A stretch of 61,044 nt of DNA from Natrinema gari JCM 14663 (GTDB lineage: Archaea; Halobacteriota; Halobacteria; Halobacteriales; Natrialbaceae). The position numbers and the translations under genes were made by a program. The DNA lies in contig NZ_AOIJ01000039.1 in NCBI RefSeq assembly GCF_000337175.1, positions 1 to 61,044 on the forward strand. Reading direction: 5' to 3'. The notes under the pieces are model-generated. The model was not told the DNA's origin, did not search any database, and was given only the letters and a program-made list of their open reading frames with translations. Shown here piece by piece: positions 1 to 61,044 of the stretch (within the stretch, counting starts at the first letter, position 1; each line of letters opens with the position of its first letter).

Positions 1-699
1 GACCAGTTCGTCGCGAACAGCGACCTGGTCCAGGACCGCATCCGGCGGTTCTACGACCGCGACGCGGCGGTAGTCTACCCGCCGGTCACCGGTGACTGGC
101 GCAATGAGGGCGACGACGGCTACTTCGTCACCTGGTCCCGGCTTGCCCCCGAGAAGCGGATCGCTCTGATCGCGACGGCGTTTGCGGGGCTCGACGAACG
201 CCTCGTGATCGCCGGCGACGGCGAACAGCGCGACCGACTCGAGACGGTCGCCGAGAACCACGACAACATCGAGGTACGCGGTTACGTCGAGGATGTCGAG
301 TCGCTCGTCGCGCGAGCGAGCGCGGTCGTCTACGCGCCGAAACAGGAGGATTTCGGCCTCGTCGGGGCCGAAGCCATGATGGCCGGCAAGCCACTGCTCG
401 GCGTCGACGAGGGGTTCACGCGGTATCAGGTCCGGGAGGGACGAACCGGGCTGTGCTTCGCGCCGACGGTCGCGTCCCTCCGCGAGACGGTCCGACGGTT
501 CGATCCCGACGACTTCGACGCCGACGAGATCCGCGCGGCGGCCCGGCGCTACGAGTACGATCGCTTCGCCGCGGGGCTTCGCGAGATCGTTGCCGAGACG
601 GCGGCCGGCGACGCTCCCCCGGAACCGGTGAGCGAATCGGCCCACGCGGACGACGTTCGCGGACCCGAGCGGCGTCCCGAGGAGGTGCTCGATCCGTGA
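1..699 (+). CDS. GT-B glycosyltransferase, family 4 type (5' end outside window)
   Basis: This is the C-terminal 232 residues of a glycosyltransferase whose start lies before the window. It shows the GT4 C-terminal Rossmann domain: a VVYPPV segment, VTWSRLAPEKR, VIAGDGEQRDRL for nucleotide-sugar binding, and the acidic loop PKQEDFGLVGAEAMMAG with the family E-x7-E arrangement. It probably transfers a sugar from a nucleotide donor to a lipid-linked surface glycan. It closely resembles the GT at 33661-34827 along its whole visible length, so the two are paralogues. The stop codon overlaps a GTG start of the next gene (GTGA at 696-699), which indicates one operon. Confidence 0.9.
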   Translation, partial: DQFVANSDLVQDRIRRFYDRDAAVVYPPVTGDWRNEGDDGYFVTWSRLAPEKRIALIATAFAGLDERLVIAGDGEQRDRLETVAENHDNIEVRGYVEDVESLVARASAVVYAPKQEDFGLVGAEAMMAGKPLLGVDEGFTRYQVREGRTGLCFAPTVASLRETVRRFDPDDFDADEIRAAARRYEYDRFAAGLREIVAETAAGDAPPEPVSESAHADDVRGPERRPEEVLDP

Positions 700-1784
700 A
701 ACCGACCGCACGCGATCGAGGCGATGACTCGATGACTCGAGCGCCGACCGAGACATCGCGTTCGCGGCAAGCGGCGACGAGCGACCGGTGTCTGCTCTAT
801 CAGAACAGCGACGCACACCCTGCCCACCGGGTCTTCGCCGACGCCGTGAGCGCCGATCGCCGCCACTTCGAAACCGGCACTCGACCGCCTGAACCCGGCG
901 GCAACACCGACCGGACGCTCGACCGGCTTCGAACCGCCGGCACGTTGCCCGCCTACGAGACGCTCATCGCGGAGGGGAGCGCACCGCTCCAGACGGGACT
1001 GGCCTACAAACTGCGCCATCCCGGGACGACCCTCGTCTACCTCGCCGCGGACGAGACCTTCTATACGCTCGCCGAACGGCCGACGCGATACCTCTGGCGC
1101 GCCCTCAGACCGCTCACGAACCGGCTGCTCGACGGCGTGATCGCGGTCGGCCGCGACGCCTTCCGCTGGGCACGGCCGTACATCGGCGACGTCCCGGTCG
1201 CGTACGTTCGGCCCCCGATCGCCGACGCGAAGTACGAACGGCTCGCCGCGCTCTCCCCGCGTTCGCCCGCGGACCCGTTTACCGTTCTCTCGGCGGGCGA
1301 GGCCAAACCCGCGAACGGCTACGATCGGCTGGCTCGAGCCGTCGACCGGTTCGCCGGGGCCGTCGAGACAGCCGTTCGACTGGTCGTCCTCGGAGCGGGC
1401 CACGACGAGCAGCCGTACGCGGCACTGCCCCGCGTCGTCACGCCCGGCTTCGTCGATCCGGACGCGTTCGCCGACTGGTTCGACCGTGCGAGCGTCTACG
1501 TTCAATCCTCGCGGGGCGACGCGTTTCCCGTCGCCGCGCTCGAGGGACTCCTTTCGGGAACGCCGACGATCGTCACCGAGGCGACCGGAGTCCGGGAGTT
1601 GCTGCCGGCTCGACAGGTCGTTCCGCCGACCGAGGCGGGCCTGTTCGACGGGCTGGTGGCGTTCGCCGACCTGTCGCCCGCGGCGCGGCGGTCCATCGCG
1701 AGCGACCAGCGCGGCCTCGTCGCCGACCTGACCGAATCGACACAGCGGAAGCGCTTCAGCGACGCACTTCAGCACGTCACATGA
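696..1784 (+). CDS. Glycosyltransferase family 4-like protein
   Basis: About 362 residues from the GTG at 696, or 350 from the ATG at 732. The GTG overlaps the previous stop, while the ATG gives a more usual N-terminus, so the start is unsettled. The C-terminal half reads as GT-B: FTVLSAGEAKPANGYDRLARA, VVLGAGHDEQPY, then VQSSRGDAFPVAALEGLLSG as the donor-binding loop. The N-terminal half is less conserved. It ends in an ATGA overlap with the sulfatase-like gene at 1781. Probably it extends a surface glycan; donor and acceptor cannot be told from sequence. Confidence 0.85.
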   Translation: MKPTARDRGDDSMTRAPTETSRSRQAATSDRCLLYQNSDAHPAHRVFADAVSADRRHFETGTRPPEPGGNTDRTLDRLRTAGTLPAYETLIAEGSAPLQTGLAYKLRHPGTTLVYLAADETFYTLAERPTRYLWRALRPLTNRLLDGVIAVGRDAFRWARPYIGDVPVAYVRPPIADAKYERLAALSPRSPADPFTVLSAGEAKPANGYDRLARAVDRFAGAVETAVRLVVLGAGHDEQPYAALPRVVTPGFVDPDAFADWFDRASVYVQSSRGDAFPVAALEGLLSGTPTIVTEATGVRELLPARQVVPPTEAGLFDGLVAFADLSPAARRSIASDQRGLVADLTESTQRKRFSDALQHVT

Positions 1785-3268
1785 GCGGAACGACCCGTCC
1801 GAACGTCGTCGTCCTCTGTCTGGACACCGTCAGGAAGGACATCTACGACCGGTACGCCACCCGCCTCCGAGAGATGGCGACGGTCCGGTTCGAGGGCATG
1901 CGGGCGCTCGCCGGCTGGAGCGTCCCGAGCCACGCCGGCCTCCTGACGGGGTCGGTCCCGTCGGAAACGGGCGTCCACGCCCACCAGCGCCGGTTCGACC
2001 CGATCGACGCCGCGGACACCTGGATCGCGGCCCTCGAGCGGCAGGGCTACGAGTCGGTCTGTGTCTCGTCGAACATCTACGCCAGCCCCGTCTTCGGGTT
2101 CGACCGCTTTTTCGATCGCACGGTCCCGATTTCGCCGAGTCGCCGGCTTCCGGCGGGGATGGACGTCCAGCGCCATATCGCCGATCGATCGACCGACGGC
2201 GTCGAGGCCTACGCCGCCTTCGTCCGTCAGGCCCTCGCACACGACCACCCGCTGCGGTCGCTGTGCAACGGCGTCCTGCTCAAACTCGACGACGTGAGTC
2301 GGAGGCTGCCGATCGAGAAACCGACCGACTTCGGCGGCCGCGCGATCGCCCGCACCCTCGAGCGGTCGGTTACCGAACCCGATGGACCGGTACTCGCGTT
2401 CGCCAATGTCATGGATGCCCACGGCCCGCATACGCCGTTTCGCGGGTTGGACGACTCGATCCACGGCGTCTCCGCCGACTTCCACTCGAGTTCGTTCCGC
2501 GATTCGGACGTGAACGCCGCGGACGGCCTCGGCGAGTTCGGTGCGGCGGTCGAACGCGTCCGCCGGCTGTACGCGGCGACGGTCGACTACCTCGACCGAG
2601 TCGTCGCCGACCTCGTGAGTGCCCTCGAGCGTGGCGACGACCGCGAATCGATCCTGGTCGTGACGGCCGACCACGGCGAAAACCTCGGCTACGAATCGGA
2701 CGGCTACCTCATGAATCACATGAGCAGCCTCTCCGAAGGGCTGTTGCACGTCCCGTGCGACATCATCACGACCGGTGGTCACACCCTCGAGTTCGCGGTC
2801 GACGACGCACCACCCGCCCAGCGGGGCGCGGTCGCCGACGGCACTGCCCTCGTCGATGTCGACGGGCTCAGTTCCCACGCCGACCTCGGGAGCGTGATCC
2901 GAGCGCTCGCGAGCGAGGAGCCGTTCGATCCGTTCGCCTTCGAGCGCGAGCGCGCTCGCGCCGAGATCGTCGGCTCGGGCTCCGGCATCCCGGAGGGCGG
3001 CGACGAATCCTACTGGGACCGGGGCCAGCGGGTCGTCTACCGAGGTGCGTGGAAGTACTCCCGCGACCAACTCGGCACCGAGGCGGTGTACGACGTCTCC
3101 GGGCCGCCGTCGAAGCAGGCCGAACGTCCCGACGAGACGGTCCCGGACGGTTGCTTCGAGTCCGCCTTCGGCGACTGGGTGACCGCCGCCGAGCGCGACG
3201 AGACGGCGGTCGGCGAGACGGTCGACGCGGCGAGCCGCGCGCGACTGGAGGACCTGGGCTACCTATGA
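1781..3268 (+). CDS. Sulfatase-like alkaline phosphatase superfamily enzyme (A)
   Basis: A 495-residue sulfatase-fold protein. The N-terminal metal-binding Asp15 lies in VVVLCLDTVRKD, the nucleophile loop reads WSVPSHAGLLTG (Ser47), and the C-terminal metal site is TADHGENLGYE (Asp297). The loop is S-x-P-S-H, not the C/S-x-P-x-R that formylglycine-generating enzymes recognise, so ordinary sulfatase chemistry is doubtful; a phospho- or sulfo-ester hydrolase or transferase acting on glycan is equally possible. It ends in RLEDLGYL, a tail shared with its neighbours. No signal peptide is visible, so it probably acts in the cytoplasm on precursors. Start and stop both lie in ATGA overlaps. Confidence 0.88.
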   Translation: MSGTTRPNVVVLCLDTVRKDIYDRYATRLREMATVRFEGMRALAGWSVPSHAGLLTGSVPSETGVHAHQRRFDPIDAADTWIAALERQGYESVCVSSNIYASPVFGFDRFFDRTVPISPSRRLPAGMDVQRHIADRSTDGVEAYAAFVRQALAHDHPLRSLCNGVLLKLDDVSRRLPIEKPTDFGGRAIARTLERSVTEPDGPVLAFANVMDAHGPHTPFRGLDDSIHGVSADFHSSSFRDSDVNAADGLGEFGAAVERVRRLYAATVDYLDRVVADLVSALERGDDRESILVVTADHGENLGYESDGYLMNHMSSLSEGLLHVPCDIITTGGHTLEFAVDDAPPAQRGAVADGTALVDVDGLSSHADLGSVIRALASEEPFDPFAFERERARAEIVGSGSGIPEGGDESYWDRGQRVVYRGAWKYSRDQLGTEAVYDVSGPPSKQAERPDETVPDGCFESAFGDWVTAAERDETAVGETVDAASRARLEDLGYL

Positions 3269-3339
3269 GTACGAGCGGATCACGGCGACCCACGAACACG
3301 AGTCCGCTGCCGACGGTGGACACGAATCACTACCCATGA
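3265..3339 (+). CDS. Bridging mini-ORF, 24 codons
   Basis: A 24-residue frame fills the gap between two sulfatase-like genes exactly. Its ATG overlaps the stop of the upstream gene (ATGA at 3265-3268) and its stop overlaps the ATG of the downstream gene (ATGA at 3336-3339). The peptide is Ser/Thr/Pro-rich with no recognisable motif. With it, every junction from 696 to 4445 is a 4-nt stop/start overlap, so its likely role is to carry terminating ribosomes to the next start. Whether the peptide itself does anything is unknown. A similar ORF occurs at 24061-24153. Confidence 0.4.
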   Translation: MSTSGSRRPTNTSPLPTVDTNHYP

Positions 3340-4445
3340 CGGAGACAACCTTGCTAGTCACGGTCGACTCGCTCAGAACCGATCACGTCCAGTCTATGCC
3401 CCGTACCCTGGACTTCCTGGATGCCACCCACGACGCCGCCTTCGCGACGAGCACCGCGACACCTGGCAGCTTCCCAGCCATTATCGGCGGGGAATACCCG
3501 GCCGGCAACGGCCTCGAGTCGACGGCGAGCGTCGCCCACGCGTTCGACGCTCACTGCGTCGGGATCACGACGAATCACCTGCTGTCCGCGGCGTACGGCT
3601 ACGCGGCCGGCTTCGACTCGTTCACGTCGCCGAAAGGCGGCGGCGAGTCGCTGAAGGACAAGGGTGCGATCCTGCTTGAGCGCGGCTCGCTGCCCTACAA
3701 GCTCGCCAGTTGGGGCTACAACCGATACCAGCAGCTCCGGAGCTACGTCGACGAACCGGAGAAATCGTTCCGGCCCGCGGACGCCGTCGTCGACCAGTTC
3801 CTGGCCGAGATCGACGGCCACGAGGAGTGGTTCGGCTGGTTGCACTTCATGGAACCGCACCACCCGTACGATCCCGACGGCGCGACGATCGACCGAGCGC
3901 GAGCCCAGCGGGTCACCCGCCGCGTCCTTTCCGGGCGCGGCTCCGAGGCCGACGAAGCCCTCGTGCGGGACCTCTACCGCCGGGAGGTCGCCGAACTCGA
4001 CGCGGTGCTCGATCGACTCTGGGATGCGGTTCCCGACGACACTCGCGTCGTCTTCTGTGGCGACCACGGCGAACTGCTCGGCGAGGACGGGCTGTGGGGC
4101 CACCCCGGCGAAATGCGACCCGAACTGCTGAACGTCCCGTTCGGCACGCGGAACGCCCCCGATCTCGGAGACGTCGTCTCGCTTGTCGACGTCCCGACGA
4201 TCCTGACGGGGACCGAACACGGCGTCGGCACGCTCGATCGCGAGGTCGCCTTCGCCGCCTACGGGGACCGAAAGGCCGCCATGACCGCCACCCACATCGC
4301 GACGGATGACGGAACGTCTCGACTCGAGGACGGCAAGCGGGTGGCGGCCCCCGCCCTCGAGCGAAAACTCGAGCGGTTCGACCCCGCATACGTCGTCAAG
4401 GAAGACGCGCTGCAGGAGGATCTGGAGGATTTGGGATACGCATGA
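3336..4445 (+). CDS. Sulfatase-like alkaline phosphatase superfamily enzyme (B)
   Basis: 369 residues, shorter than typical sulfatases. The N-terminal metal Asp11 is in LLVTVDSLRTDH. The nucleophile region reads TATPGSFPAIIGG, with no Cys/Ser-x-Pro-x-Arg. The C-terminal metal site is FCGDHGELLGEDGLWGHPGEM (Asp243). A HxxPYDP segment (EPHHPYDPDG) matches the family substrate/metal loop. It ends in DLEDLGYA. It sits between ATGA overlaps with the bridging mini-ORF and with the next gene. Likely it acts with the other superfamily members of the operon on a phosphorylated or sulfated glycan; the exact reaction is not inferable. Confidence 0.86.
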   Translation: MTETTLLVTVDSLRTDHVQSMPRTLDFLDATHDAAFATSTATPGSFPAIIGGEYPAGNGLESTASVAHAFDAHCVGITTNHLLSAAYGYAAGFDSFTSPKGGGESLKDKGAILLERGSLPYKLASWGYNRYQQLRSYVDEPEKSFRPADAVVDQFLAEIDGHEEWFGWLHFMEPHHPYDPDGATIDRARAQRVTRRVLSGRGSEADEALVRDLYRREVAELDAVLDRLWDAVPDDTRVVFCGDHGELLGEDGLWGHPGEMRPELLNVPFGTRNAPDLGDVVSLVDVPTILTGTEHGVGTLDREVAFAAYGDRKAAMTATHIATDDGTSRLEDGKRVAAPALERKLERFDPAYVVKEDALQEDLEDLGYA

Positions 4446-5359
4446 CGGTCGTCGTCCTCGCGCTCGACGCGCTCGATGCCGGGTTGGTCGACCACTTCGA
4501 TCTCGACGCGGTCCGCCTCGAGTCGGGCGGCGAGATCGAGACGTTCGCGAACACGCAGGCGGTTCCGTACACGCCCGAGGTCTGGGCGACCGTCGCGACC
4601 GGGCTCGAGCCGGCCGAACACGGGATCACCGGCAGCGGCACCAGCGAGTGGGCGAATCCGGCCCTCGATCTCGCGTCGACAGTCACCGGTCGCCTCGACG
4701 AATCGACTCGGGGGACGCTCGGCAAACTCGTTCGGTCACGGACTGGCACGCGCGAGCGCATCGGCGAGACGGATCGGGAATCGATGTTCGACGCCGACGA
4801 CGCGGTCGTCCACAACTGGCCGGGCGTCGCCGACGGGCGGCCGCTCCAGCGTGCCTGGGACCTGATGAACGCCGTGGCGGAAGGGATGCCCCGCCACGCG
4901 TTCGAACGGGAACTGTTCGGACTCTGTGCCCAGCAGTTCGGCTGGGCCCGCGAGATGCTCGCGCATCCGGTTTCGATCGCCGGCGTCCACGTCCACACGC
5001 TGGACGCCGCGGGTCACGCCTACGCGGACGACGAGGCCGCACTGGGACGCGCCTACGACCGCGTCGGCGGGTTCGTCGACGAAATCGTCGCCGCTCTCGG
5101 CGAGGACGACGACCTCCTCGTCGTCAGCGACCACGGCATGCGAACCGCATTCTATCCGCCCGACGCAGGCGAGACCCCGGCAAGTCACTCCTGGCGCGCG
5201 TACGCGAGTTCCACGGCGGAGACCTGTCCGCGGTCGGTCTACGACGTCCGACGGTGGGTAGAGGAGCGCGCGGCGCAGTCCGAGACTGGCGCAGCCGGCA
5301 GCGACGAGGGGATCGACATGCCGACCGACCGCCTGCGCGAACTCGGCTATCTCGACTGA
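4442..5359 (+). CDS. Type I phosphodiesterase/nucleotide pyrophosphatase-like protein
   Basis: 305 residues of the nucleotide pyrophosphatase/phosphodiesterase branch of the alkaline phosphatase superfamily. Asp9 in VVVLALDALDAG is the first metal ligand, the Thr in PYTPEVWATVATG is the expected nucleophile, HTLDAAGHAY and VVSDHGMRT give the remaining metal ligands. It could cleave nucleotide-sugar or other phosphodiester bonds during glycan modification. The C-terminus RLRELGYLD repeats the tail of the neighbouring sulfatase-like proteins. The ATG overlaps the previous stop (ATGA at 4442); this is the last gene of the first operon block. Confidence 0.85.
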   Translation: MTVVVLALDALDAGLVDHFDLDAVRLESGGEIETFANTQAVPYTPEVWATVATGLEPAEHGITGSGTSEWANPALDLASTVTGRLDESTRGTLGKLVRSRTGTRERIGETDRESMFDADDAVVHNWPGVADGRPLQRAWDLMNAVAEGMPRHAFERELFGLCAQQFGWAREMLAHPVSIAGVHVHTLDAAGHAYADDEAALGRAYDRVGGFVDEIVAALGEDDDLLVVSDHGMRTAFYPPDAGETPASHSWRAYASSTAETCPRSVYDVRRWVEERAAQSETGAAGSDEGIDMPTDRLRELGYLD

Positions 5360-5640
5360 CCGATCCCATCGACCGTCAGCCGGTGTCGCGGTTTAGTCGC
5401 CCGTTACGGCCGTCGCTCGTCACGGAGACGTGTCGTCCCGACTGAGTACGTGTGCGGCGGCGCGCGCTGTCGGCCGAACGACGGTGAGGCCGGGTGCCGA
5501 TACTGCACGAGGGATGCGTAAGCGACCCACGGACCCACCGGATCGGCTGTGTGTCCTCGAGTTGTCCCGGTTCGGAACGCGTCGGCTCGAGGGGCACGAC
5601 ACTCGTCACCCCGTTTTACGTCGTTGTTCGCGTCGAAAAA

Positions 5641-5719
5641 TAGCGGGAGGTAGATTTGAACCACGGTCGCAGCGAACCTGCTCCCTGGTTCAAACGACCA
5701 CCGTGCGATGGATGCCGCT
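5641..5719 (-). pseudogene. Degenerate copy of initiator tRNA-Met (tRNA-like relic)
   Basis: Positions 5641-5661 repeat exactly the last 21 bases (acceptor 3' strand, T loop and part of the T stem) of the intact tRNA at 5744-5764. Similarity continues more weakly on both sides: the trailer GTTCGCG is shared, and the variable-loop/anticodon 3' side matches with two single-base gaps. At the other end TGCCGCT (5713-5719) could pair with the acceptor except for one mismatch. The anticodon arm and D arm cannot be recognised, so it should not make a functional tRNA. It could instead be an attachment-site relic. Confidence 0.55.
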
Positions 5720-5743
5720 CACGGATTCGTTCGCGCCAGAACA

Positions 5744-5818
5744 TAGCGGGAGGTAGATTTGAACTACCGGTCTGCGGGTTATGAGCCCGCCGGAATCTCC
5801 TGGCTATCCCATCCCGCT
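5744..5818 (-). tRNA. Initiator tRNA-Met (CAU)
   Basis: On the minus strand a complete cloverleaf folds: acceptor AGCGGGA/TCCCGCT with discriminator A (complement of 5744), D arm, anticodon stem GCGGG/CCCGC with loop CTCATAA (anticodon CAU), 5-nt variable loop and T arm GGTAG-TTCAAAT-CTACC. The A1-U72 pair and the three G-C pairs next to the anticodon loop mark it as the initiator rather than an elongator Met tRNA. CCA is not encoded. An AT-rich CCTTAATCG stretch lies about 25-30 bp upstream as a probable promoter. Confidence 0.95.
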
Positions 5819-5972
5819 GTCTGTGCCTCTCTGCTGGCCACGATTAAGGCTTGGTATTCGCGCCCGGTCTCCCCACGCCGTGCCACGAGTAAACGGGCCC
5901 CGACGCCGAACCGAGCCCTTCGGGGGTGTAGCCCCCGCATAATTATGCCCGATTCCGGTGGACAGGGGCGCA

Positions 5973-6983
5973 ATGCGAATCCTGCTTTTGCGGACGTGGA
6001 CGACGAACATCGGGAACGGGTTCATCGACTACGGGGCGCGGGCGATGCTCGAGCGGGCGTTTCCCGACGCGGAGATCGTCGAAACGGGCGGGTATCCAAA
6101 CCACGCGGCCGACACCGCGGCGCTGTGGCGGGGCACTCGAAAACTCGAGCGGATGGCGGGGTATAGTGAGGGCGACTACGAGTCGCCGACCCACCGACTT
6201 CGGCGGAACGCGGTGAACATCAGCGAACTGCTCGACGCCGATCTAGCCGTCCTCCCCGGCTGTGTGCTTTCCCGGCCGACGTTCCGGAAATACTTCGAGA
6301 CGCTGCGTCGGCTCAGGGAACGGGATATTCCCATCGTCATCGTCGGTGGGGGCGGCGAGGAATACGACGCGGCCGAGCGGAACGATGTCGCGGCCGTCTT
6401 CGATGCGCTCGACATCGAGGTCCTGCTCACGCGGGACCGAACCGCGTACGAGGCGTACAGCGACCTCGTCGAGTACCGGTACGACGGCATCGATTGTTCG
6501 CTGTTTTTGGCCGACCGGTACCAGCCGCCCGCGGCGAATCAGGCGTTCGACGTCCACACGTTTGACAAACAGGCGGAACCCGACATCGAGGGCACAGCGA
6601 CGATCATTCGGCCGGATCACGCGCCGTTCGACGAACCGTACCACTTTCCGGTCGGCGAGCGGGCGCGGGAGCTGGTCGGCCTCGAGACGCCGCTGTTCGA
6701 GACGGAAAACGCCTTCGTCTCGGATCTCGTGACTGATTACCTCTTTCTGTACGCCAACGCGGACGTGGTGCGGTCGGACCGAATCCACGCCTGCCTCCCG
6801 GCCCTGACCTACGGCAACCGGGCGCAGTTCTACTTCGACACGCCGCGAGCGCACCTGTTCGATCGGGTGCCGATTGACGGCGACGTTACGAGCGAACCGA
6901 TCCGGTTCGACATGGACGCCCTCGAGCGCGAGAAAGCGGCACAGGTCGCGGCGCTCGAAGAGGGGATCGCAACGGTCCTGTGA
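5973..6983 (+). CDS. Polysaccharide pyruvyl transferase-like protein
   Basis: 336 residues from the ATG at 5973, preferred over an in-frame GTG at 5958. The N-terminus MRILLLRTWTTNIGNGFIDY is the usual first strand and glycine loop of the polysaccharide pyruvyl transferase family; the middle has VIVGGGGEEYDA, and the C-terminal part has RSDRIHACLPALTYGNRA, the donor-site histidine region of the family. Members transfer ketal pyruvate, or related groups, to exopolysaccharide sugars. It sits between glycosyltransferase and sulfatase-like genes, which fits modification of an anionic surface glycan. Substrate unknown. Confidence 0.82.
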   Translation: MRILLLRTWTTNIGNGFIDYGARAMLERAFPDAEIVETGGYPNHAADTAALWRGTRKLERMAGYSEGDYESPTHRLRRNAVNISELLDADLAVLPGCVLSRPTFRKYFETLRRLRERDIPIVIVGGGGEEYDAAERNDVAAVFDALDIEVLLTRDRTAYEAYSDLVEYRYDGIDCSLFLADRYQPPAANQAFDVHTFDKQAEPDIEGTATIIRPDHAPFDEPYHFPVGERARELVGLETPLFETENAFVSDLVTDYLFLYANADVVRSDRIHACLPALTYGNRAQFYFDTPRAHLFDRVPIDGDVTSEPIRFDMDALEREKAAQVAALEEGIATVL

Positions 6984-7074
6984 GCGTGACGATGCCGATA
7001 CACAGCGGACTGGCAGCGACCGTTCCGCGGTCGGTCATTGCCGGGGATAGGTTCTTCGGCGGAGGGCTGGTAGG

Positions 7075-8484
7075 ATGAGCGGACACGCGACCATGGGAGA
7101 CGAGCCATCCATCGCTCTCGTCGTGCTCGACACGCTCCGGGCGGATGCCTTCGACGAGCACTTCGACTGGCTGCCGGGCGTGCAGTTCACGAACGCGTGG
7201 AGCACGAGTCACTGGACGGCCCCGGCCCACGCCTCGCTGTTCACCGGCCGCTACGCGAGCGAGGCCGGCGTGACGATCACCTCACAGGATTTCGATCGGC
7301 ACACGACGCGCCTCCCCGAACTGCTCCAGAGCCGGGGGTACCGGACGCGGGCGTTCAGCTGTAACGTCAACATCTCCGAACGGCTGGGCTGGCACCACGG
7401 GTTCGACGAGTTCGACGGCGGCTGGCGGCTCCGCGGACTCGGTGCGAACGTCTTCGACTGGGACGCGTTCATCGCCGAGCACCAGTCCGACGGCCCCGAC
7501 CGGTACCTTCGGGCGCTCTGGCGCTGCGTCGACGGCGACTGCGATACGACGCAATCGCTGAAACAGGGTGCCCTGATGAAGCTCCGGGACATGGGGCTCA
7601 AGGGACGCCATCGCGACGACGGCGCGGGAGAACTGCTCGAGTACGTTCGTGACCGCTCGTGGGACCGCGATCGGGAGTTCCTGTTTGCGAACCTCATGGA
7701 GGCCCACCGGCCGTACGATCCGCCCGACGAGTACCGTACCGATCCGAACGCGGACCCGCCCCATTTCGACGGCGTGAAGGCCACGCTCGAGGAGCCGCCG
7801 TCCGAACCGGAGCGAATCACGACCGCGTACGACGACGCCGTCCGATACCTCTCGGACATCTACCGGGCCATCTACGGGGAACTCGCGTCCGAGTTCGACT
7901 ACGTCGTCACGCTCGCCGACCACGGCGAGGCCCTCGGCGAGTACGGCGCGTGGGAACACGGCAGCGGGCTCTATCCGCCCGTGATGCGGGTCCCGCTCGT
8001 CGTCTCCGCACCCGGCCCGCACGCGAGCCACCGGACGCCCGACGCGAGCGGGACGCGAGCGACGCGGGACGCCCTCGTGACCCATCTCGACGTCTACGCG
8101 ACGCTGCTCGACCTCGCCGGCATCGACGCTGATCACCGCCGGGGAAACTCGGTCCGGCCGCTGCTCTCGAGCGACCCGCCCGCGCTGGAACTCCGGTCGA
8201 ACGTGCTCTCGGAGTTTCACGGCATTTCCAGGCGACGCCGGCTCTCGCTCGAGGCCGACGGCTATGCGGTCGCGCGGGTCGACACCGAACGTCACGGGCT
8301 CGCGACGGCCGACTGTTACTACTTCGAGGACCTGACCGAGACCCGAACGATCGGCGACTGCGAGCCGGCGGCGCTCGAGGCGGCACTCGATCGGCAGATC
8401 GCCGGCCTCGAGCGCCGCGCGGACCTCTCGGAGGCCGACCTCTCGGGTCTCGAATCCCAACTCGAGGAGCTGGGATATCTGTGA
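7075..8484 (+). CDS. Sulfatase-like alkaline phosphatase superfamily enzyme (C)
   Basis: 469 residues; ATG at 7093 is a possible later start. Metal Asp19 lies in LVVLDTLRADAF, the nucleophile loop reads WTAPAHASLFTG with Thr where Cys or Ser would sit, and TLADHGEALGEYGAWEHG gives the second metal site. EAHRPYDPPDEY matches the family substrate loop. A formylglycine motif is absent. The protein ends LESQLEELGYL, matching the C-terminal tail of the three other superfamily members nearby. It lies alone between the pyruvyl transferase-like gene and the flippase. Confidence 0.88.
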   Translation: MSGHATMGDEPSIALVVLDTLRADAFDEHFDWLPGVQFTNAWSTSHWTAPAHASLFTGRYASEAGVTITSQDFDRHTTRLPELLQSRGYRTRAFSCNVNISERLGWHHGFDEFDGGWRLRGLGANVFDWDAFIAEHQSDGPDRYLRALWRCVDGDCDTTQSLKQGALMKLRDMGLKGRHRDDGAGELLEYVRDRSWDRDREFLFANLMEAHRPYDPPDEYRTDPNADPPHFDGVKATLEEPPSEPERITTAYDDAVRYLSDIYRAIYGELASEFDYVVTLADHGEALGEYGAWEHGSGLYPPVMRVPLVVSAPGPHASHRTPDASGTRATRDALVTHLDVYATLLDLAGIDADHRRGNSVRPLLSSDPPALELRSNVLSEFHGISRRRRLSLEADGYAVARVDTERHGLATADCYYFEDLTETRTIGDCEPAALEAALDRQIAGLERRADLSEADLSGLESQLEELGYL

Positions 8485-8583
8485 CCCCGGTTCCGATGCG
8501 AGCGATCGACCGGATCGGCGGCGGCTCCGTCCGGGCATCGTCGAGCGAGCGACCGCGCGACGGCAACCGAGTTACCGGCAGCG

Positions 8584-10020
8584 ATGAGTGACGCGACGAC
8601 GGTCAGCCTCGGGGGCGAGACGGTCAAGGCAACGGCGGCGAAGTTCACGATGGCCGCGATCGGGTTCCTCGGTACGATCGTCTTCGCGCGGGTGCTCGGC
8701 CCGACCGGGTTCGGCGGCTATTACCTCCTGTTTGCGCTGGTGAAGCTCGCCGACCGGGCGGTCAACGGGTGGGGGACGGCGGTGAAAAAGCGATACTCCG
8801 AGGTCGACGCCCCGTCGGGGGAGCTGATCGGCAGTCAGGGACTGTTCACGCTCGTGTGGATGGCACTCGCCATCGCCGCGGCGATCATCGCGTCGGGGTG
8901 GCTCGTCTCCTACACGGGGCTCCCCGACGCGCCGCTCCTGTTCGTCGTCTTGCTGTTCGCGGTCACGCTCTTCGAACCGCTCGATCTGATCGTGCAGTCC
9001 CGCGGCCGCGTCGGGGCCTCGATGTGGACCGACACGCTCCGGTCGGTGCTCACCTTCCCGCTCCAGTTGGGCCTGATCGTGCTCGGGTTCGGCGCGGCGG
9101 GAATGGCGTACGGGCTCGCCGCCGCGACGTTCCTGACGGTTCCGGTCCTCTGGTATTTCGTCCGGACGCGACCGGTCGTACCGACCCGGGACACCCTCGC
9201 GAACCTCTGGTCGTACGCCAGATACAGCGTTCCCAACTCGTTTCTCGGACAGGCCTACGATCGGTTCGATATCATTCTACTCGGCTACCTACTCGCACCG
9301 GCCGCCGCCGGCCACTACGAGGTCGCGCTCAAGCTCACGGTCCCGGCGACGTTCGTCACGATGGCCGCCTCGAGCGGGCTGATGGCCCGCGTGAGCCACC
9401 GCCACAGCGAGGGCGAGTCGCTCGGACCCGACATCTCGAATACGCTCTCGTTTACCAGCATCATCGCGATCCCGATGTTCTTCGGTGCCGTCGCCATGCC
9501 GGAGCAACTCGTCGTAACGCTCTTTGGACCCGAGTACAGCGCGGCTGCGACGCTGCTCGTCGGCCTCGCGGCCTATCAGGTCGCCAAAACCCAGGCCGGC
9601 GTGCTCACGAGCGTGCTCTACGGAATCGACCGCCCGGACAGCAACACGCGGATCTCGGCCGTGACGCTCGCGCTCAACGTCGTCCTCGGCGTCGCACTGA
9701 CGCTCGCCTACGGCGCGATCGGCGTCGTCGTCGCGACGGTCGTCGCGGAAACGCTCCGCTACGCCCTCTCGGCTGCCGTCGTCAAGCGCGAACTCTCGAC
9801 GGTCGTCCTGTTCCCGCGGACGCTGGGCGAACAGTTCGCCGCCGGCCTCGTGATGTTCGCCGTGATCGTCCCCGTCGAGCGCGCTGTTGCCATCGACCAC
9901 TGGTACCAGCTCCTCGCGATCATCGCACTGGGTGCGGCGGTCTACGGCGTCACGCTGGCGGCCATCAGCAGAAAACTCCGCGTGACGATCAGGGGCGTCG
10001 TCCGCAGTTCGCGACTCTAG
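8584..10020 (+). CDS. Polysaccharide biosynthesis flippase (Wzx/MATE-like)
   Basis: 478 residues with about 12-14 hydrophobic segments across the whole length. The N-terminal FTMAAIGFLGTIVFARVLGPTGFGGYYLLFALV is characteristic of RfbX/Wzx-type exporters. It should flip a lipid-linked oligosaccharide made by the upstream glycosyltransferases to the outer face of the membrane. It resembles the flippase at 35232-36665 in layout. Its TAG stop overlaps tail to tail with the stop of the minus-strand gene beginning at 10017 (CTAG). Confidence 0.88.
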   Translation: MSDATTVSLGGETVKATAAKFTMAAIGFLGTIVFARVLGPTGFGGYYLLFALVKLADRAVNGWGTAVKKRYSEVDAPSGELIGSQGLFTLVWMALAIAAAIIASGWLVSYTGLPDAPLLFVVLLFAVTLFEPLDLIVQSRGRVGASMWTDTLRSVLTFPLQLGLIVLGFGAAGMAYGLAAATFLTVPVLWYFVRTRPVVPTRDTLANLWSYARYSVPNSFLGQAYDRFDIILLGYLLAPAAAGHYEVALKLTVPATFVTMAASSGLMARVSHRHSEGESLGPDISNTLSFTSIIAIPMFFGAVAMPEQLVVTLFGPEYSAAATLLVGLAAYQVAKTQAGVLTSVLYGIDRPDSNTRISAVTLALNVVLGVALTLAYGAIGVVVATVVAETLRYALSAAVVKRELSTVVLFPRTLGEQFAAGLVMFAVIVPVERAVAIDHWYQLLAIIALGAAVYGVTLAAISRKLRVTIRGVVRSSRL

Positions 10021-10835
10021 AGCTCGCGGGCGATGTACGCGTCGATCGCCGCCACCCGATCCGGATCGTACGTCCAGAACCCGTCCCAAGTCCGCGGCTC
10101 GGTCTCGAGGCACACGAGCGCGACGGGACCGCTCGCCGACTCGGCAGCGGCGGCCGCTCCCGTCCCGGCCGGATCGTAGACGACGAACCAGGCGTCCCGA
10201 TACTCGCTTCTCGAGCCAGTGTGGGCGGTCACGTCGAGATCGACCGTCGCGCCGTCGTCGATCCCGTACACGTGTGTCTCGACGTCGGTCGCAGCGAGTG
10301 TCGCGTAGACGTCCCGCGTGCCGATCTCGTCGCCGATACGCGAGAGGCGCTGGAACGCCGAGCGAAGCGTGCCACGACCGGTCGCCCAGGCGCGCTGTTC
10401 GATGTACCGGGAGACGATGATCAGCAGGAGTTTCTCCTTGTCCGAGAGCGGGTAGCCACAGAGCCGGAGTCGCATCTCGTCGAGGTTCGCGAGAACTGCC
10501 GGCAGTTCGATCTCGCCGACGCCGCGTGCACCAGTCACGAACAGGTCCGAGTTGATCGCGAGGATCGAATCATACAGGTCCCGCATCGGCGAGGCGGCGA
10601 CGGGCTGTCCGTCCTCGAAGAGCACGGCCGTATCGCCCGCCGCCTCGAGCGCGCTCTCGATCTCGGGCCCGATATCGGAAGCCGCCGGGATCGTCACGCT
10701 CGATTCAACGCCGATCGGTTGCTCCGCGAACGTCTCCGCGAGCATTCGCTCGAGGGGCCCCGTCGTGTCGTCACTGATGACGGCGATCGTCCGGTCGGGA
10801 GTTCCGATCTCGTCGATGAACGATCGCAGGGACAC
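10017..10835 (-). CDS. DICT-like sensory domain protein
   Basis: 272 residues, soluble. The N-terminal MSLRSFIDEIGTPDRTIAV, the central AVLFEDGQPVAASPM and the C-terminal DAWFVVYDP...VALVCLETEPRTWDGFWTYD segments match the haloarchaeal DICT sensory-domain proteins, which are thought to sense a small ligand or light-related signal and usually occur beside output domains; here no output domain is fused. It is convergent with the flippase gene and overlaps it by the CTAG at the two stops. Family assignment is from memory of conserved motifs. Confidence 0.65.
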   Translation of the reverse strand: MSLRSFIDEIGTPDRTIAVISDDTTGPLERMLAETFAEQPIGVESSVTIPAASDIGPEIESALEAAGDTAVLFEDGQPVAASPMRDLYDSILAINSDLFVTGARGVGEIELPAVLANLDEMRLRLCGYPLSDKEKLLLIIVSRYIEQRAWATGRGTLRSAFQRLSRIGDEIGTRDVYATLAATDVETHVYGIDDGATVDLDVTAHTGSRSEYRDAWFVVYDPAGTGAAAAAESASGPVALVCLETEPRTWDGFWTYDPDRVAAIDAYIAREL

Positions 10836-10922
10836 CTCTGATTCTTCCGTCGTTCGGTACGTAAATGTTCTCGCCGCGGCCGGTCGGCGGCAGTGTGGCC
10901 ATCACGGAACGGGCGGTCCGGC

Positions 10923-11951
10923 TCAGTCGCCCGTGACCGGGTCGCGCTCCCAGAACTCGCTGCCTTTCTGTAGTTTCGGCACCCACGTGTCTTTCGTCTG
11001 CGAGAGCAAGGCAACCCGGGACGCCGGCACTCCCATGACCTCGTCGAAGCCGGGCATGTGGTCCCGGATCTCCTCGGCGAACTCGATGACCTCGTCGTGC
11101 TCGGGCATCGCGGATCGGTCGAGTCGACCCCGCGAGTGGCCGACGTGCATGTACGCCTTCAGTTCGATGAAGTCGGGATCGGCCTGCTGATAGAAGCCGG
11201 CGTACCAGTCCGGATTGTGCATGTTCTCGCCCTTGACGAGCGTCGTCCGGAGTACGGTTCGGGTATCGTCCTTCTCCGCGAGGACGTGCATCGTCTCGAG
11301 GAGCTTTTCCCAGGCGTCGTCCTCCATTGCGCCGACGACCTGATCGAAGGTGTGGCGTTCGGGGGCGTCGACGCTGACGTAGAGCTGGGTCGGGTCACAG
11401 TCCCGGAGCATCTCGGGACGGGTCCCGTTCGAGACCAGGAAGGTGGTGATGTCGCGGTCGTGGAAGGCCTCGATGAGTTCGGGGAGATAGGGATACAGCG
11501 TCGGCTCGCCGTCCAGCGAGATGGCGACGTGACGGGGTTCCATCGCCTGCTCGAACACCTCGCGTGGGACCTCCTCGTTGCCGCCAAAGCCCGAGAGCAG
11601 TTTCTTCTGGAGGTCGATCGAGGCGTCGACGACCGCTTCGGGGTCGTCCCACGCGACATCGTCCATCTCGTAGGAGTGCCCCTGGTGGTCGCGCCAGCAG
11701 AAGACACAGCGCTCGTTACACCGGACGACCGGCGTCATCTGGATGCAACGGTGGGATTCGATGCCGTAGAAGATGTTCTTGTAGCACTTCCCCTCACCGC
11801 GCAGGGCGTTTGCCGTCCAGCCGCATGTCTGGGCGGCCGTGTGGTTCTCGCTGTGGTAGTCCGGGCTCGAGACCTGTGCCGGGCCGCCGCCGTCGGCCTC
11901 GGCGGCGTCGCGGGTCGCTCCGTCAGCGCCGGGATTCGCGGAGTCGCTCAT
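10923..11951 (-). CDS. taw1: 4-demethylwyosine synthase (archaeal TYW1)
   Basis: 342 residues from the ATG at 11951; an upstream in-frame ATG at 12032 would add an Arg-rich unconserved leader. The radical-SAM cluster motif is RCNERCVFCW (C-x3-C-x2-C), with a second N-terminal cysteine group QTCGW...GKCYKN for the auxiliary cluster. AISLDGEPTLYP and FLVSNGTRP are typical of TYW1. The enzyme converts N1-methylguanosine-37 of tRNA-Phe to 4-demethylwyosine using pyruvate and SAM, in the cytoplasm. It lacks the flavodoxin domain of the eukaryotic enzyme, as expected for archaea. Confidence 0.95.
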   Translation of the reverse strand: MSDSANPGADGATRDAAEADGGGPAQVSSPDYHSENHTAAQTCGWTANALRGEGKCYKNIFYGIESHRCIQMTPVVRCNERCVFCWRDHQGHSYEMDDVAWDDPEAVVDASIDLQKKLLSGFGGNEEVPREVFEQAMEPRHVAISLDGEPTLYPYLPELIEAFHDRDITTFLVSNGTRPEMLRDCDPTQLYVSVDAPERHTFDQVVGAMEDDAWEKLLETMHVLAEKDDTRTVLRTTLVKGENMHNPDWYAGFYQQADPDFIELKAYMHVGHSRGRLDRSAMPEHDEVIEFAEEIRDHMPGFDEVMGVPASRVALLSQTKDTWVPKLQKGSEFWERDPVTGD

Positions 11952-12003
11952 GATGCCTGACGTTGGGCGGGCGCGGGCAAAAGGCCAGTGGTGTCCGGGC
12001 TGC

Positions 12004-12339
12004 CTACTCCTCGTTTCGGCGCTCGTTCGCACCGTCGCCGCCGGGACCGTCGGGCAGCGCGTGGGGATCGGCGGGTTCGTCCCCGTGTCTCGCGTCGTCG
12101 CGTTCGAAGAGGTACAGCGCCGGACCCGCGATTACCATCACGAGCAGCCCGGGAATCGGCACGTTCGGCGGGCCCAGATACGTGGCCAGTCCACCGCCAC
12201 AGGTGACGGCCACGAACCCCGCCCACAGCGCCGGCCGCGAAATCTCGAGCCGGGTCGCATCCCTGTAGACGGCGGCGGCGGAGCCGAGGACGACCGCGAA
12301 CCCGATGACGGCGACGGCGATCGCCTGCAGGGAAACCAT
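12004..12339 (-). CDS. Small two- or three-pass membrane protein, unknown function
   Basis: 111 residues with hydrophobic segments at roughly 5-25, 36-55 and 62-78, then a charged hydrophilic tail rich in Asp, Glu and Arg. No family is recognised. It follows taw1 upstream on the same strand at a 50-bp distance and has its own AT-rich stretch before the ATG. GC and codon use are normal for the chromosome. Confidence 0.65.
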   Translation of the reverse strand: MVSLQAIAVAVIGFAVVLGSAAAVYRDATRLEISRPALWAGFVAVTCGGGLATYLGPPNVPIPGLLVMVIAGPALYLFERDDARHGDEPADPHALPDGPGGDGANERRNEE

Positions 12340-12523
12340 ATCCGGAGTTATCCCGCCGGCTGTAAGTCAGTGTCGCGATGCGCCGCCGGCTCGCGACGAC
12401 GCGCCGACGGCCGGCAGTACGCGGGACCGGCGGCGAGAGCGGTCCGGGACGCGTCCGGCCGTCCGCGCCTCGCTTCCGTACGAAAGCCTCGCGCACTTCC
12501 CCGTTCCGGCCCACCAGTCGTGT

Positions 12524-12888
12524 ATGATTGGTGCCTACACGATCGGCAAGAAGGCGGTCACCTTCGGCTACAAACGATACGGGATTCCGGGCGCGGTCGC
12601 CTTGGGCGGCGCGGCGCTGGTGGGGTATCTGATCGTCCGACGGGCGCTCGAGTCGTCGACGAACGACGGACGGGTCGACTCGGCGATCGATGCCGGCGAA
12701 ATCCGGTCCGCGGTCGCGGAGAGGGGACTGAGCGCGGTCACCGAGAAAGAGACCCTCGAGCGGGCCATCGACGAGGAGGAGTCGACACGGAGGTGGACAT
12801 CACCGATGTGCAGTCGTCCGCCGAGGCCGAAACCGACGAGTTCACCGACGGCACGGGTAGGGACGACTCGAACGCGGGAAAGAGGTAG
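12524..12888 (+). pseudogene. Small single-pass membrane protein gene with apparent frameshift
   Basis: From ATG 12524 the frame gives MIGAYTIGKKAVTFGYKRYG, a transmembrane segment (AVALGGAALVGYLIV), then an acidic soluble part up to LERAIDEEE. There the acidic reading continues in another frame as DTEVDITDVQSSAEAETDEF to a TAG at 12886-12888. One missing base near 12781 would join the two. Without the shift the frame becomes Ser/Arg/Pro-rich and runs to 13144 over the lipoprotein gene, which is implausible. Either a sequencing error or a recent mutation. Confidence 0.6.
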
Positions 12889-12923
12889 CATAACGAAGGC
12901 GTCGCCGGCCGAAGCGGCCGCTT

Positions 12924-13829
12924 TCAGGGCTCGTAGTGTTGGCGGTGCACGACCCGTTCGTCGTCTCCGTCGATCGCGGTCACGACGATCTGGTCGCCGT
13001 CCGGATTCAGTTCGACGGTTCCGCTTGCGCCCGCCCAGGTCGATGAGAGCTCGCCGTTTTCGTCGTTATAGAATTCGATCTCCGTGCCGGCGATCGTCGA
13101 TTCGATGCGCACGGTATCGGCGTCGACGCCCGGCGAGTCAGTGAGGTGGACCCGTGCCCACTCCGTCTCCTCGCCGAGGTTGGCCTGATCGAACTCCCAG
13201 TCGATCTTCGCGACGACATCGTTCTCCGCGTCCTCGATAGGCTCTTTGAACACCTCCGTCGGGTCCTCCGGCGTCTCGTCTTCGGTCCCGATCAGGAATA
13301 CCTTCCACGCCTCGCCTTCCGTGACAAATACCCACACGTCGAGCTCTTCGGCCGTGAGCTCGTCGGACGCAACCTCAACGATCGCGATGTCGTTCGATCC
13401 GACTGCCTTTGCGAACTCGTCGTCCTCGAACCAGAGGTCGACGGTCGTCAGGTCGGATGCGTCCTCGACGGCGGCGTTTTCGATCACGCGCTCGATCTCG
13501 TAGCCGTCGATGTTCTCGTAAGCGTCGCCCTGGAACTCCCAGCCCGCTTCTTCCCAATCCGCCGGATGAAGTGGACTCGAGCCGTGGGTAAGCGTCGCGA
13601 TCGTCTCGGTGTCTTCGGCGGCGGCCGCATCGAGATAGTCGTCGATGAGCGGCCGCAGTTCGTCCTCGAGCGCCGCCGATTCGTCGCCGTCCGTGATGTC
13701 ACCGTCAGCGCTCGTCGGCTCGCCGTCGCCGCTGCTCGAGTCGCCGGCAGTGAGCGTCTCGCCCAGGCAGCCGGCAGTAGTCAGCACTGTCGTAACCGCA
13801 CCGCCCTGGAGGACGCGCCGCCGGCTCAT
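12924..13829 (-). CDS. Tat-exported lipoprotein, unknown function
   Basis: 301 residues from ATG 13829. The start SRRRVLQGGAVTTVLTTAGC has a twin-arginine motif and a lipobox (TAGC), then a Gly/Ser/Asp-rich linker typical of haloarchaeal lipoproteins. The mature part has an NTF2-like stretch (DELRPLIDDYLDAAAAEDTE) followed by a beta-rich C-terminal domain. Further in-frame ATGs at 13895 and 13904 would add 22-25 residues. A 39-bp dyad element (13940-13978) lies upstream and is shared with the regulator gene at 14379, suggesting joint control. Confidence 0.75.
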   Translation of the reverse strand: MSRRRVLQGGAVTTVLTTAGCLGETLTAGDSSSGDGEPTSADGDITDGDESAALEDELRPLIDDYLDAAAAEDTETIATLTHGSSPLHPADWEEAGWEFQGDAYENIDGYEIERVIENAAVEDASDLTTVDLWFEDDEFAKAVGSNDIAIVEVASDELTAEELDVWVFVTEGEAWKVFLIGTEDETPEDPTEVFKEPIEDAENDVVAKIDWEFDQANLGEETEWARVHLTDSPGVDADTVRIESTIAGTEIEFYNDENGELSSTWAGASGTVELNPDGDQIVVTAIDGDDERVVHRQHYEP

Positions 13830-14378
13830 GGCGGTAGTCGTCGTCGATGATTCGCTCTCGCATTGTCGGGGGGACCGATTTCGGAGTCCGAACATTGCAA
13901 TCATCTCGAACAATCACGGATAGGTAAATCCGGGCTCGAATTTCGCGGCCACGAACCGCCCATTAGCAGCCGTGAAATGGCTATTCAGGTGTTCGAGCCG
14001 AATCCCCCTCGACCGGAAGCGTCGCCGCTGTGAGGGTGCAGTTCGGACCGAAACGGGACCGCGGGCTGCCGGGACAGCGATGGATCTGGCGGGCGTCGGC
14101 CGGATGGACCGGATCGAAACGGATACCGATCGCGCTCGAGGCGCGAGCGGCGGGTGCGGACTCACCGATCCGTTCGTGCCTTGTCCTCGGACACTCGTTC
14201 GTCGAGACGGGGAGACGAAGCCGGCACCGACGCTCCCGGCAACGAACGCCCGCGGATGAACGGTGATCCCGGCGAACGAACGGTCAACGAGCAGTTCCGG
14301 TCCGAGGTTCGGCGTCGGCGTGGTCGAGAACCCGGTCTCGTGTCGCGACCGGCATCGCCGGTCGGGCAGTTCGTCGAT
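13830..14378. other. Intergenic stretch without a convincing gene
   Basis: 549 bp between the lipoprotein and the membrane-bound regulator. It holds the 39-bp operator-like element at 13940-13978. Short open frames from 13972 to 14577 on both strands are Arg-rich shadow readings without ribosome binding sites or family features. Nothing else is seen. Confidence 0.5.
13940..13978 (-). promoter_or_regulatory. 39-bp double-dyad operator-like element, copy 1
   Basis: Read on the minus strand it starts ATTTCACGGC and ends GGCCGCGAAAT; the dyad TTCGCGGCCACGAA is at 13942-13955. It matches copy 2 (15011-15049) at 30 of 39 positions in one orientation and 28 in the other, because the element is itself nearly symmetric. 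It lies upstream of the lipoprotein gene, just before a weak TATA-like GGATTTACC. Probable activator or repressor site. Confidence 0.6.
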
Positions 14379-14966
14379 TCAGTCGCTCGAGAGCGCGTCC
14401 GGTAGGACATCCCGAGACCGAAGCCAGCGTGCCCCCCGTTCGGTGAACAACAGCAGGAGGCTGATCCCGAACAGGTCAGCGGCCGTATCCCAGAGGACGA
14501 TATCGCTCTCCGTGCCGATATCCGCGCCGACGACGGTCAGTCCGCCGCCGAGCGCGAACGCCACGAGCGTCAACTGAAACCCGGCGAGCACGAGCGTTCG
14601 GATGCCGGCCGTATCCCGCATCGTGAGAAAGTCCCGCGTGGAGAGCCGATCCAGCGGGGAGTCCGTCACGAGCGCCCGTTTCCCCTCCGGCGATAGGGGC
14701 CAGTCCGACGCCGGGTAATCGATGTAGTACAGCGTCACCGACTCCGGATACGTCTCGGTGGCGACGACATCGATCTCCTGGAGTTCGTGGAGGCGGTTTC
14801 GAACGGTCGCCTTGCTGATATCCGGCTTGACGAGCGCTTGCAACTGTCGAATCGAGAAGAACGGCCGCTCGGACTCGAACATCGTCTCGACGACGTGGCG
14901 TTGGGTCAGGGTGTTGTCGAGGTTCCGGTCGATCCGCTCATCGATCCAGTTCGGAAGGGCGGACAC
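14379..14966 (-). CDS. Winged-helix regulator with two C-terminal membrane segments
   Basis: 195 residues from GTG 14966. Residues about 10-95 form a winged-helix DNA-binding domain (QRHVVETMFE...FSIRQLQALVKPDISKATVRNRLHEL), residues about 125-180 two transmembrane helices (VLAGFQLTLVAFALGGGLTV and DLFGISLLLLFTERG). The GTG is chosen because the TATA-like TATTTTTATGTAT (14991-15003) lies about 31 bp upstream, fitting leaderless transcription; the upstream in-frame ATGs at 14996 and 15056 lie in promoter DNA. Likely a membrane-tethered regulator that controls its own promoter and that of the lipoprotein gene. Confidence 0.75.
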   Translation of the reverse strand: MSALPNWIDERIDRNLDNTLTQRHVVETMFESERPFFSIRQLQALVKPDISKATVRNRLHELQEIDVVATETYPESVTLYYIDYPASDWPLSPEGKRALVTDSPLDRLSTRDFLTMRDTAGIRTLVLAGFQLTLVAFALGGGLTVVGADIGTESDIVLWDTAADLFGISLLLLFTERGARWLRSRDVLPDALSSD

Positions 14967-14990
14967 GGTAGTTCGACCTGTCGCCAGGAG

Positions 14991-15003
14991 ATACATAAAA
15001 ATA
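14991..15003 (-). promoter_or_regulatory. TATA box of the membrane-anchored regulator
   Basis: TATTTTTATGTAT on the minus strand, centred about 31 bp before the GTG at 14966 and directly downstream of the 39-bp operator-like element. This spacing is usual for leaderless haloarchaeal transcripts. Confidence 0.6.
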
Positions 15004-15010
15004 GGAGCGT

Positions 15011-15049
15011 ATTTCACGGCCGTGAATCGGCTATTCGCGGCCCCGAAAC
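15011..15049. promoter_or_regulatory. 39-bp double-dyad operator-like element, copy 2
   Basis: Contains the perfect palindrome TTCACGGCCGTGAA (15013-15026) and the near palindrome TTCGCGGCCCCGAA (15034-15047), with centres 21 bp or two helical turns apart. It lies just upstream of the TATA box of the winged-helix regulator. Copy 1 is upstream of the lipoprotein gene. Likely bound by two dimers of one regulator, plausibly the gene product itself. Confidence 0.65.
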
Positions 15050-15052
15050 CGG

Positions 15053-15736
15053 TCACTTCGTGCCACGAATCCGCTCGAGGACGGCGAGGGTCCCGTCGGC
15101 GTGGATGTCGTCGAGCACCTCGTCCGCGGCGGCTTTCGCCGCCTCGTCGGCGTTGCCGACGGCGAACCCGCGACCGACGGTCTCGAAGGTCGAGACATCG
15201 TTGATCGAGTCGCCGATGGCGACGCAGTCCGCGGGGTCGATGCCGACGTAATCGGCGATCCGTGCGACTCCCTCGCCTTTGTTCGGGTCGGTGTCCTTGA
15301 CGTGGTAGGCGTAGCCGGTGTCGATCACTTCGAGACCGTGTTCCGCGGCGATCTCGCGTAAGGGCTCGAGCGGTTGGTCCAAGCTGACCGCGATCTCGGT
15401 CTCGCGCCAGCGGTTGACGGTGTCGGCCGCGCCCCAGCCGAGGTCGTAGCCGGCGGCCCGGTACTCCTCGACGACCGCGCGGGCGGCCTCACGATCGGCG
15501 GTGAAAAAGACATCGTCGCCGGTATGGACGACGCCGCCGTTCTCGGCGACGACGAGCTCCGGAATCCCGACGAAGTGACAGAGGGCGATGGGATAGGGAA
15601 AGGCCTTCCCGGTGGCGATCACGATCGGCGCGTCCCACTCGTACAGCGGTTCGAAAACGCGGGGATCGATCCCCCAACCCTCCGGGCGGGTCAGCGTGCC
15701 ATCGATATCGAGGACGAGCGGCGGGGCAGCTGTCAT
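15053..15736 (-). CDS. Phosphoglycolate phosphatase, archaeal HAD type
   Basis: 227 residues from ATG 15736. HAD motif I is VLDIDGTLTR, motif II IATGK, motif III lysine in KGEGVARIADYVG and motif IV GDSINDVSTFETVG. The Cof-type C2 cap lies between. Archaeal members hydrolyse 2-phosphoglycolate to glycolate; related sucrose-phosphate phosphatases share the layout. Upstream of the ATG, TCGTACAATCC is a weak promoter candidate. Convergent context is absent: it shares its strand with the neighbours on both sides. Confidence 0.85.
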   Translation of the reverse strand: MTAAPPLVLDIDGTLTRPEGWGIDPRVFEPLYEWDAPIVIATGKAFPYPIALCHFVGIPELVVAENGGVVHTGDDVFFTADREAARAVVEEYRAAGYDLGWGAADTVNRWRETEIAVSLDQPLEPLREIAAEHGLEVIDTGYAYHVKDTDPNKGEGVARIADYVGIDPADCVAIGDSINDVSTFETVGRGFAVGNADEAAKAAADEVLDDIHADGTLAVLERIRGTK

Positions 15737-15870
15737 AGTTCTCACTCGAGGATTGTACGACATAAAGGGGTCGGGTCGGGCCGGGTCGGGACCGACGGCG
15801 CGACGGGGGCCCTCGACGACTTCGTCGCGAGTCAGCCTCAGCCTGCGACACGCGGGCGACCACTCTGCTG

Positions 15871-16257
15871 TCAGGAGTCCTTCTGGATGATCCCCTCGGT
15901 TACCGCGGTCAAGACGACCTGCCCGGCCCCGTTCTCACAGACGACATCCGACGTGAACTCGTAGCGGTCGTCCCGTTCGAGGACCGTGTCGTACGTCGAT
16001 CGACAGGTGATCGGGTCGCCGGTGTAGACCGGCCGATGGAAGTCGATCTCCATCGTACTGGCCAACACCTCGCTATCGCTTCCCAGTTTCGTCGGCAGGG
16101 TCGCCGTCAGCAATCCCTGCACCATCACTCGTCCGTCCGCGTCCGGCTCAGTGTGTCGGGGCTGGTCGTCACCGGTGAGCGCCGCGAACTGCTGGACGTC
16201 ATCGACCGTGAACGTTCGCTCGTACGTTCGCGTCTCGCCTTCGATTGGCTCCGTCAT
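15871..16257 (-). CDS. MaoC-like hot-dog dehydratase
   Basis: 128 residues from ATG 16257. The hot-dog fold hydratase motif is visible as FAALTGDDQPRHTEPDADGR followed by VMVQGLLTATLPTKLG (the usual Asp-x4-His is D...H here). Members hydrate enoyl-CoA thioesters in fatty-acid or polyhydroxyalkanoate metabolism. The ATG is supported by a TATA box at 16281-16290, about 28 bp upstream, giving a leaderless transcript. Substrate cannot be told. Confidence 0.82.
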   Translation of the reverse strand: MTEPIEGETRTYERTFTVDDVQQFAALTGDDQPRHTEPDADGRVMVQGLLTATLPTKLGSDSEVLASTMEIDFHRPVYTGDPITCRSTYDTVLERDDRYEFTSDVVCENGAGQVVLTAVTEGIIQKDS

Positions 16258-16593
16258 CTGCCATGCAGATGATACGCCAGAATAATAAAGAATGTGCTTT
16301 GAGTTCAATGCACACTCAGCGGTGTTTCTGGGCACTCTGGAGAGCCGTCCACGCCGTCGCTCGAGGCGCATCGCCGAAGAGCCGATCCGGACTTGTGCCC
16401 AGTTCGGTACTCCGACACTTGCCTCGTCGATGGCAGACCGGTGAACGGAGTATAGAAAACGGATTACTGCTCATTGCTACCGTTAAAGAGACGGGGGACG
16501 GCGAATGGAGACGCATAATGCCTGATTGCCGGGCTTACAGGCTCGAGGACGGCGGCCCCGCTCGGACCGGATACCCGTGGTGGCGGGATTCGA
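16258..16593. other. Intergenic stretch without a convincing gene
   Basis: 336 bp between the zinc-ribbon gene stop and the MaoC-like start. Apart from the TATA box at 16281-16290 nothing is recognised; short frames here lack start signals and family features. Confidence 0.5.
16281..16290 (-). promoter_or_regulatory. TATA box of the MaoC-like gene
   Basis: CTTTATTATT on the minus strand, centred about 28 bp before the ATG at 16257. It is the only AT-rich stretch in the surrounding GC-rich DNA. Confidence 0.65.
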
Positions 16594-16734
16594 TCACGCG
16601 AGCCTGGAGCCGTCGTCGGCGAGAGCGAGCGGACAGTCGTCACAGAGCCACCAGCCCACGAGCGGGTCGCGTTCGGGGATCGGAGCCCCACAGCCGGAGC
16701 ACTGTGGATGGCCGTCCCGTGAGTCGGTCGTCAT
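16594..16734 (-). CDS. 46-residue zinc-ribbon protein
   Basis: A small gene with two CxxC knuckles: QCSGCGAPI and WLCDDCPLA, which together can bind one zinc ion. Its ATG overlaps the stop of the upstream winged-helix gene (ATGA at 16731-16734), so the two are translated together. Length is 46 residues and the coding is intact. Many haloarchaeal small zinc-ribbon proteins influence growth or biofilm formation, but no specific function is assigned to this one. Confidence 0.75.
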   Translation of the reverse strand: MTTDSRDGHPQCSGCGAPIPERDPLVGWWLCDDCPLALADDGSRLA

Positions 16735-17156
16735 CCGTCGGTCTCGCGCGTTGGGGTGCCGTCAGTACGGTCGACAATAACGAGCCCACAGGCGTCGGCG
16801 AGACGTTCGATGCGCGCCCGCAAGAGGGCCCGGCCGGCGTCGGTAGGTGTATACTCGACCCGGCCGTGGCCCCGCCGGTCCCCGCGCTTGAGGAGGGCAT
16901 GACCGACGAGGACCGTGATCGTGGGGTACAACTGGGTGTCGTCGAGGGCCGGATACGTGTGCTCGAGTTCGCGAGCGAGCGCGGCTTGGTGAGTTGGTTC
17001 CCCCTCGCGCTCGAGGCACGCGATCCCCTCGAGACAGTCCCGCTGGAGGGCCGTGAGCGACGGCCACCTCCGTCCACTATCAGTCACAAGTCGATTTGAT
17101 CCTGATTCGTCTGCTCGAGCGGGGGGTTCAAGCCCCCGCGGGTCGTCGTCGTGCAT
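16731..17156 (-). CDS. Winged-helix DNA-binding protein (PadR-like)
   Basis: 141 residues. The segment WPSLTALQRDCLEGIACLE...AALARELEHTYPALDDTQLYPTITVLVGHALLKRG followed by RVEYTPTDAGRALL has the helix-turn-helix and wing of PadR- or phiH1-repressor-like regulators. The first 25 residues are Asp/Arg/Gly-rich, and a later start is possible (an in-frame GTG). Translationally coupled to the downstream zinc-ribbon gene. Targets unknown. Confidence 0.72.
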   Translation of the reverse strand: MHDDDPRGLEPPARADESGSNRLVTDSGRRWPSLTALQRDCLEGIACLEREGEPTHQAALARELEHTYPALDDTQLYPTITVLVGHALLKRGDRRGHGRVEYTPTDAGRALLRARIERLADACGLVIVDRTDGTPTRETDG

Positions 17157-17356
17157 GGCTTCCGGGAGTGGGTTTGGGAGTTGATTGCGGTCCGGTGCTA
17201 GGACACCGGGCCGTCGATGTTGACCTGTGAGCGTCAGGTCTGTTTATGTCACTCCACATACCTCACCATCTCATGAAACAATAAAACCATTGGGTAATAG
17301 AACAGTCAAACTATGATATGGTGGATGCTTTGAAATCGGAGTTTCATAGCCATACT

Positions 17357-17494
17357 ATGGCCGATGAGACGACAACAGTAACGGTGTCGACGGAGACCTG
17401 GAAGCGGCTTACACTGCGGAAAGATCCGGGTGACAGCTTTGACGACGTGATTACGGAACTGCTCGACGAAGTCGAAGGGACAGCCGAAGAATAG
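17357..17494 (+). CDS. 45-residue ribbon-helix-helix/VapB-like protein
   Basis: The frame reads TTTVTVSTETWKRLTLRKDP then GDSFDDVITELLDEVEG. This is the beta-strand plus two-helix pattern of haloarchaeal antitoxin-like ribbon-helix-helix proteins, in which the strand V-T-V-S contacts DNA and GDSFDDVI is the conserved turn. Such proteins normally lie directly upstream of a PIN-domain toxin; none follows here, so it is either an orphan or acts elsewhere. AT-rich promoter DNA lies upstream (AACAATAAAACC near 17277). Confidence 0.68.
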   Translation: MADETTTVTVSTETWKRLTLRKDPGDSFDDVITELLDEVEGTAEE

Positions 17495-17794
17495 CGGTCT
17501 TGATGCAACACATCCGTCTCCTGCATCGTGACTCTCTCTGTGGTCTCGGCTCCCCGCTCGAGCGTTCCGAACGATGTCAGAAGCGGTCACAAACGGATCG
17601 CTGACTGCCTTGCGTCTCGCTTCACACCGTCACAGCGTCCGTGTTGATACCGTTGCAGAAGTCGGTTACGCGTTCAACGGCGTCCGATATGCGTAGTCTC
17701 CGTTCTTCCCTCTCGAGTGGGGCGTGTCGACCGGAGATGTGCGCGTGGTGGGTACAGGGCGCTGTGAGTTGTGGCGTTGTCCTCGGCGACACAG

Positions 17795-17887
17795 CTATGA
17801 ATCTGCGATGACGCGCTCGTCGGAGTCCGCGTCTTCTTCGAGTCGTCGAATCGCCTCGTTGACTTCCTCCTGAGTCGCTTCCTCCAT
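17795..17887 (-). CDS. Possible 30-codon acidic ORF
   Basis: ATG 17887 opens MEEATQEEVNEAIRRLEEDA and ends at a TAG after DERVIADS. It is acidic and predicted helical, with composition typical of haloarchaeal proteins, and lies in an otherwise non-coding stretch. No Shine-Dalgarno or TATA box is obvious. It may equally be the tail of a decayed larger gene. Confidence 0.3.
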   Translation of the reverse strand: MEEATQEEVNEAIRRLEEDADSDERVIADS

Positions 17888-18094
17888 CGACTATCCCCGT
17901 ACGTACCGCATCGGGACGAACTCCGTAAAGTAGTCTCAGCGTATTCAGAGCGAGAAAACACCGCCCCGGTGAGCATGGCCGCTATCGGACCAACTGCAAC
18001 GATCGCGGCACTGATCGTCCAGCCGTCGTGCGAACAGGTGTGTCGTGACACAGCGGCTACGGGTGCCCCAGTTACAGCGGTCGCGAGGTGAAAA

Positions 18095-18112
18095 TCCACG
18101 GCATTAGCCGTG
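18095..18112 (+). repeat. CCACGGC-ATTA-GCCGTGG hairpin
   Basis: A perfect 7-bp stem with a 4-nt loop directly after a short plus-strand frame ending CRDTAATGAPVTAVAR and a TGA. Hairpins of this sequence type follow the stop codon of tnpB genes in haloarchaeal IS200/IS605-type elements, so this may be a right-end relic. It also lies only 14 bp beyond the stop of the minus-strand membrane gene and could serve as its transcription end. Confidence 0.5.
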
Positions 18113-18126
18113 GAACGAAATCGACC

Positions 18127-19203
18127 TCACAGGTTGAGGTAGCCTGGGTTGGGCAACAGCCCGGTCAGATATAGCAGCCCGAGCACGAACATGAACGCCG
18201 CGATAGCCATCGCTGGCGGGTCGACGTGCGTCCCGGAGTGGGAGTAGAACACGCGCTGACTCAGTTCGCCGATGAGACCGCTGATCGCGCCGAACGCACC
18301 GGCGACGAGCAGGGCGGCCGGCTGGCTACCGATGGCCGGCATCGCGATCATCGCACCCACAGTGCCCAGCAGCGTGATGTGGTGGGTAACCGGAATCTTC
18401 TCGACGCCGAGGTTGAGGAACAGCAGGCTCATCGCGGAAATCGCGTAGCCCATGAAGACACTCCCCGTCCTGAGCCAGATGAAGCCGCCGAGGAGACCGC
18501 CGACGAGACCGATCGCGGTCACGCCGGACCACTTGTACTGGTGTGGCAGCCAGGGCTCGGTCGCCAACCGATCGGTTTCGGTGCCGCCATCGGCCGCCAC
18601 GCGCATTTCCTCGCGCTCGAACGGCGACATATCGAGCAGGCTCGAGCCGCCGACCTTGCCGACGATCGGGTAGCCGAACACGACGCGGGCGAGGAACGCC
18701 GTCGCGACGACCGAGAGCGCGATGTTGTCCGTCGGGAACCCGAGCCCACCCATCACCCGGGTGATGAGCATCCCGACGACGCCGAAGATCGCACCGACCG
18801 CGAGGATGTCGGGTTTGGTCCCGAACGCGTACAGGATGTCCTTCCCGAAGTGGTAGTCCCAGTCGTCGGGTTCCATCTCGGGATACTTCCGGCCGGCGTA
18901 CGCCGTTGCGGCGACGCCGCCGGCGAAGGCGATGTGCGGACCGGTGACCGCGCCGAAGCCGATCGTCCCGGTAACGCCGGTGGCGATCTCCCCTACTCCG
19001 GCGACGTCGAGGCTACTCCCGATTTCTCGCTGCAGAATGCCGATCCCTTCGCCGAGGAAGACCACGAATCCCGTGAAGACGAACGAGGGCAACGCGCCGA
19101 GGGCCGCGCCGAACGCGCCGCCGGCGAGGGCGGCGATGAACAGGACGGCGAACCGCTCGAACTCCATGCCGATGACGGGGACCTGCAGTAGCACCTCTAT
19201 CAT
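18127..19203 (-). CDS. Multi-pass membrane protein of the glycerol operon, putative glycerol uptake protein
   Basis: 358 residues with about nine to ten hydrophobic segments. There are no NPA motifs, so it is not a MIP-family facilitator. A soluble charged loop sits near residues 195-215 (SPFEREEMRVAADGGTE). The same kind of protein follows glpK in other haloarchaeal glycerol operons (known from Haloferax) and is proposed to take part in glycerol uptake. The ATG lies 2 bp after the glpK stop, so the two are co-transcribed. Confidence 0.75.
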   Translation of the reverse strand: MIEVLLQVPVIGMEFERFAVLFIAALAGGAFGAALGALPSFVFTGFVVFLGEGIGILQREIGSSLDVAGVGEIATGVTGTIGFGAVTGPHIAFAGGVAATAYAGRKYPEMEPDDWDYHFGKDILYAFGTKPDILAVGAIFGVVGMLITRVMGGLGFPTDNIALSVVATAFLARVVFGYPIVGKVGGSSLLDMSPFEREEMRVAADGGTETDRLATEPWLPHQYKWSGVTAIGLVGGLLGGFIWLRTGSVFMGYAISAMSLLFLNLGVEKIPVTHHITLLGTVGAMIAMPAIGSQPAALLVAGAFGAISGLIGELSQRVFYSHSGTHVDPPAMAIAAFMFVLGLLYLTGLLPNPGYLNL

Positions 19204-19205
19204 GG

Positions 19206-20747
19206 TTACTCCTCCCCGTCCCGCGCCCAGTCACGTGCTCGTTCGACGGCGTCCGACCACCGATCGTACCGCTTGTCCGCGACCGCCCGATCCATCTTCG
19301 GTTCGAACTCCGCGTCAACCTGCCAGTTGCTGCGTAACTCGTCGGGATCGCTCCAATACCCGACGGCGAGGCCGGCCGCGTACGCGGAGCCGAGCGCCGT
19401 CGTCTCGTCGACGACCGGGCGGACGATCTCCGAGCCGATGATGTCGGACTGTAGCTGACAGAGGAAGTTGTTCTTGACCGCGCCGCCGTCAACCTTCAAC
19501 GACGTCATCTCGATGCCCGAGTCGGCTTCCATGGCCTCCGCGACGTCCCGGGTCTGGTAGGCGATCGACTCGAGGGTCGCGCGAACGACGTGTTCCCGCC
19601 GCGTGCCACGGGTCATCCCGACGATGGTGCCGCGTGCGCGCTGATCCCAGTGGGGTGCGCCCAGCCCGGTAAAGGCGGGGACGACATAGACGCCGTCCGT
19701 CGAGTCGACGCTGCGGGCGAGCTCCGCCGTCTGGGCGGGGTTGTCGATCAGCGACATGTCCTCGAGCCACTCGATCGCCGCGCCGGTGATGAAGATCGAC
19801 CCCTCGAGTGCGTACTGGACGTCTTCACCCGAGCGCTGGAAGCCGATCGTCGTCAGCAGGCCGTGGTCGGATTCGACGGCCTCGTCGCCGGTGTTCATCA
19901 GGAAGAACGAGCCGGTGCCGTAGGTGTTCTTCGCGTCGCCGGCGTCGAAACAGGTCTGGCCGAACAGGGCCGCCTGTTGATCGCCGAGCGCGCCCGCGAC
20001 CGGAACCTCGGCTTCGAGGAACCCATCCGGATCGGTCGAACCGTAGGTCGCGTCGTCGCTCGAGGGGCGCACCTCGGGGAGCATCGCTTCGGGAACGTCG
20101 AACTCCGCGAGGAGGTCGTCGTCCCACTCGAGGTCGTGGATGTTGTACAGCATCGTCCGCGACGCGTTCGTGACTTCGGTGATGTGCTCACCGGTGAGGT
20201 TATAGATCAGCCACGTGTCGATGGTCCCGAAGAGGACCTCGCCTTTCTCCGCGCGGTCGCGGATGTCCTCCGGCCGGGAGCGCTCGAGTTTGATCGGATC
20301 GGCGTTGTCGAGCAGCCATTCGGCTTTCGTCGCCGAGAAGTAGGCGTCGGCCTCGAGCCCGGTCTTCTCGCGGATGGTCTCGACGAAGCCGTCCTCCTCG
20401 AGTTGTTCGACGCGGTCGGTCGTGCGACGGTCCTGCCAGACGATGGCGTTGTGGACCGGCCGACCGGAGTCGGCGTCCCACAGCAACGTCGTCTCCCGCT
20501 GGTTGGTCACGCCGATGGCCTCGAGTTGGTCGGGACTAATGCTCGCCTGCCCGAGCGCCCGTCGAATGACGTCTTTGGTGTTCTCCCAGATTTCGGTCGG
20601 GTCGTGCTCGACCCAGCCGGGTTCCGGATAGATCTGTTCGTGTTTTTCGTACGCGTTCGCGACAACTTGCCCCTCGTGATCGAACACGATAAAGCGCGTG
20701 CCGGTCGTTCCCTGGTCAACCGCACCGACATAGGTATTATTTGTCAT
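19206..20747 (-). CDS. glpK: Glycerol kinase
   Basis: 513 residues, full length for the FGGY family. The ATP-site signature is VGAVDQGTTGTRFIVFDHEG; the glycerol-binding region includes WVEHDPTEIWENTKD and the FGGY signature 2 lies in LKVDGGAVKNNFLCQLQSD. It phosphorylates glycerol to sn-glycerol-3-phosphate in the cytoplasm. Divergent from glpA across a 300-bp regulatory region and followed at 2 bp by the putative uptake gene. Its TATA-like CATTTATAATG lies near 20820, leaving a 5' leader of about 50 nt. Confidence 0.97.
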   Translation of the reverse strand: MTNNTYVGAVDQGTTGTRFIVFDHEGQVVANAYEKHEQIYPEPGWVEHDPTEIWENTKDVIRRALGQASISPDQLEAIGVTNQRETTLLWDADSGRPVHNAIVWQDRRTTDRVEQLEEDGFVETIREKTGLEADAYFSATKAEWLLDNADPIKLERSRPEDIRDRAEKGEVLFGTIDTWLIYNLTGEHITEVTNASRTMLYNIHDLEWDDDLLAEFDVPEAMLPEVRPSSDDATYGSTDPDGFLEAEVPVAGALGDQQAALFGQTCFDAGDAKNTYGTGSFFLMNTGDEAVESDHGLLTTIGFQRSGEDVQYALEGSIFITGAAIEWLEDMSLIDNPAQTAELARSVDSTDGVYVVPAFTGLGAPHWDQRARGTIVGMTRGTRREHVVRATLESIAYQTRDVAEAMEADSGIEMTSLKVDGGAVKNNFLCQLQSDIIGSEIVRPVVDETTALGSAYAAGLAVGYWSDPDELRSNWQVDAEFEPKMDRAVADKRYDRWSDAVERARDWARDGEE

Positions 20748-21049
20748 AGGTGGTCACCCATGCTCCCACGGCCGATTTACTGGTGGAAGCGTGCTACTGG
20801 TAAACAACTCCTACGATCATTATAAATGTTTTCAAATTCATAAGTCATATTTCATAAGAAGGGATGTTGACCGTCTTTCAGACTATCTGAAATGGCTGTT
20901 TTCGACGGGTTAGCGACATCGGCCCCAAAGCCGTCGGGCGTTCAAACCCGGATCGAGACGCGCGCTATTCGAAACCCGTCAATTGTTATGGCCGTTATCG
21001 GATCGCCGATAAAATAAAGATGGAGGTGTCCGTAGAGGGTAGTGACAGA
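20748..21049. promoter_or_regulatory. Divergent glpK/glpA control region
   Basis: 302 bp with an AT-rich part near glpK (TATA-like around 20818-20828, minus) and one next to glpA: the inverted repeat TTATCGG-ATCG-CCGATAA at 20995-21012 runs into the TATA-like GATAAAATAAAG (21009-21020, plus). The TATA is about 35 bp before the glpA ATG at 21050. The repeat overlaps the BRE/TATA and is the natural candidate for a glycerol-responsive repressor such as GlpR; the regulator gene is not in the window. Confidence 0.6.
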
Positions 21050-22759
21050 ATGCCACGGGATACCGAGGTCCTCGTTCTCGGCGGTGGCTCGACCGGCTGT
21101 GGCATCGCCCGCGATCTGGCGATGCGCGGCCTCGAAGTTACGCTCGTCGAGCGGGGGAACCTCACGGACGGAACGACCGGTCGGATGCACGGCCTGTTGC
21201 ACAGCGGCGGGCGGTACGCCGTCTCCGACCAGGCCAGCGCGACGGAGTGTATCGAGGAAAACGAGATCCTTCGGGAGATCGCCGGCCACTGCGTCGAGGA
21301 AACCGGCGGGCTGTTCGTCCAGCGACCCGAGGACTCGGACGAGTACTTTCAGGAGAAACTCGAGGGCTGCCGGGAGTGTGGAATTCCCGCCCGCGTGCTT
21401 TCGGGCACGGAAGCCCGCGAGGTCGAACCGTACCTCGCGGACGACGTAGCGCGCGCGATCGAGGTCCCCGACGGCGCGGTCGACCCGTTCCGGCTCTGCG
21501 TCGCGAACGCCATCGACGCCGAGACCCACGGCGCGCGGGTCGAGACCCACGCCGAGGTGGTCGACCTCTTGCGCGACGGCGACGACATCTACGGCGTCGA
21601 GGTGCACCACGAGTCCGGTCCCGGCAAGCGCACGCACGCCACGCCCGGCACTACCGAGGAGATCACCGCGGACTACGTGGTCAACGCGACCGGCGCGTGG
21701 GCCGGCCAGATCGGCGCGATGGCCGACCTCGAGATCGAGGTCCGCCCGTCGAAGGGCGTCATGACGATCATGAACGTCCGGCAGGTCGACACCGTCATCA
21801 ATCGTTGCCGGCCGAAGGGCGACGCCGACATCATCGTCCCCCACGAGACGACGGCGATCCTCGGGACGACCGACGAGGAGGTCCCCGATCCCGACGACTA
21901 TCCCGAGGAGCAGTGGGAGGTCGACCAGATGATCGACACACTCTCGGAACTCGTCCCGATCCTCGAGGAGGCCCGCACCATCCGCTCGTTCTGGGGCGTC
22001 CGCCCGCTCTACGAGCCGCCGGGAACCGGCACGCAGGACCCGACCGACATCACGCGGGACTTCTTCCTGCTCGATCACGCCGACCGCGACGGCGTGGCGG
22101 GGATGTCCAGCATCGTCGGCGGCAAGTTCACCACTTACCGGGCGATGGCCGAGGAGATCGCCGACCACGTCTGTGACAAACTCGGGGTGACCGCCTCGTG
22201 TTCGACCGCGGACGAGCCCCTGCCGGGCAGCGAGAACATCGAGACGCTCGAGGCGGGGATGGACGACTTCGGGCTGCGCTCCCCGGTCGCCCGCCGGAGC
22301 ACGCAGCGGTTGGGGAGCCGGGCCAGCGAGGTGCTTGAGACGGACGACCCGAACCCGGTGATCTGCCAATGTGAGGGCGTGACCCGCGCGGAGATTCGGG
22401 ACGCGATCTCGCAGTCGGGATCGGACCTGAACGCGGTTCGCATCCGGACGCGGGCCTCGATGGGCAACTGCCAGGGCGGCTTCTGCTGCCAGAACATGGC
22501 GAACGAACTCCATCCGACGTACGACGAGGAGACGGTGCGCGAGGCGCTCGACGAACTCTTTCAGGAGCGCTGGAAGGGCGAGCGTCACGCGCTGTGGGGT
22601 GAACAGCTCTCGCAAGCGATGCTCAACTACGCGCTCCACGCGACGACGATGAACCGCGATCGCGATCCCGCGAGCGCGACGGGAGACATCGACTTCGCGG
22701 CGTTCGACGGCGGCCGGCCGGCGAGCGATCGGGTCGACGGGACCCGGAGGGCCGACTGA
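21050..22759 (+). CDS. glpA: Anaerobic glycerol-3-phosphate dehydrogenase subunit A
   Basis: 569 residues from ATG 21050; the in-frame ATG at 21020 lies in the TATA box region. The FAD-binding site is [20 protein letters not shown] with [19 protein letters not shown]. The C-terminal BFD-like [2Fe-2S] domain shows [17 protein letters not shown] and [13 protein letters not shown]. It oxidises sn-glycerol-3-phosphate to dihydroxyacetone phosphate and passes electrons through GlpB/GlpC to the membrane quinone. The TGA is followed immediately by the glpB ATG. Confidence 0.96.
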
Positions 22760-24064
22760 ATGGCGATCGAGGACGACATCCTCGTCGTCGGCGGCGGACT
22801 CGCCGGAACGACCGCCGCGCTCGCCGCCGCGGAGCGGGACGTGCAGGTACGACTCGTCTCGTACAGACAGAGCACGCTTCGCAACGCCAGCGGACTGATC
22901 GACATCCTGGGCTACACGCCGGCCGGGGACGGCCCGCTCGTGGACCCCTTCGAGGCCCTCGACGACCTCCCCGCGGGCCACCCCTACGAACGCGTCGGCA
23001 GCGAGGCGGTCCGCGAGGCCCTCGCGTTCTTCGATGAGATCGTCGGCGACGCCTACGCCGGCGCGCACACCGACGCGAACGCGCTCGTTCCGACCCACGG
23101 CGGCACCGTCAAGCCGACCGCGCGGTATCCGACCTCGACGGCGGCCGGCCTGGCAAGCGACGACCGCGACGCCCTGCTCGTCGGCTTCGAGACGCTACCC
23201 GATTTCGAGGCCCCGCTCGCGGCATCGCATCTCGAGGCGGCCGGCGCGCCCTTTGGAGCTCGTGGCGTCACGGTTCGGTTCCCCGGTATCGTCCGGGACG
23301 ACGCGAAGGTCACGCGGTACGCACACCTCCTCGATCACGACGAACCTGTCGAGACGCCGGCCGGCGAGACCACCGCTCGCGAGGCGCTCGCCGAGACCGT
23401 CCGCACGCATCTCGAGGGGGAGTCCCGCGTCGGCTTCCCCGCCGTGCTCGGTGACGACCACGCCGACGCGGTCAGGGCCGACCTCGGCGACCGGCTTGGC
23501 GTCGACGTCTTCGAGGTCCCGATGGGGCCGCCGAGCCTGCCCGGCATCCGCCTCGAAGACATGCTCTACGAGGCGCTCGAGGCGGCGGGCGTCCGGGTAA
23601 CGACCGGCGTGCCGGTCGTCGACTACGAGACCGGCGGGGAGGGGACGAACGCGACCGACCTCGAACGGATCGACCGCGTCATCGTCGATCGCAACGGGGC
23701 CGAGGTCCCCCATCGTGCGACCCAGTACGTCCTCGCGACGGGGGGACTGGTCGGGAAGGGGGTGCAGTCGGAGCGCGACGGGGTGTTCGAGCCGCTTTTC
23801 GACTGTCACGTCCCGCAGCCGGCGGACCGCTACGACTGGTTCGTCGACGATGTCTTCGGCGACCAGCCGTACGCGCGGTTCGGCCTGCCGGTCGACCGCG
23901 ACCTCAGGCCGCTCGACGCCGGCGACGACCCGGAGTTTTCGAACCTGCACGCGGCGGGTGCGGTGCTGGGCGGGTACGACTTCGCGGCCGAGAAATCCGG
24001 CAGCGGCGTCTCGCTCGCGACGGGCTACGTCGCCGGCCGACGCGCTGCCGAGGGGTGTCGATGA
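22760..24064 (+). CDS. glpB: Glycerol-3-phosphate dehydrogenase subunit B
   Basis: 434 residues. The dinucleotide-binding fold opens at the N-terminus with ILVVGGGLAGTTAALAAAE; a second flavin-contact region is YVLATGGLVGKG and the C-terminal GYDFAAEKSGSGVSLATGYVAG closes the fold. It is the flavoprotein subunit pairing with GlpA. It is adjacent to glpA (TGAATG) and ends in an ATGA overlap with a 30-codon mini-ORF that leads into glpC. Confidence 0.95.
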   Translation: MAIEDDILVVGGGLAGTTAALAAAERDVQVRLVSYRQSTLRNASGLIDILGYTPAGDGPLVDPFEALDDLPAGHPYERVGSEAVREALAFFDEIVGDAYAGAHTDANALVPTHGGTVKPTARYPTSTAAGLASDDRDALLVGFETLPDFEAPLAASHLEAAGAPFGARGVTVRFPGIVRDDAKVTRYAHLLDHDEPVETPAGETTAREALAETVRTHLEGESRVGFPAVLGDDHADAVRADLGDRLGVDVFEVPMGPPSLPGIRLEDMLYEALEAAGVRVTTGVPVVDYETGGEGTNATDLERIDRVIVDRNGAEVPHRATQYVLATGGLVGKGVQSERDGVFEPLFDCHVPQPADRYDWFVDDVFGDQPYARFGLPVDRDLRPLDAGDDPEFSNLHAAGAVLGGYDFAAEKSGSGVSLATGYVAGRRAAEGCR

Positions 24065-24153
24065 CGGCCGACCGACCCCGCTCGCGGAGTGGCATCGACC
24101 ACCGAACGACCGAGACGAGCGACGGCGACGGATCGACCTACGTGTTCCCATGA
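24061..24153 (+). CDS. Bridging mini-ORF, 30 codons, between glpB and glpC
   Basis: The ATG overlaps the glpB stop (ATGA at 24061-24064) and its TGA overlaps the glpC ATG (ATGA at 24150-24153), so the frame spans the glpB-glpC gap exactly. The peptide is Arg/Thr/Asp-rich without motifs and is unrelated in sequence to the one at 3265-3339. The arrangement suggests termination-reinitiation coupling so that glpC is made in step with glpB. A product with its own function cannot be excluded. Confidence 0.4.
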   Translation: MTADRPRSRSGIDHRTTETSDGDGSTYVFP

Positions 24154-25478
24154 GTGACGCAGAACAACCGACCGACGACGGCGTACCGGGCGACGACGAG
24201 TTCGAACCGATTCAGGTCTTCCCTGAAGCCGAGGAGATGGATCTCCGGCCGGGCGCGGACAACTGCTATAAGTGTTCGACCTGCGACACCAACTGTCCAG
24301 TCGCCGAGGTCGACGACGAGTTCCCCGGCCCGAAGTTCCAGGGACCAGAGCAGTGGCGACTCAAACGCCAGGACGACCAGGACATCGACGACTCCGTGAT
24401 GAAGTGCTCGAACTGCATGCGCTGTGACAGCGCCTGCCCGTCCGACGTTCCCCTGTCGCAGATGCACAATACCGCTCGCGGGGAGTACGTCGAGGAACAG
24501 ATGAACACGTTCTCGCGGGAGTACGTCCGCAATCGGATCCTCGCGAACTACCGCCGGCTCGCCCCGCTGGGATCGATGTTCCCGCGGACGACGAACTTCG
24601 TGATGGGACTGTCGGCGACCCAGTGGCTCGGCGAGAAGCTTCTCGGCATTACCGGCGAGCGGGAGTTCCCCGAGTTCGCGACCGAAACGTTCCGCGAGTG
24701 GTGGGCGAAGCGAGGCGGCGCAAACGTCGACAATCCCGACAAGCGGATCGCGTACTTCCATGGCTGCTATTCGAACTACAACACCCCCGAGGTAGCCAAG
24801 GCGCTGGTCCGCGTCTACGAACACTTCGGCTACGAGATCATGGTCCCCGACCAGCACTGTTCGGGGACGCCGATGTTCGCCAACGGGATGCTCGAGGACG
24901 CGCGCCGGTCGGCCGAGACGAACGTGCGGGAACTCGCCGCGGCGCTCGAGGACGGCGCGGATATCGTCGCCTCCTGTAGCTCCTGTTCGATGTCGCTGCG
25001 CCAGGAGTACCCCGAACTGTTCGACTTCGAAGGGACCGAGGCGGTCGCCGAGAACACCTGGGACGCCGTCGAGTATCTCCGGGTTCACGAGGACCTCGAA
25101 GGCGAACTCGAGGGGACTTCCGTCGACGAGTTCGACGACTTCGCCTACCACGCGCCGTGTCACGCCCGCAATCAGGGACTCGACGGTCAGACGACGGAAG
25201 TGTTGGCCCCCATCGACGGCGTCGCGGCTCACGACGTCGGCGACTCCTGTTCGGGTATTTCCGGCACGTATGGCTGGAAGGCGGAGAATTACGAAACCTC
25301 CATGAAAATCGGGGAGGAAATGTTCGACCACATGGAAGAGTCGGAGGCGAACACGGGACTCACGGAGTGTCCGACCTGTTCGATGCAGATGGAACACGGA
25401 ACCGGCTACGAGATCACACACACCCTCGAAGTGCTCGAGGCGGCGCTCGTCGGGGACCGGGAGGCGGCCGCACAGTAA
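24150..25478 (+). CDS. glpC: Glycerol-3-phosphate dehydrogenase subunit C
   Basis: 442 residues. Two ferredoxin-type clusters near the N-terminus: CYKCSTCDTNCPVAEV and CSNCMRCDSACPSDVP. Two CCG domains follow: HGCYSNYNTPEVAKALV...QHCSGTPMFANGM with SCSSCSMSLRQEY, and YHAPCHARNQG...GDSCSGISGTYGWK with CPTCSMQME. It anchors the dehydrogenase to the membrane and transfers electrons to quinone. The stop overlaps the next ATG as TAATG. Confidence 0.95.
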   Translation: MSDAEQPTDDGVPGDDEFEPIQVFPEAEEMDLRPGADNCYKCSTCDTNCPVAEVDDEFPGPKFQGPEQWRLKRQDDQDIDDSVMKCSNCMRCDSACPSDVPLSQMHNTARGEYVEEQMNTFSREYVRNRILANYRRLAPLGSMFPRTTNFVMGLSATQWLGEKLLGITGEREFPEFATETFREWWAKRGGANVDNPDKRIAYFHGCYSNYNTPEVAKALVRVYEHFGYEIMVPDQHCSGTPMFANGMLEDARRSAETNVRELAAALEDGADIVASCSSCSMSLRQEYPELFDFEGTEAVAENTWDAVEYLRVHEDLEGELEGTSVDEFDDFAYHAPCHARNQGLDGQTTEVLAPIDGVAAHDVGDSCSGISGTYGWKAENYETSMKIGEEMFDHMEESEANTGLTECPTCSMQMEHGTGYEITHTLEVLEAALVGDREAAAQ

Positions 25479-26644
25479 TGGACCTACAGGAGCGCATCGC
25501 TCGTCGACGATCGGCGCGACGGGGCTCGCGCGTCGTCGTCGACCGCGAACAGCTCAGCCCGGTCGTCCACCGGCCGGAGCCGGTCGGTCGCGGCCCCGTC
25601 CTGGAGCAACTCCTCGACGCGCTCGAGCCGGTCTTCGATGGCGAACTCCCGCCGCCGGTCGCGGTGGTCGGGCCGTCGGGAGCGGGCACCTCCGCGATCG
25701 TGACGGCGCTGTTCGACGCGTTGAATCAGCAGTTCGGCGGCTCGGACCGGACGATCGCCACGACGACGCGGGGCGGGAGCACCGAGCCGGTCACGTGGTT
25801 CGTCACCGTCGACGGCCGCCACGTCGAGAGCCCGTTCGCGTTCTACCGGGCCGTCCTCTCGGGCATCTCGAGCGAGCGGGTCCCCGAAAGCGGCGTCGGG
25901 ACCGACGACTTGCGCGAGCGCCTGTCCGACAGGCTCGCCCGCACCGATCGTCGCGCAATCGTCGCGATCGACCACCACGACGAACCGGAGACGCTCGGTG
26001 CCGAGCGCGTCCACGAACTGCTGGCACCGGTCGAGGACTGCACCGCCACCGTCGCGGTTGGACAGCGAGCGCCCGACGACCATCGAGGCCCCACGGTCAC
26101 CGTTCCCGCCTACCGCGATCACGAACTCGTCGACATCGTGACCGACCGCGCCTCGACGGGGCTGGCTGCCGGCGTGCTCGATCACGACGCCGTTCGGGAA
26201 CTCGCCGGCTGGGCCGACGGGAACGCACACGACGCGCTCGCGGCCCTGTTCGGAGCGGCCGTCCTCGCGAGCGAGGCCGACGCGGACCGGATCGAGCCGA
26301 CCCACCTCGAGCAAGCGTGGGCCGACGTGCCCGACGACGGCGTCCACGTCAGTCGAGCGCTTGCGCTGTCCAAGACTCGCCAGCGGGTATTGATAGAACT
26401 GGTCGATCTCGGGCCGGGCGAGCGGTCGATTCGCGAGATCGCGACCGCGATCGCGGATCGGTCGTCGCTGACCGCCGGGACGGTCAAGCGGTTCCTCTAC
26501 GAACTCGCCGACCGCGGCGTCATCGAACGGCTCCCGCTCTCGACCGCCGACAACGGTAGCGGTCGCCAGCCGAGCACGGTCGCGATTCGGTTTCCGACGA
26601 TCGCGTTCCGAGCATTGAGCCCGATCGGACGGGAGTCGCCGTGA
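25478..26644 (+). CDS. Orc1/Cdc6-like AAA+ protein with altered Walker A
   Basis: 388 residues. RPEPVGRGPVLEQLLDALEP is the usual Orc1/Cdc6 entry. The P-loop reads GPSGAGTSA (65-73), with Thr71 where the ATP-binding Lys belongs; the Walker B reads AIVAIDHHDE (163-169). Residues about 310-385 form a winged helix (SIREIATAIADRSSLTAGTVKRFLYELADRG). It is co-transcribed with glpC (TAATG), far from any visible origin, so replication initiation is unlikely; a DNA-binding regulator that does not hydrolyse ATP is more plausible. The CHAT gene follows 88 bp later. Confidence 0.78.
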   Translation: MDLQERIARRRSARRGSRVVVDREQLSPVVHRPEPVGRGPVLEQLLDALEPVFDGELPPPVAVVGPSGAGTSAIVTALFDALNQQFGGSDRTIATTTRGGSTEPVTWFVTVDGRHVESPFAFYRAVLSGISSERVPESGVGTDDLRERLSDRLARTDRRAIVAIDHHDEPETLGAERVHELLAPVEDCTATVAVGQRAPDDHRGPTVTVPAYRDHELVDIVTDRASTGLAAGVLDHDAVRELAGWADGNAHDALAALFGAAVLASEADADRIEPTHLEQAWADVPDDGVHVSRALALSKTRQRVLIELVDLGPGERSIREIATAIADRSSLTAGTVKRFLYELADRGVIERLPLSTADNGSGRQPSTVAIRFPTIAFRALSPIGRESP

Positions 26645-26732
26645 GCACCCCCCGGCCGCGAACGCGAGGCGGGGTCTCGACAGATGGACAATCTATTTTG
26701 TCACTCCCGGAGAACGGTCGTAGTAACCGGGT

Positions 26733-28808
26733 ATGACGATCGAGTTCACTGAGACGGCGGACGAGACCGGGCTCGAGGTATACGACTCGATCGAACAACG
26801 CCGCCTTCACATCGGGACACCATCGCCCGTTTCGCCGGCCGTACTCGAACCCGATCGGTTCCGTTTCCCGATCGACAAGAAGTGCGCTATCGAGACGGAC
26901 GCGCTCGTCTTCGACCAATTGTACTCCGTTACCGTTCACAACAGCACCGGGCAAACCGAAACGAGCCTCGACGCCGGAGAGACGGTTCGGCTCGAGGAAC
27001 GGACCCAGTTCGTCGGACTGAGCGGCCCGATCAGACTGTACTGCCGGATCGATGCCGCCGGCACCATCGATATCGGGCTCACGTCGATCCGGATCACGTT
27101 CGACGAGGCGACCGAAATCGAAGTCGGTGCCCGGTCGCCACACGACCGACCGGCGGCGACGATCACGACGCCGCCGGACATCGAATCGATGATGGAGGCC
27201 GTGTCGGCGCTGCCGTCCGCTTTGAAGACGACATCGCCCGAGCGGACGTGGCCGACGCTGCGCGGCCATCCGCCGCTGATCGAACTCGGGGATCGACTCC
27301 GGATTCCGGACACCGTCGACCGACCGGACGGCGACATGATCCTCACGGTGCCACCGGAACGCAGTGCCCTCTATCAGGCGGCCCCGCTGGGATTCTTCCT
27401 TGGGGCAACGATTCGACCGGGCCGAGAGCCAACCCTCGAGACGCCGCGGTTCGAACACCCACTGACGGCCGAGCACTCGTTCGAAGACGCGGTCGCCAGA
27501 CTGCTGAAACGGTTCTTCTTTCTCGACTGTCTGACGCGAACTGAGGGGTTCTATCGGTACGAACTCAGCGAACGGCGGCTGCTCGAGGACGAATTGCCGT
27601 ACGATCTCGCGGAGATGTACGCGGCGGCCCTCCCGGAGCGACTCGACCGGTATCTCGACGTGCCATACGACCAACTGGCGTCGCACATGCCGCGCTGGCC
27701 GTTGACCGCACACGTGCCGCCGGAGCCCGACACCGTCGAACTGTTACCGTTCATCGTCAACGAACTCGGCGTCGTTCGCGACGTACACGGAACCCCGCCC
27801 GAAACGGTCCCCGAGTCCGGCAGCGCGACGGGACTCGCCCGGTCCGTGAGTCGGACCCGCGATTCGTCACGGACGCCACGACCCGACCGGTCGTTCGTCG
27901 TCCCCGACATCACTGACGAATCGGTCGAGCACGCCTGGTTCGGCGACGACGTTCCACAGCAGGCCTCGAAGGCAACGCTCGAGGCGTACCGCAATCAGCT
28001 CGCCCGCGACGCCAGAAACGAGTCGACCGAAATCCTGCTCGTCTGTAACGATGCGCGGATGCTCGGCGAACACGATGCGCTCGGTAACGTCTACGGGAAC
28101 CGAGAGGCCCTACCGTTCGAGATCCACTCGGAATTCGGCGTCGATACGGACCGTCTCGCCGACCTGCTTACCGATGGCGGCTACGACTTCTTCCACTACA
28201 TCGGTCACGCGACCGAGGACGGACTTCGCTGCCCCGACGGCGAACTCGACGTCCGCTCCCTCGAGTCGGTCGATCTCGGCGTCTTCTTCCTGAACGCCTG
28301 TCGATCGTACGAACAGGGGCTCGCGCTCACCCGTCGGGGTGCGTTCGGGGGCGTCAGTACGTACGCGGACATCGTCAACGACCGGGCCGTCGAGGCCGGA
28401 GAGACCATGGCTCGGTTGCTCAATCGAGGGTTCCCACTCCGGGCCGCGCTCGAAATCGCGCGGACGCACTCGTCGCTCGGGAAGCAGTACCTGATCGTCG
28501 GTGACGGATCGGCGGATATCGCACAGTCCGACGGCGGTGCACCCATGATCGTGGACCTCGAACGCGACGAGGGCGATCCGTTCGACTTCGCCGTCCAATC
28601 GTATTCGACCAAGGAGTTCAAACTGGGAACGGCGACGGAATCGACGCTTCCGACGGTCGCGGACCGTCACTTGAGCCCCGGTCGAACGTCGTTCTCGCGG
28701 GCTGACAGGGACGACGTTCGGGAGTATCTCATCTGGAACGAGGTGCCGATTCGGGTCGACAGCGAACTCCAGTGGAACGACGGCATCGGGTCACCGATCT
28801 TCGAGTAA
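26733..28808 (+). CDS. CHAT-domain (caspase-like) protease
   Basis: 691 residues. The C-terminal half (about 430-600) is a CHAT peptidase: ILLVCNDARM, then FFHYIGHATEDG with His492 and FFLNACRSYEQG with Cys523 as the catalytic dyad, followed by GAFGGVSTYADIVND and FPLRAALEIARTHSSLG. The N-terminal 1-350 is a beta-rich plus helical region specific to haloarchaeal relatives, of unknown role. No signal peptide or membrane segment. A weak TATA-like CTATTTTG lies about 36 bp before the ATG. A 44-codon membrane-peptide gene converges on it 75 bp downstream. The pair is a candidate protease-effector module. Confidence 0.85.
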   Translation: MTIEFTETADETGLEVYDSIEQRRLHIGTPSPVSPAVLEPDRFRFPIDKKCAIETDALVFDQLYSVTVHNSTGQTETSLDAGETVRLEERTQFVGLSGPIRLYCRIDAAGTIDIGLTSIRITFDEATEIEVGARSPHDRPAATITTPPDIESMMEAVSALPSALKTTSPERTWPTLRGHPPLIELGDRLRIPDTVDRPDGDMILTVPPERSALYQAAPLGFFLGATIRPGREPTLETPRFEHPLTAEHSFEDAVARLLKRFFFLDCLTRTEGFYRYELSERRLLEDELPYDLAEMYAAALPERLDRYLDVPYDQLASHMPRWPLTAHVPPEPDTVELLPFIVNELGVVRDVHGTPPETVPESGSATGLARSVSRTRDSSRTPRPDRSFVVPDITDESVEHAWFGDDVPQQASKATLEAYRNQLARDARNESTEILLVCNDARMLGEHDALGNVYGNREALPFEIHSEFGVDTDRLADLLTDGGYDFFHYIGHATEDGLRCPDGELDVRSLESVDLGVFFLNACRSYEQGLALTRRGAFGGVSTYADIVNDRAVEAGETMARLLNRGFPLRAALEIARTHSSLGKQYLIVGDGSADIAQSDGGAPMIVDLERDEGDPFDFAVQSYSTKEFKLGTATESTLPTVADRHLSPGRTSFSRADRDDVREYLIWNEVPIRVDSELQWNDGIGSPIFE

Positions 28809-28883
28809 TCAATCGCGGGAGAACAGGAACGGATCGATACCGCGTCGTTCGGCAAACGCTTTTTCGCGAATCGAAGCGACCGA

Positions 28884-29018
28884 TTACGGTCCGATTTGGG
28901 ACGAACTTCCTGCAACCACCGTTCCGGCCTGACTGAGCAGGACGAACATGGTGAACAGCGCGCCGATCATTCGTGGGTTCTGTGCGAGATAGTCCTTCAT
29001 GCTGTCTTTCGCGGACAT
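28884..29018 (-). CDS. 44-residue single-pass membrane peptide beside CHAT protease
   Basis: Opens MSAKDSMKDYLAQNPRMIGA, then a hydrophobic helix (MIGALFTMFVLLSQAGTVVA) and a short polar tail GSSSQIGP. The sequence type is a conserved small haloarchaeal family (I associate it with the DUF7503 group) often found next to CHAT genes; this link is from memory. It has a strong TATA box (29046-29056) and an inverted repeat between TATA and ATG, so it is tightly controlled. It may be a membrane-acting effector or a substrate of the protease. Confidence 0.78.
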   Translation of the reverse strand: MSAKDSMKDYLAQNPRMIGALFTMFVLLSQAGTVVAGSSSQIGP

Positions 29019-29024
29019 TGCATT

Positions 29025-29058
29025 CCAACGGTTGTGGCCGTTGGAAATAAATTTATCT
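29025..29058 (-). promoter_or_regulatory. Promoter and inverted repeat of the 44-residue membrane peptide
   Basis: On the minus strand a TATA box (GATAAATTTATTT, about 29046-29058) is followed by CCAACGG-CCACAA-CCGTTGG (29025-29044) and then, 6 bp on, the ATG. TATA centre to ATG is about 33 bp, so the repeat covers the DNA just ahead of or at the start of transcription. This is a classic place for a repressor. Confidence 0.65.
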
Positions 29059-29607
29059 AATAGTTACATATATGAATTATTATAGCAGAAGTGAACTCCA
29101 ATACAGGACGGTGACACCGGTCACACGCCGGATCTCGAGCCTGAAGGATGACTCACTGGGCCCGAAGTCACGGTCTCCCGGCGAGCGAATCGCCAGCAGT
29201 ATCGTCGCCGGTGTCGAAATCGCGCCCACGGCCCTGTCTTCGTCCTCGACCACGCTGCCGCGAGTCGGTACCGCTCTCCGAACACGCCACTTCGGCGGTT
29301 TATCGAAGCGGATGTAATCGCCACTAAAGTGCTTTCACACTGCTCACGAAGCAGTCGTAGAGCGGGTATGCTGACTCACGGCCGCTCTCGGCCCCTATTT
29401 CTGACCTGATGTCGCCACTCGACCGAGCGGCGACTCGAGAAGACACGAGATCGTCACACCCGTACTGCGGAGACGCTACCGATCGACTCGACGAACATCC
29501 GCCGAACGACACCAGCGCGTATCTCGCTCGAGAGTGAGCGAGCGTTCGTGTAAGACCACCACGTTTTCCGCCGACCGTCAGTCACGACGAGCGGCGTTTG
29601 CAACGGC
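29059..29607. other. Intergenic stretch without an intact gene
   Basis: About 550 bp before the end of aglB. A minus-strand frame near 29090-29330 reads like protein (RFDKPPKWRVRRAVP, later STPATILLAIRSPGDRDFG) and ends at a stop, but it has no start codon and is closed upstream, so it is at most a gene relic. Other short frames are not supported. Confidence 0.4.
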
Positions 29608-32520
29608 TTAGTGGGCCGGCTCGACCGCAACCGCGGAGATCGATGCTGCCGATTCGTTCTCGGCCGTTCCGTCGTCCGCCGATCCGGCGTCGCTCGAGTC
29701 CGCAGTCCCATCGTCGGCGGTTTCGTTGCCGGTCGTTTCGTTGCTCTCGTTGCCACTGGGCTGTTCTTCGGTCTCGACTTCCTCGAGACTGACATCGACC
29801 GTGTCGCCGTTGACGACGGCCGTTTCGGAGACGGCCGTCTCGCCGTTGTACTGCGTCGTGCCGTCGTCGCCCGAAACCACCGCGCCGATGGTGTAGTTGC
29901 TCGTGGCTTCGACGCTGCTGTTGGTGTAGCCGTCGTCAACGCCGAGTGCGTCGTCGGTCGCGTACGGCACGGTCAACTCGAAGCTTCCGTCCGCAGCGGG
30001 GTCGGCCTGCTGCGTGTACGTGAACGTTCGGCCGGTGTCGGTCTCGAGTTGGACGCCGGCTCTGACCGTCGCGTTCTCGGGATCGATTCCGCTCGCGCCG
30101 TCGATGTTCCCGGTGATGGTTGCACCCTCGACGCGCTCGAAGGTCTTCACCGACGAGACGACGTGGGCGTCCCACATCGGGGTTCCGAGGCCCTGATACA
30201 CCTGGTTGTTACTGCGGGCTGCGGCGAGTTGCGTCTGGAGCGATTGCGTCTGGTTACTCCAGCCGGAGCCTCTGAGCGAGACCGAGTTCCGGGGCAACAG
30301 CCCACCGCGTCCCCGCATTCCGCCGACGACGGAATACTCGTCGCTTTCGTGAACGAGCCGGTAGTGTTCCATCCGCGCGGCGTCTTGGAGGTACAGCGAC
30401 GCCATCGTCGTGTTATCGTAGTTGTCGTTTACGGTCGGTGCCCGTACCGTTTCGTTACCGACCTGGAACTGTTGGTTCTCGACGTACGAGCCGTAATCGG
30501 GCCCCGACCACTGCGTGATCGCCCCGAACTTCCCGCCGGCCATCTCGTCGTCGATCATGACGTATCGGATCTCCTCGTCGGTCTCGTTCCCTTCCACGAT
30601 CGACTCGAGTTCCGCGGAAGACTTATCCGCGACGGAGCCGCCGGCGGCGATCCCGTCGAGGATCAGTTCCGCTCGCTCCTCGGACTGGGCAGTCAGATAC
30701 GCCGACGACGACCTCGCGTTCTGCTGGAACGGGTTCGAGTGGGGGATCCGTTCGGCCTGGGTCGTCACCAGGTGGCCGTAGTCCCACCAGGACATGACCC
30801 CGTACGACCCGTCGGGATAGTCGTAATCACCGTCCTCGGGGGTGTACGTGCCGTAGTAATCGAGCTGACTAGCGTTATCCGCACCGCCGTAGTTGCCGAC
30901 CGCGGGCGTGTTCTCCTGGAGCCACTCGTTCGACCCCTCCCACTTCATCGAACTCGACTGTGGCCCGGTCTGTTCCGCCTGCCCCCAGGCCGTTGCGGCT
31001 GCCAACGGCGGCAACAATGGAGCAAACAGGAGCAAGACGACCAGCGCGATCGCGATGACTTGATAGGTCTCGACCGATCGCAGCGACTCGAGACCGCCCG
31101 TCAGATCCAGACTGAAGAGTTGGACGAGTTCCGCGACGAACGCGGCGTTAACGATCGCGACCGCGAGGAGGAGGTAGTACGAGAAGCGGATCTGGGTCGC
31201 CGCCATGCTGATCAGGAACACCGACCAGACGACGACGAGCGTGTGTTCGGCGCGGAACTTGCGGCCCAGAAGGGGACGAAGCAGGAGGAACGCCAGTCCG
31301 GCAACCATCGTGACGAACGCGCTCCCGAACTCGGCGAACGTGTGGTTCAGGAAGTTCTCCGGCGGGGATGCTTCCTGAATGGTGATGTCGGTAGTCGTCC
31401 CGCCGAAGGGAAGCATCCGTCGGGTCGCGTTCCCGACGATCGTATCGAACAAGTCGGGGAGAGCGAGCCACATTACCAGGAACGTCGCGGCGATGAGTCC
31501 ACCGACCGCGACGGGATAGTATCGGCGGTCGAGGTGCCGATCGTTCCACTGTCGGGCGAGCCAGGCCATGAAGACACAGCCAGCAGCCACGAGGACGGCG
31601 GTCAAGGGCTGGAGGAGACCGAAGCTCGTCGAGCCGGTACTCCCCGGTGCTTCGATGAGCAGTGCGGTCAACACGGCAGTCACGCCGAGACTCACTGCAC
31701 CGACGAATGCGATGTGATCCGGCGAGACCCCGCGTACGTAATCGAGCGAGAGCTGGACGGTAAAGAACACCGCGAGGATTCCGATCAGTAGGACCGCAGA
31801 CGGCCAGATCCAGATGTAGAGCGTGAGCGCGAGTCCCGCCAGCCCGCTGTAGATGGCGGGCGTTCGGAGTGCGTTCCAGTCTCGATCGGCGACGAGTTCG
31901 TAGATCGGCTTTTCGCGTTCGGCGACGGTGACCGCGACCATCATCGCGAGGACCGCGAGACCCATAAACAGGACCTCGGCGACGTGGTGGTCGAGTTGCC
32001 CGACCGTCGATCGACTCAGGAACTGGCCCCGGGAAAGAGCAAGAATCAGCACGGAGACGATCCCGCCGATCGTGCCGCCGAGCCGGCGACCGGCGTAGAA
32101 GACCGGAATCGCCACGAGCGCGGCCATGACCGGAATCGAAAGCAGTGAGACCGTATACAGCGTTTCGGCCGACGGATTACCGAGTCCGACGATCATCGCT
32201 ACAGTGACGATGAGTTGGTCGAACAGCGTTCCGAACTGGCCGACGTAGGTGCCGGTCGGGAACCCGGTCCAGGCCTCGTACGGCATCGTGTGCGGATAGT
32301 TCTCCGCCGTCCAGTTGATCGTCCGCCAGTGATACCACGAGTCGATGCCCGCCAGCGCGGGCGTTCCGTCTTCGGTGACGAACCGGCCGTACGACTGGGT
32401 TCGCAACCAGACCATAAACAGCATCACGACCCCCAGAACGGGGAGGTGATACCAATCTCGGAACGACTCGAGGAGGGTCGCTTCGGTCCCGTCCTCGACG
32501 CGTTCGGTGTCGGTACTCAT
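29608..32520 (-). CDS. aglB: Dolichyl-phosphooligosaccharide-protein oligosaccharyltransferase
   Basis: 970 residues from ATG 32520. About 12-13 membrane helices fill the first 510 residues; the external loop contains the metal-binding GIDSWYHWR (Asp60) and QLDHHVAE (Asp177). The catalytic WWDYG motif is at 578-582. A long external C-terminal domain ends in a Glu/Asp/Ser/Thr-rich, Asn-X-Thr-rich tail. It transfers the lipid-linked glycan to Asn-X-Ser/Thr of exported proteins such as the S-layer glycoprotein. It is divergent from aglG; a TATA-like stretch lies at 32551-32563. Confidence 0.97.
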   Translation of the reverse strand: MSTDTERVEDGTEATLLESFRDWYHLPVLGVVMLFMVWLRTQSYGRFVTEDGTPALAGIDSWYHWRTINWTAENYPHTMPYEAWTGFPTGTYVGQFGTLFDQLIVTVAMIVGLGNPSAETLYTVSLLSIPVMAALVAIPVFYAGRRLGGTIGGIVSVLILALSRGQFLSRSTVGQLDHHVAEVLFMGLAVLAMMVAVTVAEREKPIYELVADRDWNALRTPAIYSGLAGLALTLYIWIWPSAVLLIGILAVFFTVQLSLDYVRGVSPDHIAFVGAVSLGVTAVLTALLIEAPGSTGSTSFGLLQPLTAVLVAAGCVFMAWLARQWNDRHLDRRYYPVAVGGLIAATFLVMWLALPDLFDTIVGNATRRMLPFGGTTTDITIQEASPPENFLNHTFAEFGSAFVTMVAGLAFLLLRPLLGRKFRAEHTLVVVWSVFLISMAATQIRFSYYLLLAVAIVNAAFVAELVQLFSLDLTGGLESLRSVETYQVIAIALVVLLLFAPLLPPLAAATAWGQAEQTGPQSSSMKWEGSNEWLQENTPAVGNYGGADNASQLDYYGTYTPEDGDYDYPDGSYGVMSWWDYGHLVTTQAERIPHSNPFQQNARSSSAYLTAQSEERAELILDGIAAGGSVADKSSAELESIVEGNETDEEIRYVMIDDEMAGGKFGAITQWSGPDYGSYVENQQFQVGNETVRAPTVNDNYDNTTMASLYLQDAARMEHYRLVHESDEYSVVGGMRGRGGLLPRNSVSLRGSGWSNQTQSLQTQLAAARSNNQVYQGLGTPMWDAHVVSSVKTFERVEGATITGNIDGASGIDPENATVRAGVQLETDTGRTFTYTQQADPAADGSFELTVPYATDDALGVDDGYTNSSVEATSNYTIGAVVSGDDGTTQYNGETAVSETAVVNGDTVDVSLEEVETEEQPSGNESNETTGNETADDGTADSSDAGSADDGTAENESAASISAVAVEPAH

Positions 32521-32550
32521 TAGCTTGCACCAGACCCAACCCAAGAATAA

Positions 32551-32563
32551 GTCTTATTATATA
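32551..32563 (-). promoter_or_regulatory. aglB TATA box
   Basis: TATATAATAAGAC on the minus strand, about 37 bp before the aglB ATG, in the 166-bp divergent region shared with aglG. The plus-strand promoter of aglG is less obvious (AAAAAGCTTATTC near 32650). Confidence 0.6.
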
Positions 32564-32686
32564 CACGCGGCCGTTGGAGCCCCGGTCTCGAACCGTCTCG
32601 ACCGCGCGTCTCACTCCGGCGTGGCCGTCACGGCGACCTCATTCGAACGAAAAAGCTTATTCTCGACTCACCGAAATCCGACGGTA

Positions 32687-33646
32687 ATGAAGGTTTCCGT
32701 CGTCGTCTGTACCTACGCGATGGACCGCTACGATGTCTTTTCGGCGTGTGTCGACAGCGTCCTCGCTCAAACCTACGAGCCGCTTGAGGTCGTCCTGGTT
32801 GTCGACGGGAACGAGGCGGTTTTCGAGCGAGTCCGGGAAGACTATGGCGGCCTCGATGACGTTGTCCTGCACTGTAACGACGAAAACCAAGGGATTTCCT
32901 ACAGCCGAACGCGTGGCGCGAAGATCGCGACCGGGGATGTCGTCGCGTTCATCGACGACGACGCCGTCGCCGAGGACGACTGGGTGGCGGAGTTGGCTCG
33001 CGTCTACGACGAGACGGACGCGATCGCGGTCGGCGGTCACGTCGCGGCGGACTGGGTGACCGAAAAACCCGACTTCTTCCCCGCGGAGTTCTACTGGCTC
33101 GTCGGCTGTGACGAGCGCGGCATGGGTGAGCACATGGCGGAGTTGCGGAACACGTACGGCTCGAACATCTCGTTCCGGCGAGACGTGTTCCTGAACGTCG
33201 GCGGATACGACGAGAACACGGGCCGCAAGGGGGACCGGCACATTCAGGCCCACGAAGCGCCGGTCTGCATCAGAATGGCGAACGCGTACGGGAAAGGCGT
33301 GATCTACAACACCGACGCGGTGGTTCATCACAAACTGTTCGACTATCGCGGAGACTTCCGGTGGCTCGTGTTCCGTTCGTTCTGGCAGGGGTATTCGAAA
33401 CGGATCATGGACCTGTTGTTACCAGAGGCGTCGGGAGACAAAAACGAATACCTGCAACAGCTTCTGCTCGAGTTCGTCCCGAGTCGGCTGTCGGATCTCG
33501 TTCGGCGACCCTCGAGTGCGAAGGGCCAACAGCTCGTGACCATCTTCGTGTTCACTGCTGCGGTCGGCTTCGGCTACCTCTATGGACTTGCCGAAGTGGA
33601 TCGGGCGGAACTGACCGACGAACGCGAGGCTCCGAGCGGCGCGTAA
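32687..33646 (+). CDS. aglG: GT2 glucosyl-dolichyl phosphate glucuronosyltransferase
   Basis: 319 residues from ATG 32687. The GT-A fold shows MKVSVVVCTYAMDRYDVFSA, VLVVDGNEAVFERV, and the DxD-type FIDDDAVAEDDWV; NTYGSNISFRRDVFLNVGGYDENTGRKGD and QAHEAPVCIRM are characteristic of AglG. The C-terminal FVFTAAVGFGYLYGL is a membrane segment. In Haloferax AglG adds glucuronate to the second position of the dolichol-linked N-glycan. The sequence follows the Haloferax protein closely from memory. Divergent from aglB. Confidence 0.85.
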   Translation: MKVSVVVCTYAMDRYDVFSACVDSVLAQTYEPLEVVLVVDGNEAVFERVREDYGGLDDVVLHCNDENQGISYSRTRGAKIATGDVVAFIDDDAVAEDDWVAELARVYDETDAIAVGGHVAADWVTEKPDFFPAEFYWLVGCDERGMGEHMAELRNTYGSNISFRRDVFLNVGGYDENTGRKGDRHIQAHEAPVCIRMANAYGKGVIYNTDAVVHHKLFDYRGDFRWLVFRSFWQGYSKRIMDLLLPEASGDKNEYLQQLLLEFVPSRLSDLVRRPSSAKGQQLVTIFVFTAAVGFGYLYGLAEVDRAELTDEREAPSGA

Positions 33647-33660
33647 GCCTGCACGATCGA

Positions 33661-34827
33661 TCATTCGCCGGCCTCGTACTCCTCGTACCACGATGGCGTG
33701 ATATCGGCGCTCGAGACGGCCGCATCGACCGCCGCCCGCATCCCCTCGTGGAACGCGTCGACGGAGAACCGATCGGCGAAGGCGGCGATCTCCGACGGCG
33801 ACCAGTCGACCCCCTCCGTCTCGAACCGCCGAACCGTCTCGGTCAGCGACGGGCCGGCCTCGCCGGCTCGCGTGTGTGAGTAGCCGTTCTTCCTGTCGAC
33901 GACCTGAAACTGTGTCATCCCCTCTTTAACGCCGAGCAGCGGTGTGCCGGCCGCCAGCGCCTCGACCGGAGCGATCCCGAAGTCCTCGTCGCGGCCATTG
34001 AACACGAAAGCCTTCGCGCCCGACAGCAAGCGTCGTTTCTCGGCCTCGTCGACGTAGCCCAGGAACTCGACGTTGTCGCTGGCCAGTCGCTCGAGGCGCT
34101 CGCGTTCCGGGCCGTCGCCGGCGACGAGCAATCGACTCTCGAGGTCGTTGAACGCCTTGACGATCCCGTCGACGTCTTTGTGCCAGTCCAGCCGCGAGAG
34201 GGTCACGTAGTACTCGCCGGTCTCCTCGTCGTTCGGGTCGTATTCGTGGGTGTCGACGGGCGGGTAGACAACGCTGATCTTCTCGCTCGGGACGCCCCAG
34301 TAGCGCTCGACGCGGCGCTTGACGAGTTCGGAGTTGACGACGTAGCGGTCGGGCCGGTGAGTGTTGTGATCGAACAGGACCCGGATCGCGTAGTGAAGGA
34401 GCAATCGGAGCCGGGAGAACCGGGCGGAGTCGACCTCGCTGATCTGGTCGGACTGTCTGCGGTTCGTGTGATGGACGTAGGCGACCCAGGTCTGTTCGGT
34501 CGGGGCGACGTAAAATAGCGGCTCGTTCCCGCTGGTAACGAGAACGTCGTACTCTCGCAAGGGCTCGGCGAGCTGCCAGCCCACGAGGTGTGCGAGCTGC
34601 CGCGCCAGTCCGCCCCGCTCGAGGGCGCGGTTCAGTACCCGGCCCTGGATGAGCTGTTCAGCTTCGATATCGGCCGGCTCGATGGACTCATCGCGCCACC
34701 CGACGTAGAACGGTGCGTCCTCGAAGACGCGAGCGAGTTCCCAGGCGAGGCGATCGCCGCCGCCGTTTGCGTGTTCGCCCCAGTGGGCGATCGCAAGGCT
34801 CGAGCGAGGGTCGGGATCTTCTGCCAT
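33661..34827 (-). CDS. GT-B glycosyltransferase, family 4 type, of the agl cluster
   Basis: 388 residues. The N-terminal domain opens AIAHWGEHANGGGDRLAWEL; the C-terminal Rossmann domain shows YYVTLSRLDWHKDVDGIVKA, LLVAGDGPERERL and NGRDEDFGIAPVEALAAG. It is convergent with aglG and probably adds a sugar to the dolichol-linked N-glycan. It parallels the partial GT at 1-699 in length and motifs. AT-rich DNA upstream marks the edge of the 34.8-38.9 kb scar. Confidence 0.88.
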   Translation of the reverse strand: MAEDPDPRSSLAIAHWGEHANGGGDRLAWELARVFEDAPFYVGWRDESIEPADIEAEQLIQGRVLNRALERGGLARQLAHLVGWQLAEPLREYDVLVTSGNEPLFYVAPTEQTWVAYVHHTNRRQSDQISEVDSARFSRLRLLLHYAIRVLFDHNTHRPDRYVVNSELVKRRVERYWGVPSEKISVVYPPVDTHEYDPNDEETGEYYVTLSRLDWHKDVDGIVKAFNDLESRLLVAGDGPERERLERLASDNVEFLGYVDEAEKRRLLSGAKAFVFNGRDEDFGIAPVEALAAGTPLLGVKEGMTQFQVVDRKNGYSHTRAGEAGPSLTETVRRFETEGVDWSPSEIAAFADRFSVDAFHEGMRAAVDAAVSSADITPSWYEEYEAGE

Positions 34828-35231
34828 TTCCCGTGGGTCCCTCCTCTAAGCGCATATTGTTCACGGATCGAATATCCATCACAGCGCGCAATGATTTTCA
34901 GCTGGCGACTATAGCACGCACTGTCGATCCACACACCAACGGAGAGATAGCGCCCCGCAGTATTCGAATTTGAGGGTCAGAACGCTGATGGATGGTTGCC
35001 ACTGGGAAGATACGACATCGGGAGACGTTGGGGTGGAGACGATCAGATTCAATGGTGATACTTTACTCCAAACAATGCTGGCGATGAAAGAAAATATTAG
35101 GATGATAGGACGATTTTAACACACTACCACCAATAATTATTAGTTAGAAATTCGACACTTGTTGTAGGAACCGAGGTATTGATACAGGAGGGGTAAAAAT
35201 CGTATCAGTAGCTTAGAAGCGCGTATTCACT
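34828..35231. other. AT-rich intergenic stretch before the flippase
   Basis: 404 bp, markedly AT-richer than the flanks. Positions 35167-35231 form the first half of a segment that is repeated, degenerate, at 37437-37645. TTTCAGCTGGCGACTATAG at 34886-34905 resembles one end of the 86-bp MITE-like element at 37014-37099 with a single-base insertion. No gene is seen. Confidence 0.5.
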
Positions 35232-36665
35232 ATGAGATATGGCCGTACTTCGATGATCGATTTCCTGTCGAGGCTGGTAGTGTCGTTTTCAGGGTTTGTC
35301 GCCACTATCGTTCTTACCAGGACGCTCGGCCAAGCACGATACGGCACGTACGTAGTCATCATTTCAGTACTGGCTTGGGCTATGATCGCAAGCAATCTCG
35401 GCCTTGATCAAGCAATCAAGAAGCGAGTGAGCGAAGCCACCGATGGCAACTATGTCATCGCCGGAGCGATCGTACAGATCGGTCTGTACGTGATCGTTGC
35501 CGGCTGTCTCTGGCTTGCCAGTCCATACCTGAACGCGTACATGGGGTTTGACGCGACACTAATCCTCATTGGACTCCTCGCAGTTCGCTTAGTCGGGAAC
35601 TTCGTTCGGACCGTCCTCAACGGTCAGCATCTTGTCCACGTGTCCAGTCTTCTTTCGCCGATCGAGTTGACGAGTCGGAGCATTGTTCAGATACCCCTCG
35701 TCATCGCCGGGTTCGGTGTCACTGGAGCGGTCGCTGGATACGCGATCGGCGCTGTCGTCGCTGCCCTTATCGGTTCGTATTTCATTTCTTTTGATCCGTC
35801 GCTGCCATCCCGCCAGGACTTCACCCGCCTCAAGTCGTACGCCCAATTCTCGTGGCTCGCGTCAGTGAAAGGACGGACCTTCCTTTCGATGGATACGCTT
35901 GTCCTCGCGCTCTTCGTCTCAAACAGCCTGATCGCAGTTTATGAGATTGCTTGGAACCTCGCGTCGCTGTTTGCTATTTTCGGATCATCGATCAGTAGAA
36001 CGCTCTTTCCGGAGATCAGTCAACTCTCCTCGGAGGAGGGAGTCAGCGGTGAAGTCGTCGGACTACTCCGCGTTGCGCTCGCCTACGCGGGGCTTTTCAT
36101 TATCCCGGGTTTAGTCGGGGGGACATTGGTTGGCGACATTATTTTACAGATATACGGTCCAGGGTATGATACAGGGTACTACATTCTCCTCATGTTGACG
36201 TTTGCGCGCTTGCTGTATGGCTACCAAAGACAATTTCTCACCACACTCGACGCGATCGATCGTCCTGATCTCACTTTTCGGATCAACGCAGTGTTCGTGG
36301 CAGCCAACCTCGTACTGAACCTCGCCTTCACCTGGCAGTTCGGCTGGTACGGGGCGGCGGTTGCGACCACGCTTTCGGCTGCGCTCGGTCTAACGCTTGG
36401 CTACTATTACGCCTCGACAGTCATCACCGTCGACATCCCGTTCGATGAAATCGGAAAACAGGCCCTCGCCGCGGGAATCATGGCCGGGGTTGTTTATTCA
36501 CTACGGACTTTCGTTGATGACTCTCTACCCCTCGTTTTGCTGTTCGTCGGTGTCGGAGCCGTCACCTACTTCAGCGCGTTGTTCGTACTTTCCCACGAGT
36601 TCCGGACGACGGTTGCGGACAATTTGCCATTCAGGATTCCAACATTGGTGTGGAGTTACTTATAG
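35232..36665 (+). CDS. Oligosaccharide flippase of the agl cluster (AglR/Wzx-like)
   Basis: 477 residues, about 12-14 membrane helices. SRLVVSFSGFVATIVLTRTLGQARYGTYVVI is the usual start of Wzx-type exporters. Likely moves the dolichol-linked N-glycan, or its last sugar, across the membrane as AglR does in Haloferax. Base use is noticeably less GC-rich than the flanking agl genes, suggesting transfer. A decayed copy of its promoter and first codons lies at 37437-37645, so a second allele once sat beside it. Confidence 0.85.
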   Translation: MRYGRTSMIDFLSRLVVSFSGFVATIVLTRTLGQARYGTYVVIISVLAWAMIASNLGLDQAIKKRVSEATDGNYVIAGAIVQIGLYVIVAGCLWLASPYLNAYMGFDATLILIGLLAVRLVGNFVRTVLNGQHLVHVSSLLSPIELTSRSIVQIPLVIAGFGVTGAVAGYAIGAVVAALIGSYFISFDPSLPSRQDFTRLKSYAQFSWLASVKGRTFLSMDTLVLALFVSNSLIAVYEIAWNLASLFAIFGSSISRTLFPEISQLSSEEGVSGEVVGLLRVALAYAGLFIIPGLVGGTLVGDIILQIYGPGYDTGYYILLMLTFARLLYGYQRQFLTTLDAIDRPDLTFRINAVFVAANLVLNLAFTWQFGWYGAAVATTLSAALGLTLGYYYASTVITVDIPFDEIGKQALAAGIMAGVVYSLRTFVDDSLPLVLLFVGVGAVTYFSALFVLSHEFRTTVADNLPFRIPTLVWSYL

Positions 36666-36674
36666 ATAGCAATT

Positions 36675-37436
36675 TGGCGCTGTTCAGATTAGAGTTTGAA
36701 GAATTGAGGCAGTAGAATTCCGATCTCTTACACTCGAATTAGGGGCGTTTTGGAGATATATTATCGGGACCCAGTTAGATTTTGTGAAGCACGAGCAGAT
36801 ACCGGTCGGGCTAACGCAGTTGCGTGTCCAACTCCAACTGCGTGGGTTATCATTTTCGGATACTGTTTCTGTCTTAGAGAGGTTCGGTGCCGAACGGACA
36901 CGATTGATCGTCCATAGCTGGGTACAGAAAGCCGATTTACATCTGATTGCTGGAAAACAGCCGGATCACGTCGCAGTTGCCGGACCCGTGATCCAACTCA
37001 ACGATCAGTGCTACTATAGCAGCAATTGAAAGTCATTACACATTTGACTGCACGACAGCGTTACCATCAGTGTATAATCCGTTTCAGTTGCTACTATAGC
37101 TGTACGCCGCCGTCAATCCCGAGACAATCATATTTTCAACGCTAAGATGTTTTCAACTCAGAATGAAGGTGTTCTCTCTATCCTTCTCTCAGAACTCACC
37201 GAGAAACATGATGTCGAAGACACTGTGTTTCTCACTGACTCTGCCACGTGGCTCAAAGTAGTACTCCATCATCATGGACTTCGTTTTCGATACGAAGAAC
37301 ATGGAAATCGGAACGCTGTCGAACGTGTCTTCAGAGAAACAAAACGCAGAGCAACGCCAAAGCTAAACCAGTCGACAACCGACTCAAATCATTCAACTTT
37401 GCATGGAATCAGTTTATCTGAATACAATGTTGAGCG
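36675..37436 (+). mobile_element. Decayed IS6-type insertion sequence
   Basis: A left-end-like GGCGCTGTTCAGATTAGAG lies near 36675. The transposase starts about 36784 with LRVQLQLRGLSFSDTVSVLE and VHSWVQKADL, typical of the haloarchaeal IS6 family. It is interrupted at QLNDQCY by an 86-bp insertion, resumes as LYAAVNPET and then LTEKHDVEDTVFLTD...RFRYEEHGNRNAVERVF. The first catalytic Asp (normally VAVDET) is replaced in VAVAGPV, frames are broken, and no right end is found. Inactive. Confidence 0.75.
37014..37099. repeat. 86-bp MITE-like element with 18-bp terminal inverted repeats
   Basis: Left end CTATAGCAGCAATTGAAA (37014-37031) and right end TTTCAGTTGCTACTATAG (37082-37099) are inverted repeats matching at 16 of 18 positions. 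It interrupts the IS6-type transposase reading frame between QLNDQCY and LYAAVNPE. No internal ORF. It looks like a non-autonomous element that needs a transposase from elsewhere. Confidence 0.7.
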
Positions 37437-37645
37437 GGAATCGGGATATTGATACAGTAGGGGTAGAAATCGCGTCGGTAGCTTAGAAGCCCGTGACCAC
37501 TATGAAATACGACCGTCTTTCGATAGTAAATTTTCTGTCGAAGTTGATAATGCGTTTTCAGGGTTCGTCACCACTATCGTCACACCAGAACGCTTAGTCA
37601 AGCACGATTCGGCGCGTACGTGATGATTCTGAGCCAAGTATCGAT
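37437..37645 (+). pseudogene. 5' fragment of a second flippase gene
   Basis: These 209 bp match the promoter and first codons of the flippase at 35167-35369 almost base for base over long stretches (shared TTGATACAG, GTAGCTTAGAAGC, CACTATGA, TTTTCAGGGTT). The ATG would be at 37502, but frameshifts and stops follow within 20 codons. It is a duplicate or a recombination remnant left when the cluster was rearranged. Confidence 0.7.
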
Positions 37646-37653
37646 ACCAGACG

Positions 37654-37857
37654 GATGCTCGCGAGACTTTCGACCATGTGGTGGGCGGTAAAGACATGCT
37701 AACGACGGTTGTAAACGCACTCAAACAGAACGAACTTGATCCACTATACTATACTGTCCCGCTACGTAAGGAGACAGGTCAACATGTAGTAAGCGTCTCG
37801 AACATGGCCAAACGGTTCACCGAGAACGACATCCACCAGGGAACCCCTCAGCGTTGA
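37654..37857 (+). pseudogene. 3' fragment of an unidentified gene
   Basis: An open frame of 67 codons without a start reads ARETFDHVVGGKDMLTTVVN and SVSNMAKRFTENDIHQGTPQ to a TGA at 37855-37857. Composition is clearly protein-like. The parent family is not recognised; it is not the flippase whose fragment precedes it. Probably the tail of a deleted agl-cluster gene. Confidence 0.5.
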
Positions 37858-37963
37858 GGAAGCTAAGCGCCAGTGCAGACTCGAGAATCTGGGGGACGGA
37901 TCAGCCACAGACACCACCAGCACCAATACACGATAGTTTCAGACGGAGAACCCTCCAAAGAAT

Positions 37964-38902
37964 ATGAGTCAGACACGGTCAGAGAGGAACGAGCCAACGA
38001 TCAGCGTCGTCATCCCAGTCTACGAACAACCTCAGTTACTCGCCGAAGCGCTTGATAGTGTAATGGATCAGACAATTGGTGGCATCGAGGTAATCGTCGT
38101 CGACGACGCCTCGGACACGGACTTCAAGCCAATTGTCAACCAATACAGTGACCGAGTACGACTGCTTACACACGACGAAAACAAGGGTGCAGCGGAGGCC
38201 CGAAATACGGGTATCGATGCTGCCCGCGGCGAGTACGTGGCGTTCCTCGATGCCGACGATAGATGGGCACCGACGAAACTCGAAAAGCAACTCGAGGTAT
38301 TCAAACGAGAGGATGTCACTCTCGGCCTCGTTTACACGGGGTTTGTGCAGTATCAACTGGACGGAACCGAATGGGAACGCTATCCTGACGCAAGAGGGGA
38401 GATCTACCGTGACGAGTTAGTACGAGATCGCGTCCATCCGACATCGACGGTGATGGTTCGCTGGGAGTGTTTGGAGCGTACTGGCGGGTTCGATCCGTCA
38501 TTACCGAGCAGACAGGACTACGACCTCTGGATCCGGATTGCGGACCACTATGAGGTCGATTACGTGGACGAAATCCTCGTGGACAAACGCGAACAGCCTG
38601 ACAGTATCTCGAAGGACTTCGATCGCAGGATCGAAGGTGATCTTGCTGTCTTCGAGAAGGTAAAAGGCCGGGCGGCAGAGTTCGGGATCGTAACACGGAG
38701 CCGAATTTTCTCGTATCATCACCACGTGATCGGTCGAGACTACGGGTCTAATGGCAAACGGTGGAAGGCCTTGCAACACCTCGGACTTGCCATTATTCGA
38801 TATCCGTTCCGCCCGATCTCATGGGCGATGTTCGTGATCACCTTATTGGGTATCGACCGGAACGGTCAGTTGCTGACGTTCGCAAAGCAGTGTATTCGAT
38901 AG
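37964..38902 (+). CDS. GT2 glycosyltransferase of the agl cluster
   Basis: 312 residues. The GT-A core shows ISVVIPVYEQPQLLAEALDS, VIVVDDASDTDF, AEARNTGIDAARGEYVAFLD and the DxD (LDADDRWAP), then PSRQDYDLWIRIADHYEV as acceptor region. The C-terminus has a weak hydrophobic stretch (PISWAMFVITLLGI). In Haloferax the equivalent slots are AglI or AglE; which one this replaces is not certain, so no symbol is given. It lies just after the transposon scar and before aglF. Confidence 0.85.
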   Translation: MSQTRSERNEPTISVVIPVYEQPQLLAEALDSVMDQTIGGIEVIVVDDASDTDFKPIVNQYSDRVRLLTHDENKGAAEARNTGIDAARGEYVAFLDADDRWAPTKLEKQLEVFKREDVTLGLVYTGFVQYQLDGTEWERYPDARGEIYRDELVRDRVHPTSTVMVRWECLERTGGFDPSLPSRQDYDLWIRIADHYEVDYVDEILVDKREQPDSISKDFDRRIEGDLAVFEKVKGRAAEFGIVTRSRIFSYHHHVIGRDYGSNGKRWKALQHLGLAIIRYPFRPISWAMFVITLLGIDRNGQLLTFAKQCIR

Positions 38903-39132
38903 CGAAATGACCATCTGAGCCAATGGAGTTGGATACGCAATCGCATCAGCCCGCACAGTGTCGCTTTCCGCTCCACAAAATCTACTGAAACGTCGCTATT
39001 AGCACCGTTGGCTCGAGATCGATTTCTGGCAGGAACCACTATCAAATCGCACTGCCTCGCCCCCTCCTCATCTGAACACTGCTGACAGTGATCCCCGAAG
39101 ACATATACTGCTCAAGTGTAATCGGTTGGCAC

Positions 39133-39867
39133 ATGCAAGCAGTCGTTTTAGCCGCCGGGAAGGGAACCCGCCTCCGGCCGCTCACCGAGGACAAACCGAA
39201 GGTCCTCGTCGAAGTCGACGGCAAGCCGCTCATCGAGGACGTCATGGACAACCTCATCGAGGTCGGTGCGACCGAATTCGTCCTCGTCGTCGGCTACATG
39301 AAAGAGAAGATCATCGAGCGCTACGGCGACGAGTACGAGGGCGTTCCGATCACGTACGCTCACCAGCGCGAACAACTCGGGCTCGCTCACGCCATCCTCC
39401 AGGCCGAACCGCATGTCGACGACGACTTCATGCTCATGCTCGGTGACAACGTCTTCCGGGCGAACCTCGGCGACGTGATCAACCGCCAGCGGGAAGAACG
39501 GGCCGACGCCGCGTTCCTCGTCGAGGAAGTCCCACACGAGGAAGCCTCGAGATACGGCGTCCTCGACACCAACGAGTACGGGGAGATCGTCGAGGTGATG
39601 GAGAAACCGGAGGATCCGCCGTCGAACCTCGTCATGACCGGCTTCTACACGTTCACGCCTGAGATCTTCCACGCGTGTCATCTCGTCCAGCCTTCGGACC
39701 GCGGGGAGTACGAACTACCGGACGCGATCGACCTGCTCATTCAGTCCGGCCGGACCATCGACGCTATCCGGATGGACGGCTGGCGCATCGACGTCGGCTA
39801 CCCCGACGACCGGGACCGCGCCGCCGAACGGATCGCGGAGCAGGAAGCCGAACCGATCGGGCAGTAA
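39133..39867 (+). CDS. aglF: Sugar-1-phosphate nucleotidyltransferase AglF
   Basis: 244 residues from ATG 39133. The nucleotide-binding signature is MQAVVLAAGKGTRLRPLTED with KPKVLVEVDGKPL; MLGDNVF and NLVMTGFYTFTPEIFHACHL follow. It makes UDP-glucose from glucose-1-phosphate and UTP, feeding AglM and the glycosyltransferases. Length and sequence match Haloferax AglF as remembered. It is separated from aglM by 98 bp with no obvious terminator. Confidence 0.9.
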   Translation: MQAVVLAAGKGTRLRPLTEDKPKVLVEVDGKPLIEDVMDNLIEVGATEFVLVVGYMKEKIIERYGDEYEGVPITYAHQREQLGLAHAILQAEPHVDDDFMLMLGDNVFRANLGDVINRQREERADAAFLVEEVPHEEASRYGVLDTNEYGEIVEVMEKPEDPPSNLVMTGFYTFTPEIFHACHLVQPSDRGEYELPDAIDLLIQSGRTIDAIRMDGWRIDVGYPDDRDRAAERIAEQEAEPIGQ

Positions 39868-39965
39868 TCCCCGTCCCCACTCGAGCGCCGGGTCCGTCCG
39901 CGCGTCGATGACCGACCCGGGGATGACCCAAAAGCGACTAATCACCGCCAGTCCTCTCACGCTAC

Positions 39966-41255
39966 ATGAACGTCTCCATCATCGGGAGCGGCTACGTTGG
40001 CACCACCGTCGCCGCCTGTCTCGCGGAGCTCGGTCACGACGTCGTCAACGTCGAAATCGACGAGGAGATCGTCGAGATGATAAACGCCGGCGAGGCCCCG
40101 ATCCACGAGTCGGGACTCGCGGAACGGATCGCGGCACACGCGGGGACGACGCTCCGCGCGACGACGGAGTACGACGCGGTTCGCGAGACGGAGGTTACGT
40201 TCCTCTGTCTGCCTACGCCGCAGACGGACGACGGCAGTCTCGACCTCGCGATCATGGAGGCCGGCGCGGAGTCGCTCGGTCGCGCACTCGCCGAGAAAGA
40301 CGACGAGCATCTCGTCGTCGTCAAGAGCACGGTTCTCCCCGGGACGACCGAAGACGTCGTTGGGCCCGTCCTCGAGCGCGAGTCCGGCACCGAGATCGGC
40401 GACGGGCTCGCGCTCGCGATGAACCCCGAATTCCTCCGGATGGGAACGGCGGTTCGGGACTTCCTCGAGCCGGACAAGGTCGTCTTCGGAACGGCCGACG
40501 ACGAGGCCGCCGCGACGCTACGAGAGCTCTACGCGCCGATCCTCGAGCGAGCCGAGACGGACCTCGTCGAGACCGAGATCCGCGAGGCCGAACTCATCAA
40601 GTACGCGAACAACGCGTTCCTCGCGTCGAAGGTCTCGCTGGTCAACGAACTGGGGAACATCGCCAGGGAGTACGGCGCGGACGCCTACGAGGTGCTCGAG
40701 GCGGTCGGGCTCGACGAGCGGATCTCGGAGCGGTTCATGCGGTCGGGACTGGGCTGGGGCGGTTCCTGTTTCCCCAAGGATGTCAACGCCTTGCGGGCCG
40801 GCGCTCGCGAGCAGGGGTACGACCCCGAGCTCCTCGATGCGGTCGTCGCGGTCAACGACGAGCAACCGCGACGGCTCGTCGGATTGCTCGCGGATCACGT
40901 CTCCCTATCGGGGGCTCGAATCGCGGTGCTGGGTCTGTCGTTCAAGCCAGGTACCGACGACGTCCGCAAGTCCCGTGCGCTCGACGTGATCGCGGAGTTG
41001 ACAGCGCGCGGTGCGGATGTCGTCGCGTACGACCCCGTGGCGATCGAGAACGTCCGGCCCGACTACCCCGATATCGAGTACGCCGACGCGGCCGAGAGTG
41101 CGCTCGCGGGCGCGGACGGTGCCGTCGTCGCGACCGATTGGCCGGAGTTCGACGACCTCTCGTTCGACGGAATGGCCCGCGCGGTGGTCGTCGACGGGCG
41201 TCGGATCGACATCGACGAGGCCGCGCTCGACGTTTACGAAGGGCTGACCTGGTGA
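39966..41255 (+). CDS. aglM: UDP-glucose 6-dehydrogenase
   Basis: 429 residues. NAD-binding MNVSIIGSGYVGTTVAACLA, TVLPGTTEDVV, NPEFLRMGTAVRDFLEPD, the catalytic cysteine loop GLGWGGSCFPKDVNAL and the C-terminal VLGLSFKPGTDDVRKSRALD are all present. It oxidises UDP-glucose to UDP-glucuronate for AglG and related enzymes. Full length, cytoplasmic, part of the agl cluster. Confidence 0.96.
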   Translation: MNVSIIGSGYVGTTVAACLAELGHDVVNVEIDEEIVEMINAGEAPIHESGLAERIAAHAGTTLRATTEYDAVRETEVTFLCLPTPQTDDGSLDLAIMEAGAESLGRALAEKDDEHLVVVKSTVLPGTTEDVVGPVLERESGTEIGDGLALAMNPEFLRMGTAVRDFLEPDKVVFGTADDEAAATLRELYAPILERAETDLVETEIREAELIKYANNAFLASKVSLVNELGNIAREYGADAYEVLEAVGLDERISERFMRSGLGWGGSCFPKDVNALRAGAREQGYDPELLDAVVAVNDEQPRRLVGLLADHVSLSGARIAVLGLSFKPGTDDVRKSRALDVIAELTARGADVVAYDPVAIENVRPDYPDIEYADAAESALAGADGAVVATDWPEFDDLSFDGMARAVVVDGRRIDIDEAALDVYEGLTW

Positions 41256-41360
41256 TCCGCCTCGGAATCACGTCGCATGAACTCACCTCGTACCGTCCGT
41301 AAAAACCCGACAGTGGGCAATCAGTAACCTTTTGCAGTTCGATAGGGGAGTTACTGCCCG

Positions 41361-42368
41361 ATGGAGGACGACGCGGTCGACACGGGTGTGAGCGTCCGCT
41401 CGAGCGGCGGCGAGACGATCGCCGCCACAGAGGGGGCAAGCGAGATCTCACCCGACGAGGTGTGCGTTCTGATTCCGACGCTCAACGAGGCTGCCACGAT
41501 CGCGGACGTGATCGAGGGCTTCTCCGAACAGGGGTACACGAACGTCGTCGTCGTCGACGGCGACTCGAGCGACGACACCCGTGAGATCGCCCGCGAGCAC
41601 GGGGCGGAGGTGTTGGTCCAGTCCGGCGACGGAAAGGGCCAGGCCGTCCGCGAGGCCCTCGAGTACATCACGGTGCCGTACGTGGTGATGCTCGACGGCG
41701 ACGGCACGTACGATCCGGCCGATGCCGACACAATGCTCGAGCCGCTGGCTCGAGGGTACGAACACGTCATCGGGAACCGGTTCGCCGATATGGATGACGA
41801 CGCGATGCGGGCGCTCAACGGCGTCGGGAATCGGCTAATAAACCGCGCGTTCGGGTTCGTTCACGGAGCCAACTACGAGGACATTCTTTCGGGGTATCGG
41901 GCGTTTACCGTCGACTCGTTCAGGCGACTCTCGCTCGATTCGGACGGGTTCACGATCGAAACCGAACTCGCCGTCGAATGTGTCAAACACGGCGTCGAGA
42001 CGACGGTCGTGCCGATCAGTTACAGCGCCCGTCCCGACGAGTCCGAGACCAATCTGCACCCGGTCAAAGACGGCGGGACGATCCTCCTGGCGCTGTACTC
42101 GCTGGCGAAGACCAACAACCCCCTGTTCTACTTCGGAAGCCTCGGGATGGCCGGAATCGTCTCCGGCGGCTTCATCGCGGTCTACGTCCTCTGGGAGTGG
42201 CTCCGCTACCAGCAGGGCCACGAGATCATGGCGCTCGTCTCGGCCGCCGCGATTCTGCTGGGCGTCCAACTGCTCATGTTCGGCGTTCTCTCGGACATGC
42301 TCGTGACCTTACACCGCGAACAGCGCCGACGCCTCGAGCGGATCGCTCGCAACGAGCGCGACGAGTGA
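41361..42368 (+). CDS. aglJ: AglJ-type GT2: first sugar onto dolichol phosphate
   Basis: 335 residues. After a 30-residue polar N-terminus, the GT-A domain shows VCVLIPTLNEAATIADVIEG, VVVVDGDSSDDT and the DxD-like MLDGDGTYDP; LSGYRAFTVDSFRRL is typical of dolichol-phosphate sugar transferases. Two membrane helices close the protein (AGIVSGGFIAVYVLWEW and ALVSAAAILLGVQLLMFGVL). In Haloferax AglJ attaches the first hexose to dolichol phosphate. It ends the agl cluster. Confidence 0.9.
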   Translation: MEDDAVDTGVSVRSSGGETIAATEGASEISPDEVCVLIPTLNEAATIADVIEGFSEQGYTNVVVVDGDSSDDTREIAREHGAEVLVQSGDGKGQAVREALEYITVPYVVMLDGDGTYDPADADTMLEPLARGYEHVIGNRFADMDDDAMRALNGVGNRLINRAFGFVHGANYEDILSGYRAFTVDSFRRLSLDSDGFTIETELAVECVKHGVETTVVPISYSARPDESETNLHPVKDGGTILLALYSLAKTNNPLFYFGSLGMAGIVSGGFIAVYVLWEWLRYQQGHEIMALVSAAAILLGVQLLMFGVLSDMLVTLHREQRRRLERIARNERDE

Positions 42369-42437
42369 GCGTGCGGGCGATCGGAACCGCAGACACGTGA
42401 CGACGGCGTTCCCGATCGAGCGGGCGCGCGACCGTCC

Positions 42438-42767
42438 TCAGAACGGGAGCAGGGAGCGGACCTGCGCGACGACGCCCCCCGAGTTGTTCCGGCGGTACGC
42501 CTCGAACGGTTTGTGGAGTTGGTTCAACAGTTCCTGCCGGGAGTCGAACTCCTCCGTCGGCACTTCGGCGAGCATCTCGCTCAGCGGCACGTCGTTCCCG
42601 TGTACGTCGTAGGGAATGCGCTCGTGGCCGAGTTCGCCCTCGATGTCGTCTTTCGTGGCCGGAAAGGACAGGTCGGCGTCTCTGAGATGAGCGTCGACGG
42701 CAGCGATGCCGAACTCGATACTGTCGGGTTCCTCGTTGTCTCCGCTCGATGGTGGCCGAACTCCCAT
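42438..42767 (-). CDS. Conserved haloarchaeal hypothetical protein, 109 aa
   Basis: From ATG 42767. The core reads SFPATKDDIEGELGHERIPY and PLSEMLAEVPTEEFDSRQEL, a soluble alpha/beta sequence. It has the look of the DUF5789-type small haloarchaeal family, which I cannot confirm here. It is convergent with aglJ and divergent from a ribbon-helix-helix gene. No function is known. Confidence 0.7.
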   Translation of the reverse strand: MGVRPPSSGDNEEPDSIEFGIAAVDAHLRDADLSFPATKDDIEGELGHERIPYDVHGNDVPLSEMLAEVPTEEFDSRQELLNQLHKPFEAYRRNNSGGVVAQVRSLLPF

Positions 42768-42926
42768 GCCTGTACGTCTCGCTACGGAGCCGACTATAAA
42801 AATGGCTTGGACGCGACCGGCGAGGGACGGCGGTCGCCGTAATCGGTACCGCCCCGCCCCGGCCGCCGAGCATCGTCGCCGCCGTCCTGTCGACACTCCT
42901 TTGGGCACCGCGCCGGAGTATGGCGT

Positions 42927-43136
42927 ATGACCGAGTACACCACGGTGTCGATCCCGAAGGACCTCGCGGATCGGGTCGAGGAGACGATCGAGGGGACGAG
43001 CTTCCAGAGCACGAGCGATCTCGTCCGGTTCCTGCTGCGCAGCATCGTTATCCAACACCAGAAGGAAGGCGAACTCACCGAAGCGGAGTTCGAAGAGATC
43101 ACCGAGCAACTCCGCGGCCTGGGCTATCTCGAGTAA
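42927..43136 (+). CDS. Ribbon-helix-helix (CopG-like) protein
   Basis: 69 residues. EYTTVSIPKDLADRVEETI gives the DNA-contact strand and first helix, and FQSTSDLVRFLLRSIVIQHQ the second helix. The C-terminal helix ends LRGLGYLE. A small dimeric transcription regulator; the target could be the divergent 109-residue gene, as the intergenic region is 159 bp. Confidence 0.78.
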   Translation: MTEYTTVSIPKDLADRVEETIEGTSFQSTSDLVRFLLRSIVIQHQKEGELTEAEFEEITEQLRGLGYLE

Positions 43137-43360
43137 GCGTCTCGCGATTGGGGCTCGCGGGGCGACCCGCCGCCGTGGCGTTTCCGCCCGGAACAGTGCT
43201 GTCCCGCTTCGACACGAGTCGTCCCGACTGGGGGGCCAGACAGAGGCCGCATATTCCGGACCTCCCGTCACGGGACGCTGCCGAGTCCGCGGACGATCGA
43301 GACGAACGAACGCCCGAGCGCATCATCGACGCATCAGTGTTCGAGGACGCAGCCGTCGTT

Positions 43361-43783
43361 TCAGTCGGTCAGCGACTGTCCCGGCGGCGAGGCGTCGATG
43401 ATCTCGAGGGGCTGGCGCTCACCGCTGCGGTCGAACGCACCGAAAGACCGGTCGTCGACTTCCCAGGGCGGCACGGCCACGAAGATGACCTCCGCGAGAT
43501 CGTCCCGCCGCGTCACCTCGAGTTCGCCGACAGGGTGGGAGACGAACCGGCCCTGTGCCTGCCGGGCAGGCGTCGAGAGATCGACCCCGAAGACGGCGTT
43601 GACCGGGTTGCCGGGATCGGGGAGGAAGAAATCGGTGAAAACCGGCGTGTCGTGTGGGAGCCCGTCGGCACCGTCGAGTTCGCTCGCGGGGACCACCGAG
43701 ACGCCGGTCGTCACGTCGTCGGGATCGGCGTCGCTGGCGAGCGCCAGCAGGATATCGACGAGTCCGCGGGTTACGTAGACCAC
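43361..43783 (-). CDS. Conserved haloarchaeal hypothetical protein, 140 aa
   Basis: Opens MVYVTRGLVDILLALASDAD and includes TPVFTDFFLPDPGNPVNAVF, QAQGRFVSHPVGELEVTR and VIFVAVPPWEVDDRSF. The alternation of strands and the PxxFTxFYLP-type segment suggest a JAB/MPN-like or related fold, but no metal motif (HxHx10D) is seen. It is intact, soluble and of normal codon use. Function unknown. Confidence 0.65.
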   Translation of the reverse strand: MVYVTRGLVDILLALASDADPDDVTTGVSVVPASELDGADGLPHDTPVFTDFFLPDPGNPVNAVFGVDLSTPARQAQGRFVSHPVGELEVTRRDDLAEVIFVAVPPWEVDDRSFGAFDRSGERQPLEIIDASPPGQSLTD

Positions 43784-43857
43784 GGGTGTGCTATGAGTGG
43801 CCGGTAGTTAGATGTATGCCATCGGCGGCTCGAGGCGAGCGGCCGACACCGGGAGCC

Positions 43858-44541
43858 TCAGATCGGCAGCATCTCCCACGCCGTTTCCGCGTATAGGCGA
43901 GGCGCTCGCCTGCGGGACCGGGAGAGTGCCTCCTCGAGAACGCGCGCGGCGTCGTCCATGACGCCGGCACCGTGGCCGACGAGCACGCGTTCGGGTGCGA
44001 CGCCGCGGAGGGCCCTCCGAGGGGGGGTCAGTCGCAACATCGGGTGGACGCCGAGTTGCTCGTCGCCGGTCAGGAAGTAGTCGACCGCCCCGACCGATTC
44101 GGGAACGACGAACGTCCCGTCGGCGGGGTTATAGAGGGCGACCTCCTGCCAGAAGCGGCTGTCGAGTACCGGTATCGCACGGATACCGGTATCGGAGAGT
44201 TCGTCGTCGAACCGGGCGACGGCGGCGTCGATGTCGTCGGTAACGCCCTCGAAGAACGACGGGAGATAGACGGGCACGTTGTGGCGGTTCGCGATCGCGG
44301 CGGCGTCGCGTTTGTGCCGGTCGAGTCCGACCACGACGCCGGCCACGTCGCCGAACTCGGCGACGAGTTCGTCGATCCCCTCGGCGTCGACGGGGTCGAT
44401 GATCCAGACCTCGCCGTCCACCGCGATCGCGTGGCTGGCGCGTTGCATCCGTTCGTCGGGATGGGCGATCCAGCCGACGCCGCCGTCGAAGCGATCGATC
44501 TCGCGAAAGTCGGTCGCACGCTCGTCGGCACGAAAACTCAT
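43858..44541 (-). CDS. Metallo-beta-lactamase-like protein lacking the metal motif
   Basis: 227 residues. GGVGWIAHPDERMQRASHAI, EVWIIDPVDAEGIDELVAEF and GVVVGLDRHKRDAAAIANRH follow the order of strands in the MBL fold, but the HxHxDH metal motif reads LDRHKRD, so it probably does not bind two metals. PERVLVGHGAGVM corresponds to the second metal region. A hydrolase with altered chemistry or a binding protein is possible. Starts are clear; no membrane segment. Confidence 0.62.
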   Translation of the reverse strand: MSFRADERATDFREIDRFDGGVGWIAHPDERMQRASHAIAVDGEVWIIDPVDAEGIDELVAEFGDVAGVVVGLDRHKRDAAAIANRHNVPVYLPSFFEGVTDDIDAAVARFDDELSDTGIRAIPVLDSRFWQEVALYNPADGTFVVPESVGAVDYFLTGDEQLGVHPMLRLTPPRRALRGVAPERVLVGHGAGVMDDAARVLEEALSRSRRRAPRLYAETAWEMLPI

Positions 44542-44696
44542 GTTGACGGGTATGGTCGCTCAGTCCATAAACGTGGGTAAACGGTACGTCACGCAGTCAC
44601 CGTTGTCGGCTCGAGACTATCACTTCGATGACTACTCGCGGTCGGTGGAATCGTGTGGGCAACGCTTCTATGCACGCGCCCCGCGTACGACCGTCC

Positions 44697-45383
44697 ATGC
44701 TAACCCGGCTGGCTTGGCTGGCGCTCGAGGCGACGGACCTCGAGCCGGTACGGAAGTTCTACGCGGAGCGGCTTGGACTGACCGTCCGCGCGCAGCGAGC
44801 GGACGAACTCGTCTTCGCGGCGGGCGAGGCCGACCTCGTGTGTCGTCGCCCCGATGCGTTCCCGCGGGGCGGATTGCACACCCACTACGCGTTCTCGATT
44901 CCCGCCGGCGAGTACGACGACTGGTGGGCCCGGCTGGCCACGACGTACGATCTCGAGGAGGCCCAATTCGGCTCCGCACGGTCGCTGTACCTGTACGATC
45001 CCGAGGAGAACTGCGTCGAACTCGGCCAGCGGGACGTGGCCGGCCCGGGCATCGACGGGATCTTCGAAGTCGTCCTCGAGGTCGAAAGCCTCGAGCGTGC
45101 GCGGGAGTTCTACGAGGACCTGGGCTTCGAGACGGTCGATACGGGCGACGACCGCAAGCGCGTGCGATTGCACGGGCCGATGGCACTGGAACTCTGGGAA
45201 CCTCACCTCGGTATCGCCGACGCCCGCGGCGGCGTCCACGTCGATCTCGGATTCGAGACGGCCGCTCCCGAAGCGGCGCTCGACGCAGTGGCCGATCGCG
45301 TTCGCTCGGTCGAGCGGGCGAGCGACGACGCGGTCGTCGTACGCGATCCCGACGGTCATTTCCTGACGTTCACGTCGGCGTGA
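44697..45383 (+). CDS. VOC-family (glyoxalase/dioxygenase-like) protein
   Basis: 228 residues from ATG 44697. Two repeats of the vicinal-oxygen-chelate module: WLALEATDLEPVRKFYAERLGL...LYLYDPEENCVELGQ, then FEVVLEVESLERAREFYEDLGF...VVVRDPDGHFLTFTS. The Glu/His ligands differ from canonical glyoxalase I, so the substrate is open. Divergent from the MBL-like gene. Soluble. Confidence 0.82.
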   Translation: MLTRLAWLALEATDLEPVRKFYAERLGLTVRAQRADELVFAAGEADLVCRRPDAFPRGGLHTHYAFSIPAGEYDDWWARLATTYDLEEAQFGSARSLYLYDPEENCVELGQRDVAGPGIDGIFEVVLEVESLERAREFYEDLGFETVDTGDDRKRVRLHGPMALELWEPHLGIADARGGVHVDLGFETAAPEAALDAVADRVRSVERASDDAVVVRDPDGHFLTFTSA

Positions 45384-45474
45384 GTGGCCGGAACGGCGCG
45401 ACCTGGGCTCGCGTGACTTCACGCTCTGACACTCCGAAGTTAGGACTTTACAGTCTCACCCCCTCGTGGCGACC

Positions 45475-45798
45475 ATGTCGGTGTCCGCTCGCAGCGTGGC
45501 TGTCGTCTCCGGCAGTCTCGTCGCCGTGCTCACTGCACCCACCGGGATTGGAGCCGTCCTTGGTGGCTGGCTCGCTGCCAGCCGGACGGATGGCCCGAAC
45601 GCGGGAGTGGTCACGGGCGGGACGGTCGGCACGCTCGCCGCGATCCCGTGGATGACCCTAGTGTACCTGGCAAGTGCCGGAGTAGTCGGCCGAATCGGCT
45701 ATCGCGGCGAGTGGGTACGGATCGGCCTCACTCCGGCCGCGCCCGAAACACTCGGTCCGACCCAGGAAGTCACGCTTACCGTTCTCGTCGGGGCCTGA
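45475..45798 (+). CDS. Small multi-pass membrane protein, apparently truncated
   Basis: 107 residues from ATG 45475 with three hydrophobic segments (SVAVVSGSLVAVLTAPTGIG, GVVTGGTVGTLAAIPWM, VTLTVLVGA). The TGA at 45796-45798 is followed in the same frame by IVTAAVAGGFVAGRSGHD and a TAG at 45853-45855, which completes a fourth membrane segment. Resembles the DUF5518-type haloarchaeal membrane proteins. The TGA may be a nonsense mutation or a sequencing error for TGG. Confidence 0.6.
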   Translation: MSVSARSVAVVSGSLVAVLTAPTGIGAVLGGWLAASRTDGPNAGVVTGGTVGTLAAIPWMTLVYLASAGVVGRIGYRGEWVRIGLTPAAPETLGPTQEVTLTVLVGA

Positions 45799-45851
45799 AT
45801 CGTTACCGCCGCCGTTGCGGGCGGGTTCGTCGCCGGTCGGTCGGGCCACGA

Positions 45852-46142
45852 TTAGAGCCGCTCCGTACTCACGTCGACGCCCGGCGGCGTGACGATCAGA
45901 AAGCCACGGAAGTGGACGAGTTCGCCGCCCGACTCCTTGATATCCCGTGCGAACCCGGCGGCCAACTCGTTGACATCGCCGTCGACGTTCAGAATGAGGA
46001 CGTTGCCGTTTGAAATCGTCTCGAGCCACTCGTCGGGCGGCGTTTCCCCGTCGAGGACGCCGAGGACGAGGCTGCCCTCGAGATCGAGTTCGTCGTCGAT
46101 GTGTTCCTCGACGGCCCGAAGATCGAGGTCGAAATCGCTCAT
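45852..46142 (-). CDS. Conserved haloarchaeal hypothetical protein, 96 aa (DUF5779-like)
   Basis: From ATG 46142. Reads FDLDLRAVEEHIDDELDLEG, VLGVLDGETPPDEWLETI and RDIKESGGELVHFRGFLIVT to VDVSTERL. This pattern is widely conserved in Halobacteria; I associate it with DUF5779. Soluble and acidic. Function unknown. It is convergent with, and just touches, the downstream extension of the preceding membrane protein. Confidence 0.72.
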   Translation of the reverse strand: MSDFDLDLRAVEEHIDDELDLEGSLVLGVLDGETPPDEWLETISNGNVLILNVDGDVNELAAGFARDIKESGGELVHFRGFLIVTPPGVDVSTERL

Positions 46143-46392
46143 ACGGGGTGGGTCGAACCGGGGCGAGAAAAACGTTCGCCTCCAACCTTTTACGCTGCGC
46201 TCCCTCGCATTCGCTCGGTCGCTCGGTAAACGGCTGATCAAAAGCGCTCCTCTCCGTTTCGGCTCGCTACGCGAGCCTGGCTCACGGCTTCGCCGTTCGC
46301 CTGAGTGCGGCGCTACGCGCCGCGCTCTCCACATCGGTCGTCGGCCCGCTCGTTCACTCCATTCACTCGCGGCTGCTATCGAAGACAACCGA
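46143..46392. other. Palindrome-rich intergenic segment
   Basis: 250 bp between two minus-strand genes. It is full of short inverted motifs (GCTGCGCTC, GGCTCGCTACGCGAGCC, GGCGCTACGCGCC), a texture common between haloarchaeal genes. The perfect GGCTCGC-TAC-GCGAGCC hairpin at 46261-46277 could end transcription of the ferritin-like gene. No gene is seen. Confidence 0.45.
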
Positions 46393-46848
46393 TCAATCCA
46401 TCGGGAACTCCTTTTGGAACCCGCGGAACTCGGTGCGGTGGGCCTCCTCGTCGGCGAGGATCGTCACCGCAACGTCCTCCGTGACGGGGTCGTTGGCCTC
46501 GGTTGCGGCCTCGATCAGCGACCGGTAGGTCTCGATGGCGTCCTCCTCGGCCTCGAGGACGCCCTCGATGACCGACTGCACGTCGGTCGTATCCGCGGGC
46601 GGCTGGAGGTCGTGTTGGTTGGCCGCGAACGATTCCGAGCCGGGTGGCGACTCGTCGAGTTGTTTCAGCCGTTCGCCGAGCAGCCGTGCGTGGTCGAGTT
46701 CCTCCTGAATGTCCTCCTCTAAGCTCGTCTTGACCTCCTCGGCGTGGATGCCGTCGAGGACGATCGCGTTGGTCTGGTAGTTCATCGCGGTCTCGAATTC
46801 GTCGATGTACGCCCCCGTCAGCAGGTCGGTGATCTCGTCGGTCGTCAT
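46393..46848 (-). CDS. Ferritin-like domain protein
   Basis: 151 residues, all-helical. DEFETAMNYQTNAIVLDG, EELDHARLLGERL, EAEEDAIETYRSLIEAA and ILADEEAHRTEFRGFQKEF supply the four helices with the E...ExxH / E...ExxH di-iron ligands. Related haloarchaeal proteins store iron or protect DNA from oxidative damage. The start ATG 46848 is clear. Intact. Confidence 0.85.
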   Translation of the reverse strand: MTTDEITDLLTGAYIDEFETAMNYQTNAIVLDGIHAEEVKTSLEEDIQEELDHARLLGERLKQLDESPPGSESFAANQHDLQPPADTTDVQSVIEGVLEAEEDAIETYRSLIEAATEANDPVTEDVAVTILADEEAHRTEFRGFQKEFPMD

Positions 46849-47339
46849 AGACGCCGTCCTACCACGAGCAGCTACAAAACACTCACACGTGGTCCGGCTC
46901 GTCCGCTCCGCCGACGGCAGGCGTTCACCGGTTCTATCGTGACTCGAGGGGATGGAAGCACCGACGTTCGTTCCGGCGCAGGTCGGATCGATACCTGTGG
47001 TTGGACGAATGCCAAGTTATGTATTCATAACTCACTGAGATATGTATTCCAGAGGCTGATGGGGGAGGGGGGATGACCGAACGTCTATCGACGACCGCGC
47101 GCCAGCGCTCGCGGGTGCCGGCCGCGGCGGAACGGAGTATAATTCGCGGGGAATATTCGAGAATCGAGCCGAACGGCGAACTCCATCTAAACAGTACTAG
47201 GAGATACGATCAGATAATAGGTCGGTGCCGTCGTGCGGTTTTGTGATTGCCATGGTCGATGATGTTTAATTTGGCCGCCGAACATCGTTGGTTGCAGCGG
47301 TAGTTTTATATACATGGTCGCACCTCGGGTTGAGACACA
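46849..47339. promoter_or_regulatory. Long region upstream of leuA
   Basis: 491 bp without a convincing gene. It contains the inverted repeat AGTTATG-TATT-CATAACT (47015-47032), a second AT-rich stretch near 47270 (TGATGTTTAATTTGG), and the TATA box TTTTATATA (47304-47312), centred 32 bp before ATG 47340. The repeat lies about 280 bp ahead of the TATA and could serve another promoter, including that of the ferritin-like gene. Confidence 0.5.
47304..47312 (+). promoter_or_regulatory. leuA TATA box
   Basis: TTTTATATA. Its spacing to ATG 47340 (about 32 bp from centre) fits a leaderless transcript, and it overlaps the vicinity of the in-frame ATG 47314, which argues against that ATG as the start. 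Confidence 0.7.
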
Positions 47340-48570
47340 ATGTCTTCACAAGACAGCCCATCCTCTGATACCAATCAGGGGGGTCGAGTTCTTCCAGGGC
47401 ACGTTAGATTCAACTGACGAAATAGAGTCAGCACGTGTCTTCGATACGACCCTCCGGGACGGCGAACAGTCGCCCGGCACTTCGTTCTCATACGACGATA
47501 AACGGCAGATCGCGTCCGTTCTGGACGAGATGGGAACCCACGTCATCGAGGCCGGGTTCCCCGTCAACTCCGACGCGGAGTTCGAAGCCGTTCGTGATAT
47601 CGCTTCGGCAACGAGTTCGACGACCTGTGGGCTCGCCCGCGTCGTCGACGGTGACATCGAAGCGGCCCTCGATTCCGGCGTCGAGATGGTGCACACGTTC
47701 GTCAGCACCAGCGACGTCCAGATCGAGGATTCGATGCACGCCACCCGGGAGGAAGTCGTACAGCGCGCAGTCGAGTCGGTCGAACGCATCACCGAGGCAG
47801 GCGTAACCTGTATGTTCTCGCCGATGGATGCGACTCGAACCGACGAGGAGTACCTGCTCGAGGTGATCGAAGCGGTCACCGAGGCGGGTACCGACTGGAT
47901 CAACGTTCCCGACACCTGCGGCGTCGCCACGCCGGGTCGGTTCCGGGCCATGATCGAAAAGATCTGTGCCCACACCGACGCGCGGGTCGACGTTCACGCC
48001 CACGACGACTTCGGGCTGGCCACCGCGAACGCCCTGGCCGGCATCGAAGCGGGCGCGGCGCAGGCGCAGGTCTCGGTCAACTCGATCGGCGAGCGGGCCG
48101 GCAACGCCGCCTACGAGGAGTACGTGATGGCCGTCGAGTCGCTCTACCAGTGTGACACCGGGATCGACACGACGCGCATCGCCGAACTCTCGGAGATCGT
48201 CGCGGAGAAAAGCGGCATGGACACGCCCGGCAACAAGCCGGTCGTCGGCGATAACGCCTTCTCCCACGAGAGCGGTATCCACGCCGCCGGCGTCATCGAA
48301 AACTCCGATACGTTCGAACCCGGCGTCATGACTCCCGAGATGGTCGGTGCCAAGCGCCGACTGGTCATGGGGAAACACACGGGTACCCACTCGGTCCGCG
48401 AGCGACTCGTCGAGCGCGGCTTCGAGCCTACCGACGAACAGGTCCGAGCGGTCACTCGTCGCGTCAAGGACTACGGGGCCGAGAAGCGCCGCGTCACCGT
48501 CGACGACCTCGAGCGCTTCGCCGAGGAGGCTGACATCGACCGTCAGTCCCAGGAGGAGGTGCGCGTCTGA
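47340..48570 (+). CDS. leuA: 2-isopropylmalate synthase-type enzyme, with an apparent frameshift near the start
   Basis: The long frame carries VEFFQGTLDSTDEIESARVF, TTLRDGEQSPGTSF, AGFPVNSDAEFE, HAHDDFGLATANALAG and GNKPVVGDNAFSHESGIHA, all of the LeuA/CimA/NifV family. An in-frame ATG at 47314 lies inside or next to the TATA box and is unlikely. ATG 47340, 32 bp after the TATA, starts MSSQDSPSSDTNQG and would join the main frame if the G6 run at 47378-47383 had five Gs. Condenses an acyl-CoA with a 2-oxoacid; with leuB, leuC and leuD nearby 2-isopropylmalate synthase is likeliest, citramalate synthase the alternative. Confidence 0.85.
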
Positions 48571-48650
48571 GCGATGTCCGCCCCGTTTGCCACCGTTCGC
48601 GAGCCCTGGCTATCGCGTTCGAGCGATCGGAGCCGGATGACTCGTAAGGG

Positions 48651-48658
48651 TTATATCC
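48651..48658 (+). promoter_or_regulatory. TATA box of the ilvBNC-leuCD operon
   Basis: TTATATCC, centred about 29 bp before the ATG of the leader ORF at 48683, so transcription probably begins at or just before that ATG. The mRNA would have a leader of about 215 nt before ilvB. Confidence 0.6.
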
Positions 48659-48682
48659 CTCGAGGAAGCTATGTAGACAGTA

Positions 48683-48769
48683 ATGACGGTCCGCGCTTCC
48701 CTGTCGACATCCGCACAGGCGGTCGACAGCAGCGCGCTCGCCTCGATTCGTATTGTAGGGGCACTATAG
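48683..48769 (+). CDS. Candidate leader peptide of the ilv operon, 28 codons
   Basis: ATG 48683 sits where a leaderless start is expected after the TATA at 48651. The 28-residue frame ends ASIRIVGAL, with Ile, Ile, Val and Leu in its last eight residues, followed by TAG. The stop lies in the loop of a 6-bp hairpin (48757-48774). This matches the layout of branched-chain amino-acid leader peptides in bacteria; such control is not established in archaea. The ilvB start is 128 bp further on. Confidence 0.5.
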   Translation: MTVRASLSTSAQAVDSSALASIRIVGAL

Positions 48770-48774
48770 CCCCT
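48757..48774 (+). promoter_or_regulatory. Hairpin over the leader-ORF stop codon
   Basis: AGGGGC-ACTATA-GCCCCT, 6-bp stem and 6-nt loop; the leader TAG begins in the loop. A ribosome stalled on the Ile/Val/Leu codons just upstream would cover or free this stem. No U-run follows, so it is not a classical intrinsic terminator. Confidence 0.5.
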
Positions 48775-48870
48775 CATCTAGTCCTTCATCACTTCAGTCC
48801 CGAATTCGCCGCATCGTTCTCCGAGCGATCAGCAATCCCCCAGATGACACACTACCGTACACCACCCGAT

Positions 48871-48890
48871 CGCCGGCCCACGGCGGGAGG
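48871..48890 (+). promoter_or_regulatory. ilvB ribosome binding site next to a small hairpin
   Basis: GGAGG at 48886-48890 is spaced 6 nt from the ilvB ATG (48897), a good Shine-Dalgarno. It is directly preceded by CGCCG-GCCCA-CGGCG (48871-48885), a 5-bp hairpin that could hold the site near a stem. ilvB is thus translated from a leadered mRNA. Confidence 0.5.
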
Positions 48891-48896
48891 CAACCG

Positions 48897-50702
48897 ATGA
48901 GCGAACGCGCAGCAAAGATTCCGCCAGCGGAAGAGGAACAGGACGGCGACCCGATCACCGACAGCGCCGCGCCCGACGCGGTCGCCGAGACCGCCGACTC
49001 CGAGACGACCGACCCCGTGACCACGGGTGCCGAGGCCGTCGTCCGCGCATTGGAGAACGCGGGCGTCGAGTACGCCTTCGGCGTGCAAGGCGGGGCGATC
49101 ATGCCCGTCTACGACGCCCTCTACGATTCGGACATTCGGCACGTCACGATGGCCCACGAGCAGGGCGCGGCCCACGCGGCCGACGCCTACGGCATCGTCT
49201 CGGGCGAGCCGGGCGTCTGTCTCGCGACCTCTGGACCCGGCGCGACCAACCTCGTGACCGGCATCGCCGACGCCGACATGGACTCGGACCCGCTGCTCGC
49301 GCTGACGGGCCAGGTCCCGACGGAGTTCGTCGGCAACGACGCCTTCCAGGAAACCGACACGACCGGCGTCACGACCCCGGTCACGAAGGACAACACCTTC
49401 GCGAGCGATTCGGACCGCGTCGGCAGCGACGTCAGCGAGGCCTTCGCCCTCGCTCGCGAGGGCCGTCCGGGACCGACTCTGGTCGACCTGCCGAAAGACG
49501 TCACGAACGGCGAGACCGACCGCGAGCCCGACGCCCCGACCGTTCCGGACACTTATCAGGTCCAAGAACGGGCGGAGTCGGACCTCGTCGCCGCGGCGGC
49601 CGAGCGGATCGAGAACGCGTCCCGTCCGGTCATGCTGCTCGGCGGCGGCGTCATCAAGGGCGACGCCACCGACGCCTGCCGCGAGTTCGCCATCGAACAC
49701 GAGATCCCGGTCATCACCACGATGCCCGGCATCGGCGCGTTCCCGGAGGATCACGAACTCTCCCTCGAGATGGCGGGCATGCACGGCACCGGCTACGCCA
49801 ACATGGCGGTCACCCACTGTGATACGCTGCTCGGGATCGGAACCCGGTTCGACGACCGCCTGACTGGCGGCATCGAGACCTTCGCGCCCGACGCGGAGGT
49901 CATCCACGTCGACATCGATCCCGCCGAAATCTCGAAGAACATCTACGCTGACTATCCGCTGGTCGGCGACGCCGAAACGGTCGTCGAGCAGTTAGCCGCA
50001 GCCGTCGACGAGTCGCCCGAAGCCACGAAGTGGCGCGCCCAGTGCCAGCAGTGGAAATCCGACTACTCGATGGCCTACGACGCGCCGGAGGACAAGCCGG
50101 TCCAACCGGAGTTCGTCGTCGAGGCCTTGGACGAGGCCACGGGCGACCGCGCGATCGTCACCACCGGTGTCGGCCAACACCAGATGTGGGCCTGCCAGTA
50201 CTGGACCTACACCGAGCCACGAACCTGGGTCTCGAGTCACGGGCTGGGCGCGATGGGGTACGGACTGCCCTCGGCGATCGGCGCGCGGCTCGCGGCCGAC
50301 GACGATCAGGAGGTCGTCTGCATCGACGGCGACGGCTCGTTCCTGATGACGCTGCAGGGGCTGTCCGTCGCCGTCCGCGAGGAACTCGACATCACCGTCG
50401 CCGTGCTCAACAACGAGTACATCGGCATGGTTCGACAGTGGCAGGACGCCTTCTTCGACGGCCGCCACTCCGCGTCGGACTACGGCTGGATGCCCGAATT
50501 CGATAAACTCGCAGAGGCGTTCGGCGCTGAAGGGTTCCGGATCGACGACTACGATGACGTCGCCGACACGATCGATGCCGCGATCGCCTACGACGGCCCC
50601 TCGGTGATCGACGTCCACATCGATCCCGACGCGAACGTCTACCCGATGGTTCCGAGCGGCGGCGACAACGGCCAGTTCGCGCTGGCGGAGGAGCAGCTAT
50701 GA
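48897..50702 (+). CDS. ilvB: Acetolactate synthase large subunit
   Basis: 601 residues. The ThDP glutamate region is MAHEQGAAHAADAYG; SGPGATNLVTGIADADMDS, the FAD region and the C-terminal ThDP-Mg site VCIDGDGSFLMTLQGLSVAV...VAVLNNEYIGMVRQWQ are present. It makes 2-acetolactate or 2-aceto-2-hydroxybutyrate, the first common step in Val, Leu and Ile synthesis. The first 40 residues are an acidic haloarchaeal extension. The stop overlaps the ilvN ATG (ATGA at 50699). Confidence 0.97.
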   Translation: MSERAAKIPPAEEEQDGDPITDSAAPDAVAETADSETTDPVTTGAEAVVRALENAGVEYAFGVQGGAIMPVYDALYDSDIRHVTMAHEQGAAHAADAYGIVSGEPGVCLATSGPGATNLVTGIADADMDSDPLLALTGQVPTEFVGNDAFQETDTTGVTTPVTKDNTFASDSDRVGSDVSEAFALAREGRPGPTLVDLPKDVTNGETDREPDAPTVPDTYQVQERAESDLVAAAAERIENASRPVMLLGGGVIKGDATDACREFAIEHEIPVITTMPGIGAFPEDHELSLEMAGMHGTGYANMAVTHCDTLLGIGTRFDDRLTGGIETFAPDAEVIHVDIDPAEISKNIYADYPLVGDAETVVEQLAAAVDESPEATKWRAQCQQWKSDYSMAYDAPEDKPVQPEFVVEALDEATGDRAIVTTGVGQHQMWACQYWTYTEPRTWVSSHGLGAMGYGLPSAIGARLAADDDQEVVCIDGDGSFLMTLQGLSVAVREELDITVAVLNNEYIGMVRQWQDAFFDGRHSASDYGWMPEFDKLAEAFGAEGFRIDDYDDVADTIDAAIAYDGPSVIDVHIDPDANVYPMVPSGGDNGQFALAEEQL

Positions 50703-51361
50703 AGCGCGGACTCGAGGGACCACCGCCGGAGGAACGGCCAACCCCCGCGGGACGGCGCAACAAGCAGGGCATTCGCATCGATCCCGAGGTCGAAGCGACC
50801 CACGAGCCCCGACGCACCGTCATCTCCGCGCTGGTCGAACACGAGCCCGGCGTGCTCTCGGACGTCTCGGGACTGTTCTCGAGGCGGCAGTTCAACATCG
50901 AGAGCCTGACCGTCGGCCCGACCGAAGACGAGGATCGCGCGCGAATCACGATCGTCGTCGAGGAGCCCGACCCGGGGATCGATCAGGTCGAGAAACAACT
51001 GCGCAAGCTCGTGCCGGTCATCGCCGTGCGCGAACTCGAGCCCGACGCGATGCGGCGCGAACTGGCGCTCGTGAAAGTCGCCGCCGCGGACCCCGCAGCG
51101 GTCAGCGCCGTCGCGGACATGTACGACGCGACGGCCGTTGACTCGAGTCCCGAGACTGCCACCTTCGAGATCACGGGCTCGCGACAGAAGATCGAAGCCG
51201 CGGTCGAGACGTTCAGCCGGTTCGGGATTCGAGAGATTTCCCGGACGGGGACGACGGCGCTGGCACGCGGCACGGACCGGACCGCGGCCCCCGGAGCGAC
51301 AGCACAGTCCGCCGACGAGGCGAACCACAACGAGACATCCCAGACAGCAGACGATGACTGA
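50699..51361 (+). CDS. ilvN: Acetolactate synthase small (regulatory) subunit
   Basis: 220 residues. After a 35-residue basic N-terminus the ACT domain reads [20 protein letters not shown] with [20 protein letters not shown]; the second domain follows at [20 protein letters not shown]. It binds valine and adjusts IlvB activity. The C-terminal tail is Ala/Thr-rich and its last codons overlap the ilvC start by 8 nt (51354-51361). Confidence 0.95.
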
Positions 51362-52409
51362 CGAATTCACCACCGACATTTACTACGACGACGACGCGGA
51401 CGTATCGACCCTCGACGACGACACCGTGGCCGTGCTCGGCTACGGCAGCCAGGGCCACGCCCACGCGCTGAACCTCCACGAGAGCGGGGTCGACGTGGTC
51501 GTCGGGCTGCGCGAGGGATCGGCCTCGCGATCGGCCGCCGAAGCGGACGGGCTGACGGTCACGACGCCGGCCGACGCGGTCTCCCAGGCGTCCTACGTCT
51601 CCGTACTGGTGCCCGACACCGTGCAGGCGGACGTGTACGCGAACGCCATCGCGCCGAACCTCGAGGCGGGTGACACGCTCCAGTTCGCCCACGGGCTGAA
51701 CATCCACTACGCCCAGATCGAGCCGCCGGAGGACGTCGACGTGACGATGGTCGCCCCCAAGAGCCCGGGTCACCTCGTCCGGCGCAACTACGAGAATGAC
51801 GAGGGGACACCCGGCCTGCTGGCGGTCTATCAGGACACGACTGGCGACGCCGACGAGCGCGCACTGGCGTACGCGAAAGCCATCGGCTGTACGCGAGCGG
51901 GCGTCATCGAGACGACGTTCCGGGAGGAAGTCGAATCCGACCTCTTCGGCGAGCAGGCCGTCCTCTGTGGCGGCGTCACCTCGCTGGTCAAACACGGCTA
52001 CGAGACGCTGGTCGACGCCGGCTACTCGCCGGAGATCGCCTACTTCGAGTGTCTCAACGAACTCAAACTGATCGTCGATCTGATGTACGAGGGCGGCCAC
52101 GCCGAGATGTGGGATTCCGTCTCCGACACCGCCGAATACGGTGGACTGACCCGCGGCGACCGCATCGTCGACGAGACCGTTCGTGAGAACATGGAGGAGA
52201 CCTTAGCGGAGATCCAGAACGGCGAGTTCACGCGCGAGTGGATCCTCGAGAACCAGGCCGGCCGCCCGAGCTACAACCAGCTTCGGGAGGCGGAAAAGAA
52301 CCACGAGATCGAGGCGGTGGGCGAGCGACTGCGCGATCTGTTCGCGTGGGCCGAGGAAGAATCGGACGAAACCGACGACGAGTCCGTCCCGGTGCGGGCG
52401 GACGACTAA
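51354..52409 (+). CDS. ilvC: Ketol-acid reductoisomerase
   Basis: 351 residues, class I length. NADP-binding [20 protein letters not shown], followed by [10 protein letters not shown] for cofactor phosphate; the C-terminal knotted domain holds [20 protein letters not shown] and [20 protein letters not shown] for the two Mg ions and substrate. It converts acetolactate to dihydroxyisovalerate. The start overlaps ilvN by 8 nt. Confidence 0.97.
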
Positions 52410-52427
52410 CAACGACCCCGAACAACC

Positions 52428-52712
52428 ATGAACGAAACCGACGACACGACAGAGACGATGGCCACTGTCAGCCACACCAACCCCTACACGGGACGGACGG
52501 CCGGCCAGCTGTTCAGCCGCGGACCGACCGTCGTAGCGGACGGTGGCGAGCCCGAATCGACCCCGACCGAGACCGACGAGGAGGACGAACAGGCGGAGCG
52601 ACGAACGGAGATGCGCGACGTCGACCACACGCCGCCGCACAGTGCCGACGACGCGAATCGCGTCTTCGAGCGCGGCGTCGAGCACGGCGACACCGTAGAG
52701 GACGAGGAATGA
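52428..52712 (+). CDS. Small acidic protein between ilvC and leuC
   Basis: 94 residues, soluble, Asp/Glu/Thr-rich. SHTNPYTGRTAGQLFSRGPT is the most structured part; the rest (PESTPTETDEEDEQAERRTE) looks disordered. The ATG is 18 bp after the ilvC stop and its stop overlaps the leuC ATG (ATGA at 52709). No family is known to me. The position in the operon suggests a link to isopropylmalate isomerase, but this is inference only. Confidence 0.72.
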   Translation: MNETDDTTETMATVSHTNPYTGRTAGQLFSRGPTVVADGGEPESTPTETDEEDEQAERRTEMRDVDHTPPHSADDANRVFERGVEHGDTVEDEE

Positions 52713-54130
52713 GCGCGGAAACGCTGTACGACAAGGTCTGGGATCGCCATACGGTCACCACGCTCCCGACCGGGCAGGACCAGCTGTTCGTCGGGCTCCA
52801 CCTCATCCACGAGGTGACGAGCCCCCAGGCGTTCGGGATGCTCCGCGAGCGCGACCTCGAGGTCGCCTATCCGGAACTGACCCACGCGACGGTCGACCAC
52901 ATCGTCCCGACGGCCGACCAGTCCCGTCCCTACGAGGAGGACGCGGCCGAGGAGATGATGGCCGAACTCGAAGAGAATGTCCGCGACGCGGGCATTGACT
53001 TCTCGGACCCGACGACGGGCGATCAGGGAATCGTCCACGTCATCGGCCCGGAGCAGGGCCTGACCCAGCCCGGCAAGACGATCGTCTGTGGCGACAGCCA
53101 CACTTCGACCCACGGCGCGTTCGGCGCGCTCGCCTTTGGCATCGGGACCTCCCAGATCCGCGACGTGCTCGCGACGGGCACCGTCGCCATGGAGAAACAG
53201 AAGGTCCGCAAGATCCAGGTCGACGGCGAACTCGGCGACGGCGTCGAAGCGAAGGATATCATCCTCGAGATCATCCGTCGCCTGGGCACCGAGGGCGGCG
53301 TCGGCTACGTCTACGAGTACGCCGGCGAGGCCATCGAGAGTCTGGGCATGGAAGGGCGGATGTCGATCTGTAACATGTCCATCGAGGGCGGCGCTCGCGC
53401 GGGCTACGTCAACCCCGACGAGACCACCTACGAGTGGCTGAAAGAGACGGACTACTTCCAGGAGAATCCGGAGCGCTTCGAGGAACTCAAACCCTACTGG
53501 GAGTCGATCCGATCCGACGAGGACGCCGACTACGACGACGTCGTCCACATCGACGCCGACGAACTCGAGCCGGTCGTCACCTGGGGAACCACGCCCGGAC
53601 AGGGGGTCGGGATTTCCGACCCGATTCCGGAGCCGGAGTCGCTGCCCGCGGAGAAACAGGACACCGCCCGACGCGCGCAGGAACACATGCGCGTCGAGCC
53701 CGGCGAGACGATGGCGGGCTACGACATCGACGTGGCCTTCCTCGGGTCCTGTACCAACGCCCGCCTGCCTGACCTGCGACGCGCGGCCCGGATCGTCGAG
53801 GGTCGGGAAGTCGCAGACGACGTCCGCGCGATGGTCGTCCCCGGCAGCCAGCGCGTTCAGGAGGCCGCCGCGGAGGAAGGGCTCAAGGACACCTTCGAGG
53901 AGGCCGGCTTCGAGTGGCGCAACGCCGGCTGTTCGATGTGTCTGGGGATGAACGAGGACCAACTCGAGGGCGACGAGGCCTGTGCCTCTTCCTCGAACCG
54001 GAACTTCGTCGGTCGACAGGGCTCGAAGGACGGGCGGACCGTCCTGATGAACCCGCGGATGGTCGCGGCGGCAGCGATCACCGGGGAAGTCTCCGACGTA
54101 CGCGATCTGAAGGAGGTGACCTCGGTATGA
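52709..54130 (+). CDS. leuC: 3-isopropylmalate dehydratase large subunit
   Basis: 473 residues. Aconitase-family features: TVCGDSHTSTHGAFGALAFG in the form IVCGDSHTSTHG, FLGSCTNARLPDLRRAARIV and NAGCSMCLGMNEDQL give the three cysteines of the [4Fe-4S] cluster. With LeuD it isomerises 2- to 3-isopropylmalate. The ATG and stop both lie in ATGA overlaps, with the small acidic protein and leuD respectively. Confidence 0.97.
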   Translation: MSAETLYDKVWDRHTVTTLPTGQDQLFVGLHLIHEVTSPQAFGMLRERDLEVAYPELTHATVDHIVPTADQSRPYEEDAAEEMMAELEENVRDAGIDFSDPTTGDQGIVHVIGPEQGLTQPGKTIVCGDSHTSTHGAFGALAFGIGTSQIRDVLATGTVAMEKQKVRKIQVDGELGDGVEAKDIILEIIRRLGTEGGVGYVYEYAGEAIESLGMEGRMSICNMSIEGGARAGYVNPDETTYEWLKETDYFQENPERFEELKPYWESIRSDEDADYDDVVHIDADELEPVVTWGTTPGQGVGISDPIPEPESLPAEKQDTARRAQEHMRVEPGETMAGYDIDVAFLGSCTNARLPDLRRAARIVEGREVADDVRAMVVPGSQRVQEAAAEEGLKDTFEEAGFEWRNAGCSMCLGMNEDQLEGDEACASSSNRNFVGRQGSKDGRTVLMNPRMVAAAAITGEVSDVRDLKEVTSV

Positions 54131-54762
54131 CGGACGAGGTCGAGATTCCGGCAGTCGACTCCGTTTCGGGGTCGGGCGTCCCGATCCGGGGCAACGACAT
54201 CGACACCGACCAGATCATTCCCGCACGGTTCATGAAGGTCGTCACCTTCGACGGGCTGGGTGAGTTCGCGTTCTTCGATCTGCGGTTCGATGACGACGAC
54301 GCCCAGAAGGAGCACCCGTTCAACGAGGACCGCTATCAGGACTCCTCGGTACTGGTCGTCAACAGCAACTTCGGCTGTGGCTCCTCGCGCGAGCACGCCC
54401 CGCAGGCGCTGATGCGCTGGGGGATCGACGCGATCATCGGCGAGAGCTTCGCCGAAATCTTCGCCGGCAACTGTCTGGCGCTTGGCATCCCAACCGTCAC
54501 AGCAGACAGCGAGACGATCGAAGCCCTCCAGGACTGGGTCGACGCGAACCCCGACGGCGAACTCGAGATCGATGTCGAGGCCGAGGAAGTGACCTACGGC
54601 GATCGGACCATCGATGTCACCGTCGACGATGCCCAGCGGAAGGCCCTCGTGGAGGGCGTCTGGGACACGACGGCGCTGATGAAGTCCAACGCGGACGCAG
54701 TCCGCGAGACGACTCGAGCGTTGCCCTACGTCGACGACGCGGCGATTCCCGAAGCGGAGTAG
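54127..54762 (+). CDS. leuD: 3-isopropylmalate dehydratase small subunit
   Basis: 211 residues. GNDIDTDQIIPARFMKVVTF and the swivelling-domain loop NSNFGCGSSREHAPQALMRW are diagnostic. It completes the isomerase with LeuC. After the stop, GCACTC-ACCCGCTC-GAGTGC (54768-54787) could form a hairpin ahead of T-rich DNA and end the transcript. leuB, usually next, is displaced by 4.4 kb. Confidence 0.96.
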   Translation: MTDEVEIPAVDSVSGSGVPIRGNDIDTDQIIPARFMKVVTFDGLGEFAFFDLRFDDDDAQKEHPFNEDRYQDSSVLVVNSNFGCGSSREHAPQALMRWGIDAIIGESFAEIFAGNCLALGIPTVTADSETIEALQDWVDANPDGELEIDVEAEEVTYGDRTIDVTVDDAQRKALVEGVWDTTALMKSNADAVRETTRALPYVDDAAIPEAE

Positions 54763-54767
54763 TCTCG

Positions 54768-54787
54768 CACTCACCCGCTCGAGTGCG
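54768..54787 (+). terminator. Possible terminator after leuD
   Basis: GCACTC and GAGTGC (6 bp) around an 8-nt loop, followed by the T-rich TTTGATCGATTTATTATTC. Position directly after the last gene of the ilv-leu operon supports it; stem strength is modest. Confidence 0.4.
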
Positions 54788-54887
54788 GGCTTTGATCGAT
54801 TTATTATTCATAAGAAATTTAATACTTCTGAGCGGTCGCTACAGAGGCGAAGAAGACTGGGTACCGCGTCAGCGGTGCGGACACGAA

Positions 54888-55610
54888 TAATTCTGCTTGA
54901 TCTGTTTGGGTCGGAATCGGTCGCAGCGGATCTATTGGAGCAAGTTCGCTGATGTGAAGGTATTACCTGACCACATTACCGTCCTGACCGAACAGTCAGA
55001 AACGGAAGTTACAGAGATTTTCAACAGTATTTGTGTGATGATTTCGATCACATCTTCAGGACGATTCACGGGCGCATCGAGCGCCCTGTCGAACCGCTCG
55101 ATGCGCCTTCTCTCGATCTCGTTAGACTGGTCTAAGTTGATAAAGTGTAGTCTCTGCCGGAAAAGAGGACGCGAGCGCGACCAGATGTCGCGCTCGCGTG
55201 GCTTGTCTACATGTGGACGAAGTTCGTACGGAAGCGACAAACCACCCGTGTTCATTCTTGCTGATCGTGGTACCAGCGACCGCTACGTAATTTCGATGAA
55301 AGCCGCAGACGAATCGAAGGTTCGGCTCCTGCTGGCCGACTGCCAGCAGAAGTCGCTAACCTTCTTTACTGATGGCTTTTGAGCGTACGAACCGCTTGAG
55401 GGGGATGATGAATTCGACCGGGAATACGTTGTCCATGGTGACGGCGAATACGCTGATGACAAGGTCCATATCAATACCTGCGGGGCCACTGTCGCGTCAG
55501 CGACGCGCGGCTTTTGTCCCATCAGGCATCGCTAAAAACAAGTTGACGAAATATCTTAGAGCGGTCCAACCCCGGTCGGGAATTATATCAAAAACCGGGA
55601 CGACTACGTA
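54888..55610 (+). mobile_element. IS1595-type (ISH4-like) transposase remnant
   Basis: Pieces of one transposase appear in changing frames: DKPPVFILADRGTSDRYVIS, LTFFTDGF followed by an in-frame TGA, then AYEPLEGDDEFDREYVVHGD, GEYADDKVHINTCGA, and near 55530 AKNKLTKYLRAVQPR. This order (TDGF.Y.PL...EYVVHG.GEYADDxVHxNTCE..., K.KL..YLRAFQLRR) is that of haloarchaeal IS1595-family transposases. At least three frameshifts or stops; no terminal repeats located. Inactive. Confidence 0.65.
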
Positions 55611-56133
55611 AGAACGTTGATTAATACACACTCTAGTTGATTTGAGTAGACTGGGATCGTTTCTACTCGTGGTGGCTTGAGTTCCGTAACATAGAAATCT
55701 GTGTGGATGTGTTGAAGTTCACTTCTTGGGGTGTTATGAGCAGGTGATCTGCGAACCCCCGCAGTAATTTCATCTGTATACTTATCATGAGTTTCATGTC
55801 GGGTTCTAAAGTAAGGAACTGGAATATCAACTATGGTTGATCATTTCTTTTTGTCATCAAAATATCTGTCTATTCTAAGCGGGTAATTCTGTATTTCAGT
55901 CTGTGAATTTGGAACACGATGAATATATCTCTAACAAGTAGTGCGAAAGTGATATAATCAGGTGGAATAACTGTCCAATTTGGCTAAATCAATCTAATTT
56001 TCGCTTGCTGTTGGTGAGGTAACGGTGTCGTTTCCCTGGTTTACCGGTAGGGACGTTGGAACCGATCGTAGAGTCGGATAGGGAAATTGGATCACCGATG
56101 ACATTCTCGGCTAGTTATTAAATATCACAGAGG
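55611..56133. other. AT-rich stretch without a recognisable gene
   Basis: 523 bp, far more AT-rich than the chromosome average, with stops in all frames. Likely transferred or decayed DNA between the transposase remnant and the lipoprotein gene. Nothing specific is seen. Confidence 0.5.
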
Positions 56134-56631
56134 CTATCTCGAAATATTTGTAAAGTATTCGGTCTTTTCTCTGTATTTTTGGACCTTTTTAGGATCTATC
56201 CGCTCGACCGACCAGATGAGTGATTCACCATTGGGATGGACATGTCCGTATAGTCCAATATATTCACTTTCTTCAGTAGCTTCACCAATCGTAGAGAACT
56301 GTTTGTCTATTCCACTGATCTCTCCCGTCACTTCGAAATATTCCGCTTTCTCCTCCCAAATATTAGGTACATACTCTTGATACGGTGGTATCGAGGTATT
56401 ATCTATGTCCTTCCCGTGTTGATTTGATTCTATCGTTATCGTTTCAGCTACCGGTTCTGACTCGGCAGCACGAATCATCACTGTTATATCTACACTTTCA
56501 CCATACATATTTATTATTGATATGTATATTAATCGTACCTCTTCGGAAATTAGGTGCGAAGCACAACCGGCAGTACTCGATATAAGTCCGACAGCAGCTT
56601 TTCCAAGTAGATTTCTTCTTCTGGAATCCAT
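56134..56631 (-). CDS. Small lipoprotein of the AT-rich island
   Basis: 165 residues. MDSRRRNLLGKAAVGLISST continues to a lipobox (TAGC), so it is a Tat-type exported lipoprotein. The mature part is beta-rich (LIYISIINMYGESVDITVMI, PVAETITIESNQHG), without known motifs; similar folds occur in haloarchaeal surface proteins of unknown role. AT-rich codon use unlike the chromosome suggests transfer. Just upstream on its strand is the Tat-exported 325-residue gene. Confidence 0.65.
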   Translation of the reverse strand: MDSRRRNLLGKAAVGLISSTAGCASHLISEEVRLIYISIINMYGESVDITVMIRAAESEPVAETITIESNQHGKDIDNTSIPPYQEYVPNIWEEKAEYFEVTGEISGIDKQFSTIGEATEESEYIGLYGHVHPNGESLIWSVERIDPKKVQKYREKTEYFTNISR

Positions 56632-56715
56632 TTGAATAAGAGTTGTATTTGACCCACACTATAATAGATATATTGATTGTGATTCCTATGATATTCTATT
56701 TTAATTATATATGAA

Positions 56716-57693
56716 TTACTTATTTGGGTTAAAAGTTACGTCACATTCGACAGAGGCATTTTTGCTCCAGTATAATTTTTCATCATTCTTCACTGACCGT
56801 TGCATAAGGATTGGTGGAACGCCTTCTTCCATCATTTTCTTTGTTTCATTAGGCTTAATGGGTACGATACCGTGATCTCTGAGTTCAGACTTACTTAACG
56901 ACTCTATACGAGATTGGCCCGCGGATTGGGAAGTTCCACTGTATGTTGTTGGTGGGAGACCTCCATTTGAAAATTGGAGTTGATATTCGGCCTCGGACTC
57001 CCACGCAGAATACGAGGGATCGATTTTACTATTTACCGTCATATATGTAACTGGGCAACTGTCTTCACATATTTCTTGATCAACAACCAGCCAAGAATAA
57101 TGCGAAACAGATTGGCGTCCGGCCCACCACGATTCACTCCACTTGATTCTATCAGAAGATCCAGAGTCAAAGTCTCCAGATGAAGTATATGCATCATAAA
57201 GTCCAGAGAAAAATGAATAGGGCGGTGCAAATTGTCCGATTGCGAATTCGACTGTCGATTTTGCAATTTCGTCCACATTTCCCCCGTCCCCATCAGAAAC
57301 ATTGGTCCACTTCCATATCGCCTCAGACGAATTTGGTTTCAGATTGAACTCACCTGCTCCGTGATCTGCTAATTCTGCTTCCAAGGAATGACCTTCAATG
57401 CCGAACGATCCTTGCCCGTGCGGTGTTATGTTTGTCCAGCAACTACAAACGTCAAAAACGTATTCTTCGCGATCCCCTATCGGTCTAGAAACTGTATTTG
57501 ATCCCCAGAATCTCAAAACAGATGAGAGAACCATATCAGCGTCCTCGTCTCCGCCAACTTTTCCAGGATCATAACATTTCCACTGATCTTTGTAATCGTG
57601 ATCATCAGCTGCAGCGTGCGAAGCGAGTCCAGTACCTGCGATTATTGATGCTGACGTTCCAACCGTGTGCATGAACTTTCTACGGTTCGCCAT
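56716..57693 (-). CDS. Tat-exported protein of unknown function, possibly halocin-precursor-like
   Basis: 325 residues. NRRKFMHTVGTSASIIAGTG with LASHAAA is a twin-arginine signal with a probable Ala-x-Ala cleavage site. The mature protein has four cysteines in two pairs (DVCSCW, EICEDSCPVTY) and one later Cys (VECDVTF). The overall order, with a conserved hydrophobic centre (VEFAIGQFAPPYSFFSGLYD) and an L..HGIVPIKPNE segment, recalls the halocin C8 precursor family, but there is no Cys-rich C-terminal peptide. Low GC. Function unproven. Confidence 0.6.
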   Translation of the reverse strand: MANRRKFMHTVGTSASIIAGTGLASHAAADDHDYKDQWKCYDPGKVGGDEDADMVLSSVLRFWGSNTVSRPIGDREEYVFDVCSCWTNITPHGQGSFGIEGHSLEAELADHGAGEFNLKPNSSEAIWKWTNVSDGDGGNVDEIAKSTVEFAIGQFAPPYSFFSGLYDAYTSSGDFDSGSSDRIKWSESWWAGRQSVSHYSWLVVDQEICEDSCPVTYMTVNSKIDPSYSAWESEAEYQLQFSNGGLPPTTYSGTSQSAGQSRIESLSKSELRDHGIVPIKPNETKKMMEEGVPPILMQRSVKNDEKLYWSKNASVECDVTFNPNK

Positions 57694-57807
57694 ATTTCAA
57701 TTATAGCTTAAATCCTATAATATATATATTTTGCTATTTTAGAAGCAAAAAGATAGTTGCCGTCGGCAGGAGCACGGGCGTGCAACGGTGACAACCTATA
57801 ACACGGA

Positions 57808-58992
57808 CTACGCCGGGAGTTGCGTCGCGTTTGACTCGATTCGAGTCAGTTGTTTGCCTCTCGGTCCGGCGACTTCCAGCAGGTCTGCGGTATCGTCTTC
57901 GAGAAAGTCCGAGGGGAGGTGACCCTGTTCGTAGTTGGTGACAACCGTTTCGAGCACCTTGAGCGCAGATGCTGCGGTTTCGGCGGTATCGTAGTGTTTC
58001 GGATGGCTGTTCTCAGTTAGCGTCGCGACTCTCGCTGCAAGCGTGTCATTGGCGATCGCCTGATCGCGGACGGATTCATCCAAACAGGTCGCGAGTTTCT
58101 CGCGTGTCTCGAGGCACGCTTCGTACTGATCGAGCCATTCCTCCATTGCTTCGAGTCCCGTGATGGCCATCTGTGCGCCCTGCAGCGTCGACAGATCGTA
58201 GTCAAGATCGATATCGATCGTCACCGGTTCGGGCGTCCGATACCGTAGCTTCTGGTATCGCTCCGAGAGTTGTTCGAAGCGAGCGTTTGCGATGGCCTGC
58301 GTTTCCAGCGCGTCGTCGATGACGCGACTAACCGAGTCCACTGGTGTCACTGCCCCGGCCCAGACGACGGATGCATATAGCGTGAGGATAGTCCACTCCT
58401 CGACGGTGAACGCGGGTACCAATCCCAACGCATACGCAACGATGCCGACGACCACTGGTGTACTAAGTCCAACAAAACTCACCAACGAAACCTGCTGTGG
58501 CGTGTTTCCGATCGCCATCCAGAAGTTCGACTTGTTGAATCGGTAGAGGAACACGATACCGATGACGGTGAGTCCCAACATACCCGATAAATCGGACAAG
58601 AACGAGACGAGATAGTACAGGACAACCGCCATAATGGCGGTAGCTAACGTCAAAACGTAGGTCATTACGTTCTTTACCGCTGGATGCTCGCTTGCCAGTC
58701 CCGCAGGTGCCCGGAGCCCAAACATGACCCACGCCACGAAAGAACTAGCCCCTACCATCCCGGTTGCGAAGGCGGCTACCGACACTGGCGAGTGAAGGTC
58801 AGCGATCGGAAACGGCGGGCTGAGCGTGTCGACCGGTCCGAGAGCTAATAGTAATGTCGTTCCGAGCAGAAGACCGCCGAAAAGCGAGGCGATCATAGAG
58901 GCTACGACGGTGTACCGTGGATAGAAGTCACCGAACGCAATTCCTTTCAAAATTGCAATCTGTGATTGATCTTGGTATGATTCAGGCATCAT
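57808..58992 (-). CDS. Six-pass membrane protein with cytoplasmic helical domain, unknown function
   Basis: 394 residues from ATG 58992 (an ATG at 59007 adds five). The N-terminal two thirds hold about six membrane helices (YTVVASMIASLFGGLLLGTT, VTYVLTLATAIMAVVLYYL-like, GIVAYALGLVPAF). From about residue 235 on it is soluble and helical (FEQLSERYQKLRYR, AMEEWLDQYEACLETREKLA). No family is recognised. GC is intermediate. It is the last gene of the island before leuB, on the opposite strand. Confidence 0.65.
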   Translation of the reverse strand: MMPESYQDQSQIAILKGIAFGDFYPRYTVVASMIASLFGGLLLGTTLLLALGPVDTLSPPFPIADLHSPVSVAAFATGMVGASSFVAWVMFGLRAPAGLASEHPAVKNVMTYVLTLATAIMAVVLYYLVSFLSDLSGMLGLTVIGIVFLYRFNKSNFWMAIGNTPQQVSLVSFVGLSTPVVVGIVAYALGLVPAFTVEEWTILTLYASVVWAGAVTPVDSVSRVIDDALETQAIANARFEQLSERYQKLRYRTPEPVTIDIDLDYDLSTLQGAQMAITGLEAMEEWLDQYEACLETREKLATCLDESVRDQAIANDTLAARVATLTENSHPKHYDTAETAASALKVLETVVTNYEQGHLPSDFLEDDTADLLEVAGPRGKQLTRIESNATQLPA

Positions 58993-59183
58993 TTTCCCCA
59001 CATTCAATAATCACTGTAAAGACTTTTGACTTAGGGTGAAAATTACTAAACTATTATATTTATGCCAGTCAATGGCGGTCAAAAGGCACATTCTCATCGC
59101 CGCGTCCAGTTAGGATCCGCCCGATACGATCGGCTGGATTCGAAATCGAATCACTTTCGATCTCCCGCTGCCACCGCTACACC

Positions 59184-60164
59184 GTGACTCACCAAATCGC
59201 CGTTATTCCGGGCGACGGGATCGGACGGGAAGTGACACCCGCCGCGGTCGAAGTGCTCGAGTCCCTCGAGATCGACTTCGAGTTCGTCGAGGCCGACGCG
59301 GGCGATGCGGTACAGGCGGAGACCGGCGAGGCGCTGCCCCAGGAGACCTACGACCTCGCGGCGTCGGCCGACGCGACGCTGTTCGGCGCGGCCGGCGACA
59401 CCGCGGCGGACGTCATCCTGCCGCTTCGTACCGCGGTCGACTCGTTCGTCAACATCCGCCCCGCGAAGGCCTATCCCGGTATCGACGCGGTGCGTCCCGA
59501 GACGGACCTAGTCTTCCTCCGGGAGAACACCGAGGGCGTCTACGCGGGCCACGAGGACCGCCTGACGCAGGATGTCTCGACGCTTACCCGCGTCGTCACC
59601 GAGTCGGCCTCGGAACGGCTCGCCGAGTTCGCCTGCGAGTACGTCGACGGCGACGACCACGACGGCTTCTCGATCGTGCACAAGGCGAACGTCATGCGCG
59701 AGACGGACGGCCTCTTCCGCGACACGGTTAAGAGCGTCGCCGACGAGCACGGCGTCGAGACCGAGGAGGTCCTGATGGACGCCTTCGCGACGCGGGTCTG
59801 TCTCGACCCCGAACAGTTCGACGTGGTCGTCTGCCCGAACCTCGCGGGCGATGTCCTCTCGGACCTCGCGGCCGGCCTCGTCGGCGGCCTCGGTCTCCTC
59901 CCCAGTGCCAACGTCGGCCCCGATCGCGCCCTGTTCGAACCCGTCCACGGCACCGCACCCGACATCGCCGGACAGGGGATCGCGAACCCCGCCGCGACGA
60001 TCATTTCCGCCGCGATGCTGCTCAAGTACCTCGGTTACGACGAGGCGAGCGCGGCCGTCCACGACGCGGTCGAAGCGACGCTCGAGAACGGACCGCGGAC
60101 GCCGGATCTGGGCGGCGACGCCACGACCGCGGACGTGACTGCGGCGATCATCGACCGACTGTAA
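59184..60164 (+). CDS. leuB: 3-isopropylmalate dehydrogenase
   Basis: 326 residues with a GTG start. [55 protein letters not shown] and [19 protein letters not shown] are the substrate, metal and cofactor sites of the LeuB/isocitrate-dehydrogenase family. It oxidatively decarboxylates 3-isopropylmalate with NAD. In related genomes leuB follows leuCD directly; here a 4.4-kb AT-rich island intervenes. A TATA-like CTATTATATTTATG near 59051-59064 may now serve it. Closely related isocitrate-type enzymes are the alternative, unlikely in this context. Confidence 0.93.
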
Positions 60165-60214
60165 GCGACGGATCGCTCGCCGTTTTTTAGTGGCCCGCGA
60201 CCGCCGACGGGTGT

Positions 60215-61044
60215 ATGGATCGGAACGACAGGGCAGTGACCGCCTTTGCCATGCTCGGCCACGCCGCGTTCCACACCTACGAACTGGTGATCCCGATCTT
60301 CGTCGTCAGTTGGCTCGAGGCGTTCTCGACGACGCCGGCGTTTCTCGGCGGCATCGTCGGCGCGAGCTACGCCCTGATCGGCGTCGGCGCGCTCCCGACG
60401 GGGCTGCTGGCAGACCGGGTCAGTTCCAAGCGGCTCATCCTCGCCTGTCTGCTCGGGATGGGCGGTGCCTTCGCGCTCGTCGCCGTCGCTCCGACCGTCG
60501 CCGTCCTGACGGTCGGATTGCTGCTGTGGGGCGCGGCGGCGAGCCTCTATCATCCGGCGGGCCTGGCGCTGCTCAGCCGCGGGACGAAAGAACGGGGCAC
60601 CGCCTTCGCGTACCACGGCGCTGCGGGTAACGTCGGCGTCGCGACCGGGCCGTTGCTCGCGGCAGTCCTGTTGGCGTTCGTCGACTGGCGGACCGTCGCC
60701 GCGTTGCTCTTCGTGCCGGTCCTCATCGCCGCGGTCGTCGGGGCGCGACTGGAGTTCGACGAGACCGCCGGTACCTCGGCTCGCGGTGCGGACGACGCCG
60801 GCACGGTTGGCGAGGGACCGCGCGGTCTCGCGGCGTTTCTCGCGGGTTCGCGGCGGCTGTTTACCGTCGGCTTCGGTCTCGTCTTCGCGATCGGTATCCT
60901 CTATGGCCTCTACTACCGGGCGGCGTTTACCTTCCTGCCGGACATTCTGGCGGCCCTGCCGCTGCTCGACCCGATCACGGTCGTCGGCCGCTCGTTCGAC
61001 CCCAGCCAGTACGTCTACTCGGGACTCCTGCTCGTCGGCGGGAT
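60215..61044 (+). CDS. MFS transporter (3' end outside window)
   Basis: First 276 residues of a major-facilitator protein. Eight or more helices are visible; the motif-A loop after helix 2 is LADRVSSKRLILA (GxLaDrxgrkxxl type), and AAASLYHPAGLALLSRGTKE belongs to the fourth helix region. Substrate unknown. It lies 50 bp after leuB on the same strand and may be co-transcribed. Confidence 0.85.
   Translation, partial: MDRNDRAVTAFAMLGHAAFHTYELVIPIFVVSWLEAFSTTPAFLGGIVGASYALIGVGALPTGLLADRVSSKRLILACLLGMGGAFALVAVAPTVAVLTVGLLLWGAAASLYHPAGLALLSRGTKERGTAFAYHGAAGNVGVATGPLLAAVLLAFVDWRTVAALLFVPVLIAAVVGARLEFDETAGTSARGADDAGTVGEGPRGLAAFLAGSRRLFTVGFGLVFAIGILYGLYYRAAFTFLPDILAALPLLDPITVVGRSFDPSQYVYSGLLLVGG

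Follow-up and report, generated by a model that had tools for sequence, protein, structure and literature searches.

Across the class Halobacteria, the branched-chain amino-acid gene ilvB is preceded by a short open reading frame that carries a fixed pair of branched-chain codons directly at the foot of a conserved hairpin, and this frame (uORF1) is very probably a codon-sensing leader peptide. The pattern of conservation, read from sequence alone, is strong support for leader peptides in which ribosome stalling reports on the supply of amino acids, and it is best read as a class of ribosome-mediated attenuators in Archaea. A preliminary description of the locus stated that leader-peptide attenuation had not been established in Archaea, and among open-access PMC papers no report of leader peptides or attenuation in this domain, and thus none of such a class, was found. 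Attenuation by leader peptides is a textbook bacterial mechanism, and transcription and translation in Archaea share one compartment and can be coupled. With a class-wide, codon-specific leader before ilvB and an independent one before pheS, the question becomes directly testable in Haloferax volcanii, and the system would provide an in vivo assay of transcription-translation coupling and of hairpin- or FttA-type termination in Archaea.

Architecture and distribution of the ilvB leader

The window, i.e., the whole stretch of 61,044 nucleotides of Natrinema gari JCM 14663 that was analysed, carries the leader on its forward strand, in the intergenic stretch between the end of leuA at 48570 and the start of ilvB at 48897. 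ilvB (48897-50702) encodes the large subunit of acetolactate synthase (601 aa) and is the first gene downstream of the leader, followed, according to a reading of the open reading frames, by ilvN, ilvC, leuC and leuD. The gene is 97-98% identical to its Natrinema pallidum/altunense counterpart and has one close orthologue per genome in 29/29 genomes of the genus. Within 48560-48960, no relevant hit to an Rfam covariance model came up even when E values of up to 10 were allowed, and a scan of the whole window returned a tRNA only, with no T-box, riboswitch or bacterial leader RNA.

The preliminary description had proposed a TATA box placing the transcript start at the ATG of a 28-codon frame that ends in ASIRIVGAL, and both elements are present. 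The TATA box TTATAT lies at 48651-48656, and uORF1 (MTVRASLSTSAQAVDSSALASIRIVGAL) extends over 48683-48769, from the ATG at 48683-48685 to the TAG at 48767-48769. Among aligned leaders, the TTAT 32 nt before the ATG and the AA upstream of it are conserved, and of 81 leaders most place TATA box and ATG exactly 32 nt apart. When the first ATG at 24-40 nt past a TATA-like box was chosen blind to frame, it was in frame with the conserved core in 73/76 cases; across Halobacteria, the start set by the promoter thus retains an in-frame ATG. Judged by this spacing, uORF1 is probably translated by leaderless initiation.

The distribution of the element was followed with the core pattern ATYGTAGGGG-N(2-14)-CCCC and, as a control, the reversed pattern, and the ilvB loci themselves were taken from named GTDB genomes (80 loci), 29 genomes of the genus and a class-wide sample. 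The 4.0 Mb genome contains a single copy of the core (reversed control, none), and the core is present in 280/292 of the sampled genomes of the class, mostly in one copy each, more than chance would give; in the leader collections it is located upstream of ilvB. Outside Halobacteria, a sample of genomes of the phylum gave scattered matches only, roughly as frequent as those of the reversed control. The 12 genomes of the class that lack the strict pattern comprise eight variants, three deep-branching genomes without a leader and one whose contig is too short (L155). The variants read GTA GTA GGGG (L144, L145), GTC GTA GGGG (L151), CTC GTA GGGG (L150), ATT GTAGGGCC...GGCCCTAC (L146) and ATT CGC GTA CGGGCC...GGCCC, which forms a different stem (L147, L148); in L149 the 3' arm is shorter. 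In the three deep-branching genomes (L152, L153 and L154, of families f5 and f11), ilvB is present and both the leader ORF and the GTAGGGG hairpin are absent. Here ilvB stands directly behind an apparent leuA, and the element may therefore date from the acquisition of a separate promoter by ilvB.

Proposed sensor codons and the P2 hairpin

The proposed sensor consists of the codons ATT (Ile) and GTA (Val) at 48752-48757 and was compared in 169 unique leaders. The first codon is ATT in 129 and ATC in 34 of them, with GTC and GTA twice each and ATA and CTC once each; the regular expression used allowed any NTN codon at this position, so that Phe or Met could have appeared, and neither did. The second codon is GTA in 169/169, as the expression itself required; a looser search admitting any GTN, CTN or ATH codon again found GTA alone adjacent to GGGG. 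These codons are rare in ilvB itself: across the ilvB genes of these loci, GTA makes up 0.4% of Val and ATT 5.7% of Ile codons. The 5' arm of the hairpin overlaps the GTA codon, and GTA is retained even in the 59/166 leaders where no pair is possible between its A and the base following the 3' arm; pairing alone consequently does not explain its fixation. Where the first sensor position departs from Ile, in the exceptional genomes L144, L145, L150 and L151, it changes to a Val or Leu codon, and in L147 and L148 (IRVRAAMAH) Ile and Val are still in frame despite the loss of the following Gly.

The remainder of uORF1 drifts. Its body evolves close to neutrality (dN/dS-like value of about 0.7), the residue preceding the sensor and all residues after the Gly are variable, and the final residue may be L, F, S, V, A, N or Y, or be absent. 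In the alignment, the branched-chain codons and the hairpin are thus conserved while the rest varies, as the preliminary description had expected of a leader peptide. Of the terminal Ile/Val/Leu codons that it had put forward, the ATT GTA pair is the conserved part; the upstream Ile and the terminal Leu do not belong to the sensor, which is an Ile/Val-Val pair with, rarely, a Leu codon in first place. The likeness to bacterial ilv leader peptides that it had noted is supported by the conservation among the 169 leaders, and attenuation is the predicted mechanism. The frame itself is conserved, as it would be if uORF1 encoded a functional small protein; the near-neutral body, together with N-terminal sequences that are unrelated between families and lengths ranging from about 16 to 42 residues, makes such a function barely credible.

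Stalling could in principle also be brought about by the nascent chain, as in the case of TnaC, in which an arrest peptide stalls the ribosome for tryptophan. uORF1 would then be an arrest peptide whose IVG-A/V end responds to the binding of a small molecule and not to empty A-site codons, and IVG with A or V is indeed conserved directly before the stop codon in most leaders. We regard this as very unlikely, given the variants VVGA, LVGA, IVGPA and IRVRAAMAH, the extensions by four or five residues, and a constraint that acts on synonymous choice (GTA, mostly ATT) and not on residues only.

The hairpin that follows the sensor, P2, is formed in the window by AGGGGC (48757-48762) and GCCCCT (48769-48774) around the loop ACTATA. 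The stop codon of uORF1 spans this loop and the first base of the 3' arm, so that a direct reading bears out the earlier placement of the stop within a 6-bp hairpin; the comparison of leaders refines the element to GTAGGGG...CCCC and adds a second short ORF, coupled to ilvB, that the preliminary description did not include. In nearly all folded leaders P2 has a pair probability near 1, and its median stability is -11.5 kcal/mol vs -5.2 in control windows. The central pairs hardly vary, and covariation is confined to the inner pair (C-G to U-A or U-G) and to L146-L148, of which L146 shows compensatory changes and L147 and L148 keep the hairpin as a different stem.

Since GTAGGGG is invariant at the nucleotide level and belongs to an inverted repeat, ATTGTAGGGG...CCCC might instead be the binding site of a regulator on RNA or DNA, with the ORF being incidental. 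The loop length, and with it the spacing of the arms, varies between 5 and 9 nt across leaders, unlike in a dimeric operator, and the reading as a DNA operator was rejected on this ground. The position within a transcribed leader, an ATG that stands in frame where the promoter would place the start in all but three of the leaders compared, and first-codon substitutions that stay within the codon class likewise speak against a regulator site, which we consider unlikely.

P2 is followed by a pyrimidine-rich tract (48774-48800), which is G-poor throughout the class and in the window contains one G, at 48781. The longest G-free run within 45 nt after P2 has a median of 17 nt, compared to 5 nt in controls, and a U-rich element is found after P2 in 86/118 leaders, with 67.6 +/- 4.0 expected from shuffles. 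TTTC or TTTT at 8-28 nt occurs in only 45/168 leaders, and the T stretch of haloarchaeal terminators is thus partially represented and far from universal. No conserved alternative pairing that could serve as a mutually exclusive antiterminator was found among the leaders. An upstream hairpin in the body of uORF1, P1, is not claimed: the folds look strong, but their mean z of -1.15 against -0.25 to -0.46 in controls is a tendency only, and an ungapped alignment gave no consensus beyond four pairs and no positional covariation. In Natrialbaceae leaders, a conserved GCAYCGTTTTC-like element was additionally seen downstream of P2, at about 48803-48823 of the window and some 25 nt before the start of the second short ORF.

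Proposed mechanism and the output step

We consider it likely that the leader acts in cis as an attenuator in which ribosome stalling serves to sense charged tRNA-Ile and tRNA-Val. A ribosome would start at the 5' AUG of uORF1 and, if Ile or Val is short, stall on AUU/GUA, where it would cover the 5' arm GUAGGGG, keep P2 unfolded and allow the operon to be read on. With ample supply, the ribosome would terminate at the stop codon in the loop and leave, P2 would fold, and output would fall. It counts against this scheme that a ribosome at the stop codon would cover P2 as well, so that its release would have to be quick relative to RNA polymerase.

The output step is the weaker part of this proposal. 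It may consist of premature termination of transcription just after P2, brought about by the hairpin and the pyrimidine- and U-bearing tract, and we lean towards a transcriptional rather than a translational output. Hairpins can terminate transcription in Haloferax, with 59% termination for one tested in vivo, and intergenic termination sites in this genus favour T stretches with a terminal C (PMC7237163). Termination that depends on FttA prefers U-rich RNA (PMC11616081), a preference which fits the tract after P2 only in part.

The second short ORF, uORF2 (48844-48900; 18 codons, MTHYRTPPDRRPTAGGNR), ends in a TGA that overlaps the ilvB start as ATGA. The ilvB start at 48897 and its Shine-Dalgarno sequence GGGAGG (48885-48890) are as first described, and a G-rich block is conserved 8-12 nt before ilvB. 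For the frame that terminates in the overlap with ilvB, an in-frame ATG is present in 68/74 leaders, compared to 1/74 and 3/74 for the other two frames, and in 64/68 this is the first ATG after the stop of uORF1, mostly at a distance of 62-77 nt. Between the two ORFs, 4 intervening ATGs were seen vs 35 expected. The same arrangement recurs in 43/60 further loci from other families, and in most of the remaining ones a comparably placed first ATG begins a long frame resembling ilvB itself. The uORF2 peptide sequence is not conserved, in keeping with a role in translational coupling, and uORF2 may return ribosomes to the transcript before ilvB. A second promoter before uORF2 was rejected, the only candidate being a degenerate, C-rich, T-rich element just 24-27 nt or so before its ATG. 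Natrialbaceae leaders also carry, directly 5' of the ilvB Shine-Dalgarno sequence, a short hairpin CGCCG...CGGCG (48870-48890 in the window) whose loop and pairs change between species.

This arrangement also bears on a possible output at the level of translation, in which the same sensor is retained and the formation of P2, or termination on uORF1, gates the passage of ribosomes to the first AUG, some 70 nt further on, i.e., that of uORF2 or ilvB, with uORF2 feeding into ilvB via ATGA. The near-constant position of the first ATG, which starts either uORF2 or ilvB, and the near absence of ATGs before it are in line with such gating, as are a G-poor tract without much structure and the weakness of the T stretches; moreover, leaderless poly-cysteine ORFs of mycobacteria are reported to act by translational attenuation, as cited in PMC13236596. 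On the other hand, no conserved pairing was found between the tail of uORF1 and the regions of ilvB and uORF2 (median z of -0.29, from 41 leaders, and -0.05), and reinitiation alone would lower ilvB expression upon stalling on uORF1, the opposite of what a biosynthetic operon calls for. Sequestration of the ilvB or uORF2 region by the uORF1 tail was rejected as a class-wide feature, striking complementarity being limited to some Natrialbaceae, e.g., L028 (z -4.4). Translational control is possible rather than probable, and it is kept as a serious rival because the U-rich element after P2 is far from universal.

Relation to known attenuators and the pheS leader

The attenuators of the ilvBNC operons of Corynebacterium and Mycobacterium resemble the haloarchaeal leader in a leader ORF at or next to the transcript start, upstream of ilvB, and in branched-chain control codons, including GUA, that adjoin or overlap a hairpin (PMC11857589; PMC13236596; PMC1262725). 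In C. glutamicum, a single nucleotide separates the start of IlvL, whose control codons are CUU and GUA, from that of the transcript (PMC11857589), and the ilvB1 leader of M. tuberculosis encodes LVVI with GUA (PMC13236596). The bacterial systems comprise an antiterminator and a poly-U terminator, whereas the haloarchaeal leader has a single conserved hairpin of weak downstream U content, a second ORF coupled to ilvB, and archaeal transcription and translation machineries. Since neither an antiterminator nor a clear terminator was found, membership in the classical attenuator family is not claimed. Caution against an attenuator reading also comes from Streptomyces coelicolor, where replacement of the candidate codons in a similar ilvB leader was reported to be without effect (PMC1262725). 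The poly-cysteine ORFs mentioned above, as cited in PMC13236596, share with uORF1 that a leaderless short ORF senses the cognate amino acid before a biosynthetic operon; the ilvB leader differs from them in that its ORF has no conserved pairing with the initiation region of ilvB.

A 26-codon uORF before pheS (HVO_2948) lies on a mapped transcript of Haloferax volcanii (Table 2 in Babski et al., PMC4983044); this list of 5' UTR uORFs includes pheS and not ilvB and proposes no function, cognate codons or attenuation for its entries. At haloarchaeal pheS loci, short ORFs end in GFGFFFAR, GFGFFFTAA, GFGFFFDP and similar sequences, and a TATA-like T-run lies about 30 nt before their ATG. In enteric bacteria, a Phe-rich leader peptide, PheM, precedes the pheST genes of phenylalanyl-tRNA synthetase and controls them by attenuation. 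The haloarchaeal GFGFFF leader shares the Phe-rich leader before pheS and differs in the TATA-like box about 30 nt from the ORF and in the folds downstream.

Whole loci were scanned for short ORFs that follow a TATA-like box and carry no fewer than three Phe among their last eight residues. Such ORFs were found at 22/30 pheS and 4/30 trpS loci and at none of the ilvB (0/80), trpD, ileS, hisG or trpC loci (0/30 each). In several of the genomes pheS lies close to trpS, and the four trpS matches may hence be the same pheS leader. In the same scan, no cognate leader was found before trpD, trpS or trpC (Trp), ileS (Ile/Leu/Val) or hisG (His). The scan discriminates, given this absence at the trp, ileS and hisG genes and the match between amino acid and gene in both positive cases, and the mechanism is accordingly not general to the amino-acid genes of these organisms. 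It seems reasonably likely that haloarchaea employ codon-sensing leaderless ORFs, at ilvB for Ile/Val and at pheS for Phe, to couple ribosome stalling to operon output. If true, this would constitute an ancient, class-wide attenuation system in Archaea, which in the ilvB case is built from one hairpin together with a coupled second ORF.

A Leu-type leader before leuA was sought and not found. Upstream of the leuA TATA box, at about 47185-47250 of the window, there is a conserved stretch (taatagg...cgttg.tgtc.tgcggttttc), also present in loci L003-L063, which has no short Leu-rich ORF and no Rfam match and is possibly a small RNA or a regulatory site. At the pheS loci (L217-L245; e.g., L227 on contig C51 of the source genome, near 66 kb), the GFGFFF ORF lies in most cases about 105-190 nt before pheS. 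Downstream of the ORF, the pheS leaders carry a conserved GAAACCG, which in several of them can pair with the Phe codons (CGGUUUC).
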